Notes under the pieces: generated by a model
Databases searched by the model: none
What the model saw: only the letters and a program-made list of their open reading frames with translations
Told to the model about the DNA's origin: nothing
Position numbers and translations under genes: made by a program
Shown: piece by piece, positions 1-64,000 of the stretch
How the letters are laid out: each line of letters opens with the position of its first letter
How positions within the stretch are numbered: the first letter of the stretch is position 1
Assembly (NCBI GenBank): GCA_004296885.1
Contig: SCVN01000002.1
Span: 186,001 to 250,000 of the forward strand
Length of the DNA stretch: 64,000 nt
Source: Nitrospirota bacterium
Lineage (GTDB): Bacteria; Nitrospirota; Nitrospiria; Nitrospirales; Nitrospiraceae
Direction of reading: 5' to 3'

Positions 1-481
1 CCTCCAATTCGTGGTGAAGCAGCACGTCGGGATGCCTCGCGGGTTTCCGCTCGGAGACCTGATGCGGGACCTGCGGATGGACAATTGCCGAGTGGTTGTC
101 GAGGAGCCGTCGTTCGTGGACTTGCTTGCCGCGGCCGATCTCGTCATCCTGGATTCTCCGACCATGACGTTTCTGGAAACGCTGGCGATGGGCATGCCGG
201 TCCTGGTCTTCAATAACTGGTTCCGCTGGGAGCCAGAAACACTGGAATTGCTCAAGCAGAGCGCGGTGTACAGCAATGACTTCGATGAGTTCATCGGGAT
301 CCTCCGGGGCTATCTGGCGACCGAGCGCTTCGAGGGGGCCAGCCGGGACGGATCGGCCTTTCTCAGGCGGTTTGGCACCTATAAGGGCGACCGGCGGAGC
401 GCCGACCGGGCGGCGGAAGCCATCGAAAAGCTCGCACAGACCGACGCTCTCGCCGGTGCCGGGACGGTGGCACAGGCATGA
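1..481 (+). CDS. surface polysaccharide synthesis protein, C-terminal part (5' truncated by window)
   Basis: Only the last ~160 codons are present; the reading frame is open from base 2, so the true start lies left of the window. The visible part has the late-domain pattern of GT-B-like glycosyl or glycerophosphate transferases of capsule loci: LLAAADLVILDSPTMTFLE followed by LAMGMPVLVF, where a Ser/Pro loop and a conserved acidic residue precede the strand that binds the activated donor. The stop overlaps the next start (ATGA), so the two genes are translationally coupled. A role in surface glycan assembly is inferred from this fold and from the neighbours; donor and acceptor cannot be named. 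Confidence 0.6.
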   Translation, partial: LQFVVKQHVGMPRGFPLGDLMRDLRMDNCRVVVEEPSFVDLLAAADLVILDSPTMTFLETLAMGMPVLVFNNWFRWEPETLELLKQSAVYSNDFDEFIGILRGYLATERFEGASRDGSAFLRRFGTYKGDRRSADRAAEAIEKLAQTDALAGAGTVAQA

Positions 482-1701
482 AAAACATCGAGGCTTGTCC
501 GGCTTGCGATTGTCCCGACAGCCGGCGGCTGGTGCAGGTGGTGACGGAACATGTGTCCCCGGCGGATGATCTTGTCTACCTGCATTGCGGACGCTGCGGG
601 CTCGTCTATTCCCATCGGCAATTCGAGGACTCCGCCGAGCTGGATGAGTGCTATGCCGCCCCGTACCAGGAGGCGGCGCGCGCCGAGTTTCTGAAGGTGA
701 CCGCTCATAAGACCGGCATCCATCGCTATCGGAAGGCCTGGCTCGACGCCACGCTCCGGCGCCTGGCATGGTCTCCCCGCCACAAGCGCGCGCTCGAGAT
801 CGGCTCGAAGGACGGGTCGTTCCTGAAGCTCATCCGCGACGACGGCTGGGAGGCGGTGGGGATGGATCCGAACGCCACCTACGGCAGGCTGGCGAAGGAA
901 GTGTACGGGGTCGAGATCAGGTCCGGCTATTTTGAGCAGGGGACCTTTCCCCCGGCGACCTTTGACCTCGTGAGCAGCTTCCATGTGATTGAGCACATCC
1001 AGGATCCCAATCCGGTCCTAACCGCTGTTCGCGACGTCTTGACCCCAGGTGGCCTGCTGTATCTTGAGACACCCAATCTGCATTGCCTCCAGCGGCGGCA
1101 ATTGGCCACGGGGCACGTTGTGCTCTACTCGTTGGCGACGCTCGCACAGGTGCTAGAACACAACGGCTTTGAGGTGGTTGCTGTCTCGGAGAACGGCCCG
1201 GGAGGCCTGTTGACCTTCGACCAGGTGGCGGTACTCGCAAGGGCCACCGGCCGACCGGCCGGCGAATGGCGCCTCGGAGAATCCTTCGAGGAGGCGAAAG
1301 CCTGTCTGGAACGGGCGCTCCAGTCGAATTTTCCATCGCCGGAAGGGCTCTCGTTCCGCAACCGGATGTTTCATCTTGTGCAGCGGCTCTTCGGTGATGA
1401 GCGGGCGCTGGCGCTCAAGTCCGTCTATCTGGGCGTGCATGCCAGGCGCCGCGGACAGCAGATGGAGAAGGCAGCGGGCGGTCCGGCGATGGACCTGAAC
1501 CGCCTGCCCGATCCCGTGCGGCAGCAATTCCTTCAGGGATTCCTGCAAGAAGGCCACCTGCGGGAGCTCCAGCGGCTACCCGACGAGTGGGTGCAGTTGA
1601 AGGTGCTGGCCCGCATCAAGGTGTTCCGCCTTTCCCATGACCAGACGAAGGCCCTGGTTGATGCGGAGCTTTCCCGTGCGCAGGAGGGCGCCTTCCCATG
1701 A
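478..1701 (+). CDS. class I SAM-dependent methyltransferase with N-terminal zinc ribbon
   Basis: 407 residues. The N-terminus carries two Cys pairs, CPAC (7-10) and CGRC (37-40), typical of the zinc-binding leader of sugar C-methyltransferase relatives. The SAM-binding motif I is ALEIGSKDGSFLK near residue 106, and the post-II region contains SFHVIEHIQDP and LTPGGLLYLETPN, as in Methyltransf_11/23-type enzymes. The last ~170 residues match no domain I recognise. The gene overlaps its neighbours by 4 bp on both sides (ATGA), so it belongs to the operon. A likely role is methylation of a sugar nucleotide or growing glycan; the target atom (C or O) is not deducible. Confidence 0.8.
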   Translation: MKNIEACPACDCPDSRRLVQVVTEHVSPADDLVYLHCGRCGLVYSHRQFEDSAELDECYAAPYQEAARAEFLKVTAHKTGIHRYRKAWLDATLRRLAWSPRHKRALEIGSKDGSFLKLIRDDGWEAVGMDPNATYGRLAKEVYGVEIRSGYFEQGTFPPATFDLVSSFHVIEHIQDPNPVLTAVRDVLTPGGLLYLETPNLHCLQRRQLATGHVVLYSLATLAQVLEHNGFEVVAVSENGPGGLLTFDQVAVLARATGRPAGEWRLGESFEEAKACLERALQSNFPSPEGLSFRNRMFHLVQRLFGDERALALKSVYLGVHARRRGQQMEKAAGGPAMDLNRLPDPVRQQFLQGFLQEGHLRELQRLPDEWVQLKVLARIKVFRLSHDQTKALVDAELSRAQEGAFP

Positions 1702-3611
1702 TCGTGCTGGAGCGTCTCACCCTCTTCGGTCTCCTCCGGCTTGCGCGACTGAGGAGCGCCTCCCCCGCGCGGCGGGCGGTGCTTCTCAACGCGGGGCCTG
1801 CTGGTCGTCTCGCCGCGAGAGTCTTCGGCGTGGAACTTCTCCCCGACACGCATCGGGGCAGGGACCGCGCCTTGGCCTTTCTTCTGGCCATTCCGGTCAC
1901 GGAGGCGCTGCTTCGGAAAGGCAAGGAAGATGCGGGGGCGCAGCGAGCGCTGCTGGCTTTCTTCGGGACCGACGAGATCCTGCAGGCCTACCGGAAGTTT
2001 CTTCTGCAATATTCAATTGAAGCCATTACGGACTGGCAGGCGGCGCTGTATGAGGCGTTGAAGGCCGGTTGTGAAGCCATCACGTGCCTTCCAATCGGGC
2101 CACAGTCAGCCGCGCTCCTGGACTGCTGGAGAAGGCTGCAGCAGGATGCCAAGGCCGACGCCATCGAGATTATTGAAGATAGGGCGGGCTCCATTGCGAG
2201 CGGATTCTACGGTTCTCTTTATGGGGGTGTGGCTGGGCTGGCCTTGCTGGCCCAATGGCTGGGACGATTGCTGCACCAAGGCTTGTGCCTGCGCGCGCCC
2301 CGGCCATCGCGCTACCTCGTAGGCCTGCATGGCTACTGGAATGTGGCCTCGGGGCGTCCCTGGGATCTCCGTTCGGCGGATTTTCTCGTCGATGGCACGC
2401 GTGTCCGGCGCGAAGACCTGCTTCTTCTGTTGTCCCGAGGAGGGAACACGGATGAGCGCATGCGCCAATACCGGGAGGCAGGATTCGCCTTTGTCCTCCT
2501 CTCCGGGCTGCGGGCACCGGCGGCCTACGCGGTCAGGCTGGTCCCCCGCCTGTTGAAAGCCGCGGCCTGCCTCTGCCTGCCGTCCCGGTCGGTGCACCCG
2601 CTCCTTCGCCGCCGGGCGGCGGGGGCGATCCTCTATGGGATAAGCCTGGAGGTCCTGCTCCAGCACTATCGCCTCGGCGTGCTCCTCAATGCCGATGAGG
2701 ATTCCTACGAAGCTGTCGTGGAAACAGCCGTCCTCAACAAATTCGGCGGAGCCACTTCCTGGATCCCCCATACCGTCGTCGGGGGCCTTTTCACGATGGC
2801 CTACCTGCACTTCGATCTTCTGCCGCTTCAAGGCTGGTTTCACGCCGAGAATTGCGGCGAGACCTGGAACAAGCGGATGCGGGTCAGACCCGTCGGCATG
2901 GCGACGAACGATCGCCCCGGTGATGCGGAAGCAAGCCTGGCCAGCGACGCCGTTCGCAGATTGGTCGAGGGGTTCAGAGGTAACGGACCGGTCAAAATCC
3001 TGGGCGCCTTCACCGGGTCGTATACCCCCGATACGTTTGTGCAGGAGCGGTATCGGCGGTTTCTCCGGGCGCTGGCCTTGCTGGCCGAGCGAGCCGCCTC
3101 CTTGCGGATCATCATCAAGCCAAAGGCCACAGAGGAATGGCCTGAGCATGCCTATTTTCTGTCCGAGGAACCCTTCCGGAGCACGATCCAGGCGGGGGTC
3201 CAGAACGGGAGGATCACCGTCCTAGACCCCCGCGCCGGCCTGACCTGCTCGGCGCAGTATCTGATGAGCCTGTCCGATACGGTGCTGTCAACCGCGCAGC
3301 ACGCCGCATTCGGCTCGGTCTGGGTGGAGGCCCTCCTGCTTGGGAAGCCCTCCTATGTCTTCGCGCCCTCTGAGTTCAGGTCGGCCCCGTTTGCCGGAAA
3401 GTTTTTTGACCGCTGGATCTTCGACCACGAAGAGCGTCTTGCCGTGGTCGTGACCGACAGTCTCACAACGCCCGGGAAGGGCGAGGTTGACGGGATGATC
3501 GCGCACCTGTTCGATCCTTTTAATGACGGCCGCGCCCTGGAGCGGATGAGGAGCGAGATCCTGGCCGTCGTCCCGTCGGAATTCCATGCGGCCAACGAGG
3601 CCGCATGCTGA
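1698..3611 (+). CDS. surface carbohydrate biosynthesis protein (GT-B-like C-terminal half)
   Basis: 637 residues, starting in an ATGA overlap with the methyltransferase. No signal peptide is evident. The C-terminal third contains LMSLSDTVLSTAQHAAFGSVWVE followed by LLLGKPSYVF, the same pattern (loop with Ser/Thr, conserved Glu, then LLLGKPS) seen at the end of the gene at 21188 and in the truncated gene at the left edge. This is characteristic of large uncharacterised proteins of O-antigen and capsule loci, distantly like CDP-glycerol glycerophosphotransferases. A transferase role is inferred. About 90 bp without a gene follow, containing two GC-rich hairpins (3616-3641 and ~3646-3669). Confidence 0.6.
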   Translation: MIVLERLTLFGLLRLARLRSASPARRAVLLNAGPAGRLAARVFGVELLPDTHRGRDRALAFLLAIPVTEALLRKGKEDAGAQRALLAFFGTDEILQAYRKFLLQYSIEAITDWQAALYEALKAGCEAITCLPIGPQSAALLDCWRRLQQDAKADAIEIIEDRAGSIASGFYGSLYGGVAGLALLAQWLGRLLHQGLCLRAPRPSRYLVGLHGYWNVASGRPWDLRSADFLVDGTRVRREDLLLLLSRGGNTDERMRQYREAGFAFVLLSGLRAPAAYAVRLVPRLLKAAACLCLPSRSVHPLLRRRAAGAILYGISLEVLLQHYRLGVLLNADEDSYEAVVETAVLNKFGGATSWIPHTVVGGLFTMAYLHFDLLPLQGWFHAENCGETWNKRMRVRPVGMATNDRPGDAEASLASDAVRRLVEGFRGNGPVKILGAFTGSYTPDTFVQERYRRFLRALALLAERAASLRIIIKPKATEEWPEHAYFLSEEPFRSTIQAGVQNGRITVLDPRAGLTCSAQYLMSLSDTVLSTAQHAAFGSVWVEALLLGKPSYVFAPSEFRSAPFAGKFFDRWIFDHEERLAVVVTDSLTTPGKGEVDGMIAHLFDPFNDGRALERMRSEILAVVPSEFHAANEAAC

Positions 3612-3615
3612 TCAC

Positions 3616-3641
3616 CGCCCGCTTATCTGTGCGAGCGGGCG
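3616..3641. other. GC-rich hairpin between glycan genes
   Basis: A perfect 8-bp inverted repeat (CGCCCGCT / AGCGGGCG) with a 10-nt loop lies just after the preceding stop. No T-run follows, so it does not look like an intrinsic terminator. A second imperfect hairpin (GAGCG...CGCTC) follows immediately. It could be an mRNA stability or processing element. Confidence 0.4.
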
Positions 3642-3701
3642 TCGAGAGCGACTCCGAGGGGTCCGCTCCTCGTCGTCCTGCAAGAGAGGGGACCGCTGTC
3701 C

Positions 3702-4727
3702 ATGGCTGAGTACACGCCCTACAGGTCCGGCCACCACTATGTGAAGGACTATGATCCCGCGCGCTTCGGCGAGCGCTATGCCGAGTACCGCCGCAAGTGG
3801 GAAACCTATCCGAAAAACCGCATCGTCAGCGATTTCCCGATCAACGTAGACCTCGAACTGGCCAGCATGTGCAACCTGCGCTGCCCGATGTGCCACACGG
3901 TCTACATTGAGCACCCGTCCTATCCGGCCTTCGTGCAGCAGGACGCCACCAGGCTCATGCCCTTCGACACCTTCCGGCGGGCCATCGACGAAGGGGTGGG
4001 GTACGAGGATTTCTCCGCGATCAAGCTGAACTTTCGCGGCGAGTCCACGCTGCACCCGAAGATCGACGAATTCATCCGCTACGCGAAAGAGCGCGGCGTG
4101 CTGGACATCCTCCTCAACACGAACGGCAACTATCCGCCGGAGCTGAACGAGAAGCTCGTGGACGCGGGGTTGTCCGACATCGCCTTTTCGTTCGATGCCC
4201 TGACTCCGGACACGTATAAGAAGGTCCGGGTGGGCGGCGACTTCTTCCTGGCCATGAGCAACGCGATGCAGATGCTGAGGCACCGCGACCGTCTGCGCGT
4301 CCGGGTCTCCTTCGTCCATCAGAAGGCGAACACCCATGAGAAGGACGCGTTCGTCAAGTTCTGGACGGACATGGGAGCGGACAGGATTCTCGTGTCCGAC
4401 GTCTATAATCCGGCGGAGCTGATCAGAAAGGACATGCTGGTCAAGCAGTACACCAAGCCGGAGCGGTTTACCTGCCCGCAACTCTGGCAACGGCTCATGG
4501 TGCTGGACAACGGCGACGTCTATCCCTGCTGCCATGCCTTCGAGGAGCCGGACGATCTGAAACTCGGGAACATTAATGAGACACCGCTTATCAAGATTTG
4601 GCGGGGGGAGAAACTGGAACAGCTGCGGGAGACTCACGCCAACGGGGATTACCGGCAAATCAGAACCTGCGCCACCTGCGCCTATCCCAAGCAGCCAATC
4701 GAGAATGGCTCTGATGGGCAACCCTGA
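3702..4727 (+). CDS. radical SAM protein with SPASM-like C-terminus
   Basis: 341 residues. The CxxxCxxC cluster motif is CNLRCPMC (C57, C61, C64), preceded by the beta-strand INVDLELASM. The C-terminal Cys set (CPQLWQ..., PCCHAF, CATCAYP) resembles the auxiliary-cluster SPASM/twitch region, which suggests a second Fe-S cluster. The start is supported by AGAGAGGGG eight bases upstream. Such enzymes in glycan clusters are often dehydratases, epimerases or aminotransferase-like sugar modifiers. The position right before the NeuB fusion (13-bp overlap) suggests it acts on the same sugar. The substrate is unknown. Confidence 0.8.
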   Translation: MAEYTPYRSGHHYVKDYDPARFGERYAEYRRKWETYPKNRIVSDFPINVDLELASMCNLRCPMCHTVYIEHPSYPAFVQQDATRLMPFDTFRRAIDEGVGYEDFSAIKLNFRGESTLHPKIDEFIRYAKERGVLDILLNTNGNYPPELNEKLVDAGLSDIAFSFDALTPDTYKKVRVGGDFFLAMSNAMQMLRHRDRLRVRVSFVHQKANTHEKDAFVKFWTDMGADRILVSDVYNPAELIRKDMLVKQYTKPERFTCPQLWQRLMVLDNGDVYPCCHAFEEPDDLKLGNINETPLIKIWRGEKLEQLRETHANGDYRQIRTCATCAYPKQPIENGSDGQP

Positions 4728-6474
4728 TCTCTACACCGTGATCCGGGAGCGCGAGGCGCCCGTCGTCATCGCGGAGATGGCGAACGCCCACGAAGGATCG
4801 CCGGCGTCCGCTCGCGCGATCGTCGAGGCGGCGGCCGCCGCCGGCGCGGACGCCGTCAAGTTCCAGAAGTTCACGGCGGAGGAGCTGCTCGTGCGCAGCC
4901 ATCCGCGGTACGGGCACTTCAAGCAGCTGGAGATGCCGGATGCGGCCTGGGCGGAGCTCGTGGACCTGGCCCTGGGGCTGGGGCTCTACGTGCTGGCGGA
5001 CGTGTTCGGGCCGGACAGCGCCTCGCTCATGCACCGGCTGAACGTGGACGGCTACAAGATCCATTCCTCGGACACGATCAACCATGCGTTGATCCGGCAG
5101 GTGGCGCAGTACGGACGGCCGGTGTTCCTCAGTTGCGGGGGGGCGCGCCAGATCGAAGTGATGGACGCGGTTCAGGTCCTGCGCCGGACCGGCTGTGAGC
5201 AGATCGTGCTGCTGCACGGGTTCCAGAACTATCCCACCCGGCTGGAGGACACCCAGCTCAGGCGGGTACAGGCCCTGGCCGCGCAATTCGGCTGTCCCGT
5301 CGGCTATGCCGACCACGTGGCCGGCGAGTCCGAATGGGCCGTCATGCTTCCGCTGATGGCGGTGGCCGCTGGCGCCCGGGTGGTCGAGAAGCATGTGACG
5401 CTCGACCGGTCCCGCAAGGGCATCGATTACTATTCGTCGGCCGAGCCGCAGGAGCTGGCCCGGCTGGTTCGGCTGCTCCGGGACGCCGGCAAGGGCCTCG
5501 GCGGCACCTATGCCATGAGCGACGGCGAGCTGAAGTACCTGCACGAGGTCAAAAAGCTCATGCTGGCCGCCCGGGATCTCCCGGCGGGGACCCGCCTGGA
5601 CGAATCGATGGTGACGTACAAGCGCGCCCCGTCCGACGTTCATCCCCTCAAGTATGCGGATGTGGCCGGCCGAACGCTTCAGGTGTCCCGGAAAGCCGAT
5701 GAGCCTCTGTCGCTCGACCAGTTGGGGCTCAAGACCGTGGCCCTCATCGCCGTGCGCATGCATTCCACACGGCTTCCCAGGAAGGCGCTCTTGCCGCTGG
5801 CCGGCCGTCCGGCGATCGAACACCTCATCGCCCGCCTGAAGCTGGCCAAGACGCCGGCGTCGATCGTGCTCTGCACGTCCACCCATCCGGACGACGAGGT
5901 ATTGGTGGAAGTCGCCGAGCGCTGCGGGATCAAGTGGTTCCGCGGGGCCGAAGACGACGTGATGCGGAGGTTTCTGGATGCGGCCGATCGGGAGGGAGCG
6001 GACGTGGTCGTCCGGGCGACGGGGGACGATGTTCTCCTGGATCCCGCCTACCTCGACCGGGCCGTGGCGTTCCACCTGTCGAAAAACGCCGACTATACGG
6101 CCTATCCCGGTCTTCCCAAGGGCATGGAGACCGAAATCCTGTCCGTCAGCATGCTGCGCGCGGCCCACGCCATGGCCGAGGATCCCTCGTTCAGCGAGTA
6201 CATGACCTATTACCTGCGCCGCCCCGACGTATTCCGCGTGTCGGACATGCCGGTCGAGGAGGCCGATCGCCGGCCCTACCGGCTGACGCTGGATACACGG
6301 GAAGACTTCCGCCTCCTGCAGGAGATCTTCGAGCGCCTCCACCGTCCGGGAAAGGTGGCGGGGACGAGGGAGATCATCGAGTTTCTCGATGCGCACCCGG
6401 AATTGCGCGAGATCAATGCCGCCGTGCGGGGCAAGGCCGTGACCGTCAATTCCAACTTGAAGATGAGGGCGTAA
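4714..6474 (+). CDS. fused NeuB/SpsE-type sialic-acid synthase and SpsF-type cytidylyltransferase
   Basis: 586 residues. Residues 1-~265 are a NeuB/SpsE TIM barrel that condenses PEP with an aldose: VIAEMANAHEG, then AGADAVKFQKF, and a late EKHVTLDRSRKG. Residues ~270-342 are the small SAF/antifreeze-like domain (LMLAARDLPAGTRLDESMV). From ~344 a separate CMP-sugar synthase-like domain begins: IAVRMHSTRLPRKALLPLAG, with an internal VVRATGDDVLLDP. The enzyme would therefore make and CMP-activate a 2-keto-3-deoxy sugar in one polypeptide. ATG 4714 is chosen; ATG 4705 in the same frame is equally possible, and both overlap the preceding gene. Spore-coat SpsE and SpsF are normally separate proteins. 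Activities are inferred from motifs. Confidence 0.85.
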   Translation: MGNPDLYTVIREREAPVVIAEMANAHEGSPASARAIVEAAAAAGADAVKFQKFTAEELLVRSHPRYGHFKQLEMPDAAWAELVDLALGLGLYVLADVFGPDSASLMHRLNVDGYKIHSSDTINHALIRQVAQYGRPVFLSCGGARQIEVMDAVQVLRRTGCEQIVLLHGFQNYPTRLEDTQLRRVQALAAQFGCPVGYADHVAGESEWAVMLPLMAVAAGARVVEKHVTLDRSRKGIDYYSSAEPQELARLVRLLRDAGKGLGGTYAMSDGELKYLHEVKKLMLAARDLPAGTRLDESMVTYKRAPSDVHPLKYADVAGRTLQVSRKADEPLSLDQLGLKTVALIAVRMHSTRLPRKALLPLAGRPAIEHLIARLKLAKTPASIVLCTSTHPDDEVLVEVAERCGIKWFRGAEDDVMRRFLDAADREGADVVVRATGDDVLLDPAYLDRAVAFHLSKNADYTAYPGLPKGMETEILSVSMLRAAHAMAEDPSFSEYMTYYLRRPDVFRVSDMPVEEADRRPYRLTLDTREDFRLLQEIFERLHRPGKVAGTREIIEFLDAHPELREINAAVRGKAVTVNSNLKMRA

Positions 6475-7856
6475 TGCCGAAGGTCACTGTCTACACCGTC
6501 GGACGCGATTATGGGCGCTATCTTCCCCAGGCGATCAAGAGCGTGCTGCACCAGACGATGCAGGATTGGGAATTGATCGTCATCAACGACGGCTCCACGG
6601 ACAACACGCCCGACGTCCTCCGGCAGTTCGAGTCCGATCCCCGGATCAAGATCATCCACCAGCCGCCGCGCGGCCTTCCGCCGTCCTGCAATCTGGCCAT
6701 CTCCCACGCGAAGGGTGACTACATCATCCGGCTTGACGCGGACGACTACTTCGACGAGAACGCGCTGCTGGTCCTGTCCGGCGTGCTCGACGCCCACCCG
6801 AAGGTCGGGCTGGTGTACCCCGACTATTTCCTGATCTCCAGCGACGGTGAAATCCTCGGACACGTGCGGAGGGAAAAGATCGCCGACGATCTGGGGCTCC
6901 TCGACCTGCCGGCCCACGGCGCCGGCACGATGATCCGCCGGCAGTGTTTCGAGGAGGTCGGCGGCTACGATGAGTCGGTGGATTGCCAGGACGGGTACGA
7001 TCTGTGGGTCAAATTCATCGACCGCTACAAGGTCTACAACGTGAACCTGCCGCTCTTTTACTACCGGCGGCACCCGGTCAGCCTGAGCTCGAACCAGGAG
7101 CGGATCCTGCGGGCGCGGCGGGCCTTGAAGGCGCGCCACGTGCGGGCGCGGTACGGCGCCAAGCTGCCCTCCGTACTGGCTCTGGTACCGGTTCGCAACG
7201 AATCGCCTGTCGGGGCGGGGTGGGCGCTGCGGTCGCTGGGCAGCTCGCCGATCTTGCAGTACACGCTGGACCAGCTCAAGGGATGTCCATCGGTGACGAG
7301 GGCGGTGGTCGTGACCGAGAACGAGGCGGTCGGCGAGTATGCCAGGTCCCAGGGCGTGGAGACTCTCATCCGGCCGGCGACTCTGGCCCGCATGAATTCG
7401 CCGATCGAGCCGACCGTGCTCTTTGCGCTGGAAGAGCTGGCCCGCAAGGGATTTTCCCCGGACATCGTCTGCCTGCTCCATGCGAATTCGCCTCTGCGGC
7501 GCGCGCACCACATCGAGGAAGCCATCAATACGCTGCTGATTTTCAAGCCCGACAGCGTCATCTCCGTCTGCGAGAACACGCGGCATCAGTACCATCATCG
7601 TCTCAACGGACTCGAGCCGGTCTTTCACCGGCGGGAGCTCAGGTTCGAGCGGGATGCGCTCTATGAAGAAAACGGGGCGGTCTACGTCTCCTGGAGCAGG
7701 GCGGTGACGGCGCGATCCTTTGTCGGGGCCCGGGTCGGCCATATCATCATGACCCGGGAAACCAGCCTCAACCTCGATACCCCGTACGATGTGTGGCTGG
7801 CGGAGCAGTTGCTCACGCTGCGCGGAGGGGCCTTGGCCGAGGGGCTGGGCTTGTAG
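6474..7856 (+). CDS. GT2 glycosyltransferase fused to NeuA-like acylneuraminate cytidylyltransferase
   Basis: 460 residues; ATG 6474 shares one base with the preceding TAA. Residues 1-~230 are a family-2 glycosyltransferase: VINDGSTDNTPDV and the metal site IIRLDADDYFDENA, then a DGYDLWVKF acceptor motif. From ~235 a cytidylyltransferase fold begins: ALVPVRNESPVGAGWALRSL (a variant of the IPAR..S.R nucleotide loop), followed by HANSPLRRAHHIEEAI and an ENGAVYVSW segment, all NeuA-like. A glycosyltransferase joined to the enzyme that makes the CMP-sugar could channel the donor. The first domain's donor need not be that CMP-sugar, since GT2 enzymes usually use UDP- or dTDP-sugars; this link is inference. 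Confidence 0.8.
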   Translation: MPKVTVYTVGRDYGRYLPQAIKSVLHQTMQDWELIVINDGSTDNTPDVLRQFESDPRIKIIHQPPRGLPPSCNLAISHAKGDYIIRLDADDYFDENALLVLSGVLDAHPKVGLVYPDYFLISSDGEILGHVRREKIADDLGLLDLPAHGAGTMIRRQCFEEVGGYDESVDCQDGYDLWVKFIDRYKVYNVNLPLFYYRRHPVSLSSNQERILRARRALKARHVRARYGAKLPSVLALVPVRNESPVGAGWALRSLGSSPILQYTLDQLKGCPSVTRAVVVTENEAVGEYARSQGVETLIRPATLARMNSPIEPTVLFALEELARKGFSPDIVCLLHANSPLRRAHHIEEAINTLLIFKPDSVISVCENTRHQYHHRLNGLEPVFHRRELRFERDALYEENGAVYVSWSRAVTARSFVGARVGHIIMTRETSLNLDTPYDVWLAEQLLTLRGGALAEGLGL

Positions 7857-7899
7857 CGGCGCAGAAAGTTTCCGGTTCACCACCACTCAGGGAGCATGC

Positions 7900-8601
7900 A
7901 TGGAATTCATCGCCGAGATCGGTCTCAACCATGACGGAAACTTCGATCTGGCCCGCGAGCTGATCCGGCAGGCAAAACTGGCCGGCGCGGACGTCGCCAA
8001 ATTCCAGTTCGGATGGCGGTGCAAGCCCGACGAGATCAATTGCATCGACGCCGACCGTGCCGCCCAACTCAAGGCCTGGTGCGACTACGTCGGGATCGAG
8101 ATGCTCGCCTCCATCATCACGGAAGAAGCCATGGATCTGGCTCACCACATCAACCTGTCCAGATACAAGATCGCGTCGCGGACCGTGATCGATAAGCCCG
8201 CGTTGTGCGAGCGCATTCTCGCCGAGGGAAAACCGACCTACGTCTCGCTCGGCATGTGGGACAAGAAGGGCTTTCCGTTCGGCGAACCAGACGGCAAGAT
8301 TCTCCACTATATCTATTGCCGCTCGAAATACCCGACTGCGCCCGGCGACATGGCGGCCATGCCGGGGCGTTTCCATTCCCGCGGGTTCCACGGGTACAGC
8401 GATCACATGCTGGGTGTCGAAGGGTGCCTGCTCGCGATCGCGCGCGGGGCGCGCTACGTGGAGAAGCATTTCACCTTGAACAAGGCTTCGCAGGTCATCC
8501 GGGATCATGTGCTCAGCGCGACGCCCGCGGAATTTCGGCAACTGACCGAACTGGGAAGGCCCCTGTCTCAGCTCGTCGACCTGATGGAGCCGCCCTCCTA
8601 G
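7900..8601 (+). CDS. short NeuB-family synthase without SAF domain
   Basis: 233 residues; GGAG five bases before ATG 7900 sets the start. It has the NeuB barrel signature EFIAEIGLNHDGNFDLAREL, AGADVAKFQFGW, and a late RGARYVEKHFTLNK. It stops about 100 residues before the usual length and lacks the C-terminal SAF domain that completes the active site of a partner subunit in characterised NeuB enzymes. It may need a partner, perhaps the NeuB fusion at 4714, or use another substrate. The open frame and good SD argue against a pseudogene. Second NeuB homologue within 4 kb. Confidence 0.8.
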   Translation: MEFIAEIGLNHDGNFDLARELIRQAKLAGADVAKFQFGWRCKPDEINCIDADRAAQLKAWCDYVGIEMLASIITEEAMDLAHHINLSRYKIASRTVIDKPALCERILAEGKPTYVSLGMWDKKGFPFGEPDGKILHYIYCRSKYPTAPGDMAAMPGRFHSRGFHGYSDHMLGVEGCLLAIARGARYVEKHFTLNKASQVIRDHVLSATPAEFRQLTELGRPLSQLVDLMEPPS

Positions 8602-8631
8602 TATCTCCATGACCTCTCGTCCCAAGATCAG

Positions 8632-10470
8632 ATGACCCGCCAGCTTCTTTTCATTCTCAAACCCTACCGGCTGTCCCTTGCCGCGATCCTCGTGCTTCTG
8701 TCCGTCAGCGCGGCATTGGAGTCGGCTGGAATCAGCCTGTTCGTCCCGTTGTTTCTGGCCCTCGGCCAGGCGGGTGGCTCGCTCCCGGTCCAGGACCTGG
8801 GGGTTTTCACCTCCCTTGAACGGTACCTGCAGGCGCATTCCGTCCCGCGCCAGATCCAGATCATCGCGGCCGCGCTGGTGGCGACCGTGCTGGTCAAAAG
8901 CCTGTTCGGCTATGCCGGACGCCTGCTGGCCGTGCGTCTCGAGCATTCGGCAATCAGCGACCTGCGCAAGCAGGTCTTCGGGCGGTACATGGCTGCGGAC
9001 TACCAGTTCTTCCTGGACCGGAGGCAGGGCCGGCTGGTCAACGATCTCTTCCAGGAGGGAGGAACCGCCGGTCAGGCTGTGTCCACCACGATCACGCTGC
9101 TGTCCAACGGGATCACCGCCGCGGCCCTTTACCTTCTTCTTCTGTTCCTCTCGTGGCAGGCGACGATGATCGCCACCGGCACCTTCCTTCTCCTGACTTT
9201 GGGATTCTACTGGGTGTCGATGGCGTCCGGCAGACTGGGGCGGACCCGGCAGGCCCTGGTCGGCGAATTCGTGTCGTTCGGCGCGGAAGCGGTGCTCGGC
9301 ATCCGCCAGGTGAAGGTTTTCGGCGCGGAAGGGCGGCTCGCGGCCCGGTTTGCGGACCTGGCCGGGCGGGTCCGCCAGGCCAACCTTGACCTGCAGTCGC
9401 TGTCGCTGCTGGCCCAGCCCGTCGGGGAGGTGGTCGCAGTCCTTGTCCTCGCGGCGATGGTCATGACATTGAGCGCCGGCATCTTCCACGAGGCCAGCGC
9501 GCTGGTTCCCTTCCTGGTCACCTTTCTCGTCGTTCTGATTCGTCTCTTTCCGGTGATCGTCTCCTTGAACAGGGATTTCATCAGGCTCAAGGGCGACATG
9601 GCCTCCGTGCAAATCGTCACCGACCTGCTCGCCCCCAGCGAGACCGCAAAGACGCGGGATGGCGGCCGGCTCTTTACTGAGTTGCGTCAGGGCGTAGGCT
9701 TCGAGGGTGTGACGTTCCGCTATCCGGGCAAGCCGGAGCCTCCGGCGCTCCGGGACGTCGTGCTCACCTTCCCGGCGGGCAAGGTCACGGCGCTGGTCGG
9801 TCCGTCGGGCGCGGGGAAATCCACGGTCGTGGATTTGTTGATCCGGTTGTATGAGCCGAGCGAGGGCCGTATCATGGTGGACGGAACGGACCTGCGGGAA
9901 TACAGCCTCGAGTCCTGGCGCAATGCCATCGGGTTCGTGAGCCAGGACACTTTTATTTTCAATGCCTCGATCCGGGAGAACATCGCCTTCGGAATGCCGG
10001 ACGCGACGGAGGGGCAGATCGTCGAAGCGGCAAGGCAGGCCGATGCCCATGACTTCATCCAGGGCTTGCCGGAAGGCTATGCGACGGTTGTAGGAGACCG
10101 CGGGCTCAAGCTCTCGGGCGGCGAGCGGCAGCGCATCGCGATCGCCAGGGCCGTGCTACGAAATCCGATCATGCTCATCTTCGATGAAGCGACGAGTTCC
10201 CTGGACAACGAATCGGAGCAGCGTGTTCAGCAGGCGATCAACCGTCTGAGCAGGGACCGCACGGTCATCATGATCGCGCACCGGCTCTCCACCATCGTGG
10301 GGGCCGACAAGATCGCGGTGCTGGACCGTGGCCGGGTCGCCGAGGAGGGGACGCACGCCTCCCTCCTGGAGCGACGGGGCCTGTACTGGAAGCTGTACAG
10401 CCGCGAGTCGGCGGACGTGGATGCTTCGGATCCGGACCGCAAAGCTCTGCCGACAGGACCTCAACTGTAA
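8632..10470 (+). CDS. MsbA-like ABC exporter (permease-ATPase fusion)
   Basis: 612 residues with the half-transporter layout: a transmembrane domain over the first ~330 residues (hydrophobic stretches such as AAILVLLSVSAALESAG and AALYLLLLFLSW), then a nucleotide-binding domain. The Walker A is GPSGAGKST (~390), the signature LSGGERQRIAIARA, the Walker B IMLIFDEATSSLD, and the H-loop IAHRLSTI. It would work as a homodimer in the inner membrane. In the middle of a glycan cluster it may flip a lipid-linked sugar. No Wzx flippase is seen in the window, which supports that role, but this is inference. Confidence 0.88.
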   Translation: MTRQLLFILKPYRLSLAAILVLLSVSAALESAGISLFVPLFLALGQAGGSLPVQDLGVFTSLERYLQAHSVPRQIQIIAAALVATVLVKSLFGYAGRLLAVRLEHSAISDLRKQVFGRYMAADYQFFLDRRQGRLVNDLFQEGGTAGQAVSTTITLLSNGITAAALYLLLLFLSWQATMIATGTFLLLTLGFYWVSMASGRLGRTRQALVGEFVSFGAEAVLGIRQVKVFGAEGRLAARFADLAGRVRQANLDLQSLSLLAQPVGEVVAVLVLAAMVMTLSAGIFHEASALVPFLVTFLVVLIRLFPVIVSLNRDFIRLKGDMASVQIVTDLLAPSETAKTRDGGRLFTELRQGVGFEGVTFRYPGKPEPPALRDVVLTFPAGKVTALVGPSGAGKSTVVDLLIRLYEPSEGRIMVDGTDLREYSLESWRNAIGFVSQDTFIFNASIRENIAFGMPDATEGQIVEAARQADAHDFIQGLPEGYATVVGDRGLKLSGGERQRIAIARAVLRNPIMLIFDEATSSLDNESEQRVQQAINRLSRDRTVIMIAHRLSTIVGADKIAVLDRGRVAEEGTHASLLERRGLYWKLYSRESADVDASDPDRKALPTGPQL

Positions 10471-10484
10471 AGGTGAGAAACCGC

Positions 10485-11291
10485 ATGGATGACCTAAGCA
10501 AGTCGCGCGAGGCCCGAAAGGCGTCCCTGAAGGAACGGCTTCGAAGTCAGGAGCCGACGCTGGGATCGTGGATCACACTGGGCCATCCTGCCATTGCCGA
10601 GATCATGGCCCGATCTGGCTTCGACTGGCTGGCGGTGGATCTTGAGCACAGCGTGGTCACGCTTCGGGAGGCGGAGGAACTGATCCGCGTGATCGAGTTC
10701 TGCGGCGTCGCCCCGCTCGTTCGGCTGTCCGCCAACGACCCGATCCAGATCAAGCGGGTGATGGATGCGGGGGCTCACGGGGTGATTGTGCCGATGGTAA
10801 ACAGCCGGCAGGAAGCCGAGCAGGCGGTCCAGGCTGTCCGCTATCCTCCGCTCGGCCGGCGCGGTGTCGGACTGGCGCGGGCGCAAGGCTATGGCACTCG
10901 ATTCGACGAGTACAAGGAGTGGCTCGAGAAGGAAAGTCTGATCATCGTGCAGGTGGAGCACGTCAAAGCGGTGGCCAATCTCAGCGACATTCTGGGCGTG
11001 GAGGGAGTGGACGGGTTCCTGGTCGGGCCATACGACCTCTCCGGGTCGCTCGGCGTGCCGGGGCAACTCGATCACCCCTCGGTCGGGGAGGCCCTGCGGG
11101 AGGTCATGCGTGTGGCCGGCAAACAGCAGGCGGTGGCGGGCTATCATGTGGTGCAGCCGCAGCCGGAACTGGCTCTTGAAAAGCTCCGCGAAGGATATCG
11201 TTTCATTGGGTATGGCGTGGACTTCCTTTTTCTGGGAGAATCCTGCCGTCAAGGGGTGCGCACGATCCGAAGCGGCGCGGAACGGTCTTGA
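10485..11291 (+). CDS. HpcH/HpaI-family class II pyruvate aldolase
   Basis: 268 residues; ATG 10485 is preferred over GTG 10473 because AGGTGAG lies seven bases upstream. The family's catalytic residues are all present: the general-base His in VDLEHS, the Arg in VRLS, the metal-binding Glu in VQVEH and the metal-binding Asp in GPYDLSGS. These divalent-metal enzymes reversibly join pyruvate to aldehydes to give 2-keto-3-deoxy acids. In this context, near KdsB and a sugar isomerase, it may build a 3-deoxy-ulosonic acid instead of degrading an aromatic or sugar acid. The aldehyde partner is unknown. Confidence 0.85.
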   Translation: MDDLSKSREARKASLKERLRSQEPTLGSWITLGHPAIAEIMARSGFDWLAVDLEHSVVTLREAEELIRVIEFCGVAPLVRLSANDPIQIKRVMDAGAHGVIVPMVNSRQEAEQAVQAVRYPPLGRRGVGLARAQGYGTRFDEYKEWLEKESLIIVQVEHVKAVANLSDILGVEGVDGFLVGPYDLSGSLGVPGQLDHPSVGEALREVMRVAGKQQAVAGYHVVQPQPELALEKLREGYRFIGYGVDFLFLGESCRQGVRTIRSGAERS

Positions 11292-12112
11292 AGGACGCGC
11301 TCAAGGCGGCGACACCGGCCTGGCTGCTCGCAGCCTACCGCCGATCCCTGAAAGGGTTGCGAGCTGCGGCGAGAATCCTGCTCCCGAGGCGGACATGCCG
11401 GGTCCGGAATCTCGTCATCGAAATCGGTGTGTCTTCGGAAATCGAAGCCTTCCGAGCGGAGAGCTATGGCACCAAAGAGCCGGAGACGCTGGATTGGCTG
11501 GATGCCCAATTGCGAAACGGCGATGTGTTCGTGGACGTCGGCGCCAACATCGGACTTTATTCACTCTACGCGGCGAAACGCAACCCGCAATGCACCGTCT
11601 ACGCCGTTGAGCCCGAATCCCAGAACTTTTCTCGTCTCTGCCGGAATATCGTTCTGAGCAAGGCCGGGAACGTCGTACCGTGCAACTTTGCGCTCTCCGA
11701 TCGCGAGGCGTTCGATCTGTTGTACGTCGGGAGCCTTGAGCCGGGATCGGCTCTGCACTCCCTGGGGCGGCCGAGCGAATATCGTCGTTCTGACGAGCCG
11801 GTCCCTCTGCGGCAAGGAACCCTGTCCGTGACATTGGACGCGCTTGTGACCCGGTACGGAGTGCCGCAGCCCGCGCTGCTCAAAGTTGACGTGGACGGGA
11901 TCGAGGAAAGGATTCTGGACGGCGCCGAGGCTGTGCTGGCCTCGCCTGTCCTGCGGGCGGTTCTCGTCGAAGTGACCATGAGGGACGGCTCGGCCGATGC
12001 GGACATGGAAAAACGGCTCGACCGGTTCGGGTTCCGGTTACTGCGGGCCAGCGACTGGATCGCCGCGCTGAACGGGTTGCGGTCCCACAACCTCATTTTT
12101 GGTCGCCGATGA
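11288..12112 (+). CDS. FkbM-family methyltransferase
   Basis: 274 residues. The start is TTG 11288, overlapping the previous TGA by four bases. Motifs are FVDVGANIGLYSLYAAK (SAM binding), VYAVEPESQNF, and LLKVDVDGIEERILDGAE, the hallmark LK.DveG.E segment of FkbM O-methyltransferases. A basic, hydrophobic N-terminus (LLAAYRRSLKGLRAAARI) may give weak membrane contact. It would O-methylate a sugar hydroxyl. It is followed directly by another methyltransferase (ATGA overlap). Confidence 0.82.
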   Translation: MKDALKAATPAWLLAAYRRSLKGLRAAARILLPRRTCRVRNLVIEIGVSSEIEAFRAESYGTKEPETLDWLDAQLRNGDVFVDVGANIGLYSLYAAKRNPQCTVYAVEPESQNFSRLCRNIVLSKAGNVVPCNFALSDREAFDLLYVGSLEPGSALHSLGRPSEYRRSDEPVPLRQGTLSVTLDALVTRYGVPQPALLKVDVDGIEERILDGAEAVLASPVLRAVLVEVTMRDGSADADMEKRLDRFGFRLLRASDWIAALNGLRSHNLIFGRR

Positions 12113-13092
12113 AAGAAGCGGACATCCGAGACCGCAGCGCCTTCGCCCGGTATCTCGAACTGGTGCAACAGGACATCGCGACGTATTTCCCCGATCCCTC
12201 GCGCTTCCAGACGGTCGCCTGCCCGGCTTGCGATGGCTTGCAACATGCCCTCGAGTTTGTGAAGAGCGGATTTCCCTATGTCACCTGCGCCGCATGCGAG
12301 ACGCTCTTTGTCAATCCCCGCCCTGCGTCCGAACTTTTAGCGGAGTTTTACCGCGCGGCTCCGTCGAGTCGGTACTGGATCGATGGGTTTTTCCGTCCTG
12401 TCGCGGAAAGCCGGCGGGAGAAAATCTTCCGGCCGCGGGCGCAGTACGTGGCCCGGCGACTCGGCCACTGCAAGAGCGGGACGGTCGCAGACGTGGGAGC
12501 CGGCTTTGCCCTTTTTCTGGAAGAATTGCACAACCTGTGGCCCGCGACCGCCCTGGTTTCTATCGAGCCATCGCCCGAAATGGCGGCGATCGGACGGGCG
12601 AAGGGTTTTGAAGTCGAAGAGCGCACCATCGAATCGCTCGACGGGCATGCCGGACGGTTTCGGTTGATGACCGCGTTCGAGCTGCTGGAGCATCTGCATG
12701 AGCCGCGCCTCTTTCTGAAGAAAGCCTTTGACTTGCTGTGTCCGGGCGGGTATCTGCTGGCTACGACGCTCAGCGGCCGGGGATTCGATGTTCAGATCCT
12801 CTGGGAACGGTCGAACAGCGTGTCCCCGCCCCATCACCTGAACTTCTTTACCCCGGAGTCGCTGGCTCAGCTTGTCACGCGGACCGGTTTTGTCGTTGAA
12901 GAGATCTGCACGCCGGGTGAACTGGACTGGGATATCGTCGAAGGCGCGGTATTGAAGGATGGCATGAACGTCGATCGGTTCTGGAGGGGGCTGGCCCGGT
13001 CCGGGGATGCGGCCTGCAAACGGGATTTGCAACAGTGGCTCTCCCGCCACAAGTTGAGTTCGCACATGCGGATTCTGGCGAGGAAACCCTAG
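12109..13092 (+). CDS. class I SAM methyltransferase with N-terminal zinc ribbon
   Basis: 327 residues. CPAC (38-41) and CAAC (60-63) form a four-Cys zinc site like that of the gene at 478, and VNPRPASELLAEFY follows as in that family. The SAM motif is VADVGAGFALFLEE, then SIEPSPEMAA, FELLEHLHEP and LLCPGGYLLATT. It is probably a paralogue of the first methyltransferase, acting on a sugar nucleotide or glycan. It sits tightly between FkbM and KdsB; KdsB starts at the base after its stop. Confidence 0.8.
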   Translation: MKEADIRDRSAFARYLELVQQDIATYFPDPSRFQTVACPACDGLQHALEFVKSGFPYVTCAACETLFVNPRPASELLAEFYRAAPSSRYWIDGFFRPVAESRREKIFRPRAQYVARRLGHCKSGTVADVGAGFALFLEELHNLWPATALVSIEPSPEMAAIGRAKGFEVEERTIESLDGHAGRFRLMTAFELLEHLHEPRLFLKKAFDLLCPGGYLLATTLSGRGFDVQILWERSNSVSPPHHLNFFTPESLAQLVTRTGFVVEEICTPGELDWDIVEGAVLKDGMNVDRFWRGLARSGDAACKRDLQQWLSRHKLSSHMRILARKP

Positions 13093-13857
13093 ATGCCCGG
13101 CGTGGTGTGCATCATTCCGGCTCGGATGGCGTCCTCACGTTTTCCCGGCAAGCCGCTGGCGCCGATCATGGGGCTGCCCATGATCGAGCACGTGCGCCGG
13201 CGTGTGGCCCTGTGCGACTGGCTCGACGCCGTTGTCGTGGCGACCTGCGACGAGGAGATTCGGCGGGTCGTAGAAGAGGCCGGCGGGCGGGTAATCATGA
13301 CCGCGGACACGCATGAACGGTGCACGGACCGGATTGCCGAAGCCGCGTCCGGCTTGAAGGCCGATATCGTCGTCAACGTTCAGGGGGACGAGCCGCTGGT
13401 TCTTCCCCGGATGATCGAAGAAGTCACTGCGCCGTTGCTTAAGGACCCGGCGCTTCCGGCCGCAAACCTGGCGACGGAAATCGAGGGGCCGGAGGAGTTT
13501 GCGGATCCGAACGCCCCCAAACTGGTCGCCAACCTGGCCGGCGACATTCTCTACGTGTCCCGGGAGTCGATTCCATCGAGAAAGAAGGCGGGCACGGATG
13601 TCTACCGCAAGCTGAAGCAGCTCGGCATCATTGCGTTTCGCAGCGACTTTCTGCAATCTTTCTCAAAACTGGCGGCCACTCCGCTCGAACAGATCGAGTC
13701 CGTGGATATGCTGCGGGCCGTCGAGCATGGGTACCGCGTCCGAGTGGTGGTGACGAAGGGGCGGATGATCGGGGTCGATCGGCCCGAGGATGTGGCCCGG
13801 GTCGAGCAAGCGCTGGCGACCGATCCGCTCGTGGCACGGTACCTAAGGTTGGCTTGA
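13093..13857 (+). CDS. kdsB: 3-deoxy-manno-octulosonate cytidylyltransferase (CMP-Kdo synthetase) family
   Basis: 254 residues, the usual KdsB size. CIIPARMASSRFPGKPLAPI is the CTP-binding loop; TCDEEIRRVVEEAGG, MTADTHERCTDRIAEA and VVNVQGDEPLV are the classical family blocks, and TPLEQIESVDMLRAVEHGY with GVDRPEDVARV closes the dimer region. It transfers CMP to a 3-deoxy-2-ulosonic acid. Because it lies in a capsule-type cluster without KdsA or KdsC nearby, it may be a dedicated copy for another ulosonic acid and not the lipopolysaccharide enzyme; the sequence alone cannot decide. Confidence 0.88.
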   Translation: MPGVVCIIPARMASSRFPGKPLAPIMGLPMIEHVRRRVALCDWLDAVVVATCDEEIRRVVEEAGGRVIMTADTHERCTDRIAEAASGLKADIVVNVQGDEPLVLPRMIEEVTAPLLKDPALPAANLATEIEGPEEFADPNAPKLVANLAGDILYVSRESIPSRKKAGTDVYRKLKQLGIIAFRSDFLQSFSKLAATPLEQIESVDMLRAVEHGYRVRVVVTKGRMIGVDRPEDVARVEQALATDPLVARYLRLA

Positions 13858-14894
13858 TGAAACGGGAGCCACTCAGGGTCGGGATTGCCGGTTACGGGGT
13901 CGTGGGAAAGCGGAGACGTTTCTTTATCGACCAGCATCCGAGCCTCAAGACGGTCGCGGTCTGCGATCAGACCTTCGGCATGACGTCCACCTTGCCGGAC
14001 GGTGTGCGGTGCTATGCCCGGTATGAGCAGCTCCTGGAGGAGCCGCTCGATGCCCTCTTCGTCAGCTTGCCGAACTATCTGGCTCCGGAAGTGACGATCG
14101 CGGGTTTGCAGCGGGGGCTGCACGTTTTTTGCGAGAAGCCGCCGGGCCGGGACGTCGCCGATGTCATGCGCGTCAGGGAGGCTGAAAAACAGCATCCGGG
14201 CGTGCTGTTGAAGTACGGCTTCAACCACCGGTATCACGACTCGGTCCGGCAGGCGTTGCAGATCGTCCGGTCGGGAGAACTCGGAGAGGTGATCAATCTC
14301 CGAGGGGTGTACGGGAAGAGCAAGATCATTCCGTTTTCCGGCGGGTGGCGGGCTGAGCGAAAGTATGCCGGGGGCGGGATCCTGCTCGACCAGGGCATCC
14401 ACATGGTGGATCTCCTGCGCCTGTTCTGCGGCGAGTTCGTCGAAGTCCAGAGCTTCGTGTCCAACGGGTACTGGCGTCACGATGTCGAGGACAACGCCTA
14501 CGCCCTGATGCGGGACGCGCGCGGCCGCATCGCCTTTCTGCACTCGAGCGCCACGCAGTGGCAGCATCGGTTTGCCCTGGACATCACGCTGACGGAGGGC
14601 TACCTCGAACTCCGCGGTATCCTGTCCGGAACCAAGAGCTACGGAGAGGAGAAGCTCGTCGTCGGCCGGCGCGACGAGTCCCATGCCGGCACCACAAGGG
14701 AAGAAGTCGTCAACTACCTGGAGGATAATTCCTGGCGTGACGAGATCCATGAGTTTGCTGATGCCGTGTGCAATGGCGGACGCATCACCTCCGGCACCAG
14801 TGTGGAGGCGCTTGAAACGATGAAGCTGGTTTGCCGGATCTACTGGGCGGATCCCGAATGGCGAAACGCCCACGACCTGCCCTGTCCTGATTAA
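13854..14894 (+). CDS. Gfo/Idh/MocA-family sugar oxidoreductase
   Basis: 346 residues; start overlaps the KdsB stop by four bases. The N-terminal Rossmann motif is VGIAGYGVVGKRRR, and the active-site Lys is in FCEKPPGRDVADV. GGGILLDQGIHMVDLLRLF supplies the conserved Asp-x-x-x-His pair of the family. These enzymes oxidise or reduce sugar hydroxyls with NAD(P). Position between KdsB and a sugar-phosphate isomerase suggests it modifies the same precursor. Substrate unknown. Confidence 0.85.
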   Translation: MMKREPLRVGIAGYGVVGKRRRFFIDQHPSLKTVAVCDQTFGMTSTLPDGVRCYARYEQLLEEPLDALFVSLPNYLAPEVTIAGLQRGLHVFCEKPPGRDVADVMRVREAEKQHPGVLLKYGFNHRYHDSVRQALQIVRSGELGEVINLRGVYGKSKIIPFSGGWRAERKYAGGGILLDQGIHMVDLLRLFCGEFVEVQSFVSNGYWRHDVEDNAYALMRDARGRIAFLHSSATQWQHRFALDITLTEGYLELRGILSGTKSYGEEKLVVGRRDESHAGTTREEVVNYLEDNSWRDEIHEFADAVCNGGRITSGTSVEALETMKLVCRIYWADPEWRNAHDLPCPD

Positions 14895-14916
14895 CCCATT
14901 TGAAGAGGAACGACGT

Positions 14917-15537
14917 ATGCAGACCCTCGAGATAATCCTGAAAGAATCTTCCGACCCCGCTCAATTTGCCCGTGCTTATCTGGACTACCTGTCTGGGTTG
15001 CTGCGGCGGCTGGACTCCCAATCCATCGCGGCTTTCATCGGGGAACTGGAGTCGGCTCGGTTAAAGGGCAATACGGTGTTTGTGGTTGGCAACGGCGGGT
15101 CCGCGGCAACGGCCTCGCACATGGCCAATGATTTCTCGGTCGGGGCGCACCCCCGCGACGGGTCCCCGCCCTTCCGTGTCCTTGCACTCACCGACAACGT
15201 GGCGGCCATGACCGCCATCGGCAACGACGCCGGGTACGAAAACCTCTTCGTGTACCAGCTCCGTGTTCATTATCGGCCCGGCGACAGACTGATCGCGATC
15301 TCGGCAAGTGGCAACTCGCCCAATATCGCAGAGGCAGCCCGGTGGGTGAAGAAGCAGGGAGGCCGGGTTATCGGGCTTGTCGGATTCGACGGGGGAGAGC
15401 TCAAGCGGCTGTCTGACCTGCTGATCCACGTGGAGACACCCAAAGGCGAATACGGACCGGTCGAGGACATTCACATGATTATGGATCATCTCGTTTATGC
15501 ATGGTTGAAGGCGAAGGCTGGCTTTTCGAAGGAGTAG
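14917..15537 (+). CDS. SIS-domain sugar-phosphate isomerase (GmhA-like)
   Basis: 206 residues, near the GmhA length. FVVGNGGSAATASHMANDF matches the phosphate loop of phosphoheptose isomerases, with the metal-ligand His kept and Asp where GmhA has Glu. ISASGNSPNIAEA is the second SIS loop and VEDIHMIMDHLVY matches the helix with the second metal His. It probably converts a ketose phosphate to an aldose phosphate. With the aldolase and KdsB nearby, it may supply the aldehyde precursor. AAGAGGAA lies about ten bases before the ATG. Confidence 0.82.
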   Translation: MQTLEIILKESSDPAQFARAYLDYLSGLLRRLDSQSIAAFIGELESARLKGNTVFVVGNGGSAATASHMANDFSVGAHPRDGSPPFRVLALTDNVAAMTAIGNDAGYENLFVYQLRVHYRPGDRLIAISASGNSPNIAEAARWVKKQGGRVIGLVGFDGGELKRLSDLLIHVETPKGEYGPVEDIHMIMDHLVYAWLKAKAGFSKE

Positions 15538-15576
15538 GACGAGGATCGGGGAAGAGAGAAAGACTCAACGGCGACC

Positions 15577-16347
15577 ATGAACCTTAAGGAGTCAAAATTC
15601 TTCAGTGCAAGAGAATTGGAATCGCCCGATTGCAGCGGCATTCCGGCCTCTTATCTCGTGAAAGCGCTCTTGCTTAAATTTCGCAGGAGACTCATCGGCC
15701 GTTGGGCGGATCGAGGCTCGCGGTTTGTCTGGACACTGAATGCGGTCAGCGATGCCTATGGGCCTGTCGATAACGTCAGAAATTACCTTGAGCGGCGCAC
15801 GATCCGGACGATATTGGCCAACCTGCCCCGCACGCGTCCGCTGCGGCATGCCTGTGAGGTCGGGTGCGGCTATGGGCGTCTGACCATGGTGTTATCGGAA
15901 TTCGCAGAACACGTAAAAGGCTTTGAACGCGAGCCCCACCTGGTTGAAATCGGAAGACGCCTTCTCCCCCACGTGACGTTTGAACGCGTGGATGCGCTGA
16001 CGTCGATCACTGACAAGACGTCCTACGATTTCGCCATGACGTGCACCGTCCTTCAGCATCTGACGGATGCGGAGGCACATGAAACCTGCGCGGTTCTGAA
16101 ACGACTGGCCCCCAAAGGGTATGTGCTGCTCATCGAAAAGACCGCAGAGATCGGGACGACGGCCAACGCGGAGGACGGATCGCAGTTCCTCAGCCGGGCG
16201 AGGTCCGTTGAGACCTACCAAAAGATGATGGACCCGTTCAGGCTGGTTCTGGTCCGGGACAGGGTCGTCGAGCCGACCTATTTCAATCCGACTCCCGGGA
16301 AGTGCATGCTTTTCGAGAGCCCCGGACGCGTCGGTGAGCCGGCATGA
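15577..16347 (+). CDS. SAM-dependent methyltransferase
   Basis: 256 residues. HACEVGCGYGRLTMVLSEF is motif I, GFEREPHLVEIGRR the acidic loop, and MTCTVLQHLTDAEAHETC the motif II/III region; AKGYVLLIEKTAE corresponds to the post-II strand. The first ~85 residues are basic (LLLKFRRRLIGRW). The C-terminus overlaps the next gene by four bases. It is a third distinct type of methyltransferase in this stretch; substrate unknown. Confidence 0.75.
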   Translation: MNLKESKFFSARELESPDCSGIPASYLVKALLLKFRRRLIGRWADRGSRFVWTLNAVSDAYGPVDNVRNYLERRTIRTILANLPRTRPLRHACEVGCGYGRLTMVLSEFAEHVKGFEREPHLVEIGRRLLPHVTFERVDALTSITDKTSYDFAMTCTVLQHLTDAEAHETCAVLKRLAPKGYVLLIEKTAEIGTTANAEDGSQFLSRARSVETYQKMMDPFRLVLVRDRVVEPTYFNPTPGKCMLFESPGRVGEPA

Positions 16348-17273
16348 CGAAGGCCTCCAAGCGAGTCCTGGTTGCGCCTTCATCTTTCTGTGATGTCGAT
16401 CGACTTCCGATGAGTCGTCTGGAGGCGGAGGGGTGGGAGGTGATCAGGAATCCCTATGGCAGGAAGTTGGCCAAGGAAGAGCTGAGAGCGCTGCTGCCGG
16501 GGGTCACCGGGATCATTGCGGGCCTCGAGCCCTTGACCCGCGACGTCCTGGAGAAGTCACAGCTCAAGGTTATTTCCCGCTGCGGCGCGGGCCTGTCGAA
16601 TGTAGATCTCGAGGCGGCTAGCGCCATGGGAATCATAGTCCGGAGCACACCGGATGCCCCGACCGTTTCGGTCGCTGAGCTCACCGTGGGCGTTCTGATT
16701 GCGCTCATGCGGAAAATCCAGCAAATGGATCGAGACATGCACGAGGGGCGGTGGAACAAGCAAATCGGCATGCAGCTTGAGGGAAAGACCGTGATCATCG
16801 TTGGTCTGGGGAGAATCGGCAGGAAGGTGGCCAGCCTGTTGCGGCCTTTCGGCGTGAAGCTGCTGGCTGTTGACCCTGCCGTTGATGGAGCGGAGGAGGG
16901 CACCCAACTTCTACCGCTGCACGAAGCGCTTCCGCAGGCTGATATCATCTGTCTTCACGCAGGCGGTGAAGATGAAATTCTTGGGACAAAAGAGTTCTCG
17001 CTGATGAAGCACGGAGTGTTTCTGCTCAATGCGGGGCGCGGAGGGCTTGTGGACGAATCGGCCCTTTGTGAAGCGATGCGGTGCGGGAGGGTGGCCGGAG
17101 CCTGGATTGATACATTTTCGCGGGAGCCCTATGAAGGTCCGCTCGTCTCGTTCGAGCGAGCCATGCTGACGCCGCATATCGGCTCATTGACTGTGGAGTG
17201 TCGGCGGCGCATGGAGTTGGAGTCCGTCGACAATCTTCTTGACGCGTTCGCCGAGATTGCAAGTCGAAGCTGA
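16344..17273 (+). CDS. D-isomer-specific 2-hydroxyacid dehydrogenase
   Basis: 309 residues. NAD-binding motif IIVGLGRIGRKVASLLRPFG with the acidic LLAVDPAV strand end; catalytic Arg in LLNAGRGGLVDE, Glu in TFSREPYEG and His in LTPHIGS. It resembles phosphoglycerate-dehydrogenase-type enzymes without an ACT domain. It may reduce or form a 2-keto acid in the ulosonic-acid block, or make a lactyl or glyceryl decoration; both are inference. A GC-poorer stretch begins after it. Confidence 0.85.
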   Translation: MTKASKRVLVAPSSFCDVDRLPMSRLEAEGWEVIRNPYGRKLAKEELRALLPGVTGIIAGLEPLTRDVLEKSQLKVISRCGAGLSNVDLEAASAMGIIVRSTPDAPTVSVAELTVGVLIALMRKIQQMDRDMHEGRWNKQIGMQLEGKTVIIVGLGRIGRKVASLLRPFGVKLLAVDPAVDGAEEGTQLLPLHEALPQADIICLHAGGEDEILGTKEFSLMKHGVFLLNAGRGGLVDESALCEAMRCGRVAGAWIDTFSREPYEGPLVSFERAMLTPHIGSLTVECRRRMELESVDNLLDAFAEIASRS

Positions 17274-17356
17274 TCTCCTTGCGTTTAACATCGGCTCTTG
17301 GCAAGGAAACCGCGCGGTGTGCCGGATATCCCCTTTGCCATCGGGAGAGGAGTGAG

Positions 17357-17965
17357 ATGCGGGTGCCGGGGTTCTTCTCGCGGGTCCGTCGTATTCTCCT
17401 GTTAGGCCAACGCCGGCAGCGGTTGAAGTTTGCGCTGAACGTCTGGCTGCAGGATCCCAGTCTGTATCCTCTGGAGACTTACCCCCGATTCGATGTCAGG
17501 TTGTGTGTGCGAACGTTTCTTCGCAACCTGACGGTGATGCATTCGTATGTCAAGACGCATGGATCCCGGTCCTTGACCTATCTGCAACCATTTAACGGCT
17601 TCGGAGTCAGAAGGATGTCCCTCAGGGATAGGGCTTCTGTGGAGCATCTCCGTCGGCGTATCACGGTTGATGGGCTCAACGAGTGGGACGCCATGCGTGA
17701 GTTCTACAGCCAGGCCGCCGTGGATTTCCGGCGGCTTGGATCCGACGAATTCCATGACTTGACGGATGTGTTCGATCATTACCCCGAGGGAACCGTTATC
17801 TATATTGATCAGGTTCATTGCTCGGACAAGGGTTATGACTTAATGGCACAGCGTATGGCTAAAGATATCTTGAAGCAAGAGGGGCGTGTGGCGGGGTGTG
17901 GTTCGGAAAGGCCAGCGCTGTTCTCAGAGCCGGCGCAGGCTAAAGTGCCGCGTGAGGCCAGATGA
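17357..17965 (+). CDS. SGNH-hydrolase C-terminal half as a separate gene
   Basis: 202 residues from ATG 17357, chosen for GAGAGGAG just upstream. It lacks the Ser block but carries a typical C-terminal half: SLTYLQPFNGFG, then IYIDQVHCSDKGYDLMAQ, where Asp and His are spaced as in the SGNH catalytic DxxH block V. Its stop overlaps the start of the next gene (ATGA), which encodes the N-terminal half. The pair is thus in reverse order relative to a normal single gene. The good SD and coupled overlap argue that it is expressed. It is likely one part of a sugar O-acetyl esterase or transferase. Confidence 0.6.
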   Translation: MRVPGFFSRVRRILLLGQRRQRLKFALNVWLQDPSLYPLETYPRFDVRLCVRTFLRNLTVMHSYVKTHGSRSLTYLQPFNGFGVRRMSLRDRASVEHLRRRITVDGLNEWDAMREFYSQAAVDFRRLGSDEFHDLTDVFDHYPEGTVIYIDQVHCSDKGYDLMAQRMAKDILKQEGRVAGCGSERPALFSEPAQAKVPREAR

Positions 17966-18921
17966 CTTTCGCATGGGGACTGCTCATAGCCGCCCTGTTC
18001 CTTGTTCTCATGCTGGAGTCGTGGGTGCGTTTTCGCCGGCTGCGCCTCGCACCGCTTCGGCTAAGATTGTGGCATGCCTGCTTTTTGTTGAGTCGAGAGG
18101 CTGTCGAAGCGATCACCGAAATTCATCAACGGGTTGAACGGGCTGGCGGACGGTCGTTTGATGATCTGTTTGAGCTGTATGCCTCGGCGTCCGGGAAATC
18201 CAAGGCCGAGATCGAGGCCTTGTTCGGGTTTCAAATGTCCTGGTGGAAACTCACGACGTCAAGACTGGTGCTTCAAAACATTCTCCAGTGGCACATGGGG
18301 CTTGTTCCCAAGCCGGACCAGCGGTTGAGGACTGTATCGATCGCAAGCGATGGTACGCGCGCCACGGACTCCGGACTCGCCTGCGAGACGGCGGAAAACG
18401 GTCTCAAGCGTGTCGTATTGACAGGCGGGTCGGTCGCCTACGGTTATGGCGCGACGAGAGACGCCCACACCGTTGCCAGCAGGCTTGAATATTATCTTAA
18501 TTCGGCTGATCCGAACGGGGGGCGCCGGTGGCAGGTGGTGAACTACGCATTCCCCGCCGGGAATTCATTCCAGGAGCTCATTTCTGTCCTCCAGAAGGTT
18601 GATTTTACCAATCAGCCTCCTGCCTACGTCGTGTCGTTGACTGGGTGCAATGATGTGGACCAACAGTTCTCTTCTGCAAGGCCAAATATTTCGGCCTTGT
18701 CGCAGGGATATACGAATGCTCTCCAGAGTGTGGGGCCGATGGGCCTAATTCTACGAAGAAGTTTGCGCAGGCATCTTCTGTGTGTGGGCGCACTTAGACG
18801 CTTCGTTGCGGCTTACGAGCAATGGTCCGGGGACCACGGTCAAGGAGGCCGGCAGGCCGGTGCGGAGAAGGGCAAGCCGTTTGACGAGATCGATAACCCC
18901 AATATTTATCCTCTCTGGTGA
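17962..18921 (+). CDS. SGNH-hydrolase N-terminal half as a separate gene
   Basis: 319 residues. An N-terminal hydrophobic segment (WGLLIAALFLVLMLESWV) suggests a membrane anchor. The catalytic Ser lies in VVLTGGSVAYGYGATRD (block I), the oxyanion Gly in NYAFPAGNSFQE (block II) and Asn in SLTGCNDVDQQ (block III). Block V (DxxH) is absent; the protein ends at NPNIYPLW, which resembles DPSLYPLE near residue 33 of the preceding gene. Together the two genes hold every block of one SGNH enzyme. The 182 bp after its stop hold no continuation in any frame. Confidence 0.6.
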   Translation: MTFAWGLLIAALFLVLMLESWVRFRRLRLAPLRLRLWHACFLLSREAVEAITEIHQRVERAGGRSFDDLFELYASASGKSKAEIEALFGFQMSWWKLTTSRLVLQNILQWHMGLVPKPDQRLRTVSIASDGTRATDSGLACETAENGLKRVVLTGGSVAYGYGATRDAHTVASRLEYYLNSADPNGGRRWQVVNYAFPAGNSFQELISVLQKVDFTNQPPAYVVSLTGCNDVDQQFSSARPNISALSQGYTNALQSVGPMGLILRRSLRRHLLCVGALRRFVAAYEQWSGDHGQGGRQAGAEKGKPFDEIDNPNIYPLW

Positions 18922-19103
18922 TTGTGAGCAATTCTGGCCACTGTGTCCGATGTCGAAGGACGGCGATATGCTGGATCGGCTCGAGGGAGGTGCAATCTGG
19001 TGTGGATGAGACCTCCTGCCTGGCGATAAGAGACTTGCGCTGAACAGACACTGCGCCCAGTTCGCCTCAGAGGATGAGCGGGTGGTCGTCAAGGAGATAG
19101 ACG

Positions 19104-20192
19104 ATGGCGAATCTTAGGGATTTCGGATACAGGGTCGTGTGCATTGAGGTCACAAACCGCTGCAACATGGCCTGCTCGTTTTGCCCCTTACCTATCCGAG
19201 ATTCTCCACTGCAAGATATTCCCAAGGACGGGGTGTTTAGGATATTGGAGTCCATAGCGGCCATTGATGGCATTGATTGGGTCGCGTTCCATCAATACGG
19301 CGAGCCCTTGCTCTATCCGGGTATCTGGGACTGCATTGATCGGTGCAAGGATCTGGGACTCCGGACCCAGTTAGTCACCAACGGCCTCTTACTGACGGAA
19401 CGGAACGTCGCGTTGCTGCTCGAACACCAGCCTGATATTTTGCGCATTTCCGTTCAAACCCTGAATCCGGCCCACCATGCTGCGACCCGCGGGGTCGATG
19501 TTGAATTCGACGTGTATATTCAGCGAGTGGCGGCCTGCTTGGGGCGGCTTCTAGACACCGAGCATCGGATTGCAGAGGTTAGAACAGACGTTGCGGTGAA
19601 CGATGAGCGGCATTACGGCGTACGTGGGAAGCTGCATCTCATTGCGCAAGCTGTCGGGGCAGCCGAACGCGGAGATCCCACCATTTATGATACGACGCCG
19701 AAGGCGTCGCGTCCTCACCTGATCCGTTTCCTCAATCTCATTCAGGAACACTCCCGTTCGTTCCGTGTATCGCTGGATCATCTTGACGAATGCATAGACC
19801 GCTATTATTCAAATGCCGGGTTGTCTGAGGGCTGGTGGACTGCGTACGTTTTGAAGGGGAACAATAAAATAGCTTACAAGCAGTTTATCAATGGCCGCCG
19901 GATATTGAGCAATCATCCGGTCGAGCGATCGTCGTGCGATACGGACATCGTCGGGATCCTCGCGGATGGGACTGTGACGTGCTGCTGTCTGGATTACAAG
20001 GGGTTCACCGGCTTGGGCAATATCTTTTCGGATGATCTGCTATCGATCCTGCAGCGTAATAAGTCCATCATCGACGGTCTGCACGGGGGAGGCCAATTGC
20101 ATTTCGAGGCTTGCAAGAAATGTCATGGGACTCCGACCAAGGCGGGCGCAGCAATAAAGAGCGCTGCCAATTTTTTCAGATATCGCTGGTAG
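19104..20192 (+). CDS. radical SAM protein
   Basis: 362 residues, SD AAGGAG seven bases upstream. CNMACSFC (C20, C24, C27) binds the SAM-coordinating cluster; FHQYGEPLLYPGIWDCI and TQLVTNGLLLTERNVALL are typical later blocks. The C-terminus has TVTCCCLDYKG and ACKKCHGT, suggesting a SPASM-type auxiliary cluster. The DNA is visibly richer in A/T than the flanking genes. Possible roles include sugar dehydration or epimerisation; the substrate is unknown. Confidence 0.78.
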   Translation: MANLRDFGYRVVCIEVTNRCNMACSFCPLPIRDSPLQDIPKDGVFRILESIAAIDGIDWVAFHQYGEPLLYPGIWDCIDRCKDLGLRTQLVTNGLLLTERNVALLLEHQPDILRISVQTLNPAHHAATRGVDVEFDVYIQRVAACLGRLLDTEHRIAEVRTDVAVNDERHYGVRGKLHLIAQAVGAAERGDPTIYDTTPKASRPHLIRFLNLIQEHSRSFRVSLDHLDECIDRYYSNAGLSEGWWTAYVLKGNNKIAYKQFINGRRILSNHPVERSSCDTDIVGILADGTVTCCCLDYKGFTGLGNIFSDDLLSILQRNKSIIDGLHGGGQLHFEACKKCHGTPTKAGAAIKSAANFFRYRW

Positions 20193-20327
20193 GCTTCAGT
20201 TAAGGATATGCGCGATCAGGCGCAGCTCCGTCCGACAGCGTTGATCAATGCTCGGCCCCGTGCCTCATCGATCCGCTCGTCAACCTCCAGTAAAAATCGT
20301 CCGGTCTCACAGGAAAGCGTCTAAGCC

Positions 20328-21134
20328 GTGCAAATAGAACATGGATGCTCCGGGGGAGGGGATCTGCTCTGCCGAGACGAGGAGCTGTATGCCTGGCTGC
20401 GTCTTGCGGAGGATGCTGCGCGGAGCGGCGGCGAATATCTGGCCAAAACAGCCCTGACCGGCGCACGCGTGACAGCCGAGTCCGGTCGAGACGTCAAGCT
20501 TGAAGCGGATCATCTATCTGAGGCGCACATCCTGGAAGTGCTGCATCGGAAGTCTAACTTCCGGATTCACTCCGAAGAACGGGGCATGGTTAGGGGGCAG
20601 GGCGACGACGACCTGTGCTGGATTGTGGATCCGCTTGACGGCAGCTTCAACTATTTGCGAGGGATTCCTTCGTGTTGCGTCTCAGTGGGTCTGTGGAGGA
20701 AGAATGAGCCGTTGCTCGGTGCGATCTATGATTTTAAGAGAGAGGAATTGTTTGCCGGAATTGTCGGTGTTGGCGCTTGGCTGAACAAAGCTCCCATCCA
20801 TGTGGGCTCTGTGACGGAGCCTGGGCGCGCGGTGCTGTGTACCGGCTTTCCGGTCGAGATGGATTTCTCAACTGACGCCCTCTCCCGGTTTGTCAATCTG
20901 ATCCGTGCCTACAAGAAGATCAGAATGCTTGGATCCGCCGCCTTGTCTCTCGCCTATGTGGCGGCCGGCCGGGCGGATGTGTATTACGAACAAGACATCA
21001 AGCTGTGGGATGTGGCGGCTGGCGCGGCTATTGTAGTGGCGGCCGGCGGTCGCATCCTACGGAGCGAGTCCGACAAGAAAGATGCCGTCACGTTATACGC
21101 CGGCCCGCCCAGCATGCCGGCGCTCTGTCCATAG
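20328..21134 (+). CDS. inositol-monophosphatase/CysQ-family sugar phosphatase
   Basis: 268 residues, GTG start. Metal-binding residues are present: Glu in HSEERG (~84), DPLDGSFNYL (D101, D104) and the late Asp in KLWDVAAGAAIV. The family hydrolyses phosphate monoesters using Mg2+. In this cluster it may dephosphorylate a sugar phosphate made by the SIS isomerase, or a ulosonate phosphate. CysQ-like nucleotide phosphatase activity cannot be excluded. A 135-bp gap with no recognisable gene precedes it. Confidence 0.82.
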   Translation: MQIEHGCSGGGDLLCRDEELYAWLRLAEDAARSGGEYLAKTALTGARVTAESGRDVKLEADHLSEAHILEVLHRKSNFRIHSEERGMVRGQGDDDLCWIVDPLDGSFNYLRGIPSCCVSVGLWRKNEPLLGAIYDFKREELFAGIVGVGAWLNKAPIHVGSVTEPGRAVLCTGFPVEMDFSTDALSRFVNLIRAYKKIRMLGSAALSLAYVAAGRADVYYEQDIKLWDVAAGAAIVVAAGGRILRSESDKKDAVTLYAGPPSMPALCP

Positions 21135-21187
21135 AAGCGAAAAAACCCAATCCCGGATTGACCTTCCCCCTGCTTGTCACGCCTCGC

Positions 21188-23122
21188 ATGCCAACACTCT
21201 GGGTGATCTGGAAAAGGCCTGAGATCCTTCCCGGAAGCGACGGGACGATCCTGAGCTTTTTGCCGCCATCCGTTGAAGCCGAGTTGGAGCAAACCCGTCC
21301 GGGATCGCTTATCCGGGGGCGGGAAGCGTCGCTCAAGGTTCGCGAGCGCGCAAGGAAACTTTATGTACGGCTCGTGGCGCGGATCGGGACCGCGCGCGAT
21401 GCGGAAGGCCGCACGCTGCGGTCCAGGCTGGCTGTGGCGGGCCAGGCCAGCCGCTGGTGGTACCATCTGACCCCCTTCAAGGATTGCGAGGCCGACCCGG
21501 CCTTTCAGTGGATCATCGCGATCCTGACCATCGAAGAGGTCGCCCGCGCCCAGGGAACGAAGCATCTGGTCCTCGTCTCCGCGCCGTTCGAAGTCGCGGA
21601 GGTGTTGAGGACAGGGTTTGCCGTCGAGGAGCAATCGCCCGGCCGTTCGCGCGGCGCATGGCGCCTCTGGCTGGCGGGTGCTGTGTCCCGCCTCAAGTAC
21701 GGCATCAAGGCCTTTCTGGAGTTCCGGGCCTTGCGAGCGTTCCGCGGAGGCCGGCCTGACCAGCGTTTCGATGTGGTCCTGAGCGGATTCTGGGATTGGA
21801 GCGTCGGCTGGGATGATTCGACGCAATCGCTTGCGGACCGCTACTTCAAGGCGCTTCCCGCCGCCCTGCGTGCGCAAGGGACGGCGTCCGTCGGATGGGT
21901 GACGTGGTTTGACCCATGGACGGCGCAGGATGGGAAGAAGCGACGGCTCGACGACTCTCTAGCGCCGGCTGCGAACCGGCTGGATCTGGTCATCCTGCAA
22001 ACGTTTCTTCGGGCCGGCGATATTGTCTTTGCGCTCGTGAATGTGCGAGCGCTCATGACCTACCTTGATATGCGTTGCCTGCCGGATTTCCGGCAGGTCT
22101 TTCATGAAGGCGGCCTGGATTATTATCCCCTCTTTGCGGATTCCCTTTTGAGCGGATTCCTCGGTTCCGGCATTCCGCATTGCGAACTCGTGGCCACCGC
22201 CACGGAACGAGCTTGCCGGCGCCTGCGTCCGCGACTCACCGTGAGCTTTCTGGAACACTTTCCTTACGCGCGCGCCCATTATGAAGGGGTGAAGCGGGCG
22301 GCAACCGGCACGGTCAACTACGCCATGCAGCATGCCAGTTACAACCATGAAAAGACCTTTCTCTTCCTTGATCCGGAGCTGGAGTTTCACGGAAGGCCTG
22401 ACGGTTGCGAAGTTCCGAAGCCTGACTACGTCTTTGCCATGGGTACGCTTGGACGGGATCTGTTTCTGGACTGCGGGTATCCGCCGGAGCGGGTCCTCCT
22501 CACCGGGTCTGCCCGGTACGATCACGTGTCGGCACCGGCTATGGGCGCTCCGTTGAGCAGGCTGCACAAAAAAGGGGGAATGCGGGTGCTGATCGTCGCA
22601 GCACACCATGCGGACCTGGATTTCGAGATGCTGGATGCCGTCTGTTCCGCCTCACGGGAGCTCGACGGGGTGCATCTGTTTCTCAAAGCCCATCCATTCC
22701 GGCGGCTGGCGGAACAGCCTGAGTTTGCGCCCTACAAGCCGGTCGTCCGGATGGCGGAGGGCACCCTGGAAGAGGAGCTGGCGCAGGCGGACCTGATTCT
22801 CTTTACCTATTCGACGGTGGCCGAGGAGGCGTTCATCCGCGGGAATGCAGTCTGGCAGTGGTGCTCCTTCGATTTCAACGGTTCGGCGCTGGGCGAGGCC
22901 TTGCCGATTCCCAGGTTCTTCTCGGTCTCCAGCTTGCGCCAGGCCTTGCTGGAATTCCGCGCTGATCCGGGCAAATTCCTTCCAACGTCGGCGGAGCGGC
23001 ACATCGCGCTGGAGCGTCTGTTTTATAAAGGCGACGGCCGTGCTGCGGACCGCATCGCCTCGGTGCTGACCCAGGCCGCCAGTCGCGATGAAGCCCTGGC
23101 GCTGCCGGCCTGTGGACGGTAG
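21188..23122 (+). CDS. surface carbohydrate biosynthesis protein (O-antigen-locus family)
   Basis: 644 residues from ATG 21188. A long N-terminal part of unknown fold (MPTLWVIWKRPEILPGSDG...) is followed by DVVLSGFWDWSVGW and VDVVL-like strands. The C-terminal half is GT-B-like: GTVNYAMQHASYNHEKTF, MGTLGRDLFLDCGYPPERVL, then ADLILFTYSTVAEEAFIRG. It resembles large proteins of spirochaete and other O-antigen clusters that are annotated only as surface carbohydrate biosynthesis. It appears related to the gene at 1698. Cytoplasmic, probably a transferase. Confidence 0.65.
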   Translation: MPTLWVIWKRPEILPGSDGTILSFLPPSVEAELEQTRPGSLIRGREASLKVRERARKLYVRLVARIGTARDAEGRTLRSRLAVAGQASRWWYHLTPFKDCEADPAFQWIIAILTIEEVARAQGTKHLVLVSAPFEVAEVLRTGFAVEEQSPGRSRGAWRLWLAGAVSRLKYGIKAFLEFRALRAFRGGRPDQRFDVVLSGFWDWSVGWDDSTQSLADRYFKALPAALRAQGTASVGWVTWFDPWTAQDGKKRRLDDSLAPAANRLDLVILQTFLRAGDIVFALVNVRALMTYLDMRCLPDFRQVFHEGGLDYYPLFADSLLSGFLGSGIPHCELVATATERACRRLRPRLTVSFLEHFPYARAHYEGVKRAATGTVNYAMQHASYNHEKTFLFLDPELEFHGRPDGCEVPKPDYVFAMGTLGRDLFLDCGYPPERVLLTGSARYDHVSAPAMGAPLSRLHKKGGMRVLIVAAHHADLDFEMLDAVCSASRELDGVHLFLKAHPFRRLAEQPEFAPYKPVVRMAEGTLEEELAQADLILFTYSTVAEEAFIRGNAVWQWCSFDFNGSALGEALPIPRFFSVSSLRQALLEFRADPGKFLPTSAERHIALERLFYKGDGRAADRIASVLTQAASRDEALALPACGR

Positions 23123-23150
23123 GTTGGCGCGTCCCCTCGCGCCGTCGCTT

Positions 23151-24302
23151 ATGCCCAAATACATCCCCAGCCAGCCCGTCGTCAGCCTGCGCTCGCTGAT
23201 CGGCTCGAGGCGATTGTCGTTTCCGCATTACGGCATTTTCTCCTGTGCGCGCTATGGACTCCTCTCCTATTTGGACTATGTAAGTCAGACACGCCCTGGC
23301 GCCCCCCGTCGCGTGCTCCTCCCGGATTACATGTGCCGGGATGTCGGTCACGCGCTGAAGCAGCATGGATACGAACCCCGGTACTACCCGCTCGGAGCCG
23401 ACTTCGAGGTCTCGATGCAAGCTCTTGAGGAGCTTGAAACTCAAACAGGACGTTGCCAAGCCATCGTGCTGGGGCATTTCTATGGACGCCTCAGCCGCAA
23501 CAGACAGACAGTCGCGAGGTGGTGCCGTGAAAAAGATCTTCCCTTGATTGAAGATTGCGTGCACCTGCCCTTCCCTCACCACGCCGCCTTTGAGGAGGAT
23601 CGGGTGGCTGCCAAGCTCTACTCCCTACGAAAAGTCTACCCGGTCCCTCATGGCGGGGTGCTGGTCGTCGGAGACGGCCGCGACGCATTCGCGGATTTCC
23701 TCAGCCGGCGGGTTGGCGCCGTGGCGACGGGGAATGCGACGGAAATGCTGGACTGGATGGTCCGGCAGGTCGCCAAGAAGGCGCTGCTCCTGATGAAAAT
23801 GAGCTACGCCCCTCCGCGCCGCGACGGCGGAGATGAGTTGCCGCCTTTCAATTATGCCTGGCGTTTCCTCCGCCGGTTGCTTCCTGGCGACAGTGGCGAC
23901 GTCGCGACCAAGCGCAGAAGAGAGAACTATGCCCTGTACATGCAGCATCGAGACATTCTCGCTCAATGGGGGGACGTATTGGCCCTGGACGCCGAGCGGG
24001 ACGTTCCCTACATGTTCGTGATGTTTCTCAAGGAGCATTACGATGCGGGAAAAGCCGCAAGCCGACTGGAAGCGCTTGGCATCCCCGCGGGAACGGGTCT
24101 CGCGCTTGATCCGTCGGTGCTCGCCGGTTTGCCGCGATCCCATCCCTATCAGCGCATCCTGACGCTCCCGGTGCACCAGGACATTGACGCCGAGCACATC
24201 GCCCACATCATGACCGTGCTGGGGAACCCGGCCATTCGCGCCGAGGTGCAAGCCTCCCACCCCGGCCAGGCTTCGGCCGTCTGTGCTCAGGCGATTGCGT
24301 GA
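23151..24302 (+). CDS. DegT/DnrJ/StrS-like PLP enzyme homologue
   Basis: 383 residues from ATG 23151. VLLPDYMCRDVGHALKQHG, IVLGHFYGRLSRN and LPLIEDCVHLPFP match the fold and the Asp of sugar aminotransferases. The Schiff-base Lys would be that in LYSLRKVYPVPHGGVLVVG, although the usual SfhatK pattern is altered. SHPYQRILTLPVHQDIDAEHI matches the C-terminal block. It may be a sugar aminotransferase or a degenerate relative; the altered Lys loop keeps the call open. Confidence 0.65.
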   Translation: MPKYIPSQPVVSLRSLIGSRRLSFPHYGIFSCARYGLLSYLDYVSQTRPGAPRRVLLPDYMCRDVGHALKQHGYEPRYYPLGADFEVSMQALEELETQTGRCQAIVLGHFYGRLSRNRQTVARWCREKDLPLIEDCVHLPFPHHAAFEEDRVAAKLYSLRKVYPVPHGGVLVVGDGRDAFADFLSRRVGAVATGNATEMLDWMVRQVAKKALLLMKMSYAPPRRDGGDELPPFNYAWRFLRRLLPGDSGDVATKRRRENYALYMQHRDILAQWGDVLALDAERDVPYMFVMFLKEHYDAGKAASRLEALGIPAGTGLALDPSVLAGLPRSHPYQRILTLPVHQDIDAEHIAHIMTVLGNPAIRAEVQASHPGQASAVCAQAIA

Positions 24303-24325
24303 AGGGATCGAGGGCCTGACCCGGC

Positions 24326-26245
24326 ATGGACCAGGAATGGCTCAACGTTCGGAAGCGGTGCCGCCAACCGCTCTTCGTGGCGGCCCTGCTGTCGTTCTGG
24401 GCTAGGCAGGCAGGTGTGAAATTGTTTGCAAAGGCGGCTCCCCATGCCTGGCGATATCCGCCGAGCGTCAAGGCGGCCTTCAAGAGGGTGGCCTCGGACC
24501 CGGATCTCGACCGCCAGACTCTTGCCTCCGTGTCCCCCGGATCTTCTGCAAGCGGCCTCGGATCCTACGACCTCGACCTTGCGGTCGGCGCGCTGGCCTG
24601 CTGCGGCACGCCGGATTGGAGCAGCCGGTTCGAGGATCCGGAGCAACTCGTGTCTTTGCACCGCTGGAACTGGCTTTTGACGAGGCTGACCACCGGATCT
24701 TTTCCGGGCATTCGTGACTGGGGCGTGACCTTGATGCTGGATTGGAGCCGGACGATGGGGGAGCCGAAGAGGGGCCTCCCATGGGAGACCTATACGACAG
24801 GGGAAAGGATCTGCAATGCCATCCTGTTCCTGGCCTGCTCCGATGGCGGTCCCCCCGGCTTGCCGGTTGTCCCCGGCGAGCTGGGAAAGGCGCTGCTGGA
24901 CATGGCCTGTCATGTGTCGGCCAGGCTGGAGTACGGTCGGCCGGGTTTCGCGTGGAACCATGTCCTGAACAACGCCCGCGCCCTGTATTTCGCCGGACAG
25001 ACGCTTGCCGCTCCCTCCTGCAGCCGGCTGGCCTTGGCCATTCTGCGACACGACCTGCCGGCCATCGTGAACTCGGAGGGATTTCTGCGGGAGGGGTCCG
25101 CCCATTATCACTTTCTGGTGACCCGCTGGCTTCTCGAAGTGATCTGGCTGGCGCGGTTGACCGGTGATCGGGAGTGTCTCAGCCTGCTCGAGCCCGTGGC
25201 CGCCTCGATGGTGCAGCGGTCTTGGACCTTCTTGGTCTTCGACCAGGACGGTGGCGAGTGGACCATCCCGCTGATCGGCGACGTCTCGCCCGATTTTTCC
25301 TGGACCTGGCTGGCGGGCCTGCCGTGGTCTGGTTTGGCGCAAAGCCTCTACGCTCCGCCACAGCTTCCGAGCGCGCCCCGCCAGGCGGGATGGGGCCGTC
25401 TCTTCGGTCAGGAGCGTTCCGGCGAGGGAGGTGAGAGAGTGGCGGAGAGCGCCGAGCCTCGGATTGAGGCCTTTCCGTTGAGCGGATGGTACCGCCTCGA
25501 TCTGGGCCGGCTTACCCTCTTCTGGCACGTGGAGCCGGCCGGCGCGCCGTCGTTTGTCTCGCATGGACATTGCGATACGGGTTCCTTTGCCCTGTATTGG
25601 GATGGCTCGGCGATCCTCACGGATCCCGGACGGTTCAATTACAGAGAGGACGATGCTCTTGGACTGTACGGGGTGTCCGCACGGGCCCACAACAATGTGA
25701 TCCTCGACGGGCTCGAACCTTTTGTCTACAAGAATCCCAACCGGTTGCCGCCGTTCTACCGTTGCGGACAGGTTCAGGTTCAATGGAAAACCGAAGACCC
25801 GGGTCTCAGTCTCTGGATCGAACATGCCGGTTTTCACCGTCTGGCCGGAGATGCCGTCTCCTTCCGACGAACGTTCACGGTGCGGTGCAACGAACTGATC
25901 ATTGAAGACCGGCTGGACGGGCGGTGTTGGCATACCATCGAGACCTTCTTTCAATGGTCACCCGACGTGCAGGTGACGAAGGAGGGTGAGGGAGGGGGCC
26001 GATTTGCAGTCCGCAACCGGAGCGGGGGCTTTGCCGGAGCATTCTGGTCGGAGCCGAACGGTGCGCCGGCGGAGGAGGATTCCCGTTGGAGGCACGTACG
26101 AGGTGAGGCGTCACCGTCACCCGGTGGATGGTATTTCCCAGGGTATGGCGCCCGGACTGAAGCGCCCACGCTCATTCACGAAAGCCGACCCCGTCTGCCC
26201 TGCGTGCAGCGATTTGTCTTGAAGTGGGCGGCACCGGCTCATTGA
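24326..26245 (+). CDS. heparinase II/III-family protein
   Basis: 639 residues. The first ~350 residues form the alpha/alpha-toroid (WETYTTGERICNAILFLACS, NHVLNNARALYFAGQTL, GFLREGSAHYHFLVTRW). The beta part has SHGHCDTGSFALYWDGSAIL followed by TDPGRFNYRED, the conserved His/Asp core of Heparinase_II_III. No convincing signal peptide is visible, which is unusual for polysaccharide lyases. In capsule clusters such proteins may trim, epimerise or edit the glycan. Overlaps the following gene by up to 22 bp. Confidence 0.78.
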   Translation: MDQEWLNVRKRCRQPLFVAALLSFWARQAGVKLFAKAAPHAWRYPPSVKAAFKRVASDPDLDRQTLASVSPGSSASGLGSYDLDLAVGALACCGTPDWSSRFEDPEQLVSLHRWNWLLTRLTTGSFPGIRDWGVTLMLDWSRTMGEPKRGLPWETYTTGERICNAILFLACSDGGPPGLPVVPGELGKALLDMACHVSARLEYGRPGFAWNHVLNNARALYFAGQTLAAPSCSRLALAILRHDLPAIVNSEGFLREGSAHYHFLVTRWLLEVIWLARLTGDRECLSLLEPVAASMVQRSWTFLVFDQDGGEWTIPLIGDVSPDFSWTWLAGLPWSGLAQSLYAPPQLPSAPRQAGWGRLFGQERSGEGGERVAESAEPRIEAFPLSGWYRLDLGRLTLFWHVEPAGAPSFVSHGHCDTGSFALYWDGSAILTDPGRFNYREDDALGLYGVSARAHNNVILDGLEPFVYKNPNRLPPFYRCGQVQVQWKTEDPGLSLWIEHAGFHRLAGDAVSFRRTFTVRCNELIIEDRLDGRCWHTIETFFQWSPDVQVTKEGEGGGRFAVRNRSGGFAGAFWSEPNGAPAEEDSRWRHVRGEASPSPGGWYFPGYGARTEAPTLIHESRPRLPCVQRFVLKWAAPAH

Positions 26246-27078
26246 ATCATCCCGCCATCAGTCCGCCGGGACCTGCACCCGGCGCCCCTCCGGCGCCGAC
26301 GATTTCGGTCATCTGTCCCACCTACAACTCGCGGCGATTTGTGATTGCCACGCTGGAAAGCGTCGTCGCCCAGACCATCCTCCCCTGTGAAATCGTCGTC
26401 TCGGACGACGGCTCGACGGACGGCACGCCAGACCTGGTCCAGGAGTTTCTGAGCCGGCATCCCCGTCTCCCGTCGCAGGTGATCCGGAACGCGCACCGGG
26501 GGCCGGGAGCGGCACGAAATGAGGGCATACGGCGCGCACGGGGAGAGTGGATCTCATTCTTAGACTCGGACGACGTCTGGCGTCCGAACAAGCTGGAGAT
26601 GGTCATCCGGGCGATGGAGGCGCACCCCGGCGCCAACATGTTTTGCCACAATGAGAGACATCTTCGGAGCGATGGGTCCTTCCTGCTGCTGGATTATGGC
26701 GCCCGGTTCGACGCCGCGGTGCCGTTGCCCAAACAACTGTATTACAACAACATGTTTTCTCCCTCAGCGGTGACCTGCCGGCGAAGCCTGCTTTTTGAGG
26801 CCGGCCTTTTTGACGAGACCTTGATGGCATTCCAGGATTATGAGTTGTGGATCAGGATGTCGCCTTACACGCGGCCCTGTTTCATTCCGGACGTGCTGGG
26901 CGACTACTGCGACCGGTCGGGCAACATCACGTCGGGCAGTCATCGAAAACGGTGGCGGGCCGCCGTTCGCGTCGCCGCGCTCCACCGTCGCAAGGTGACC
27001 ATGGCGGGATACGTCTATAAACTCCTTCGGTTGACGGCGTCTTTCGCCCTGCAGGCTCTCCGGCACCGCCTCCGCTAG
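26224..27078 (+). CDS. family-2 glycosyltransferase
   Basis: 284 residues from GTG 26224; TTG 26242, overlapping the previous TGA, is an equally credible start and would remove only a disordered Pro-rich leader. Motifs: ISVICPTYNSRRF, IVVSDDGSTDGTPDL, ARNEGIRRARGEWISFLDSD (nucleotide and metal binding), and a late QDYELWIRMSPYTRP acceptor motif. A C-terminal amphipathic region (VYKLLRLTASFALQALRHR) may sit on the membrane. It would add one sugar to the repeat unit. Confidence 0.82.
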   Translation: MGGTGSLNHPAISPPGPAPGAPPAPTISVICPTYNSRRFVIATLESVVAQTILPCEIVVSDDGSTDGTPDLVQEFLSRHPRLPSQVIRNAHRGPGAARNEGIRRARGEWISFLDSDDVWRPNKLEMVIRAMEAHPGANMFCHNERHLRSDGSFLLLDYGARFDAAVPLPKQLYYNNMFSPSAVTCRRSLLFEAGLFDETLMAFQDYELWIRMSPYTRPCFIPDVLGDYCDRSGNITSGSHRKRWRAAVRVAALHRRKVTMAGYVYKLLRLTASFALQALRHRLR

Positions 27079-27086
27079 GCGCGCGT

Positions 27087-27974
27087 ATGGCGCGGACAAT
27101 GACAATGCAGTGGTCCGAAATCATCAAGGGACGCAATGGAAGAATCGTGGAGGTGGGGCAGGACGGCATCGCAATGGAGCGCGGGTTCCGCGGCGTCGAG
27201 TCACAGGAATCGGAGCGGAGGTGGCGGGAGCGCCTTGCCTCGCCTTTCCTGGGCACCGCTGAAGAAGCCGTCCGGGAGGCAAATCGCTTCCATTCCCGGG
27301 GAGTCATGCAGCGCCGCGCGCGGGGGGTCCTGGGCCAGCTCGTCCGCTCATCCTCCAGTCCGGATCCGGTTCTCGTGGATCTGGGGTCGGGATTCGGCTG
27401 GCAGTGGGTGGGGCTGGCCAGGGAGTTTGGACAGATCAGGTTCGTCCTGGTGGATTTTGTCATGACCAATCTGCTGGTCAGCCGGATGCTGCTGCCCTTC
27501 CGTGAGTACCCAAACGTCCTCTGCCTGCATGCCGACATCGCCGATTTGCCGCTGGACGATCACCTTGCCGATGGCTGTTGGAGCGTGCAGGCTTTTCAGC
27601 ATCTGCCCCCGGAGCGCCGCCTGTCCGGATTGGAGGAAGTGAAGCGTATCTTGAAGCCGGGCGCGCAATGCCACCTGACCTGGGTGCGCTCGGTGCCGGC
27701 GGCCAGGTTCATGCACCGCCTTTTCGGAAGGTCCTATCACCAGCACGGGATGGCGGTTTCCGGGATGCACTTCTACCGGTTCGATGAGAGGATAGAAGCC
27801 GAGCTGCGGGACACATTCCGCGACATCCGTCTGGCTTATTCCGAAACGCTCTTTCATCCCGATCTGCACGTGGCCGGCTCAGGGACTATCGTTAGCTTGC
27901 TTGACCGCTGGCTGGCTTCTTCCCGCCTGGCGCCTGTTCTCGCCCGTCAAATCGAGATCCAGGGGACAGCCTAG
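27087..27974 (+). CDS. SAM-dependent methyltransferase
   Basis: 295 residues. VLVDLGSGFGWQWVGLAREF is motif I; VLVDFVMTNLLVSRM the acidic-loop region; GCWSVQAFQHLPPERR and LKPGAQCHLTWVRS are motifs II and III. A preceding segment (AVREANRFHSRGVMQRRARG) is typical of arginine-rich leaders in this group. Follows the glycosyltransferase by 8 bp. Target unknown. Confidence 0.72.
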   Translation: MARTMTMQWSEIIKGRNGRIVEVGQDGIAMERGFRGVESQESERRWRERLASPFLGTAEEAVREANRFHSRGVMQRRARGVLGQLVRSSSSPDPVLVDLGSGFGWQWVGLAREFGQIRFVLVDFVMTNLLVSRMLLPFREYPNVLCLHADIADLPLDDHLADGCWSVQAFQHLPPERRLSGLEEVKRILKPGAQCHLTWVRSVPAARFMHRLFGRSYHQHGMAVSGMHFYRFDERIEAELRDTFRDIRLAYSETLFHPDLHVAGSGTIVSLLDRWLASSRLAPVLARQIEIQGTA

Positions 27975-27992
27975 GGCTGAAACGGCGGACCC

Positions 27993-29000
27993 ATGGCTTT
28001 CGAGATGACCATCCTGTCCGATGACGAGGCCACCCGCTGTTGGGACGATTGGGTGACCGGCTTCCGGACGCCGGCGTTTCTTCAGGGGCATCTCTGGGGA
28101 GAGTACAAGCGCGCGTTGGGCTGGCGTCCCGTCCGCTGCCTGTTCCGTTCCGGCGACACGGTCTGGGGGGGCGCGCAGTGTCTGATCAAGGAAATCCGAA
28201 GGCCGCGCGTCACTGTGATCTGGGTGCCCGGCGGGCCGCTTCTCCGGGAGCCAAGATGGCAGGAATTGCGAGAGGCGTTGGCGCGTCAATTCACAGGCAG
28301 CCGGCTTTACCTGCGCATTGATCCCATGCTGGTGACGCGTGCCGAGCAGGTGGCCCAGGAACTGACCGCTTCCGGCTGGAAACTGTCACCTGCACGGCTG
28401 AACAACGGCTGCACGATCCTCTTCTCGCTTGAGGAGGCTGAGGACAAGTGGCGCAGCCGGTTGACGGGCAACTGGCGTCACAATCTCGTGCGGGGAGAAG
28501 CTCGCGCGTCCACCGTCGAGCGCTGGGAAGGTCGGGACCCTGAAGCCCTGTTCGAGCTGTATCGAGCCATGGCGGAGTACAAAGGCTTTACGCTCAACAT
28601 CAGCAAAGCCGAGCTTCGAGGCATGCTCAGTGCCTTTGGCCATCGCATGATCCTGGTGGTTTCACGGAACCGCGGCGGGCAGATCGTGGCGGCCCGCGCC
28701 GGCGGGTGGCTGGGTCCCTATGGATACGATTTGTTCGCCGCGACCTCCATGGAAGGCCGGAAGAGCTACGCCTCCTATGTCGTCCTGTGGAGACTGCTGC
28801 AGGAATTGAAGCAGCGCGGCGTCCTGATCTATGATCTCGGCGGCGTCGATCGGGACAACAATCCAGGGGTCTTCCATTTCAAGCATGGCATGGGAAATGC
28901 TGTGGTGCAGCGGCCGGGCGAATGGGAATGGAGCAATTCTCCGGCGCTTTCCTGGGGCGTAAATCAGTGGGTGCGGTTCCGTATGCGGACGATGATCTGA
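27993..29000 (+). CDS. FemAB/FemX-like GNAT-fold acyltransferase
   Basis: 335 residues with a double GNAT fold. PAFLQGHLWGEYKRALGW is the opening block, NWRHNLVRGEARASTV the linker helix, and the second domain has ELYRAMAEYKGF, IYDLGGVDRDNNPGVFHFKH, which matches the conserved D.gG.......g...FK segment of FemAB proteins. These use aminoacyl-tRNA or acyl donors to decorate peptidoglycan or exopolysaccharide precursors. In this cluster an amino-acid or acyl decoration of the glycan is plausible. Confidence 0.75.
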   Translation: MAFEMTILSDDEATRCWDDWVTGFRTPAFLQGHLWGEYKRALGWRPVRCLFRSGDTVWGGAQCLIKEIRRPRVTVIWVPGGPLLREPRWQELREALARQFTGSRLYLRIDPMLVTRAEQVAQELTASGWKLSPARLNNGCTILFSLEEAEDKWRSRLTGNWRHNLVRGEARASTVERWEGRDPEALFELYRAMAEYKGFTLNISKAELRGMLSAFGHRMILVVSRNRGGQIVAARAGGWLGPYGYDLFAATSMEGRKSYASYVVLWRLLQELKQRGVLIYDLGGVDRDNNPGVFHFKHGMGNAVVQRPGEWEWSNSPALSWGVNQWVRFRMRTMI

Positions 29001-29375
29001 TTCCAGTTGCCACCGGCCATCCAACATGGGGAAAGCCATTCGATGATCGGTTGCGCGATTTCCCGCGGAAACACTCTGCGGTTCATTGCGGGTGATTCGC
29101 GGCGTTCTGTGGCGGTGTCTTCGACAGTTGTGGTATGTCTTCCCATTCACGCCAACCTATGCGACCAAATTATTGCTGGTGACTCCCTCCGGTATTTGCC
29201 GCCGGCTAGAAGCTGCTTTATGCCCTCGTGCTGGGCTCGATGACTCCGGGCTTGTGGCCCGTGGCAAGCACGGGACGCTCGCCAGGCGAAGGAGCAGTCT
29301 GGATCTTCTCTCTGTGCCCATGCTGTTGGTTTGGGCCGCTCAGGGCATGTTCTCATTTTGCTTTCCGCGGATCGC
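29001..29375. other. intergenic stretch without recognisable gene
   Basis: 375 bp between the FemAB-like gene and the glycosyltransferase fusion. Short open frames on both strands show no family motif or SD. No promoter with both hexamers and no hairpin with T-run was found. It may be a relic of a lost gene. Confidence 0.4.
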
Positions 29376-31247
29376 ATGAAGCATGAAAACGAGTACCCGC
29401 GCAACGACATGAGTCCCGCTCTTCAGAACATTGTTTGCATTTCGACCATTGACTGGGACTTTATCTGGCAAGGGCATCAGGAAATCATGTCCACGCTGGC
29501 CCGTCAGGGACACCGCGTGCTTTTTATCGAAAACACCGGCGTAAGAAACGTCACGTTCCAAGACCTGCCGCGGCTCAAGGCCCGCCTCTTGAATTGGAGG
29601 AAGGGCGTCAAGGGCATCCGGAAGGTCATGGACAATCTGTATGTCTACGCCCCTCTTGCATTGCCCTTTCCCTATTCCCGGCTGGCGTGCCTCATCAACA
29701 AACACCTGATGCGGTGGACCTTATTGCGCTGGACGAAGGCCATGCGTTTCGACAATCCGATCGTCTGGACGTGGTTGCCGACGGCTCTCGCTCAGGAATT
29801 GATTCGGGACCTCAACGCGCAGCTCGTGATCTACTACTGTGCCGACAACTTCGAGGCCACTGCCGCAGAAAGCCGGAGTATCAGGGAGCCTGAAAATGCG
29901 CTGCTCCGGAAGGCGGACCTAGTCTTTGCGCACTCCAAGGCGCTGTTTGACCGCTGCAAGCCCTTTACCGATCAGGTGCATCTCTTCCCCTATGGCTTCA
30001 ATCGGGAGATCTTCCATCGCCCATGCGGCTCCCCACCGGTCGATCTGGTCGACATCAAGCGGCCTATCCTGGGCTTTGTGGGCGGGGTCCGTCAGATCGT
30101 GGATTTTGATCTCGTCGAAAAAGTGGCGCTGGCGCATCCCGACAAATCCCTCGTCTTCGTCGGGCCTTTGCAAACCGACGTGAGCCGGCTTGCACGGCTG
30201 CCGAACGTGCATTTTCTCGGGCAGAAGCGATACGAGGAGGTCCCTGCCTACATTAAGTATTTTGACCTCTGCCTCATCCCGTACATCCTCACTGATTTCA
30301 CGCGCAGCATACATCCGGCGAAACTGGTCGATTACCTGGCGCTGGGCAAGTCGGTGGTGTCAACCAACCTGCCGGAGGTGGAGGAGTTCAACCGACATCA
30401 TGACGGCATCGTGGCCGTCGCGGCGAGTCACGAATCGTTCCTGAGACAGATCGAGGAATGCCTTAGCCGCGACAACGAGGGCCTACGCGCGGAACGGATG
30501 CGGCAGGTGGATAAGGATGCGTGGGACCGGAAGATCGAGACCATGGAAGGCTTGATTCGGGGAAAACTCGAAGAAAAGGCCAAGGTGCGCGAGCAGGCCT
30601 GGCAGCAAACGTTCTCCAAGCTCTATTTGACGGCCCGGCGGAGGGCTTCCGCAGCGGCAGCCGCCTGCCTACTGGGCTATCTTTTGGTCTTCCAGACTTC
30701 GCTGGTATGGTGGCTGGCGAAACCGCTCCTGATCATGGAAGAGCCGGCCTCCGCTGATGTCGTTGCGGTCATGGCCGGAGGCATCGGCGAGTCCGGCGAG
30801 CCGAGCGAGTCCTATCAGGAAAAGGTTCGGCAGGCGGTTGATCTTTATCAGCGCGGATATGCCAAGCACCTCATCCTCTCATCAGGGGTCAATCGGGCGT
30901 TCAATGAGGCGCGGGTGATGCAGGCTTTAGCCGTTTCGCTGGGGGTTCCGGAGGAAGCCATCCTGGTTGACGAAGTTGGGGGCGGCAACTATCTTAGCTT
31001 TCTGACACTGCGGGAGATCATGCAAACTCACGGCTGGAAGCGCGCGTTACTCGTGACGTCGCTCTATAACGGCCGGCGCAGCCGGCTGGTTGCGCAAAAG
31101 AACTTCCCTGAAGCCGTCGTCAAGATCACGCCGTCCGTGGACAGCAATTTCTTCGGCGATCGGGACCAGGTCGCCCGGCGGCATGTCCGGGCGATTGCCC
31201 ATGAATATCTGGCCCTTCTCTACTACCGCTGGAAGGGCTACATCTAG
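29376..31247 (+). CDS. glycosyltransferase fused to a YdcF/ElyC-like DUF218 domain
   Basis: 623 residues from ATG 29376. Residues 1-~400 are a GT-B glycosyltransferase (IVCISTIDWDFIWQGHQEIM, LVIYYCADNFEATAAESR, LFPYGFNREIFHRP, GFVGGVRQIVDFDLVEKVA, SIHPAKLVDYLALGKSVV), like teichuronic-type GT4 enzymes. A transmembrane segment (AAAACLLGYLLVFQTSLVWW) follows, and then a DUF218 domain: VAVMAGGIGESGE, AKHLILSSGVN, LVTSLYNGRRSRLVAQ. DUF218 proteins such as ElyC and YdcF act at the envelope. The layout puts the glycosyltransferase in the cytoplasm and DUF218 across the membrane, an unusual pairing. Confidence 0.78.
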   Translation: MKHENEYPRNDMSPALQNIVCISTIDWDFIWQGHQEIMSTLARQGHRVLFIENTGVRNVTFQDLPRLKARLLNWRKGVKGIRKVMDNLYVYAPLALPFPYSRLACLINKHLMRWTLLRWTKAMRFDNPIVWTWLPTALAQELIRDLNAQLVIYYCADNFEATAAESRSIREPENALLRKADLVFAHSKALFDRCKPFTDQVHLFPYGFNREIFHRPCGSPPVDLVDIKRPILGFVGGVRQIVDFDLVEKVALAHPDKSLVFVGPLQTDVSRLARLPNVHFLGQKRYEEVPAYIKYFDLCLIPYILTDFTRSIHPAKLVDYLALGKSVVSTNLPEVEEFNRHHDGIVAVAASHESFLRQIEECLSRDNEGLRAERMRQVDKDAWDRKIETMEGLIRGKLEEKAKVREQAWQQTFSKLYLTARRRASAAAAACLLGYLLVFQTSLVWWLAKPLLIMEEPASADVVAVMAGGIGESGEPSESYQEKVRQAVDLYQRGYAKHLILSSGVNRAFNEARVMQALAVSLGVPEEAILVDEVGGGNYLSFLTLREIMQTHGWKRALLVTSLYNGRRSRLVAQKNFPEAVVKITPSVDSNFFGDRDQVARRHVRAIAHEYLALLYYRWKGYI

Positions 31248-31256
31248 AAGCAGGTC

Positions 31257-32708
31257 GTGAACGCGAGTCCGGAGGATGAAGTGCTAGACCACACCCAAGA
31301 AACGACGTCGGCTCCAGCCGGGCCGGCGTATCGCAAGCTGGGCTGGAAGCTCGCCTTCCTCCCGCTGGTGTGGTGCGCTGCCTGGGTCGGGATCAACATG
31401 CATGTCTTCGGCGTCCGATTGGTCCACTTCAGCGGCCGCAATATGCTGTTCGGGCTCGAACTGGACTATGCGATGGGGCTGTTCTGGTGGTTTGTGATCG
31501 CGACGGCTCTGTTCGTCCTCTTCGACGGGCAACCCCGCCGCATGCTCATGACGGCCTGGCTGGTGAAATTTTTCGTGGTCCTGGTCGCCATGCTTGTCTA
31601 TGAGCGCTTTTACGACCTTGACGCCTATACCTATTTCAACTCTGGCGCGACGGGACGATTCTGGATGTACCCGGGTCACGACTTCCGGCAAGACATGCTC
31701 CCGGCTCTGCGGCCGATTGAACAAACCGGTGATCTGGGGAGCTTCGTGACGCACGGAATCGGGACGGAGAACGGTGTCCGATTCATGGTGCTCATGGCTT
31801 CCATTACCGGCCCGTTTTACCATGCCATGAAGATCGGCTTTGCGTTCCTCGGTCTGCTGGGGGTCTGGTGGTTCTACCGCGCGGTCGAAGTGACGTTGGG
31901 CCGTCCGTACCCGCAGGCCTTCTACCTCCTGGCATTCTTTCCGTCGATTCTGTTCTGGTCCTCGATCCTCGGAAAGGACCCCTTGCAGCTCGTCTTTCTC
32001 GGGCTCTATGCCTATGGCGGAGCCATGTGGCTGGTTCAGGGCCGATTCGCCGCCCTCTGGTATGTGGGGTTGGGCCTGTTCGGATCCTATCTGTTTCGGC
32101 CTTGGACCGCGATCATGGGAGCGGCCGTGCTCGGCCTGGCGACACTCATGGGGCGATGCCGACCCTGGCAGGTCGGCCTCACGTTGTCCGCGGTGCTGGT
32201 GTCGCTGTTAATTGTCAGCCCCCAGGCCATGTTGTTTTCCATGGGGTTGACCGATATCTATGCTCCGGAAATGTTAGTGGAGGCCATGGGAACGAGAGCG
32301 CAAGCCGTGGCATCTGCGGGAGGCTCCCAAGCGGAGCTCCCGAAACCGGGGGAAGTCTCGATTCCGCTGATTATCTTTTCAGGCCTCTTCAGACCTCTGC
32401 CATTCGACATTACCAATGCGTTTACCGCGCTTGCCGCCGTCGAGAACAGCGTAATCCTGTGGCTGTGCCTTGTTGCCCTGATTCGTTTCCGGCTCGGCTA
32501 CTTGCGAGACCCTCTCGTGATCTGGCTTCTGTCCATGACCCTGCTCTGGGCCCTGTTGTACGGTTTGATCGTCATGGCCAACTTCGGGTCTGGCGCTCGA
32601 TACAAACTCCAAATCCTGCCGTTCTTCCTACTGGGGATCATTGCCTTGGTCCACAAGGAAGGCCGGGCATTTTTGGATTCCCGGCTACCCGTGAGGAGAA
32701 CGGGGTGA
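31257..32708 (+). CDS. polytopic membrane protein, candidate polymerase or GT-C transferase
   Basis: 483 residues, GTG start 31257 just after AGCAGGT. About ten hydrophobic segments, e.g. LAFLPLVWCAAWVGINMHVF, FWWFVIATALFVLFD, IIFSGLF, VILWLCLVALI and LWALLYGLIVMA. A soluble loop near residues 115-155 contains DAYTYFNSG, and the FPSILFWSSILGKDPLQLV motif resembles membrane polymerases and GT-C enzymes that act on lipid-linked sugars. It is the last gene of the first cluster and the best Wzy candidate in the window; this is inference. Confidence 0.5.
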   Translation: MNASPEDEVLDHTQETTSAPAGPAYRKLGWKLAFLPLVWCAAWVGINMHVFGVRLVHFSGRNMLFGLELDYAMGLFWWFVIATALFVLFDGQPRRMLMTAWLVKFFVVLVAMLVYERFYDLDAYTYFNSGATGRFWMYPGHDFRQDMLPALRPIEQTGDLGSFVTHGIGTENGVRFMVLMASITGPFYHAMKIGFAFLGLLGVWWFYRAVEVTLGRPYPQAFYLLAFFPSILFWSSILGKDPLQLVFLGLYAYGGAMWLVQGRFAALWYVGLGLFGSYLFRPWTAIMGAAVLGLATLMGRCRPWQVGLTLSAVLVSLLIVSPQAMLFSMGLTDIYAPEMLVEAMGTRAQAVASAGGSQAELPKPGEVSIPLIIFSGLFRPLPFDITNAFTALAAVENSVILWLCLVALIRFRLGYLRDPLVIWLLSMTLLWALLYGLIVMANFGSGARYKLQILPFFLLGIIALVHKEGRAFLDSRLPVRRTG

Positions 32709-32798
32709 GGCTCTCGGACAGAGTTGATCCCAAGGACTAATGGCCGGATGCAGAATGGGGCCTTCCTCTTTGTAAGGAAGTGATTAAAAAGGGAGATA

Positions 32799-32827
32799 GT
32801 GACAAGCTGGTAGACCTCTGCTATACT
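32799..32827 (+). promoter_or_regulatory. sigma70-type promoter of the export operon
   Basis: GTGACA, a 17-base spacer and TATACT (5 of 6 matches to each consensus hexamer). Transcription would begin near 32834, leaving a leader of about 260 nt before the SLBB gene at 33094. It is the first good promoter after the 32-kb glycan cluster. Confidence 0.65.
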
Positions 32828-33029
32828 GCCGCCGTGGTGTTTCCACTCGACATTGCTCCTGATTTCAACGGGTTGTAAAATCCACCGAGACTTGACGCAA
32901 AAGGGGGCACAGCCTGGTGCGCCTGCTGATGAGTTGCCGGGGCGCTAATGTCCGTTCGCCTTCCTAGGGGGAACTGTGTGCTGCGTGGCCTCGCCCTGCG
33001 AGGCGCCATCGGGAGAAGCTTGGAATGGT

Positions 33030-33062
33030 CCTTCGTCCGCATGCGAACGAAGGCTCATTTTT
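33030..33062 (+). terminator. possible leader terminator or attenuator
   Basis: CCTTCGT (33030-33036) pairs perfectly with ACGAAGG (33047-33053) around a 10-nt loop, followed four bases later by TTTTT. It lies 30 bases before the start codon and after the promoter, so it could cut transcription of the operon. The stem is short, so efficiency is uncertain. Confidence 0.45.
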
Positions 33063-33093
33063 ACTGGCCCGGGTTGGAACAAGAGAGGGGTTG

Positions 33094-34446
33094 ATGCTTC
33101 GGTTGAAACGCATGATCATCATCGTGCTCGTCCTTCAGTTGACGGCTGGGCCCTGGGTGTTGAATGCCGGATTGGCCCAGGTTGGCTCAGGTGGACGCAG
33201 TGCGACGCCATCGGGCGGGAAGGGTGGATCTGCTGCCGGGGCACGAGGCGGTGGGGCCGGAGGAGGAAGGCAAGGAGTGGTCTCCGTCACACCTGCAGAG
33301 GAGACGGTGCCAGGTGGGCAGGCTCTTTCCCAAGCCGTTGCACCGGACAAGTACCTCATGGGAGCCGGTGACGGCCTGGTCGTGAATCTCTGGGGCGCTT
33401 TCGATGACACCTATGACGTCAAAGTTTCGCCCGATGGCAAGGTCAATCTTCCTGGGATTGGAGAAATCAAAGTCGAAGGACTGACCCTGCTCCAGACTCA
33501 GGACTTGCTTGAAACCGAGGTGAAGCAGCGGCATCGAGGTGTCATGGTCGGTGTGAGCCTGACCTCTTTGCGAGTCTTTCAGGTTCTGGTGCTGGGCGAG
33601 GTCATGAATCCCGGTACCTATTTTGCGACCCCGGTCAAGAGGGTGTCGGATGTGATCGCCCAGACCGGAGGGGTGCTTGGCGCAGGCAGCCAGCGCCGCA
33701 TCCAGGTGCGGAGGAAAGGGCAGGTTGTGGCCATAGCCGATCTTGTCGCGTTCCTCCGCCAGGGAAGCGAGCAAGAAAATCCCTTCCTGCAAGATGGGGA
33801 TGTGGTGTTTGTTCCGCCCATGGAGGCGAATCGAGTGGCGGCCTACATTACGGAAGTCTCTACTGGGGCTGGCGGATTGCTGACGGAAAGCTCGGTTCCC
33901 TACCTCGTGGAGTTGAAGGACGGGGAGCGCCTGTCGGTCCTCCTGAGCTCGGTGGGTGGGCAAAATCCGTGGTGGGATCTGGAGGGGGTCTTGATCCAGC
34001 GGGAGACGAAGATTCCGGAAGGAACGATGCGGATCCCGATTGACCTCCGGCGGTATTGGAATGCAAGGGATGAAAGCCAGAACGTGGTGTTACAGGCAGG
34101 GGATCAGGTCTATATCCCCGCGCAGGTCCGGCGGGTCCATGTGGCTGGCGCGGTGAAGCAGGCCGGAGCATACAGCTATTTCCCAGGGCGACATGCTGAA
34201 GAGTATCTCAGCCGGGCCGGTGGGCCCTCGCTGACCGCGGATTTGGGACGATCATTCATCCAGCGGGCCGACGGTACCATGGAGCCGTATGTCGCCAATG
34301 TGGAGCTGAATAACGGGGATACGGTGGTGATCCTCGAAAAGATCTTTAAGACCTGGCAGGACTACTTTGCCTTGGTGGGAACCGTCACCGGGGTCATACT
34401 CAGCATGGTAGGGTTCTATGCCGCGTTCACCAATTTTGGACGGTAA
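33094..34446 (+). CDS. SLBB polysaccharide export protein (Wza-like)
   Basis: 450 residues; ATG 33094 with GAGAGGGG upstream. An N-terminal signal-like segment (RMIIIVLVLQLTAGPWVLNA) is followed by a Gly-rich linker. The Poly_export domain (YLMGAGDGLVVNLWG ... VSPDGKVNLPGIGEIKVEG) is followed by SLBB repeats (VLVLGEVMNPGTYF; VHVAGAVKQAGAYSYFPG). The extreme C-terminus is hydrophobic (ALVGTVTGVILSMVGFYAAF), like the membrane-spanning end of Wza. There is no lipobox Cys, unlike classical Wza. It should form the outer-membrane or periplasmic export channel with the Wzz-like protein encoded next. Confidence 0.85.
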   Translation: MLRLKRMIIIVLVLQLTAGPWVLNAGLAQVGSGGRSATPSGGKGGSAAGARGGGAGGGRQGVVSVTPAEETVPGGQALSQAVAPDKYLMGAGDGLVVNLWGAFDDTYDVKVSPDGKVNLPGIGEIKVEGLTLLQTQDLLETEVKQRHRGVMVGVSLTSLRVFQVLVLGEVMNPGTYFATPVKRVSDVIAQTGGVLGAGSQRRIQVRRKGQVVAIADLVAFLRQGSEQENPFLQDGDVVFVPPMEANRVAAYITEVSTGAGGLLTESSVPYLVELKDGERLSVLLSSVGGQNPWWDLEGVLIQRETKIPEGTMRIPIDLRRYWNARDESQNVVLQAGDQVYIPAQVRRVHVAGAVKQAGAYSYFPGRHAEEYLSRAGGPSLTADLGRSFIQRADGTMEPYVANVELNNGDTVVILEKIFKTWQDYFALVGTVTGVILSMVGFYAAFTNFGR

Positions 34447-34447
34447 C

Positions 34448-35782
34448 GTGATCCAACGCCCCATTCCGGACGATAGCCTCACGATTCTCGGTTATTGGCG
34501 CATCATCTACCGCGCTAGACGGATGATTGTGGGTCTTGTTGTCTCGTCGGTCATGGTCGCCGGCCTTGTGAGCAAAGCGATGCCGAAGCTCTATGAAACC
34601 AAGACCACTCTCCTGACTGTCAAAGAGGAGACGCTGGGCGGCGGCATCTCGTTTGGAGGCGGGGGCGGGGGCGGGGGAAAGAGTGGTGGTGGGGGCAGCG
34701 GGGGTGGGAGCGGGAGTATTGCGGCGGATGTTCTGGGCAAGTCGGGCGCGGCGAGTCAGGCCGATGTCCTGAACGTCCTATTTCGATCCCGAGCGATGGC
34801 GATGGCAGTGGTTCAGCAACTGAACTTGATGAACTACTACGAAACGGACTCTCTACGCGGGGCGATGGGGGCCTTCCAGTCAGAAGCCTCGTTGCAACAA
34901 ACTCCCAACAAGGCGTTTGAGATTGTGGTGTTGAGCAGGGACCCCAAGATGGCTGCCGAGATCGCCAACACGGCGGCGGCGAACCTCGATCGACTGAACA
35001 AGGAATATAACACCTCCTCGACCAAGCGGATGCGCATTTTTATCGAAGCCAGGCTCGCGGAGAAATCCAAGAAGCTCGATGAAGCGGAGAACATGCTTAA
35101 GGAATTTCGGAGGACGCAGCGGGTTCTGGGGGATGAGCAGACGTCGTCCGGGGCCCTGGCTGCGGCGGATCTTCACGGCCAGATCGTGGGGCTCCAGGTT
35201 GAGCTGGCCGGCTTGAGGGAGTTTGCCACTGCTGACCATCCACGCATCAATCAACTAGAGGCTCAGATCAAGGAACTACAAGGCCAACTCGATCGCATGG
35301 AGCAGGACCAGGTTCTCGGCATAGCGACAAAGAATAGAAAGCGGGCACCCTTGTCGAAGAAGTTTTACCCGGCATTCGAAGAAGCTCCTGCATTAGGGCT
35401 GAGTCTGCTCCGGCTGAACCGGCAGGTCAAAGTCGAAGAGGCCGTCTATGGCATGCTGGTCGGCATGCTCGAATCGGCCAGGATCACGGAAGCGAAGGAC
35501 TTGCCAACCCTTCAGGTCATGGACTCTGCGCTTCCCCCGGATTTCCCCAGCAAGCCGACCCCCTTGAAGTATATGGGGTTGGCCGGGGTTTCGGCACTGG
35601 TCTTTGGAATTCTGTTGACGTTGTTCCTCGATCACCTCGACCGGCTGAGGGCCTACGAGGCTTTGAGGGATTCCCTGCCGGCGGGAGAAAGCGAGGCGGC
35701 GGTCATTGATCAGAATGGCAATGGCAGCTTGACCGATGTGTCCCCGGTTCCTTCAAAGGCAGTCGAGCGCATGCACGGTTGA
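34448..35782 (+). CDS. Wzz/GNVR chain-length determinant
   Basis: 444 residues from GTG 34448, right after the preceding stop; ATG 34418 in the same frame (29-bp overlap) is an alternative. TM1 is RMIVGLVVSSVMVAGLV, and TM2 near the C-terminus is MGLAGVSALVFGILLTLFLD, with the Pro-rich PPDFPSKPTPLKY before it, as in Wzz. The periplasmic part has a long coiled coil (RLAEKSKKLDEAENMLKEFR; INQLEAQIKELQGQLDRMEQ) and, near residues 63-92, an unusual Gly/Ser tract. No tyrosine kinase domain follows, so it is a kinase-less co-polymerase. Confidence 0.85.
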   Translation: MIQRPIPDDSLTILGYWRIIYRARRMIVGLVVSSVMVAGLVSKAMPKLYETKTTLLTVKEETLGGGISFGGGGGGGGKSGGGGSGGGSGSIAADVLGKSGAASQADVLNVLFRSRAMAMAVVQQLNLMNYYETDSLRGAMGAFQSEASLQQTPNKAFEIVVLSRDPKMAAEIANTAAANLDRLNKEYNTSSTKRMRIFIEARLAEKSKKLDEAENMLKEFRRTQRVLGDEQTSSGALAAADLHGQIVGLQVELAGLREFATADHPRINQLEAQIKELQGQLDRMEQDQVLGIATKNRKRAPLSKKFYPAFEEAPALGLSLLRLNRQVKVEEAVYGMLVGMLESARITEAKDLPTLQVMDSALPPDFPSKPTPLKYMGLAGVSALVFGILLTLFLDHLDRLRAYEALRDSLPAGESEAAVIDQNGNGSLTDVSPVPSKAVERMHG

Positions 35783-35941
35783 TTCTCTCCTCTCGATGTC
35801 CGTGCGCGAGCCGGACTTCGGCCCTGAGAGGCGCTTGCGTTGGGGGTGCTCCAGTGTGGAGGGCGAGCGAATGCAGGCGGGAAGGCGGTTTCAAGCTATT
35901 GCGCCTGGGCAGTCTCGGGACGTATCGTGGAGCGGGATTCC

Positions 35942-37231
35942 GTGCAACCAGTAAAGATCGTCCGGGTCCTAGGCCGGATGAACATCGGCGGTCCCGCCGT
36001 CCACGCGGTGCTCCTTACCCACGAGTTGAGCAACAAGGATTTCCAGTCGATCTTGGTCACCGGTACGATCGGACAATCAGAGGGGAACATGCTGTATCTG
36101 GCCAGTCGCCTCGGCGTTAATCCGGTGGTGATTCCTGAACTAGGCCGAGAGATTTCTCTGGCGGATGACCTGGTGGCCTTGTGGAAACTCTACCGCCTTC
36201 TCGCGAAGGAGCGTCCCGACATTGTGCATACCCATACCGCCAAGGCCGGGACGCTGGGGCGCATTGCCGCCCTGCTGGCCCGCGTCCGGATCAGGATCCA
36301 TACGTTTCACGGTCACGTCTTTCACGGGTATTTCGGCCCAGTCACCACGAGGCTGTTCATCGCCATCGAGCAGGTGCTGGCTTGCTTCACCACGAGGATC
36401 GTCGCGATCAGTCAGGGCCAGTTGGCTGATCTATCCGGCCGTTATCGCATTGCCGCCCCCGGCAAATTCAGGATTATTCCCATCGGGCTTGACTTGGACC
36501 CGCTGCTTCGGATCTCCGAGGGTCAACCGGATCGCGGAGCTTTGAACCATAACCGGGACGTCGTGATCGGTTTTGTCGGACGACTTGTTCCGATCAAGAA
36601 CCCGAACCTGGCGCTGCAGGTCTTTGAACGATTGATTGTCGGTCATCCCGGCAGAGATCGGTACCGTCTCTTTGTGGCGGGGGATGGGGAGTTGAGGTCT
36701 GGGCTGGAACAATGTGCAAAGCAGGCGGGGATTGATCAGCAAGTCGTCTTTGCCGGGTGGCAGGATGACCTCTCTCGCGTGTATCCGCGATTTGCTCTCG
36801 TTCTGTTGACCTCGACCAACGAAGGCACGCCGGTTGCCTTGATCGAAGCCATGGCCGCGGCGCGTCCTTTTGTCGCCGCGCGCGTCGGAGGCGTGGCGGA
36901 CCTGATGGTCGGAGCTGAACAAGTGGTCTGTGGATCGGGTGGTCGCCCGCTGTTCAGCCTCTTTGCCAACGGGGCACTGGCGTCTCCGGGTGATGTTGAA
37001 GGGTTGACCGCTGCGGTGGAACACCTCTTGGCCCATCCCGCGCAGATGGCTGACATGGGGTTGGCGGGCCGACGATTCGTGAGGGATCGTTTTTCGAAGC
37101 AGCGCTTGGTGGCCGATACGATGGCGCTGTACCGTGAATGCTTGGAAGAACAGGCCTCTCCTGACGTGCAAGCAGGCCGCAGGCCTTCGCTGGCCGGACG
37201 ACCATCATCCGGAAGAAAGGTAGGGGCATGA
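35942..37231 (+). CDS. GT4-family glycosyltransferase
   Basis: 429 residues from GTG 35942 with GGAGCGGG upstream; ATG 35978 is possible. N-terminal acceptor site IVRVLGRMNIGGPAVHAV, middle IVHTHTAKAGTLGRIAALLA and HTFHGHVFHGYFG, C-terminal donor site IGFVGRLVPIKNPNLAL and LLTSTNEGTPVALIEAMAA, where the E.x7.E motif holds the nucleotide sugar. The gap before it (159 bp) shows no gene. A four-base overlap joins it to the epimerase. Confidence 0.88.
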   Translation: MQPVKIVRVLGRMNIGGPAVHAVLLTHELSNKDFQSILVTGTIGQSEGNMLYLASRLGVNPVVIPELGREISLADDLVALWKLYRLLAKERPDIVHTHTAKAGTLGRIAALLARVRIRIHTFHGHVFHGYFGPVTTRLFIAIEQVLACFTTRIVAISQGQLADLSGRYRIAAPGKFRIIPIGLDLDPLLRISEGQPDRGALNHNRDVVIGFVGRLVPIKNPNLALQVFERLIVGHPGRDRYRLFVAGDGELRSGLEQCAKQAGIDQQVVFAGWQDDLSRVYPRFALVLLTSTNEGTPVALIEAMAAARPFVAARVGGVADLMVGAEQVVCGSGGRPLFSLFANGALASPGDVEGLTAAVEHLLAHPAQMADMGLAGRRFVRDRFSKQRLVADTMALYRECLEEQASPDVQAGRRPSLAGRPSSGRKVGA

Positions 37232-38196
37232 AGTATCTGATCACGGGAGGAGCGGGGTTCATCGGGTCGCATCTGGCGGATGCGTTGCTGAAACACGGCG
37301 CGGACGTGGCCATTATCGACGATCTCTCCACGGGCAGCATCATCAACGTTGAGCATTTGAAATCCAACGCCCGCTTCAGCTATGTCCTCGACACCGTGAT
37401 GAACCGGGCGGTTCTGACGGAACTGGTCGATCGCGCCGATGTCATCGTGCATCTTGCGGCGGCGGTCGGGGTGCGCTTGATCGTGGAGAGTCCCGTCCGG
37501 ACAATCGAAACGAACATCAAAGGGACTGAAATCGTCCTGGAACTGGCGGGCAGGAAGAAAAAAAAGGTCATGATCGCCTCGACGAGCGAAGTGTACGGCA
37601 AGGCCAGCAAGGTCCCGTTCTGCGAAGAGGACGATTTGGTGCTGGGGGCCACCGATAAGGGCCGGTGGAGCTATGCCTGCTCGAAGATGATCGATGAGTT
37701 CCTGGCTCTCGCTTACTGGAAGGAACGGCAGGTTCCGACCATCGTGGCCCGTTTATTCAACACGGTCGGTCCCCGGCAGACCGGACGCTACGGCATGGTC
37801 GTCCCCCGATTCATCAGCCAAGCCCGGTGCGGCGAACCGATCACGGTGTATGGCGACGGCAGCCAGCGCCGCTGCTTTACGTGGGTCGGTGATGTGGTGA
37901 ACGCCTTGATCGCGCTGTCCGAGCATCCTGGCGCAGTCGGGGAGATCTTTAACGTGGGGTGCACGGAGGAAGTCAGCATCCTCGAGCTGGCCGAGCGCGC
38001 AAAAGGGTTGACCGGGAGTACCTCACCCATTACGTTTGTCCCGTATGCTCAGGCTTATGCCGAAGGGTTCGAGGACATGGTGAGGCGGGTCCCCTCCCTC
38101 GACAAAATCCATCGATTGATTGGCTATCGCCCGACCGTGGGGCTCGATGGGATCCTCAAATCGGTGAACGACTACTTCGAGCAGAGGCCAGCCTGA
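37228..38196 (+). CDS. NAD-dependent nucleotide-sugar epimerase/dehydratase (extended SDR)
   Basis: 322 residues. LITGGAGFIGSHLADALL is the NAD loop and IDDLSTGS the acidic strand end. The Tyr-Lys pair is in WSYACSKMIDEFLA, and the Ser in STSEVYGKAS. NTVGPRQTGRYGMVVPRFIS and CFTWVGDVVNALI match UDP-glucose 4-epimerase and UDP-glucuronate decarboxylase relatives. It would supply a sugar nucleotide for the polymer. It lies two bases before the WecA fusion, whose second half is of a type normally joined to such an SDR domain. Confidence 0.88.
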   Translation: MKYLITGGAGFIGSHLADALLKHGADVAIIDDLSTGSIINVEHLKSNARFSYVLDTVMNRAVLTELVDRADVIVHLAAAVGVRLIVESPVRTIETNIKGTEIVLELAGRKKKKVMIASTSEVYGKASKVPFCEEDDLVLGATDKGRWSYACSKMIDEFLALAYWKERQVPTIVARLFNTVGPRQTGRYGMVVPRFISQARCGEPITVYGDGSQRRCFTWVGDVVNALIALSEHPGAVGEIFNVGCTEEVSILELAERAKGLTGSTSPITFVPYAQAYAEGFEDMVRRVPSLDKIHRLIGYRPTVGLDGILKSVNDYFEQRPA

Positions 38197-38197
38197 C

Positions 38198-40078
38198 GTG
38201 TGGAACACCATCGCCACGGGCGCTTCGTGTTCGCTGTTGCTCTCTCTCACGCTCACCCCGGTTGTCCGCTGGGCATCCAAGCGTTTGGGCTACGTGGCGT
38301 ATCCGCGACAGGACCGGTGGCACCAGAAGCCTACGTCTCTGTTCGGGGGGGTGGGGATCTTTGTGGCGTTCCTGGTCCCCTTCGCTATGCTGTATGGTTA
38401 CGACCGAAGTCTGTTGTTCTTGATGGCCGGGGCCACGGTTATGTTCGGGCTCGGGGTCATCGACGATCTCTATCGGGTGCAACCCTACACGAAGCTCGTT
38501 GTTCAGATCGTCGCGGCAGGGATTGCAACCTTTGGATCTTTTGTGGCGTCGTCGCAGGGGTTGAGCCTGGCGGTGATTGCGCTAACGATCTTTTGGCTCG
38601 TGGCCCTGACTAACGCGTTCAACCTGCTCGACAATATGGACGGCCTCTCGGCCGGGACCGCCTGCATCGCCTCGTTCTTTCTTCTCTTGATCGCCTTCTC
38701 AATCGGCAATTATTCCGTCGCTTTCTTGGCGGCGATCCTCTGTGGCGCGACGTTGGGATTTCTCTTCTATAATTTCAATCCGGCCACCATTTTTATGGGG
38801 GATTCCGGCAGCATGTTCGTCGGGTTCATGCTCGCCTCCTTGACCGTGAAGAGCAATTGGGAAGGCGCCACGAGTCTCGCGTTGACAGCTCTTACGCCGG
38901 TCCTCGTGCTTGCCGTCCCCATCTTTGACACCACGTTCGTGACGCTGGTTCGCTGGATGAACGGACGATCGATTTCGATTGGCGGACGCGACCATACCTC
39001 GCATCGCCTCGTGGCCTTCGGGCTATCGGAAAGGAAGGCGGTATTGCTGTTCTATCTGATCAGTGCCGTCTGCGGTGCTATCGCGTTCTTGGGCGTCTGG
39101 TACAATGCGTTGCTTCCGGCCCTCCTCGGGACCCTGATGGTCATCGGGATTGTCTACTTTGGCATGTTCCTGAGCGGCATTGTGACCTATGGGACCGAAA
39201 GCGAGGTGGGCGGACGTCCCGTTGTCGATCGGGGTGTCGTCTTCGAAGTCTTCCTGATGCACAAGAGAAAGATTTTCGAGGTTGTGCTCTTTGCAGTGCT
39301 CACCTGTCTGGCGTATTTGGGGAGCTTCGTCATCCGTTATGACGGAGATATCCCTCCAGACCACTTCCGTGAACTCGCATTGTCTCTTCCTCTGTTGCTA
39401 CCGTTGAAACTGGTGGTGTTCTCGTACTGCCAGCTCTATCGCGGAGTGTGGCGATACTTCGGGATTCATGATCTCATCGCCATCTTGAAGGCGGTCACCT
39501 TGAGTTCCGCCATCGCCATGGCGGCCTTGGCCGCCCTGATGCCGGTGTTTCATGTATTTCCCTTGACAGTGCTGGTCATCGACTGGATGACATTGTTGTT
39601 GCTGCTCGGTGGGGCTCGTCTGTTGATCCATGTCATCCGTGAGTATCTGGCGGGTCTTTCCGAGGTGAAGGGGAAACGTGTCGTGATCGTCGGCGCAGGG
39701 GACGCGGGAGAATTGGTGCTCCGGGAGATGAGGAACAATGTCCGGCTGGGATGCGCCCCGGTAGCATTTTTCGATGATGACCCCGAGAAACAGGGACGAC
39801 GGATCCACGGGATCCCGGTCCTGGGAGGACGGGACAAGATTCTGGAGAGCGTGGAGCGTCTGGCCGTCGATCAGATTATCATTGCCATTCCTTCCGTTTC
39901 TCCCGAGGCACAGGCCAAGATCATCAACATCTGTCAGTTATCCGGACTGCCGGTCACGTTGATGCCGTCGTTGGCTGACCTGTTTTTCAAAGAGCTGAGC
40001 GGGACTTCGTACCGCGTCTCACCTCGGGCGTTCAGAACGCCGATGCTCAAAGTCGGAGAAGAACGGGCCGAGCCATGA
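38198..40078 (+). CDS. WecA/MraY-type sugar-1-phosphate transferase fused to PglF/CapD-type N-terminal half
   Basis: 626 residues, GTG start. Residues 1-~330 are a polytopic polyprenyl-phosphate GlcNAc-1-phosphate transferase: FNLLDNMDGLSAGTACI, IFMGDSGSMFVGFMLASL and GRDHTSHRLVAFGLSERK are the Mg2+ and substrate loops. From ~355 comes another membrane part (FEVVLFAVLTCLAYLGSFVI, then IDWMTLLLLLGGARLLI) and a Rossmann domain (RVVIVGAGDAGELVLREMRN, RIHGIPVLGGRDKI). This second half matches the N-terminal half of PglF/WbpM/CapD dehydratases, but their catalytic SDR domain is missing. The first half probably starts the glycan chain; the role of the second is unclear. Confidence 0.85.
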   Translation: MWNTIATGASCSLLLSLTLTPVVRWASKRLGYVAYPRQDRWHQKPTSLFGGVGIFVAFLVPFAMLYGYDRSLLFLMAGATVMFGLGVIDDLYRVQPYTKLVVQIVAAGIATFGSFVASSQGLSLAVIALTIFWLVALTNAFNLLDNMDGLSAGTACIASFFLLLIAFSIGNYSVAFLAAILCGATLGFLFYNFNPATIFMGDSGSMFVGFMLASLTVKSNWEGATSLALTALTPVLVLAVPIFDTTFVTLVRWMNGRSISIGGRDHTSHRLVAFGLSERKAVLLFYLISAVCGAIAFLGVWYNALLPALLGTLMVIGIVYFGMFLSGIVTYGTESEVGGRPVVDRGVVFEVFLMHKRKIFEVVLFAVLTCLAYLGSFVIRYDGDIPPDHFRELALSLPLLLPLKLVVFSYCQLYRGVWRYFGIHDLIAILKAVTLSSAIAMAALAALMPVFHVFPLTVLVIDWMTLLLLLGGARLLIHVIREYLAGLSEVKGKRVVIVGAGDAGELVLREMRNNVRLGCAPVAFFDDDPEKQGRRIHGIPVLGGRDKILESVERLAVDQIIIAIPSVSPEAQAKIINICQLSGLPVTLMPSLADLFFKELSGTSYRVSPRAFRTPMLKVGEERAEP

Positions 40079-41226
40079 TGGTGTCAATGCGGTGGGATGT
40101 CCGAAGGGTTGGATTCTTATTGATCATGCTGTCGCTTGTTTTGAACGCGGGATGCAGGGCTATGCCAAGTTCCACCGACCGGGGGGAAGGGGCCGGTCCT
40201 CATCTGGAGAAAGCCGAGCAGGTCAGGTTCCCAGGCTGGATGAAGGCGGTGGCCTTTTTCCAAGGGGAACGTTCGTTGGTTGTCGGTGGTTGCCAGATGC
40301 CATCTTCCACCAACGGGACGGGTTCAAGCGCCGATGCCTGCGACCATGGTCTGGTGCAGGTCTGGAACCTTGGAGCGACTCGGCCGGTGGCCGCGATAGA
40401 ATTACCTGGCACTGTGACCGCATTGGCCGTGTCGTCCGATGGGAACATGTGGGTGGCGGGTGATGCGGCTGGGCGCCTGATTTCCTCCAAGTCGGCGGGG
40501 CGAGTCTCTCTCAAGAGTTATCACCAGAAAGGCGAGATCACCGCGCTCGCCTTCTCGCCAGACGGTAAGTGGGTTGCCTCGGGGAGCCTCGACCGATCGT
40601 TTCCGTTGGGCTTCCTGGATATGGAGACGGGCGGGGTGGTTAGGGTCAAGGCGAGATTTGATCCCGTATCTACGCTCGCGTTCTCGCCGGACGGAAAAAA
40701 TCTGGTTGTCGGAATGATGACGGGGGAAGTGGTTGTTTGGACATTCGGCGAGAACTCGACTCCTCTGCCGGTCCTCAGCAAAAAAACTGATGGCGCGGTA
40801 ACGGGTGTGGCCTTTTCGCCGGATGGCCAATTGCTTGCCTATGGCCGCCAAGACGGGCACATCGGAATCTTGGACTGGAGTCGGGAGCGTGTGCTGGTGG
40901 AATTCCAAGGAGCTTCCGCAGTGAAGACTCTGGCCTTTTCTCCCGATGGTCGTTATTTGGCGTATGGGCAGGAGAATGGCAAGGTGGTGCTCGTTGAATC
41001 CAAGGAGATGCGCCAGGTGTGGTCGAAGAGATATCTCCTCTCGATCACCGACCTTGCGTATTCGTCTGATGGGACCCGCATGGCCGTGGCGACGCATCGG
41101 ATCGTGGACGTGTTTCGATTGGACGCCGCATCTACTGGACACGCTGCACAAGGCGGCTCCTGGGTTTCGGACAAGAATGAAGGGCGCGAGCGGAGTTTGG
41201 GACAGCGCGGTGAGAAAAGTCGATGA
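40075..41226 (+). CDS. WD40-repeat lipoprotein
   Basis: 383 residues. A lipoprotein signal peptide (LLIMLSLVLNAGC, lipobox L-N-A-G-C) is followed by a WD40 beta-propeller with at least five recognisable blades: ALAFSPDGKWVASG, TLAFSPDGKNLVVG, GVAFSPDGQLLAYG, TLAFSPDGRYLAYG, DLAYSSDGTRMAVA. Overlaps the WecA fusion by four bases, so it is part of the operon. Such lipoproteins are scaffolds; here it might anchor the export complex in a membrane, which is inference. Confidence 0.82.
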   Translation: MMVSMRWDVRRVGFLLIMLSLVLNAGCRAMPSSTDRGEGAGPHLEKAEQVRFPGWMKAVAFFQGERSLVVGGCQMPSSTNGTGSSADACDHGLVQVWNLGATRPVAAIELPGTVTALAVSSDGNMWVAGDAAGRLISSKSAGRVSLKSYHQKGEITALAFSPDGKWVASGSLDRSFPLGFLDMETGGVVRVKARFDPVSTLAFSPDGKNLVVGMMTGEVVVWTFGENSTPLPVLSKKTDGAVTGVAFSPDGQLLAYGRQDGHIGILDWSRERVLVEFQGASAVKTLAFSPDGRYLAYGQENGKVVLVESKEMRQVWSKRYLLSITDLAYSSDGTRMAVATHRIVDVFRLDAASTGHAAQGGSWVSDKNEGRERSLGQRGEKSR

Positions 41227-41251
41227 TGCGGCTGTGTGCGGGACTTGGTTG

Positions 41252-41286
41252 GATGCGGAGGGCGATCACGCCTGGCGCTCCGCATC
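41252..41286. repeat. 9-bp perfect inverted repeat
   Basis: GATGCGGAG (41252-41260) and CTCCGCATC (41278-41286) with a 17-nt loop, between the WD40 gene and the aldolase. No T-run follows, so terminator function is not supported. Confidence 0.45.
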
Positions 41287-41337
41287 GGACTGGTCGTCTG
41301 TATCACATGTGGCTCCATGGCGGGTCTGGGGAGGGTT

Positions 41338-43389
41338 ATGAGAAGTCGGTGGTCTGACAAGATCGCGAACAAACTGAATGGACTCGATGCCCTCGTCTAC
41401 ACAAGCCGGCTCATAGGGCAGGAAGAGGGTCTTGTCCTTTGGGGAGGAGGCAACTCGTCGGCCAAAGTGCTCCAAAAGGATCATCTCGGGCGTGAGGTTC
41501 GGGTCCTATGGATCAAGGGTAGCGGTTCGGATATGAAGACCATCACCGCCTATCAGTTCACCCCGCTTCGGCTGGATGAGCTTCTGCCGCTCATGAAGCA
41601 GGATGCCATGACCGACGAGGAGATGGTTGCCTTCCAGTCTCGCTGTGTGATGGATCCAACGGTTCCAAGGCCTTCCATTGAAACGCTACTTCATGCCTTC
41701 ATTCCGGCCTTGCACGTCTACCACACTCATGCTGACGCTATCTGTTCGCTGACGGATACGCCCGGCAGTGCGGATCTCATCCACCGGGTGTACGGGAAGG
41801 GTGTGGCCCTCGTTCCGTATGTCCGTCCCGGGTTTCGCTTGGCCAAGCTCGTCGCGGAGGCCTACCATCGGAATCCCGCTCTCCGGGGGATCATTCTCGA
41901 TAAGCACGGGCTCGTGACTTGGGCCGATACCCCCAAAGCCGCCTATCAGGAAACGATCAGGATGGTGACTGTAGCGGAGCGGTATGTCCAGCGATACGGG
42001 AAGACTCATGTGACGAGTCCAGGGAATCGCGGTTCTCAATCAGACCGCCACAAGCTCGCTGTGAGCATGATGCCCGTTCTGCGCGGGATAATCAGCGAAT
42101 TCGGGCGGATGGTGATGGTCTATGACGATTCCAAGCCGGTTCTTGAGTTCGTCGGTGATCCTCGGGCAGCACGTCTGTCTCAAATCGGGCCCTTCACTCC
42201 TGATCACATGCTTCATACGAAGCCTAAGCCTCTATTCTTGGAACTGCCTAAGACCCAGGCAGCGGCATTGGTCGATCAGGCGGTCCGGACGAGAGTGGAA
42301 CAGTATCGAAAGGAGTACATCCGGTACTTCAATCGGTACAGGACGGCAGGCGTGACCATGCTCGATCCAAATCCCAGAGTCATTCTGGTTCCCGGCCTCG
42401 GCATGGTTACGACCGGAAAGAATCGGCGTGCGGCTCGAATCACCCGTGATATCTATGTGCATACAATGCGCGTGATTCTCAATGCGTCGAGCATCGATGC
42501 CTACACGACAATCTCCGCCAAGGAAATGTGCGACTTTGAATACTGGCCCATGGAAAACTTCAAACTGACCCTTCTGCCGAAGGAAAAGCTGCTCTCCAGG
42601 AGGATTGCCCTCGTGACGGGGGCGGCTGGCGCATTGGGGCGAGCGATCGCCGCCCGGCTCGTTGAAGAGGGAGCGTCTGTCATTCTGACGGATATCAATC
42701 AATCCAAGCTTCAAGCCCTGTCGGACGAACTGAATTCACGGACAGGGGAGGGCAACACCGTCCCGATCCTCATGGATGTGACCAGCGAAGCGAGCGTCGC
42801 GCGCGCGTTCGAGCAGGCCGTGTTGGCTTACGGGGGGCTTGATATCCTGGTTTCCAACGCCGGGATTGCCCGGAGCGCCCCGCTCGATGAGTTGTCCCTT
42901 GGGGACTGGAGCGATTCCATCGCCGTGAACGCCACGGGCCATTTCCTTGTGTGCCGAGAGGCCATGCACATCTTCAAAAAACAAGGGCTGGGGGGCAACA
43001 TTGTAGTGGTTGCCACTAAGAACATTTTGGCGCCTGGAAAGCATTTCGGCGCCTATTCGGCGTCAAAGGCGGCGCAGGCTCAGCTGGCACGCGTCCTGGC
43101 CATCGAAGGAGCGGAGTTCGGCGTTCGAGTCAATATGGTCAATCCAGATGCGGTCATCGAAGGGTCCGGCATCTGGTCCTCGCAGATCAAGAAACAACGT
43201 GCCAGGGCTTATGGCATCCCGATGGCCAGACTCGAAGCGCATTTCGTTGAACGAACCCTGTTGAAAGTAAAAGTGTCGGGCTCGGATGTCGCGGAGGCAG
43301 TTCTCTTCCTGGCCTCGGATCGCTCCGCGAAGACCACTGGATCCATGATTCCGGTCGATGGAGGGGTGAAAGAAGCTTTTCCTCGATAG
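41338..43389 (+). CDS. bifunctional class II aldolase / short-chain dehydrogenase (RhaD-like)
   Basis: 683 residues from ATG 41338, with GGGGAGGG close upstream. The N-terminal part is a class II (fuculose/rhamnulose-phosphate type) aldolase: ALHVYHTHADAICSLTDTPG carries the zinc His pair and IILDKHGLVTWADT another His. From ~415 an SDR domain: ALVTGAAGALGRAIAARLVE, VSNAGIARSAPLDELS, and the catalytic YSASKAAQAQLARVL. Such fusions (YuxG-like) are known for rhamnose or related deoxysugar catabolism. Its place in an export locus is odd. Confidence 0.85.
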   Translation: MRSRWSDKIANKLNGLDALVYTSRLIGQEEGLVLWGGGNSSAKVLQKDHLGREVRVLWIKGSGSDMKTITAYQFTPLRLDELLPLMKQDAMTDEEMVAFQSRCVMDPTVPRPSIETLLHAFIPALHVYHTHADAICSLTDTPGSADLIHRVYGKGVALVPYVRPGFRLAKLVAEAYHRNPALRGIILDKHGLVTWADTPKAAYQETIRMVTVAERYVQRYGKTHVTSPGNRGSQSDRHKLAVSMMPVLRGIISEFGRMVMVYDDSKPVLEFVGDPRAARLSQIGPFTPDHMLHTKPKPLFLELPKTQAAALVDQAVRTRVEQYRKEYIRYFNRYRTAGVTMLDPNPRVILVPGLGMVTTGKNRRAARITRDIYVHTMRVILNASSIDAYTTISAKEMCDFEYWPMENFKLTLLPKEKLLSRRIALVTGAAGALGRAIAARLVEEGASVILTDINQSKLQALSDELNSRTGEGNTVPILMDVTSEASVARAFEQAVLAYGGLDILVSNAGIARSAPLDELSLGDWSDSIAVNATGHFLVCREAMHIFKKQGLGGNIVVVATKNILAPGKHFGAYSASKAAQAQLARVLAIEGAEFGVRVNMVNPDAVIEGSGIWSSQIKKQRARAYGIPMARLEAHFVERTLLKVKVSGSDVAEAVLFLASDRSAKTTGSMIPVDGGVKEAFPR

Positions 43390-43812
43390 GCGGCTGGCAG
43401 GCGGGGGAGGGCTGGGGGGATTGAAACCGTCCTTGCGCCCTCGGCGAAGTCCTGAACCCCCTGCCAGAACCCTCGGGCGGCCTCCTCAGACGTTTCTTCC
43501 AGCAGGATGTGCGCGCCGGAGTAAACCGGCGTGAATATCCCGTCTCCCCGGGTTCTCTTTCCTAGGCTTCTTCGAGGAGGATGATTCCCAGGGCTGATGC
43601 GTCTGGCCATGTTTCTTGCGCAACCGATGGGGCCCCGCCATTGCCTGCGGGGGGGGCTAATTCCGTTGGAAGAGTTCGCGAAGCTTGACAGTCACGCGGG
43701 CATCCTATAGATGAATCCGCAGCGGGACGCAAAGGCGAGAGTGCTCACGTCCCGTTCTCAACCTTCCCTCACCGCCCCGGGGTCTTTTCCGCTTGAGAAG
43801 GAAGTCATAACC
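43390..43812. other. regulatory gap before the second SLBB gene
   Basis: 423 bp without a supported gene. It contains an imperfect long inverted repeat near 43393-43470 (CTGGCAG / CTGCCAG), a GGGG-CTAATTCCGTT element (43651-43667) like one at 32936-32954, a possible promoter at 43685-43711, and a leader hairpin CGGGACG/CGTCCCG (43723-43754). The open frame from 43711 is not used as the start because it would overlap the -10 box. Confidence 0.5.
43685..43711 (+). promoter_or_regulatory. possible sigma70-type promoter
   Basis: A perfect -35 TTGACA and a near-perfect TATAGA, but with a spacer of only 15 bases, which weakens the call. It would give a leader of about 95 nt with a 7-bp hairpin (43723-43754) before the start at 43813. 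Confidence 0.4.
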
Positions 43813-44922
43813 ATGGAACACCGGACACTTTCCACGATTCCTGTTCGGACAGGTCTTGCGCTGTTGATCCTGGTTGCCCTGCTTGCCGGAAGCCTGTCCC
43901 CTGTGGCTTGGGCTCAGGAAGGGAAGAAGGGGTTGGCAAAGTCAGGTAGAGGAAAAGCCTCCCAACCCGAGAGCGGAGGAGCGGCGTCTTCCAAGAAAGG
44001 AAGTGCATCTGTCGAAGCACCGGATGTGACGTTGTCGAAGGTGATTGATCCGAGCCGATACGTGCTCGGTCCGGGCGACCGCCTCATCGTCACGCTCTGG
44101 GGTGAGTACAGTTCCGTGGAAAGCGTCACCGTCTCAGCGGACGGGAAGATCAGCCTGGATACCATCGGGGAGCTCAAGCTTGTCGGCTTGACGCTTGACC
44201 AGGCCAGAGCCTTGCTGAAGGCCGCCATGGTGAAATACTATCGGAACGTGGAGGGCGGGATTTCCCTGGCAGCACTCCGGATGTTCAAGGTCTGGGTCCT
44301 TGGGGCGGTCAATGCTCCGGGAAACTACTCTGCGACGCGAGACACCCGTGTATCGGAACTGGTCAGCTTGGCAGGAGGCGTGCTGCCGGGAGGAAGCCGT
44401 CGGTCTATTCAAGTCAAGAAGGACGGCAGTGTTCGAGCAGTAGCCGATCTCAATGCCTTTCTTCGCCGAGGGAACGAGACAGAAAATCCGTTCTTGCAGG
44501 ATGGCGACGCGATCTTTGTTCCACCCCTGACGGGTCCGCTCATCAGAGTGTTTGATCTCGCTGCTGGCGCGCCGGGAGAGAACGAGGCAAAGGGAGTCCC
44601 TCCCCTTCCTGCGGCCCCTATGGAGTATGAATTGGAAGACCACCAGCGGTTTTCCGATCTTGTCTTTGAGTTAGGCGGACTCAATCCGAGCTGGGATCCG
44701 GACAGTGCCTATGTGGCGCGAAGTCTTCCCGGCAAGGAAGGGGTGACAAAGATCAAGATCGACCTCGAACAATTGTTGATCCATCACAATGTCGCCAGCG
44801 ATGTCGTATTGCAGAACGGAGATCAGGTCTTCTTGGGAGCCCAACTACGCTCGCCGTTTCTCAATGGCAAGGGCGAACTGATCGGCATCGAGAAGCCTTA
44901 CGACCGGCAGCAGGCAAAGTGA
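43813..44922 (+). CDS. second SLBB polysaccharide export protein
   Basis: 369 residues; ATG 43813 follows AAGGAAG. Signal peptide PVRTGLALLILVALLAGSLS ending at AWAQ. Poly_export domain YVLGPGDRLIVTLWGEYSSV, then SLBB repeats (VWVLGAVNAPGNYSATRD; VADLNAFLRRGNETENPFLQ). It is paralogous to the exporter at 33094 (both share ENPFLQDGD..FVPP), but it is shorter and lacks the hydrophobic C-terminus. Probably an accessory periplasmic ring or a second channel. Confidence 0.82.
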   Translation: MEHRTLSTIPVRTGLALLILVALLAGSLSPVAWAQEGKKGLAKSGRGKASQPESGGAASSKKGSASVEAPDVTLSKVIDPSRYVLGPGDRLIVTLWGEYSSVESVTVSADGKISLDTIGELKLVGLTLDQARALLKAAMVKYYRNVEGGISLAALRMFKVWVLGAVNAPGNYSATRDTRVSELVSLAGGVLPGGSRRSIQVKKDGSVRAVADLNAFLRRGNETENPFLQDGDAIFVPPLTGPLIRVFDLAAGAPGENEAKGVPPLPAAPMEYELEDHQRFSDLVFELGGLNPSWDPDSAYVARSLPGKEGVTKIKIDLEQLLIHHNVASDVVLQNGDQVFLGAQLRSPFLNGKGELIGIEKPYDRQQAK

Positions 44923-45414
44923 GCCTCGGTAGCGGCTGTCATGTGTCCAGACGGTGCCGGCTGGCCTGGCCTCAGCCTGACAAGGTTCGTGCCTCAGGGG
45001 CAGGGTTGCCCTGTTCTGGAGAAGGGCGCTGGAGAGGAACCAGGGTCTGAGAGATGCCCACCGAATGTACCCGCCCTGTATAACATCCCCGCAGGATCCC
45101 ATTTCCCTTCAGCAGGTTGAGAAGCGGAAACAAGTCGAGCAAGGGCACGTTCTTATGATGCGGGTTTGAAGGGGTAGGCCTCAATCCGTCGCTTTCATCG
45201 GCTGTCTTATTCTGGAGATGCATACGAACCACAGGCTGCTCTGCAGAACAGGCCAAGCCGCGGCCGTCGTCAGCACGCGTTGCGGACCATTGCGGATCGG
45301 ATCGAGCCTTTCGGAAAAAGTGCGCTTCATCTGTTGCCCCGGTCGCTTCTCAAGTCTGCACCAAGTTGCAACAAGCCAGTCAATAACCAGAAATTGCACG
45401 CAAGGAGGTGACGG
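44923..45414. other. intergenic stretch without gene
   Basis: 492 bp. Small hairpins such as CAGGG-TTG-CCCTG are visible, and a CTGAGAGAT..CCC string recalls a thiamine riboswitch without its other conserved parts. No coding potential with family motifs was seen. A very good SD (AAGGAGGTG, 45402-45410) closes it. Confidence 0.45.
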
Positions 45415-47064
45415 TTGGGGTGGGGGATGAGGGCGTGGGTCATGGTGCTTGCGGCTGCTGTGGGTCTCTGGGCAAATGGTGTGGCCCAGGCCTCGGTGAA
45501 CCTTCCCCTGCACCATTGGACGTATGAAACGATCGATCGGCTTGTTGCGATGGGGCTTATTGACGATGCCATGGTCGTGACAAAACCTTATAGCCGGAAA
45601 CAGGCGGCGCGGTATATCGCTCGGGCGCTGGAACGGATGGAAACGCCTTCGGCCCCAGTAGAGGACCAAAGGCCTCTGGCCGAGCCGTTATTGGAACGCT
45701 TGATGCGTGAATTCAGAGTTGAACTGGCCGATCTTGGCGTATTACCGGCTTCCTCCGGCACGCAGCGTGGCTTGTTTCGGTACGGCGGGCGCGCGCAGCT
45801 CGAAACCGACGCCTTTTCCGTAGGGCATGGCGGGTCCGGCCTAGGCGTGCGGTTTCGGGAAAACCGAGGCGGCGAATACTATGCCAATGGTGAACAGGTT
45901 CAATCGGACTTCCGCGGCTGGTTTGAGATTGGTGATCATTTGTCTGTCGTAGCACAGCCAAAGTATATTTCCAATTCGTATGCGTTAGGGCAAGGCGCGA
46001 CCAATAATGTTCACAATGCATACATGCGGGAGCTGAACGTGAAGCTTAGCGCGGCCAACATCGCGCTCGAGATCGGCCGAGGGGCGCAATGGTGGGGGCC
46101 TGGGTATCGCGGGTCTTTGTTGCTGACGGACCAAGCTTTTCCCCTTGATATGATCAAGCTCGGAAGTGAAGAGCCGTTCAGGCTTCCCTGGGTCTTACAA
46201 GACCTGGGGCAGTGGAAGATCAATAGTTTTCTCACGCAACTGGAGCGAGACCGGGACTCTCCCCGCGCGAAGGTATTTGGGCTGCGTGTGGGCTACCTGC
46301 CAACCAGTTGGCTTGAACTGGGCATTGCTCGATTAACGCAATTCGATGGGCGGGCGTTTCCCAACCAATCCTTTCCCAAGACGGTCCTCAATGCCTATGG
46401 CAGCGCGCCCAATTCGCTGGGGGCGAATGATGTCAACGAGCAGGTGATGATCGACTTTAAGGCCAGAATCCCTCATGCAGACTATTTGATTCCGTTTCCA
46501 TCAGGCATGCAGGTGTATGGTGAGATTGCTTCAGAGGACAAGTGGTCGAAAATTCCACTGTCAACTACCGCTGCCGTGCTCGGAGGGATATATATTCCGC
46601 AGCTTTTCCCCGGGGACTCCATGGATCTTCGTTTCGAGTATGCCGATACCGACTGGGGGCGTCGTATGACCGGGGATCGTCATTCGGCCGGCTGGTATAA
46701 CAATGCCACCTATGTCAGCGGGATGCGCTATCGTGGGCAACCTCTCGGCCATTGGGTGGGAACCGACGGCATCGACTATTTTCTTCGGACAACTCGTCAT
46801 CTTCGGGCGGATGTCCAGCTGGGTATCAACCTGGATCATTCTTTGCGTGGCAGGGGCAATCCGGTCTCTGAAAAAAAGCAAGAAGCGGGGATGGACGTGA
46901 CGTGGTGGCTGACCAAGCAATTTCAACTCACCGTAGCCTATACGTACCAACGGATCGAAAACCCAGGACAAATCACCGGCATCAATCCTTTCCAAGAGAC
47001 GTTCCAATCGGGGCTTGTGTCCAATAACAATTTTTTCTGGACGAACTTCGCATTCGAGTTTTAA
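45415..47064 (+). CDS. Wzi-like capsule assembly outer-membrane protein
   Basis: 549 residues. TTG 45415 is chosen because AAGGAGGTG ends four bases before it; ATG 45427 is too far. Signal peptide WVMVLAAAVGLWANGVAQA. The N-terminal helical part (HHWTYETIDRLVAMGLIDDA; PYSRKQAARYIARALERME) and later blocks such as LEIGRGAQWWGPGYRGSLLL, LDLRFEYADTDW and the C-terminal FFWTNFAFEF match the Wzi beta-barrel family, including the final Phe. Wzi holds exported polymer on the cell surface. It is probably the last gene of the export group. Confidence 0.85.
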   Translation: MGWGMRAWVMVLAAAVGLWANGVAQASVNLPLHHWTYETIDRLVAMGLIDDAMVVTKPYSRKQAARYIARALERMETPSAPVEDQRPLAEPLLERLMREFRVELADLGVLPASSGTQRGLFRYGGRAQLETDAFSVGHGGSGLGVRFRENRGGEYYANGEQVQSDFRGWFEIGDHLSVVAQPKYISNSYALGQGATNNVHNAYMRELNVKLSAANIALEIGRGAQWWGPGYRGSLLLTDQAFPLDMIKLGSEEPFRLPWVLQDLGQWKINSFLTQLERDRDSPRAKVFGLRVGYLPTSWLELGIARLTQFDGRAFPNQSFPKTVLNAYGSAPNSLGANDVNEQVMIDFKARIPHADYLIPFPSGMQVYGEIASEDKWSKIPLSTTAAVLGGIYIPQLFPGDSMDLRFEYADTDWGRRMTGDRHSAGWYNNATYVSGMRYRGQPLGHWVGTDGIDYFLRTTRHLRADVQLGINLDHSLRGRGNPVSEKKQEAGMDVTWWLTKQFQLTVAYTYQRIENPGQITGINPFQETFQSGLVSNNNFFWTNFAFEF

Positions 47065-47072
47065 GGCCGCTG

Positions 47073-47240
47073 ATGGATCACATCGGGCTCTGCCGGACTT
47101 GCCGACACGCCACCGTGGTCGAGACAGCGGCCGGCAGCCAATTCTATCGGTGCCGGCTTTCGGACACACACCCTCAGTTCTTGAAGTACCCGCCCTTGCC
47201 GGTTCTTCGTTGTAGCGGCTACGAAAGCAGTGCATCCTAA
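47073..47240 (+). CDS. small four-cysteine (zinc-ribbon-like) protein
   Basis: 55 residues, starting eight bases after the Wzi stop. Cys spacing is C-x2-C-x16-C-x19-C (LCRTCRH, FYRCRL, VLRCSGYE), a pattern of tiny metal-binding proteins found widely in environmental bacteria. The Arg/His content and conserved FLKYPPLPVLRC tail suggest a folded zinc knuckle. Function unknown. No good SD, so it may be translated by coupling from the Wzi gene. Confidence 0.6.
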   Translation: MDHIGLCRTCRHATVVETAAGSQFYRCRLSDTHPQFLKYPPLPVLRCSGYESSAS

Positions 47241-47294
47241 CCATTGTCCTATCACAGCCGGCTGCTTGGTGCAGAAGATTACTCGGGGAAGTCT

Positions 47295-49301
47295 GTGACT
47301 GATCTGACGATCTTAAGCGAACTGCTGCTGATCTTTGCCGTGTCGATCGCGGTGGTGTTCGTATTCCACCAAGTCCGGTTGCCGTCGATCGCAGGCTTCC
47401 TTGTCGCCGGAGCGCTGATCGGTCCCTATGGGCTGAATCTGGTGTCCGATCTCCAGCAAGTCAATGTGCTGGCGGAGATCGGGATCGTCTTGCTCTTGTT
47501 CACGATCGGGATGGAGTTTTCGGCAGCCCACTTAAGGGCGGCCCGGCGGCTGCTCCTTGTGGGCGGCCCCTTGCAGGTGGCCGGCGCGCTCATCGCGGGC
47601 GTACTGGCAGGGACCGTGGCCGGCCTGCCATTGGCTCAGGCCATATTCTGGGGCTGTCTGTTTTCGCTCAGCAGCACGGCGATCGTCCTGAAGGCTCTGG
47701 CCGAGCGGGGGGAAAGCGACTCCCTATACGGCCGCGCCACAATCGGCATTCTGATCTTTCAGGATTTGGCGATGGTTCCGATGATGTTGCTCGTCCCGTT
47801 GCTGGCGAGCGGATCGCACGTGGATGCAGGGACTGTCCTGCGCGGCGTAGCGCAATCGGCGGTCATGGTGGGCGTCATTGTGGCCGCAGCCTGGTTCCTC
47901 GTGCCCAGGCTCTTGAAACAGATCGTCCGCAGCCGTAACCGCGAGCTCTTTCTGCTGACGATCATCGTGCTTTGCCTCGGGATCGCCTGGCTGACCTCTC
48001 GGTCGGGCCTGTCGTTGGCGCTTGGCGCCTTCATCGCCGGGCTGATCATCTCCGAGTCCGAGTATAGCCATCAGGCATTGGCCGAAGTCCTGCCGTTTCG
48101 CGACAGCTTCAACAGCTTGTTTTTCATCTCGGTCGGGATGCTGATGGATGTCCGCGTGTTATTGGAGTACCCAGGACTAATACTCGCCTTGGTCGCAGCG
48201 GTTATACTCGGTAAATTTGTGACCGGAGCCGGACCGGTGCTGACGATGGGCTATCCTCCGCGTGTGGCCCTGCTGACCGGTGTGGCCTTGGCCCAGGTCG
48301 GGGAGTTCTCCTTCATCCTGGCCCAGGCTGGGCAGCAGGTGGGCTTGCTGGCCAGGGAGCAGTACGAGGTCTTTTTGGCCGTGTCGGTGCTCACGATGGT
48401 CGTGACACCCTTCCTGATCCAACTGGCGCCCAAGATGGCCCGACGCGCGGAGGCTGTCCAACGGCTGCGCCGCTGGTTTCCCGAGCGGACCACCTCGCAT
48501 CAGGTGCAAGCGGAATCCCGAGGTCCCAGGGTCAAGGACCATGTCGTGATCGTGGGCTACGGACTGAATGGCCGGAACCTGGCCCGCGTGCTCCAGCAGA
48601 CGGAGGTTCCCTATGTGGTGCTGGATCTGGATGGGGAAACGGTCCGTCGAGAATCCAAGAACGGGGTGCCCATTTATTATGGAGACGGGACCAATCCCAG
48701 CGTCCTTCACCATATGCGCATCGAACAGGCACGGGTTCTTGTGTTGGCGATTTCCGACCCCTTTGCGGCGCGGCGGGCGGTTCGGATTGCCAAGGGGCTT
48801 AATCAGGCCGTGCACGTGGTGGTGCGGACCCGATATCTCAGAGAATTGGAAGAGCTGCATGCATTGGGGGCCGACGAAGTCGTGCCGGAAGAATTCGAGA
48901 CCTCCATCGAGATCTTTGCATTGGTCCTCCGGACCTACAAGTTGCCGCAAGAGTTCATCCTGCAAAAGGCCGAGCAGGTCAGACGGGAGGGCTATGCGTT
49001 GTTGCGGCGGACGGGCCTGCCGGAGCTAGCGCACCATCTCCGTGGCGGAACCTTGACGGATGCGGAGGTGGAGACGTGCCGCATCGAGCCGGACTCTCCC
49101 GCGGCGGGCAAGACGCTGATAGAGGTCTCGATACGGCCGCGGACCGGTGCTTCGGTGATTGCGCTGACGCACAACGGGGTCACAGAATCCAATCCTTCGC
49201 AAAAAGTCCGTCTGGAGGCAGGGGATGTTCTGGTCTTGCTGGGCAGCCGGGACCAGATCCGCCGCGCGCTGGGCTTGTTGGTCGACACCAAAGCGGAGTG
49301 A
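47295..49301 (+). CDS. CPA2 (Kef-type) cation:proton antiporter with RCK domains
   Basis: 668 residues from GTG 47295 (GGGGAAG upstream); an in-frame TTG 47244 is less likely. Residues 1-~390 hold about twelve membrane segments with the family loops GFLVAGALIGPYGLNLV, LLFTIGMEFSAAHLRAARR and IGILIFQDLAMVPMMLL. A TrkA-N/RCK domain follows (VVIVGYGLNGRNLARVLQQT), then a TrkA-C domain (RIEPDSPAAGKTLIEVSIRP). It exchanges K+ or Na+ for H+ across the inner membrane, gated by nucleotide or ligand at the RCK domain. Confidence 0.9.
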   Translation: MTDLTILSELLLIFAVSIAVVFVFHQVRLPSIAGFLVAGALIGPYGLNLVSDLQQVNVLAEIGIVLLLFTIGMEFSAAHLRAARRLLLVGGPLQVAGALIAGVLAGTVAGLPLAQAIFWGCLFSLSSTAIVLKALAERGESDSLYGRATIGILIFQDLAMVPMMLLVPLLASGSHVDAGTVLRGVAQSAVMVGVIVAAAWFLVPRLLKQIVRSRNRELFLLTIIVLCLGIAWLTSRSGLSLALGAFIAGLIISESEYSHQALAEVLPFRDSFNSLFFISVGMLMDVRVLLEYPGLILALVAAVILGKFVTGAGPVLTMGYPPRVALLTGVALAQVGEFSFILAQAGQQVGLLAREQYEVFLAVSVLTMVVTPFLIQLAPKMARRAEAVQRLRRWFPERTTSHQVQAESRGPRVKDHVVIVGYGLNGRNLARVLQQTEVPYVVLDLDGETVRRESKNGVPIYYGDGTNPSVLHHMRIEQARVLVLAISDPFAARRAVRIAKGLNQAVHVVVRTRYLRELEELHALGADEVVPEEFETSIEIFALVLRTYKLPQEFILQKAEQVRREGYALLRRTGLPELAHHLRGGTLTDAEVETCRIEPDSPAAGKTLIEVSIRPRTGASVIALTHNGVTESNPSQKVRLEAGDVLVLLGSRDQIRRALGLLVDTKAE

Positions 49302-49325
49302 GTTGTGGCTGCTTGTGTGGCTGCC

Positions 49326-49355
49326 TTGACAAGAAAAAGAAGCGCATAGTAAGGT
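49326..49355 (+). promoter_or_regulatory. weak candidate promoter before the DsrE-like gene
   Basis: Perfect TTGACA, 18-base spacer, then TAAGGT (three of six). It lies about 80 bases before the start at 49434. Confidence 0.35.
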
Positions 49356-49433
49356 CACGAACGTGTTGCTGTCCCTGTGCAAACGGGGAAACTGCCACAG
49401 TCCCTAGCAGAGAGATGGAAGTGAGGTAGCCAC

Positions 49434-49964
49434 ATGAGCACAGTCCAACTCGAACCGTCGGCCGCTCTAGCCGGGCTCCGTGAGGCCAGGCCTGACCGGG
49501 TGACGATCGTTGTGCTGAGCGGAGATATGGATCGGGTGATGGCGGCGTTCATTATCGCCACCGGCGCTGCGGCCATGGGCATGCAAGTGACGATGTTCTT
49601 CACGTTCTGGGGGTTGAATGCCATCCGGCGAAGGGGGACGGCCAGCGGAGCCAGAGACTGGCTGCGGCGGATGTTTGGATGGCTGAACAAGGGCGGGGCG
49701 GAGCTGTTACCCCTCTCCCGGTTCCATTTCTTCGGGTTGGGGACCGGCATGATGAAGCGGGTGATGCAGCAGCATCGCATGCCCGACGTTCCGGAACTGC
49801 TCCAGACGGCGCAGGACCTGGGGGTGCGGTTCATTGCCTGCACGACGTCCATGGGCTTGATGGGCATTACGAAAGACACGTTGATCGAGGGCATTGATCA
49901 GTTGGCCGGCGTGACGACGTATCTCGCCGAGGCCAGGCAGGGGAGCGTGAATCTCTTCATCTGA
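49434..49964 (+). CDS. DsrE/DsrF/DrsH-like family protein
   Basis: 176 residues. TIVVLSGDMDRVMAAFIIAT, then GAAAMGMQVTMFFTFWGL is the typical opening of the large DsrE-like family, and FIACTTSMGLMGITKD provides the conserved Cys. The C-terminal half aligns by eye with the smaller DsrE protein at 53843 (RLIACSAGLEYMGV). A TusA gene follows 41 bp later, so a role in sulfur transfer or redox relay is plausible. Neighbouring sulfur-oxidation genes are not seen here. Confidence 0.82.
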   Translation: MSTVQLEPSAALAGLREARPDRVTIVVLSGDMDRVMAAFIIATGAAAMGMQVTMFFTFWGLNAIRRRGTASGARDWLRRMFGWLNKGGAELLPLSRFHFFGLGTGMMKRVMQQHRMPDVPELLQTAQDLGVRFIACTTSMGLMGITKDTLIEGIDQLAGVTTYLAEARQGSVNLFI

Positions 49965-50005
49965 AGTGCCCGGGCGCTTTGCCCGTCGAAAGCAAGGAGC
50001 GGTAC

Positions 50006-50251
50006 ATGATCCAAGCCGACGTTAAATTGGACACTCTCGGGTACTTCTGTCCCATGCCGATCATCATGACCTCCAAAAAGATCAAGGAACTGCAACTGGG
50101 TCAGGTGCTGGAAGTCGTGTCGGACGATGAAGGGATCAAAAAGGACATGCCGGCCTGGTGCCAAACCACGGGTCATGAAATGGTCGGATTAGAAGAAGAC
50201 GCCGACCAAGCCAAGCGCATCTATAAAGCGTTTGTCAGGAAAACAAAATAA
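50006..50251 (+). CDS. tusA: TusA-family sulfurtransferase
   Basis: 81 residues, SD AAGGAG six bases before ATG 50006. KLDTLGYFCPMPIIMTSKKI is the CPxP motif whose Cys carries persulfide sulfur; LQLGQVLEVVSDDEGIKKDM and WCQTTGHEMVG are conserved. It moves sulfur between partners, likely the DsrE-like protein encoded before it. The pair ends at a strong terminator. Confidence 0.9.
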   Translation: MIQADVKLDTLGYFCPMPIIMTSKKIKELQLGQVLEVVSDDEGIKKDMPAWCQTTGHEMVGLEEDADQAKRIYKAFVRKTK

Positions 50252-50294
50252 CCGAACAGCAACAGTTCGGCAATAAAGCGGGTTCGACATTTGG

Positions 50295-50330
50295 AAAAGC
50301 CGGAAGATGCGGGCATCTTCCGGCTTTTTT
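50295..50330 (+). terminator. strong Rho-independent terminator
   Basis: A 15-bp perfect stem (50295-50309 with 50314-50328), tetraloop CGGG, ending in T6. It lies 43 bases after the TusA stop and closes the DsrE-TusA unit. Confidence 0.92.
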
Positions 50331-50368
50331 ATTGACTGAAATCAACGTTGGCGCGATTTTCAGAAGGC

Positions 50369-50410
50369 CTATATGTTGTTGGTCATATGGTTGAGCAATC
50401 TATATGTTGT
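50369..50410 (+). promoter_or_regulatory. pair of 11-bp direct repeats (possible regulator sites)
   Basis: CTATATGTTGT occurs at 50369-50379 and 50400-50410, 31 bp apart (about three helical turns), ending 9 bp before a -35 box. The layout fits an activator binding twice on one DNA face. Confidence 0.5.
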
Positions 50411-50419
50411 AGTTTTTTA

Positions 50420-50448
50420 TTGACAGGTAAGAACTCCTTTGCTATGTA
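50420..50448 (+). promoter_or_regulatory. candidate promoter with extended -10
   Basis: Perfect TTGACA, 17-base spacer, TATGTA with TG one base before it. It would produce a ~270-nt leader or a separate RNA before the gene at 50728. Confidence 0.5.
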
Positions 50449-50727
50449 GCCTCTACGATTTCTTTTCTCCGAAGGACCGCTGATCCGGCGTTTGCTGCCA
50501 CGAGCATGGCAGCCCAGTACCTCAGGCCTAGAGGTAACGGATGTCTGGAAGGGCCGGTTCTCAGATTCTTCCCCCAACGAACGTCAAGCTGTTCCCCGCA
50601 CACGGACTATTCCCCCAATCGTCGCAACAGACTACTCAATTGGTTTCAACGAGTGGCAAGCAGAGACCGTCAGGAGGGCAACTAGGACATCGAGAGCCGC
50701 CATGGGGATCTCACAAAGGAGGGTAGG
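50449..50727 (+). other. structured leader or small RNA region
   Basis: About 280 bases between the candidate promoter and the next start, with no convincing reading frame. It holds a 7-bp hairpin (GCTGCCA/TGGCAGC, 50494-50513, loop of six) and a smaller ACCT/AGGT stem after it. No known riboswitch core was recognised. Confidence 0.4.
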
Positions 50728-51069
50728 ATGTCAGGGCCATTCAGCCTCAGATATCTGCACCTGTTTGTTGGAGAGAAATCGCCCGGCACGTTCATTCTGT
50801 CCCGCAACGGCCGCCTGGCCGATTACGTGGGGGTGAGCATGGAGGATGTGGCCGGGGCGATTCGCCGGGCCGCACAGCAGTCCAGCTACCGATATTTCTG
50901 GTTTGCGGTGGCGGCTTCGGCCGGGGAAGCCGCTCAACTGGGGCATACCTGGTATCATCGGTATCGACCCACCGACAATGTCGCGTCTCCTGCGGAGTTT
51001 GATGGATCAACGTGGCAGTGCACGACCGACGGTTGTGCCGCCTGCGCCCTGGCACAGCCTCGCCAGTGA
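50728..51069 (+). CDS. GIY-YIG-like small protein
   Basis: 113 residues; SD AAAGGAGGGTAGG. FILSRNGRLADYVGVSMEDV, YRYFWFAVAASAGEAAQ and WYHRYRPTDN, then WQCTTDGCAAC, resemble a group of small GIY-YIG-fold proteins with a C-terminal Cys pair. The catalytic set is not complete by eye (the Y..YVG pattern is kept, but the typical Arg and Glu positions are unclear), so nuclease activity is uncertain. Function unknown. Confidence 0.55.
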   Translation: MSGPFSLRYLHLFVGEKSPGTFILSRNGRLADYVGVSMEDVAGAIRRAAQQSSYRYFWFAVAASAGEAAQLGHTWYHRYRPTDNVASPAEFDGSTWQCTTDGCAACALAQPRQ

Positions 51070-51117
51070 GGTCGGTTTTCCGCCAGTAAGTCCGCTCCCC
51101 TGCGCATTGCCGTCGCC

Positions 51118-51146
51118 TTGACTTCGCGGGACGGTGCCCGTACCGT
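51118..51146 (+). promoter_or_regulatory. weak candidate promoter before ftcD
   Basis: TTGACT, 17 bases, TACCGT. The -35 is good and the -10 poor. It lies about 130 bases before the start at 51274. Confidence 0.35.
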
Positions 51147-51273
51147 ACTCCCTCCGATGCGTCGTGTCCCTTCTGTGTGGATGCTGACGATTCTGCTCAC
51201 GAAGTCCGCCCTGCCGGGCATAGCTGGTGCGACATGCCGGATGCAGAGTGGACGAGGGGCCGAGGGTTGCGTG

Positions 51274-52821
51274 ATGGATCAACTGGTCGAGTGCGTCCCG
51301 AATTTCAGCGAAGGGCGCAATGAGGAAACCCTCCGCGCGCTTGCTGCGGCGGTGACGGCGGTGCCGCATGTGGCGCTGCTCGATCAGCAACGGGATCCGG
51401 ATCATCACCGGTCCGTGCTGACTTTCGTCGGGGCTCCGGAAGCGGTTGCCGAGGCGGCCGCGGCCCTTGCCCGCGTGGCTGCCGATCGGATCGATCTTCG
51501 GCAACATCAGGGAGAGCATCCGCGCGTGGGTGCGATGGATGTGGTGCCGTTTGTCCCGATCCGTGGCGTGACGATGGAAGACTGTGTGGAATTGGCCCGG
51601 CGCGTCGGGGAACGGATCGGAACCGAGCTTGGGATCCCGGTATTCCTGTATGAGCGGGCGGCATCCAGGCCGGAGCGGGCGCGATTGGAGCACATCAGGC
51701 GGGGCGGGTTGGAGGGGCTTTCCATGCGCATGCGGGAGGCGGCATGGCGGCCGGATTTCGGCCCGCCGACGCTTCATCCTTCGGCAGGGGCCATCATGGT
51801 CGGTGCCAGGCCGATCCTGATCGCCTACAACGTCAACCTCGAAACCACGGACCTGGCGGTTGCCAAAACCATTGCCAGGAAGGTGCGTCAGTCCAGCGGG
51901 GGACTGCCTTGCGTGAAGGCGATCGGGATCAAACTGGCCAGCCGCCGCCTCGTGCAAGTTTCCATGAACCTCACGAACTATGAAGAGACCCCCCTCCATG
52001 TGGCGTTCGAGGCTGTGCGCAGGGAAGCGGCTCAGCATCAGGTCCAAATCGCCGGCAGCGAAGTGATCGGGTTGGTGCCGCAGCAGGCGTTGATTCAAGC
52101 GGCGGCGTATTTTCTCAAACTGGAGGGCTTTGACCTCGGCCAGGTCTTGGAGACCAGGATGAAATCGGCCCTGGCGCAGATGCCTCAGGCACGGAGTGGT
52201 GCATCAGGGCGTCAGAACGAGGCCGCTCCTTCTCTCCGCTCGTTTTTGGAGGCTCTGTCTGCAAGCAACCCCATGCCGGCGGGGGGAAGCGTCGCAGCGC
52301 TGGCCGGAGCCTTGGCTGCTGCTCTAGGAATCATGGCTTGCCGGATTGGCCCGCCCTCAAAATTACCACCGTCCATTGGCTCTGGTGCGACGAATGGGGC
52401 GGACGATCTGAGTACCACGGAACAGCGGTTGATCGGGCTACGTCGGAGATTGGAAGAACTGGTCCAAGCCGATGCGGAAGCCTACGGACAGTTCTTGCAA
52501 GCCGCTCGGCTACCGAAGACGGATACTGCAAGAAAAGCAGCGATGGCCAAGAGTCTTGACGGAGCGATCACCGTTTCGCTGGAAATTGCTGATCTGGCCT
52601 GCGAGGCGGCGGCTCTTCTAGGCTCGTTGCCGGCACGAACCAAGTCCTCGGTCGGAGCTGACCTCAAGGTCGGGCTGATGATGGCCCTAGTGGCTGCCGA
52701 GGGAAGCCTGATCAATGCCGAAGAAAATGAAAAAACTGCTACAAATCAACAAGTTATGTCAATGTTCACGAGCAGAATAAACGCTCTAAAAGAGAGGCTT
52801 GTAGATCTGCGCAAGCTATGA
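51274..52821 (+). CDS. ftcD: bifunctional glutamate formimidoyltransferase / formimidoyl-THF cyclodeaminase
   Basis: 515 residues from ATG 51274. The transferase domains (1-~310) show LVECVPNFSEGRNEETL, DQQRDPDHHRSVLTFVG (catalytic His) and HPRVGAMDVVPFVPI. The cyclodeaminase domain (~325-515) shows SNPMPAGGSVAALAGALAAA, the typical P.PGGGS..A loop, and an all-helical end. It moves the formimino group to tetrahydrofolate and deaminates it, feeding one-carbon metabolism. No histidine-degradation genes are seen nearby, so its physiological substrate here is open. Confidence 0.88.
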   Translation: MDQLVECVPNFSEGRNEETLRALAAAVTAVPHVALLDQQRDPDHHRSVLTFVGAPEAVAEAAAALARVAADRIDLRQHQGEHPRVGAMDVVPFVPIRGVTMEDCVELARRVGERIGTELGIPVFLYERAASRPERARLEHIRRGGLEGLSMRMREAAWRPDFGPPTLHPSAGAIMVGARPILIAYNVNLETTDLAVAKTIARKVRQSSGGLPCVKAIGIKLASRRLVQVSMNLTNYEETPLHVAFEAVRREAAQHQVQIAGSEVIGLVPQQALIQAAAYFLKLEGFDLGQVLETRMKSALAQMPQARSGASGRQNEAAPSLRSFLEALSASNPMPAGGSVAALAGALAAALGIMACRIGPPSKLPPSIGSGATNGADDLSTTEQRLIGLRRRLEELVQADAEAYGQFLQAARLPKTDTARKAAMAKSLDGAITVSLEIADLACEAAALLGSLPARTKSSVGADLKVGLMMALVAAEGSLINAEENEKTATNQQVMSMFTSRINALKERLVDLRKL

Positions 52822-52862
52822 TACATTGCCTGGTCTGTTTGGGGGAGTCGTGACAATCAGGC

Positions 52863-52880
52863 CCCAATCTCTTGATTGGG
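52863..52880 (+). promoter_or_regulatory. hairpin in the rpsU leader
   Basis: CCCAATC and GATTGGG form a perfect 7-bp stem with a TCTT loop, 33 bases before the rpsU start. No T-run follows, so it may be a stability or autoregulation element rather than a terminator. Confidence 0.45.
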
Positions 52881-52913
52881 AGCAGAACGTTCAAGCTGAG
52901 AGTTAGGACAGCG

Positions 52914-53108
52914 ATGGAAATCAAAGTTTTCAACAACAACGTCGAGAAAGCGCTCAAAGTTGCCAAGAAGAAGCTGGCGGGCGAAGGCCTCTTCCGTGAA
53001 TTGAAGCGGCGGCGGTTTTACGAAAAACCCAGCGTCCGCAAGAAAGCCAAGCTGCGGGAAGCACAACGACGCCGGCAGAAGTGGCTCGCCAAGCACCGGG
53101 CGGAGTAA
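52914..53108 (+). CDS. rpsU: 30S ribosomal protein S21
   Basis: 64 residues, the normal S21 size. MEIKVFNNNVEKALKVAKKK, LFRELKRRRFYEKPSVRKK and the basic tail KLREAQRRRQKWLAKHRAE are diagnostic. It binds the 30S platform near the 3' end of 16S rRNA and helps initiation. ATG 52914 is the natural start; longer upstream reading frames would add unrelated residues. Confidence 0.95.
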   Translation: MEIKVFNNNVEKALKVAKKKLAGEGLFRELKRRRFYEKPSVRKKAKLREAQRRRQKWLAKHRAE

Positions 53109-53176
53109 GCGGACTTCGTTTCACCCTTCCCAATTCGTTCTTGCCCGGTTTCCTGAATTCTTAGGCGCTCTTCACC

Positions 53177-53833
53177 ATGCGTGCGACGGAGATCCATGCC
53201 GCCATCCGCCTGCTCCGGCGGGAAGTCCGGCAGTGGCAGGAGCCGGTCGTGGGCGTGGTGGCCAGGGAGTCGCGCGACCCCTTCCGAATTCTCATCGCCT
53301 GCGTTCTCAGCCTCAGGACCAAAGATCGGACGACGGCGGACGCCTCGCAACGGCTGTTTGCGCTGGCATCCGATCCCGCGACCATGGTGCGACTCCCGCT
53401 CCGTCGCATCGAAACGGCCATCTATCCAGTCGGATTCTACCGGACCAAAGCCAAACAGATCCGCGAAATCTGCCGTCGGCTGCTGGATGCCTATGGAGGG
53501 CTGGTGCCTGACGAGATCGACGAACTTGTGACGTTGAAGGGAGTGGGACGGAAAACCGCCAACCTAGTCGTCACGGTCGGTTATCAGAAGCCGGGCATTT
53601 GCGTGGATATCCACGTGCACCGGATCAGTAACCGCTGGGGCTATATCACAACCAAGACGCCGGAAGAATCCGAACAAGCCTTGCGGCGCAAGCTGCCGCA
53701 TCAGTATTGGATCACCTATAACGACTTGTTGGTGCCCTTCGGTCAGAACATTTGCCAGCCGGTCTCGCCATGGTGCAGCAAGTGCAAGCTGACAGCCTAC
53801 TGCGATCGAAAGGGTGTGACGAAAAGCCGTTAA
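53177..53833 (+). CDS. nth: endonuclease III
   Basis: 218 residues. Helix-hairpin-helix LKGVGRKTANLVVTVGY, catalytic Asp in GICVDIHVHRISNRWGY (here the Lys of the glycosylase/lyase lies in the HhH segment), and the iron-sulfur loop C-x6-C-x2-C-x5-C (CQPVSPWCSKCKLTAYC). It removes oxidised pyrimidines and nicks the abasic site. It converges with the (-) strand DsrE gene, ten bases apart. Confidence 0.93.
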   Translation: MRATEIHAAIRLLRREVRQWQEPVVGVVARESRDPFRILIACVLSLRTKDRTTADASQRLFALASDPATMVRLPLRRIETAIYPVGFYRTKAKQIREICRRLLDAYGGLVPDEIDELVTLKGVGRKTANLVVTVGYQKPGICVDIHVHRISNRWGYITTKTPEESEQALRRKLPHQYWITYNDLLVPFGQNICQPVSPWCSKCKLTAYCDRKGVTKSR

Positions 53834-53842
53834 GCGCTGTTT

Positions 53843-54262
53843 TCAGATGAAGAGCGTCGTTTCGGCTCCCGCCGTGAGCGAGAGAATGGCTGGAAGGCCC
53901 ATGACTTCGTCCACGTTCTTGGCTACGGCTTCCTGATCCACGCCCATATATTCCAGCCCGGCGCTGCAGGCGATCAAACGGAACTGTCCCACCAACTTGG
54001 CTTCCTTGAACATCTCGGAAATCTTCGGGACGTTTTTTTCTCTCAGCAGGCGGGCGACTTCTATTCCCTGATCCCCGTATTCCGGCGGAAAGTCCACCTG
54101 ATCGATCTGTCCCAACGCCAGCTTCTTGATCGTCCAGAAGAGCAGGACTACCGTGACGTCCTTGCCCATGGCGGCGGCGGTCAGGCCCAGCGTGGCCACC
54201 TGATGCAGCTTGTCGTAGGTGGCATTGTGGGCGAAGAGCACGAATTGAGGTTTGTTCGTCAC
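53843..54262 (-). CDS. DsrE-family protein
   Basis: 139 residues. FVLFAHNATYDKLHQVATLG, AAAMGKDVTVVLLFWTIKKL, and RLIACSAGLEYMGVDQEA with the conserved Cys. It ends in TLFI, like the paralogue at 49434 (NLFI). Single-gene unit with its own strong promoter. Likely a small oligomeric sulfur-carrier or redox protein; exact partner unknown. Confidence 0.85.
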   Translation of the reverse strand: MTNKPQFVLFAHNATYDKLHQVATLGLTAAAMGKDVTVVLLFWTIKKLALGQIDQVDFPPEYGDQGIEVARLLREKNVPKISEMFKEAKLVGQFRLIACSAGLEYMGVDQEAVAKNVDEVMGLPAILSLTAGAETTLFI

Positions 54263-54308
54263 AGGGCTCCCGGTTGCTTGGAGGGTGCAGCCTCAGGATG
54301 GCGCGCCA

Positions 54309-54337
54309 ATTATAACGTTCGGTCGGGGACGTGACAA
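54309..54337 (-). promoter_or_regulatory. strong sigma70-type promoter of the DsrE gene
   Basis: Read on the (-) strand: TTGTCA (54337-54332), 17-base spacer, TATAAT (54314-54309). Transcription would begin near 54302, 40 bases before the start at 54262. Confidence 0.75.
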
Positions 54338-54354
54338 GCAAGGCGAGGAGGCCG

Positions 54355-54744
54355 TTACTTCCGTTTCTTCACCTGGATCTTCACGCTGTTCACATAGTCC
54401 GCGATGGCGCCGTCCACTTCTTCTTTGGTCAAGCTCCGATCGTGGGTCTCGCTCTCGTCCACGAGGTATTTGTCCCCGTCTTTTTCCTGGCGGACCACGA
54501 CCGTATTCTCAGGCGTGACCTCGACCAGCATGTACCATTCCTTGCTGCCTTTTCTGATGGTGACTTCTTTCCCCAGCCCTTTCTTCGTGACCTCTATCTG
54601 GAGACCCTCTTCGCCTCCCGCCGGAGGCTGCGCCGGGTCGGTTGCGCCGGCGGGGGAGAGCCCGGAGGGGCCGAGGCAGAGCAGGATCATCAGGAAGGCA
54701 GTCAGCCGGAGAGGCTTGCTTGGGCGATGCGTGCAGCTATTCAT
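54355..54744 (-). CDS. small secreted protein of unknown function
   Basis: 129 residues from ATG 54744. The longer frame starting at 54771 would begin at about the transcription start of the promoter found upstream, so the shorter form is chosen. Signal peptide LRLTAFLMILLCLGPSGLSP; the mature part is charged (VTKKGLGKEVTIRKGSKEWY; VDESETHDRSLTKEEVDGAI) with no family motif I can name. It ends in a run of Lys/Arg. Periplasmic or exported. Confidence 0.7.
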   Translation of the reverse strand: MNSCTHRPSKPLRLTAFLMILLCLGPSGLSPAGATDPAQPPAGGEEGLQIEVTKKGLGKEVTIRKGSKEWYMLVEVTPENTVVVRQEKDGDKYLVDESETHDRSLTKEEVDGAIADYVNSVKIQVKKRK

Positions 54745-54776
54745 GCAAAGCGTCCCAGCGAGAAATTTCACCAGGG

Positions 54777-54804
54777 ATTATAGCCCGTCCGTCGGCTGCG
54801 TCAA
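54777..54804 (-). promoter_or_regulatory. strong sigma70-type promoter of the secreted-protein gene
   Basis: On the (-) strand: TTGACG (54804-54799), 16-base spacer, perfect TATAAT (54782-54777). Start of transcription near 54770, giving a ~26-nt leader. Confidence 0.75.
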
Positions 54805-54864
54805 AGGCCAAAGTAAGGGAAGCCGTCGGCGGTGATCGAGTCGCACGGGCGGTTCCGGTAGTCT

Positions 54865-54893
54865 TTGCGGCTAGCGCGGCCACGTGCTAGGAT
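54865..54893 (+). promoter_or_regulatory. candidate promoter with extended -10
   Basis: TTGCGG, 17-base spacer, TAGGAT preceded by TGC. Its start point would fall only about one base before ATG 54902, implying a leaderless or nearly leaderless mRNA. Confidence 0.4.
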
Positions 54894-54901
54894 GCGGGCG
54901 C

Positions 54902-55312
54902 ATGGAGGCACTCCTCAGTAAAGACGTGCTCGTCAGCCTGTTCGCCCTGTCGATCGTGGGTTTCGTCGGCAGTCTGATCGCGATTCCCTTCATCTTGGTT
55001 CGGCTGCCCGCCCATTACTTCGATGAGCGCCACCCGCGCCCCTGGATGGAGAACCACCATCCCATCCTACGCATGACCGGTCTCATCATTAAAAATGTGG
55101 TCGGCATGGTCTTCCTGTTGGCCGGATTTGCGATGCTGTTCCTGCCGGGACAGGGAATTCTGACTATGCTGATCGGAGTCTCGCTGATGGATTTCCCAGG
55201 CAAGCGGCGGCTGGAGCGCAAGCTGATCGGCCGTCCGGCGGTGCTCAAGACGATCAACCTGATGCGGGCCAAGTTCGACCGGCCGCCCTTGACCGTGGCC
55301 GAAGACCCGTAA
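54902..55312 (+). CDS. PGPGW-like small membrane protein
   Basis: 136 residues from ATG 54902. Two or three hydrophobic segments: VSLFALSIVGFVGSLIAIPF and VVGMVFLLAGFAMLFLPGQG. The FLPGQGILTMLIGVSLMDFP block, followed by the basic KRRLERKLIGRPAVLKTINL, matches the conserved core of PGPGW-type transmembrane proteins. Function unknown; it sits directly before polA. Confidence 0.65.
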   Translation: MEALLSKDVLVSLFALSIVGFVGSLIAIPFILVRLPAHYFDERHPRPWMENHHPILRMTGLIIKNVVGMVFLLAGFAMLFLPGQGILTMLIGVSLMDFPGKRRLERKLIGRPAVLKTINLMRAKFDRPPLTVAEDP

Positions 55313-55332
55313 GTGTCATTCACCCTCCTGTC

Positions 55333-57978
55333 ATGGCCATGCCGACCCTCTACCTCATAGACGGCAGCGCCTATATCTACCGCGCCTACTTCGGACTGCC
55401 GGCCCTGTCCAACTCCAAGGGCCTGCAGACCAACGCCATCTACGGTTTCACGACCATGCTCATGAAGATCCTGCGTGATCGCCGGCCGGACGGCCTGGCC
55501 GTGGTCTTCGACGAGAAAGGTCCGACCCAGCGGCACGAGGAGTTCAAAGAGTACAAGGCCCATCGGCCGGAGATGCAGCAGGGCATGCGGGATCAGATTC
55601 CCTACATCCACCGGGTGGTGGAAACGTTCGGGATTCCCGCCGTGCGCGCCGCCGGCTACGAGGCCGACGACCTGATCGGCACCCTCGCGCGCCAGGCCGA
55701 GGCGGCGGGCTATGAAGTCGTGATCGTCACCGGCGACAAGGACATGTTCCAGCTCCTGACGCCCGCGACGCGCATCTACGATCCGGTCAAGGACAAGTGG
55801 TTCGGCGAGGCCGAATGTCGCGAGCGGTTCGGCGTGGAGCCGGCGCGCGTGGTCGAAGTCATGGGGTTGATGGGGGATACGGCCGACAATATTCCCGGCG
55901 TGAAAGGCATCGGCGAAAAGACGGCGATGAAACTGATCGCCCAGTTCGGAACGATCGAGAACCTCCTGGCCCATCTCGACGAGGTGACAGCGGCCAAAAC
56001 CAAAACGCTCCTCACCGAACAGGCGGAGAACGCCCGCTTGAGCAAGCGGCTGGCCACGATCCAGACGGACTGTCCGGTGGACTTCGACCCGGAACGGTTC
56101 AAGGTCGTGCCGCCGCCGCCCGAGCCGTTGGTGGCCTTCTTCCGGGAGATGGAATTCCCCACGTTGCTCAAGGCCATTCAGCCGTCGGCTGCGAACGGCG
56201 CGACACCAACGGAGGTGCTGGTCGTCCAAGATGAATCGACGGCCAGGCGATTTGCGGACCGGTCCCAGCACAGCGAAGTGATCGCCTTTCACTGTATCAC
56301 GGAGGGAAACGGGGTCTCGGCCAATCTACTCGGGCTGGCCATGAGAGACGGAAACGGCCAGACCCTGTTCGCCAGCCGGCTGTTCGGACCCCTGGCCGAG
56401 TTGTTCGGGCACCGGACGTTGCTCAAGGCCGCGCACGATCTCAAGCCGGCCTTGCTGGCGCTGCTGCGAGCTGGTGTCGAGGTCCAGCCTCCCTGCTTCG
56501 ATACGATGATCGCCGCCTATCTGCTGAATCCCAATCGGCGCGGCCACAGCTTGGAAGCGGTGGCGTTGGACCTGCTGGGCACGAGGCTGGAGAGCGGGCA
56601 GACGGAACGGCAGCCTGAGCCGCCCAAGGATCTATTCGACCAACCGGATTTGATCGGCGAGGCGGAACAGGCCAAGGCCAGCGCCGCGGCCGCGGCGATA
56701 CGCCGGCTTGTGCCGGCGTTGCAAGAACGGTTAAGCGAGCAGGGGAGCCTGCGGTTGTTCACCGACGTGGAAATGCCGCTGGTGCCGGTACTGGCCGAAA
56801 TCGAACGGAACGGGTTCCGTCTGGATGTGGAGGCCTTGGCCTCGCTCAGCAAGGAACTGGAGCGTGAATTGGATCGGATGATGGCTTCCATCGCGGGCCT
56901 GGCGGGCGGCGAATTCAACGTCAATTCGCCCAAGCAGCTCGCCACGGTCCTCTTCGAGAAGCTGGGGCTCAAACCCTTGCGGAAGACCAAGACCGGCTAC
57001 TCCACGGACGAAGACACGCTCACGCAACTGGCCGCGCAGCATGAACTGCCGGCGCAAATCCTGAACTACCGCAGCCTGAGCAAGCTCAAGTCCACCTATG
57101 TGGATGCCCTGCCGGAGCTGGTGAATCCGGAAACCGGCCGTCTTCATACGTCGTTGAACCAGACGGTGGCGGCGACGGGGCGCCTGTCCTCCACTGAGCC
57201 CAACTTGCAGAACATTCCGGTGAAGGGGGAGTTTGGGCTGCGGATTCGCGAGGCCTTCATCGCCTCGCCGAGCCATACGCTGCTCTGCGCCGATTACAGC
57301 CAGATCGAGCCGCGCATCCTGGCGCATTTGTCACAGGACGAACGTTTGCTCAACGTCTTCGAGCGGGGCGAGGACATCCACATGGCGACGGCGGTCGAGA
57401 TTTTCCGTTTGCCGCCGGCGCAGATCAGCAAGGAGATGCGTCGCGCGGCCAAGAGCGTGGTGTTCGGGATCGTCTACGGCATCAGTCCCTTCGGCCTCGC
57501 GGCCAACATCGGCGTCACGCAGCAGGAAGCCAAAAAGTACATTGAGACCTACTTCGAGCGCTACGCGGGGGTCAAGGCGCTCATGGATCGAACCATCGCG
57601 GAAGCCAAGGCAAAGGGCTATACGACCACGATCCTGGGCCGCCGCCGGCCGATCCCGGAATTGCAGAGCGCCGATCCGGTCCAGCGAGGCTTCGGCGAGC
57701 GGATGGCGGTCAACAGCCCCATCCAGGGCTCGGCGGCGGACTTGATCAAGCTGGCGATGATCGCAGTCAGCCGCAAGCTCAAGGCCGAGCTGCCCAAGAC
57801 CAGGATGATCCTGCAGGTCCACGACGAGTTGATCTTCGAGACGCCGGAGAAAGAGTTGGAGAAAGCCAAGCACCTGGTGCAGTCGGAAATGGTCGCCGCC
57901 GGTCCGCGCCTGGGCCTCTCCGTGCCGCTGAAGGTGGATTTGGGGGTGGGAAATAATTGGAGAGCGGCGCATCCGTAA
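55333..57978 (+). CDS. polA: DNA polymerase I
   Basis: 881 residues. The 5' nuclease domain (1-~290) has VIVTGDKDMFQLLTP and GVKGIGEKTAMKLIAQFG. The polymerase domain holds motif A LLCADYSQIEPRILAHLS (~650), the O-helix RRAAKSVVFGIVYGIS and motif C LQVHDELIFE. The middle 3'-5' exonuclease-like domain seems inactive: the region expected to read DTE is FHCITEGNG, and the Y-x3-D motif is missing. So gap filling and primer removal are expected, but not proofreading. Start 55333 (MAMPTLYLIDGSAYIYRAYF) is natural. Confidence 0.95.
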   Translation: MAMPTLYLIDGSAYIYRAYFGLPALSNSKGLQTNAIYGFTTMLMKILRDRRPDGLAVVFDEKGPTQRHEEFKEYKAHRPEMQQGMRDQIPYIHRVVETFGIPAVRAAGYEADDLIGTLARQAEAAGYEVVIVTGDKDMFQLLTPATRIYDPVKDKWFGEAECRERFGVEPARVVEVMGLMGDTADNIPGVKGIGEKTAMKLIAQFGTIENLLAHLDEVTAAKTKTLLTEQAENARLSKRLATIQTDCPVDFDPERFKVVPPPPEPLVAFFREMEFPTLLKAIQPSAANGATPTEVLVVQDESTARRFADRSQHSEVIAFHCITEGNGVSANLLGLAMRDGNGQTLFASRLFGPLAELFGHRTLLKAAHDLKPALLALLRAGVEVQPPCFDTMIAAYLLNPNRRGHSLEAVALDLLGTRLESGQTERQPEPPKDLFDQPDLIGEAEQAKASAAAAAIRRLVPALQERLSEQGSLRLFTDVEMPLVPVLAEIERNGFRLDVEALASLSKELERELDRMMASIAGLAGGEFNVNSPKQLATVLFEKLGLKPLRKTKTGYSTDEDTLTQLAAQHELPAQILNYRSLSKLKSTYVDALPELVNPETGRLHTSLNQTVAATGRLSSTEPNLQNIPVKGEFGLRIREAFIASPSHTLLCADYSQIEPRILAHLSQDERLLNVFERGEDIHMATAVEIFRLPPAQISKEMRRAAKSVVFGIVYGISPFGLAANIGVTQQEAKKYIETYFERYAGVKALMDRTIAEAKAKGYTTTILGRRRPIPELQSADPVQRGFGERMAVNSPIQGSAADLIKLAMIAVSRKLKAELPKTRMILQVHDELIFETPEKELEKAKHLVQSEMVAAGPRLGLSVPLKVDLGVGNNWRAAHP

Positions 57979-57996
57979 GGATCGGGGAGAGCTTCG

Positions 57997-58281
57997 ATGG
58001 GGCTCATCTTTGAATGGGACGAGAAGAAGGCGCGACGCAACCTCAGTAAGCACGCAGTATCTTTTGAGGAAGCAAGCACCGTGTTCGGTGATGTATTGTC
58101 ATTGACGGTTCCGGACCTGATCCATTCGACGGAGGAGGACCGATTTGTTATCATTGGGCGGTCGGATCGTGGACGGTTACTGGTCGTTGTTCACACGGAA
58201 CGAACCGAATGCCTTCGCATTATCAGCGCCAGAACGGCGACGCTACGTGAACGGAGGAGCTATGAAGAAGGACATGCTTGA
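57997..58281 (+). CDS. brnT: BrnT-family toxin
   Basis: 94 residues; SD GGGGAGAG. FEWDEKKARRNLSKHAVSFE and EASTVFGDVLSLTVPD, then RLLVVVHTERTECLRIISAR, match BrnT, a RelE-like RNase toxin. Its end overlaps the next gene by 20 bases, as usual in brnTA operons. It sits right after polA. Confidence 0.85.
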   Translation: MGLIFEWDEKKARRNLSKHAVSFEEASTVFGDVLSLTVPDLIHSTEEDRFVIIGRSDRGRLLVVVHTERTECLRIISARTATLRERRSYEEGHA

Positions 58282-58459
58282 CGAATACGATTTCAGTAAA
58301 GGAATACGCGGCAAGTATGCCAAGCGTTATGCACAGGGCAGCAACGTGGTTGTGCTGGCGCCGGATGTAGCGAAAAGATTTTCTGATTCTGCCTCTGTCA
58401 ACCGAGCATTGAGGACGCTGATGAAAACTGTTCGGCGGACCAAGAAAGTATCGGCCTGA
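58262..58459 (+). CDS. brnA: BrnA-like antitoxin
   Basis: 65 residues from ATG 58262 (SD GGAGGAG). DMLDEYDFSKGIRGKYAKRY is typical of the N-terminus of BrnA-like antitoxins, and the C-terminal VNRALRTLMKTVRRTKKVSA could bind DNA. It would neutralise the overlapping BrnT and repress the operon. Confidence 0.72.
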   Translation: MKKDMLDEYDFSKGIRGKYAKRYAQGSNVVVLAPDVAKRFSDSASVNRALRTLMKTVRRTKKVSA

Positions 58460-58465
58460 GTTGTG

Positions 58466-58660
58466 ATGTCACCGCGGTTGACCGTCAAGAAACAAGCGCT
58501 CAATTTGACCGAACATTTGCCTGAAAAGACCACCTGGGATGACATCCTGCACGCGGTTTATATCAGAAAGAAGATCGGACAGGGACTTGAAGCTGCTGAT
58601 GTGGGGAAGGTCACATCCCACGATGAAATCAAAAGGCGGTTTCTCCGAGGATCTGTCTAG
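58466..58660 (+). CDS. small antitoxin-like ORF without visible toxin
   Basis: 64 residues from ATG 58466. LTEHLPEKTTWDDILHAVYI and RKKIGQGLEAADVGKVTSHD, ending EIKRRFL, resemble small RelB/ParD-type antitoxins. No ParE or RelE toxin follows in any frame; the next 260 bp hold none. It may be a leftover of another module or part of a three-gene brn operon. Confidence 0.55.
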   Translation: MSPRLTVKKQALNLTEHLPEKTTWDDILHAVYIRKKIGQGLEAADVGKVTSHDEIKRRFLRGSV

Positions 58661-58764
58661 GTCAGCCTATCCCTATCTTCTCCGAGCTCGCGAACTTTCA
58701 AATCAACAAGAAGCTGGGTGCAGCAGAGCCAATCGCTCCCGTGTCTCTCGGCGCGACCCTTTCG

Positions 58765-58838
58765 GGCTTTGCCGAGCGGAAGCCTTCGGAAATTCCCTTG
58801 CGGACTGGTCAGTTTCCGCTTTCCTTCTCGGCAAAGCC
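58765..58838. repeat. 12-bp perfect inverted repeat
   Basis: GGCTTTGCCGAG (58765-58776) and CTCGGCAAAGCC (58827-58838), 50 bases apart, within the 264-bp stretch between the antitoxin-like ORF and the frameshifted gene. No transposase was seen. The arms could fold as an RNA hairpin or mark a small mobile remnant. Confidence 0.5.
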
Positions 58839-58924
58839 TCGGTGGGTGCCCCGCTCCTCCGCAAAGATCGTTCTGGCCCTGCCGAAGCCAGCGAGTCCGT
58901 ATGTGAAAGATATGGAGGCATTGC

Positions 58925-59589
58925 ATGGGAGTGCTTACCCCTGACACTGCCGATGATCTGATCAGCAGGGTTAGTGAAAACATTAGATCAAGCGTCGAAT
59001 CAGGGGAAACCTCATTTTCTAGCGAAGCCACGTTCAGATTTTTGTTTGCCTGGAAATTGGGTCTCGAATTGAAATTTACGGAAACTTACAGGTTTGATTT
59101 TGAGTGGAACGCATACTCCGAATTGGACAGTGAGGACACCTTCCTGGATTTACTTGTGTACACTGATCCGAGCTTCAGATTGCCTTGGAATTTAAGCTGC
59201 CTAAATCCTCTGGCTCTTATAGAACAAACTCGACACAAACACGCGCAAAAATCTGTCGTGATATATCCCGTTTAAGTTACTTTGTGCAGAAAGGACATAA
59301 TTCAGTCCGTCTAGCCTACTTTCTTTGTGCAACTGACGAAAGTTCCTACCTTACCGAGGGGCGTAAGAGCACAAATGTTCAATACAAAACGTATCAGCAA
59401 TGCATGTATGCCCCTGGTTTCGTTGTGCCTAAAGGTGAGCCTCCGAATGGGATCGCGCGAGAGTTGCCATTTCCCAAGCACGAGGTGCGATTCGAATGGC
59501 TAGGGGTTAAAAGCAAGAAAGCTTCTGGTGACTATTTAGGTCCCGTGGGACGGTTCGCATGGTTGAAACCTATCAGGATCAGTGCATGA
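58925..59589 (+). pseudogene. frameshifted PD-(D/E)XK nuclease-like gene
   Basis: Two overlapping frames make one protein of ~220 residues. The first (SD GGAGG, ATG 58925) covers RVSENIRSSVESGETSFSSE to FLDLLVYTDPSFR. A -1 shift within 59164-59184 leads to IALEFKLPKSSGSY and QTRAKICRDISRLSYFVQKG. The Asp of FLDLLVYTD and the LEFK motif would form a PD-(D/E)XK active site, and the break lies between them. No slippery heptamer is visible at the site. The DNA is clearly richer in A/T than its surroundings, suggesting recent transfer. It may be a real mutation or a sequencing error. Confidence 0.5.
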
Positions 59590-59611
59590 GGATTACCAAA
59601 AGAATCCAATT

Positions 59612-59722
59612 CTATAGGGTGATTGATGGACGGTATAGGTCTCGAAAGATTTTCTTGGTATTGAAGAGCAAACAACTCATCTGAATATAAGCGGCGTGGC
59701 CGTGGAGATCATCGCGTTGGTT
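59612..59722 (-). pseudogene. decayed C-terminal copy of the small HAAY protein
   Basis: On the (-) strand, NQRDDLHGHAAYIQMSCLLF then NTKKIFRDLYRPS aligns with NPREHLYGHAAYTRLTNLLF and NTTEIVQALYPAH of the intact protein at 60315-60494. The N-terminal half with its Cys residues is gone and no start is visible. It lies after the secreted-protein gene, so the two copies flank that gene. Confidence 0.55.
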
Positions 59723-59775
59723 GGGCAGGTAGGACGACGAAAAAGAGGTAGGCTTCGTTTCTCCCTCAGTCCCAC

Positions 59776-60303
59776 TCACTCCGCCAGCATCGTATACACC
59801 GCCTGCATCTCTTTGATGGTGGGGCGGGAGAGTTTGCCGCGGGCTTGGGCAATGACCTGCTTGGATTCCGCCCGCGTCTCTCCTCCGTACACGGCGATGA
59901 AGAACTGGCTGTAGGGCCGGCCGTTGACCTGATAGAGGACGGCGCCCATGTCCGGACATTGATGTCCGGCGAAGACCTTGCGGTCCGGAAAGAGCTTTTG
60001 TAGCTGCGCTCGCTGCTTCTCGATCTTCGTGGAAAACTCGCCCCCGTCGCACTCGTCGCCGCCAGGCTCGAACTTCGGAAAGGTCTTGAGGATCACAGCC
60101 TGGAAGGGGCGGGTCTTGTAGTCTTTATTCGGTTCGAGCTTGTCGGGGAGCTGAAACGCCAACTCATAGGGCGCGAAGGTTTTCGCGGCGCTCGTGCAGG
60201 GCTTGGCCGGATCGGGGCAGACCGCCACTTGCTCCTGGGCCTGGGCCATCGCGCCTAAGAACGTCGGGAATGCCAGAACGATGGAGAGCAGGCGGAGCCG
60301 CAT
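59776..60303 (-). CDS. secreted protein of unknown function
   Basis: 175 residues from ATG 60303, with GGAAGG upstream. Signal peptide LRLLSIVLAFPTFLGAMAQA, then a Cys-bearing mature protein (VCPDPAKPCTSA; GGDECDGGEFS; GHQCPDMGAVLY). YSQFFIAVYGGETRAESKQV and a helical end follow. No family recognised. It is preceded at 11 bp by the small HAAY gene, so they form an operon. Confidence 0.75.
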   Translation of the reverse strand: MRLRLLSIVLAFPTFLGAMAQAQEQVAVCPDPAKPCTSAAKTFAPYELAFQLPDKLEPNKDYKTRPFQAVILKTFPKFEPGGDECDGGEFSTKIEKQRAQLQKLFPDRKVFAGHQCPDMGAVLYQVNGRPYSQFFIAVYGGETRAESKQVIAQARGKLSRPTIKEMQAVYTMLAE

Positions 60304-60314
60304 GGTGCCTTCCG

Positions 60315-60494
60315 TCAATGGGCCGGATACAGAGCTTGCACGATCTCTGTCGTATTGAACAGCAGATTCGTCAGGCGTGTATAGGCCGCATGGCCGTAGA
60401 GGTGCTCGCGCGGGTTGGTCGAGCCGGTCGCATCCTTGTAATCCACCAACAGGCACCGTCCGTCGTTGGCGCAGCGGATGCTCTTGCAGGCCAT
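60315..60494 (-). CDS. small cysteine-containing protein (HAAY motif)
   Basis: 59 residues from ATG at 60494, just below common gene-finder limits. MACKSIRCANDGRCLLVDYK carries three Cys; NPREHLYGHAAYTRLTNLLF follows. It lies 11 bp before the secreted-protein gene and is repeated in decayed form after it (59612-59722). No family known to me. The conserved GHAAY block in both copies argues that it is a real protein. Confidence 0.6.
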   Translation of the reverse strand: MACKSIRCANDGRCLLVDYKDATGSTNPREHLYGHAAYTRLTNLLFNTTEIVQALYPAH

Positions 60495-60594
60495 TCCACT
60501 CAGCGTTCAAACCCCTCATAGAATTGGGAGGTCTCCCGGTCGGACGAACCGGTGAGCACTTCAGTCAGGGGGAGGGGATGCCGATACAAGACGT

Positions 60595-61149
60595 ATGGAG
60601 TCGACGGCTTCTCATTCTCAGATTGTGGATCTCTTGGAAGCCACTCCGCTCTTTGCCGACCTGAGCCGGGCGGAGATCGTTCACGTGGCTTCCGTGTGCC
60701 GTCTCGTCGAAGGGCCGGCTGGGGAACGGCTGCTCTGGGAAGGGGAACCGGTCCACAAGCTGTATGTTCTCCAATGCGGGGATGCGTCGGTGCTCAAAGC
60801 CGATGACGCCGGTCAGCAGGTCGTGATTTCCTCTGTCGGCAAGGGCGCCGTGGTCGGGGAGATGTCGTTGCTCGACAATTCCAGCGCATCGGCAACCGTG
60901 GTCACCCAAACGCCGTTTCGTGCGCTGGAGCTGGATCGGGCTGCCTTTCTGCAAGTGATGGAAACCTACCCTGCGTTAGGCTTCAAGGTGTGGCGCAAGT
61001 TCGCCCGGATCACCAGTCTGCGTTTACGGATGGCGTCGGGCCTGTTGACCGAATACATGGCCCCTCCGTGCCAGGACCTCGGCCTCTCCGCTCAAGTCAC
61101 GGATTCGCCGGTGCTCGGTGCAACAGCCACACGCTCTCCGTTGTCTTGA
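60595..61149 (+). CDS. cyclic-nucleotide-binding domain protein without HTH
   Basis: 184 residues. LLEATPLFADLSRAEIVHVA opens the cNMP domain; GERLLWEGEPVHKLYVLQCG, GKGAVVGEMSLLDNSSASAT (the phosphate-binding cassette, although the usual R is replaced by S) and VMETYPALGFKVWRKFARI complete it. The last ~30 residues lack a Crp-type DNA-binding domain. It may bind a ligand other than cAMP and act by protein contact. Confidence 0.75.
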   Translation: MESTASHSQIVDLLEATPLFADLSRAEIVHVASVCRLVEGPAGERLLWEGEPVHKLYVLQCGDASVLKADDAGQQVVISSVGKGAVVGEMSLLDNSSASATVVTQTPFRALELDRAAFLQVMETYPALGFKVWRKFARITSLRLRMASGLLTEYMAPPCQDLGLSAQVTDSPVLGATATRSPLS

Positions 61150-61231
61150 ACCACATCGCATAGGTCCGCATATATAGGCCGTGTGGCCTGAGGCCCGGCC
61201 CCACCGGGCGGTCGAACCGGTCGTCCCTTCT

Positions 61232-62017
61232 TTAGAATCCCACCGACAGGCCGATGGTGCCTGTGAGCGCCGACCGATCAGCCGGGCCGTAGAACTCCGT
61301 CCCGATCCCTCCGTCCAGCACGATGCGGGGCGTCAGTTGGTGGCGCAAGCCGATTTCGACCCCCGTGTTGTTGCGCTGGCCGACGAGGTCCGACTGTCTG
61401 GTGTAGACATCCACGATCAGGGTGTCCTGAAACCGGTCCGGGTACCCGAGGGGGTAGCTCACGGCTGCCACGGCCCGATAGGCTCCGCTTCGTTCCTGCC
61501 CTTGCGGCGTCCCGACGAAGGTATAGCCGGCGTTGAGGTGGACTCGCGCCCGCCCATAGGAGCGGGTGAGGATGCCGGTCACTTCGGTGCCCACCCCCTT
61601 CGAATCCAGACCCGTCGGCAGCTCCGCCCCTATGCGCATGGCGAAGGCGGGGAGGTCGAGCGTTTCCTGATTGAAGTTGTACAGCACCCCCAGGTGCAGG
61701 TTTCCCGACTTGTTCGGGCCCACAAGCGTATGCGGGTCCGTATAGACGTCGCCCTGGATTTCGATCTGCGTGTTGGCGAAGGCGCCGTAGATAATCTGGG
61801 GTTGGTACGTCACGCGCGTCTTGCCTTCCCGCCGGTCGTTGACGCGCACGCCGCTTTCAAGGCCGATCTCGCCCTCGGCAACGGCGTAGGCGTCTTCCAT
61901 CTGGATCGGGCGATTCGGGTCCAGATTGTCATGATCCAGGGCCCAGGCCGATCCTTCCAGGAGGGCAAAGACGATCAGCATTTGGAGGGTGGTCCGCTTC
62001 ATGGCCCCATTCCTCAT
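61232..62017 (-). CDS. outer-membrane beta-barrel protein
   Basis: 261 residues (alternative start 62002, 256 residues). Signal peptide LQMLIVFALLEGSAWA. Alternating strands such as GEIGLESGVRVNDRREGKTR, LHLGVLYNFNQETLDLPAF and TGTIGLSVGF end in a C-terminal Phe, typical of Gram-negative barrels and like MetA-type transporters. The start overlaps the lipoprotein stop by four bases. It is last in the leftward operon. Confidence 0.78.
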   Translation of the reverse strand: MRNGAMKRTTLQMLIVFALLEGSAWALDHDNLDPNRPIQMEDAYAVAEGEIGLESGVRVNDRREGKTRVTYQPQIIYGAFANTQIEIQGDVYTDPHTLVGPNKSGNLHLGVLYNFNQETLDLPAFAMRIGAELPTGLDSKGVGTEVTGILTRSYGRARVHLNAGYTFVGTPQGQERSGAYRAVAAVSYPLGYPDRFQDTLIVDVYTRQSDLVGQRNNTGVEIGLRHQLTPRIVLDGGIGTEFYGPADRSALTGTIGLSVGF

Positions 62018-62997
62018 CGGTGCTGGTGTGCGGGCGGGCCGGCCGGCGCCTCTCGCTGGATTGCAGGCAGGACCATGGGATTCGTCGCGTCGGCGCTTGC
62101 GAGGTAATAGGTGTCTAGGACCCGGTAGATTTCCTTCCGCTTCGCCTCCCAGGTCGGCAACAAGTCGCTGGCCAAAATGTCGCTGATCGTGTCGTGCAGC
62201 ATGTGCAGGTTGTCGAAGATGTTGGCGATGGCTTGGTACTGCTCGGCAAAGCGCGGGCTGTACTCGGCGGTCAGGGGCATGAACGTCCAGTCGAGCGGCG
62301 GCTTTTCCAGATACCCGTGGTAGGTGGTCAGGATCGGTCGCACGACCTGCTGCTTGGCGGGTAAATCTGGCGCCGCACTCAACGGATCGTAGACCGCCAC
62401 CTGCAGGTAGTGGTAGGCCCAGATCGTGGCGTTGAAGCGGGGGAACTTGTTCCGGAACGAGGCGGCATAGGGCAGGCTGTCGAGACGCCTGTGGTTCAGC
62501 CGCTTCGCGGTGATCGCGTAGCGGCTGTCCTGATAGTAGGCCAGGACTTTGCGGACGTCCCGGTCCTTGTCTGTCGCGGACAGGTCCGAGAGGTAGATGT
62601 CATAGGTAGACCGGTGCAAGGCATGGGCTTCGTCGAAGGTGTTTTGCGCGCGCCAGGCGAGTTTCATGTATGTCGGCGCGATCGCTTCCTCGTTGGGCGG
62701 GAGCGAAGGCCTGGAGGCGATGAACCGGAGCGTCTCCTGTCTCGCCCGCTCCTCGATCGCCGGCACGTCCTTGGCCCCGGTCAAGAGCAGGGTCTCGTAC
62801 AGGTTGGAATGGCCGAAGTCGATCCCGTTGAAGTCGGCGTCGAGTTCCTGGAGATTCTCCCGGAGCGAAAAGTTCCAGAGAGCGCGGTAATAGAAGCGCT
62901 TGTCCCGCTGTTCCAACTGGGTGCAGGCCGTCGCGGCCAGGGCTAGCGTCAGCCCCGCCGCGATGCCCATGAGGGATAGGAGAACTTTTCTCGACAT
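62014..62997 (-). CDS. lipoprotein of unknown function
   Basis: 327 residues. Lipobox LAATAC in the signal peptide (LMGIAAGLTLALAATACTQL). The mature protein is mainly helical (FNATIWAYHYLQVAVYDPLS; IANIFDNLHMLHDTISDILA) and ends in PPAHQHR. No family recognised. Located between a His-rich membrane protein and an outer-membrane barrel, it may be a periplasmic part of a metal- or stress-related system; this is inference. Confidence 0.7.
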   Translation of the reverse strand: MSRKVLLSLMGIAAGLTLALAATACTQLEQRDKRFYYRALWNFSLRENLQELDADFNGIDFGHSNLYETLLLTGAKDVPAIEERARQETLRFIASRPSLPPNEEAIAPTYMKLAWRAQNTFDEAHALHRSTYDIYLSDLSATDKDRDVRKVLAYYQDSRYAITAKRLNHRRLDSLPYAASFRNKFPRFNATIWAYHYLQVAVYDPLSAAPDLPAKQQVVRPILTTYHGYLEKPPLDWTFMPLTAEYSPRFAEQYQAIANIFDNLHMLHDTISDILASDLLPTWEAKRKEIYRVLDTYYLASADATNPMVLPAIQREAPAGPPAHQHR

Positions 62998-63021
62998 GGC
63001 GAACAGGCTCCTCGATCCGGC

Positions 63022-63531
63022 TCAGTGATGTTGGTGATGGGCATGGACCACCGCATGGCCCAGGCCCCGTTCGATGAGCCAGCGATTGACGGGCACGGCC
63101 GCCACGAATGCGACCGCCAGCGAAGCCACCAGGCTTGCCCAAAAGAGCGGGTCGGTCAGGCCCGCGTCCATCGCGCCGGGAATCACCAGCATGGTGACAT
63201 TGTCCGCCACCTCCATCGTGGCCACCGATACGGTATCGGCGGCAAAGGCCAGGGCCGCCGCCGTGGCGAACGTCATCCCGCTTTTCATTAATGGGACCAG
63301 CGTGAAGGCGTAACCGAAGCCGAAGGCCAGGAGCACGGCCAGGGCGATCGAGGCGCCGTTGCCCCAGTCCAATGCCGTGGCGATGACCAAACCCAGAACT
63401 TCCCCGATCCCGCAGCCGATCAGGCAGTGGGCGGTGGCGGTGATGGCCTGTCGCGTGAGCGACTGGCTCTCCTGCCGGTCGTGGTCATGGTGGTGATGGT
63501 GATGATGTTCGGCGTGCATAGCGGTCTCCAT
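63022..63531 (-). CDS. DUF4396-type His-rich membrane protein
   Basis: 169 residues; SD GAGGAGGAAG right before ATG 63531. A His-rich N-terminus (AEHHHHHHHDHDRQ) precedes a four-helix membrane core with TAHCLIGCGIGEVLGLVIAT, the conserved Cys-containing helix of DUF4396 proteins, and it ends HAHHQHH. The His runs suggest metal binding, but no transport function is shown for the family. Confidence 0.75.
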   Translation of the reverse strand: METAMHAEHHHHHHHDHDRQESQSLTRQAITATAHCLIGCGIGEVLGLVIATALDWGNGASIALAVLLAFGFGYAFTLVPLMKSGMTFATAAALAFAADTVSVATMEVADNVTMLVIPGAMDAGLTDPLFWASLVASLAVAFVAAVPVNRWLIERGLGHAVVHAHHQHH

Positions 63532-63592
63532 AGCTTCCTCCTCGCGTGAATGGTTCTCCTCGGCGCCATGTGCCTGGCATTCCTGTAGACGG

Positions 63593-63624
63593 AGGAGGGG
63601 GGCTATTATTACAGCATACCTCCT
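63593..63624 (-). promoter_or_regulatory. inverted repeat in the promoter gap of the His-rich operon
   Basis: AGGAGG (63593-63598) and CCTCCT (63619-63624) surround an A/T-rich core (CTATTATTACAGCATA) in the 155-bp gap before the DUF4396 gene. It might be an operator; arms are short and no clear -35 was found. Confidence 0.3.
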
Positions 63625-63686
63625 GCCGGGTGGTGGCGATAGGAAACGCCGCCGATCGTGGTCGCTCAGTGCGTGAGAGTGCGAGG

Positions 63687-64000
63687 TTATTCGCAGGCGC
63701 AGTTCAGACAGCCGTGCTTGCTGCAGATGCCGCAGGACTCTTCCAGCCCGGCGCGGAGTGCCTGGCGCGCGCGGTGGAGGCGTACTGTGAGATTGTTGGG
63801 GGTGAGTTGAAGCTCCCGCGCCACCGTTTGCGGAGCTTCGCCCTCCAGATCGATACGCCGGATGAGTTCGGCGTAGTTCGGCCGGATCGTTGGCAGCAGT
63901 TTGTAGAGGCAGGCACAGACGGTCGGTTGCACGTCATCGGGCGGAGTCGCTTTGTCCTCGCCGGAAGCCGTGAGCTTGTGGAGGAACGCATCGTGTTTTC
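63687..64000 (-). CDS. ECF-type RNA polymerase sigma factor, C-terminal part (cut by window edge)
   Basis: The frame stays open through the right edge, so only about 104 residues are present. Region 4 is visible: NYAELIRRIDLEGEAPQTVA and LQLTPNNLTVRLHRARQALR form the helix-turn-helix that reads the -35 box. A Cys-rich tail (CGICSKHGCLNCACE) follows; such tails occur in metal- or redox-linked ECF groups. It lies upstream of the His-rich leftward operon and may control it. Confidence 0.8.
   Translation of the reverse strand, partial: KHDAFLHKLTASGEDKATPPDDVQPTVCACLYKLLPTIRPNYAELIRRIDLEGEAPQTVARELQLTPNNLTVRLHRARQALRAGLEESCGICSKHGCLNCACE

Follow-up and report, generated by a model that had tools for sequence, protein, structure and literature searches.

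Enzymes of the SGNH superfamily occur with two orders of their conserved blocks, and both orders exist as single chains (PMC9487903). The circularly permuted O-acetyltransferases AlgX and AlgJ are single-chain proteins with a Tyr in block III, a DxH motif in block V and a block I of the GTSYS type, and PatB1, likewise one polypeptide, has KDS and TDHHW motifs (PMC9487903). CgnD was reported to release a peptide-derived alkaloid core (PMC10070186). Natural complementing polypeptides and permutation by duplication have been described for the split DNA methyltransferase M.AquI and for permuted C5-methyltransferases (PMC5944983, PMC3320104). Whether circular permutations arise by duplication or through fission and later fusion is debated, and intermediate forms count as key evidence (PMC3320104).

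In the window, i.e., the whole stretch of 64,000 nucleotides analysed here, one SGNH catalytic set is distributed over two neighbouring genes, A and B, with the C-terminal half encoded first (Table 1). The preliminary description had proposed this arrangement, and family profiles, residue conservation and separate structure models all agree with it. The frames of both genes are free of internal stops and frameshifts. The stretch GAGAGGAG precedes the ATG start of gene A, Shine-Dalgarno-like sites are present for both genes, and A and B are probably translationally coupled. Codon log-odds per codon were 0.19 for A and 0.16 for B in the annotated frame and negative in the remaining frames, placing both genes at the low end of the range of their neighbours (0.15-0.37); the weakest coding signal within the pair belongs to the tail of B. 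Fusion of the two products via -1 frameshifting at the ATGA overlap was rejected, as no slippery heptamer was seen there by eye.

Table 1. Coordinates of genes A and B and of their sequence features in the window.
Feature	Position	Strand	Remarks
Shine-Dalgarno-like stretch	17341..17353	+	GGGAGAGGAG; 5' of gene A; read from sequence
Gene A	17357..17965	+	C-terminal half of SGNH hydrolase; 202 aa
DQVH, block V	17807..17818	+	catalytic Asp151 (codon 17807-17809) and His154 (codon 17816-17818) of A
ATGA overlap	17962..17965	+	start of B / stop of A
Gene B	17962..18921	+	N-terminal TM helix and N-terminal SGNH half (strands 1-3); 319 aa
TM segment of B	17962..18018	+	mean hydropathy 2.15; Arg-rich C-terminal side
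GGSVAYG, block I	18424..18444	+	nucleophile Ser157 of B (codon 18430-18432)
GCND, block III	18643..18654	+	oxyanion-hole Asn230 of B (codon 18649-18651)
C-terminal linker tail of B	18712..18918	+	ends in NPNIYPLW; predicted disordered

Searching each half against single-chain SGNH proteins, as had been suggested, showed that B and A match complementary parts of the same family. A profile was built from 30 single-chain relatives with the window proteins excluded; it gives 94.7 bits for B at positions 76-226 and 55.2 bits for A at positions 251-372, without overlap between the two ranges, and when A and B are joined in the canonical order they form one domain of 146 bits. Such complementary, non-overlapping matches indicate that A and B are not chance look-alikes. 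The relatives were collected by scanning GTDB genome contigs with an alignment whose lead sequence was the two halves joined canonically, which yielded 60 loci; because the scan pattern was the Ser block alone, the profile score of A represents fairly independent evidence. In Pfam, A had no match, and B had only a weak GDSL match and a weak ALGX match below the cut-off (E 0.064).

The closest relative of A and B shares about 34% identity with them. In an alignment with 40 single-chain relatives, nearly all have the same Ser, Asn, Asp and His as the pair. Conservation was counted on the relatives alone, without the window proteins. Every column invariant in all relatives is retained (5/5 in A and 10/10 in B), as are 25 of the 28 columns conserved at 90% or more, and 59 of 164 majority-residue columns (36%). 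The assignment of the DxxH block V to the first gene stands, since the Asp151 and His154 columns are invariant across 32/32 relatives and both residues are kept in A. For the second gene, which had been credited with the Ser, Gly and Asn blocks, Ser157 and Asn230 are borne out: G155, G156, S157, A159 and G161, together with G228 and N230, are invariant in 26/26 relatives and are retained in B. For the block II Gly, Gly200 of B is a candidate, and its column varies among single-chain relatives. Judging from these alignments, a freely drifting pair would not be expected to retain exactly the invariant columns, and this selective retention suggests constraint through most of the divergence. The retained residues may nevertheless predate the split, as a single-chain ancestor could have kept them before a recent split; the split could thus postdate most of the divergence, and the conservation pattern gives no date for it.

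CgnD (PDB 8a2n) was the best solved-structure profile match for each half searched independently (A, 1e-10 at residues 222-344; B, 2.6e-9 at residues 30-154), and it was again the top Foldseek match for both when separate AF2 models of A and B were used. In structural alignments, A lies on CgnD residues 211-347 with a Z of 6.1, where several other SGNH structures score equally or slightly higher (best 8.1), and B lies on residues 17-155 with a Z of 9.6. The CgnD residues covered by neither half, 156-210, match the linker. The model of A (mean pLDDT 77.5, well scored at about residues 45-175 and mostly 78-94 over residues 51-170) consists of a helix, strand 4, two helices, strand 5, the DQVH motif and a helix, and structural alignment also places it on the first half of AlgJ (residues 98-230, Z 6.0) and of PatB1 (109-243, Z 5.4). 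For B, the structural matches listed include neither AlgX nor PatB1, an absence that is uninformative. The model of B contains a long N-terminal helix and strands at 148-155, 189-194 and 222-226 with the helices that belong to them, while pLDDT drops to about 34-57 from residue 240 onward.

The TM segment of B begins at residue 1, with no Lys or Arg before it and six within the 20 residues after it, and the positive-inside rule applied to these flanks predicts a cytoplasmic domain. Most relatives carry Lys or Arg ahead of the TM segment; a few, like B, do not. According to this simple rule, B is probably an inner-membrane anchor with its domain in the cytoplasm. Gene A encodes neither a signal nor a TM segment, and a cytoplasmic domain of B would fit a joint active site with A.

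The nearest relatives among the 60 loci consist of one chain of about 370-415 aa, in most cases with an N-terminal TM helix, and normal-order single chains occur in many phyla as well as in the same bacterial family. We searched 175 genomes of this family, 396 of the phylum (the two sets overlap) and 274 of one other class with the C-half profile. Outside the window, most of the matched open frames are of sufficient length to encode a single chain, and no second reversed pair was found among the relatives inspected, all of which are single-chain or broken in the normal order. Among the loci inspected, the proposed search for the same arrangement in related genomes thus showed the reversed order only here. 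Several short frames were considered as reversed splits and rejected: L125, L118, L141 and L142 are normal-order broken copies, L124 is interrupted by an assembly gap (a run of N), L140 stops at a contig end, and L126 is an ordinary small GDSL protein. At L141 (2673-3722, from another class), a distant SGNH relative has an N-half ORF followed by a C-half ORF, and its break represents a fission or a nonsense change.

The genome of the window holds no other single-chain member of the CgnD-like family that would make A and B redundant. A 610 aa membrane protein with a distant SGNH domain was also observed on another contig (C15) of this genome (L143:2071-3900). One genome of the same genus contains distant single-chain relatives only, and close sequence relatives were found neither in a 369-genome sample of one class and three same-genus genomes nor in 72,556 plasmids, 50,697 phage records and viral contigs. 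The open-access papers searched yielded no description of a split SGNH hydrolase; the superfamily and the permuted order in single chains are already known, and a permuted split was encountered neither at another inspected locus nor in this literature.

The A-B pair is flanked by a D-2-hydroxyacid dehydrogenase-like gene and a radical SAM/SPASM gene within a surface-polysaccharide cluster, which includes genes for a KdsB-like cytidylyltransferase, a GmhA-like isomerase, methyltransferases, a TIGR04326-like surface carbohydrate protein and a glycosyltransferase. None of the relative loci compared shows synteny in the flanking genes. The GC content of A, B and the radical SAM gene (17357-20192) is 0.54-0.57 versus 0.57-0.64 for most of the cluster, as if these three genes had arrived jointly. 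In the stretch that separates B from the radical SAM gene (18922-19103), one frame is slightly coding-like (log-odds 0.07 per codon), without a long ORF. Further downstream, the inositol-phosphatase-like gene (20328-21134) and the TIGR04326-like gene (21005-23122) overlap by 130 bases as listed, and the true start of the latter is probably downstream of its first GTG.

As to how the split arose, the preliminary description had noted similar joint sequences in the two halves and suggested tandem duplication followed by reciprocal loss. The motifs compared, DPSLYPL and NPNIYPL, resemble each other weakly and close to the level of chance, since 3.6-7.6% of shuffled sequences and 3-5% of slices of unrelated sequence reach their similarity score (3-8% overall), and the sequences preceding them in the two halves show no similarity. 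The joint motif was also absent from about 60 single-chain relatives in a simple pattern search. The resemblance of the joints therefore does not prove a duplication. A tandem duplication with later reciprocal loss is possible, yet no direct DNA repeat was found, and neither the 84 bp that precede A nor the 182 bp that follow B showed any trace of the absent halves. Duplication and reciprocal loss, fission with relocation, and the meeting of two paralogous fragments are all possible origins.

The explanation that we favour, with a probability of roughly 0.57, is that A and B constitute a functional two-chain SGNH hydrolase with permuted gene order, whose complementary halves are CgnD-like in kinship and would together form a working enzyme. 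According to this model, the open edges of strand 3 of B and strand 4 of A would associate and restore the sheet of five strands, placing Ser157 and Asn230 of B beside Asp151 and His154 of A. B would tether the complex to the inner membrane, with the domain on the cytoplasmic side. Judging by the genes nearby, the likely reaction is hydrolysis of an ester or transfer of an acyl group, with a precursor of a surface polysaccharide as the target, and our guess from the same genes is that the substrate is an ester of such a precursor.

The main rival to a functional two-chain enzyme, which we consider unlikely although it deserves serious weight, is that A and B are inert leftovers of one or two SGNH genes, stranded by recombination in a variable polysaccharide cluster, with frames that are intact because little time has passed since the event. 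Polysaccharide clusters rearrange frequently, the branches of A and B are very long, and the arrangement was seen in a single genome; the broken normal-order copies among the relatives and a coding signal that is low by the standards of the cluster point in the same direction. However, exact complementarity together with 15/15 invariant residues would not be expected of random remnants, the stop-start overlap is accompanied by Shine-Dalgarno-like sites, neither gene has acquired a frameshift or a premature stop, and the flanks bear no traces of the missing parts.

It is improbable that A and B go back to two SGNH paralogues within the operon, of which one retained its C-terminal and the other its N-terminal half, and that they now act as a chimeric pair or separately. 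The best scores of the two genes do fall on different relatives (L039, L100 and L053 for A; L024 and L029 for B), and the joints are not clearly homologous. The trees of A and B nevertheless reveal no conflict, although the window branches are very long, too long to be placed: a grouping of both halves with L100, L102 and L104 was rejected for neither half (AU p 0.63 for B), and the same grouping is already present, with weak support, in the best tree of A. A single half, moreover, lacks a full catalytic site. An assembly artefact, in which the halves of a normal single-chain gene were swapped during assembly, is very improbable. The source genome (3.26 Mb, completeness 100, contamination 0.16) is a draft of 23 contigs, analysed here from its assembly, yet three wrong joins would be needed and a repeat was found at none of them; A and B meet in an exact stop-start overlap, and the locus lies far inside a 255 kb contig.

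If the two-chain reading is correct, a natural split esterase or acyltransferase would be added to the known enzymes, and an unfused pair in permuted order with a canonical SGNH site would make the transition to circular permutation directly testable in the laboratory. Beyond this, we suggest tentatively, as a possibility with the odds against it, that A and B are a living intermediate, functional and coupled through ATGA, between canonical S-G-N-H enzymes and circularly permuted H-S-G-N enzymes. In that case, a small change at the ATGA overlap could fuse A and B into a permuted single chain.

Compared with the described systems, the pair resembles CgnD and its single-chain relatives of about 385 aa in the Ser, Asn, Asp and His residues and in the linker between the halves. 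However, these proteins are one chain in S-G-N-H order, whereas the locus has two chains with the H-bearing gene first, and CgnD acts as the crocagin leader-peptide hydrolase in a gene context unlike that of A and B. M.AquI has a fold unrelated to A and B, and its halves are in the normal order. The permuted order of blocks is shared with PatB1 and the DHHW family, but A and B lack the KDS and TDHHW motifs of that family and have the canonical GCND and DQVH instead. The H-S-G-N order of AlgX and AlgJ, the circularly permuted SGNH O-acetyltransferases, matches the gene order of A followed by B, from which they differ in that A and B are two chains with a canonical GxND (GCND) and a canonical DxxH (DQVH).
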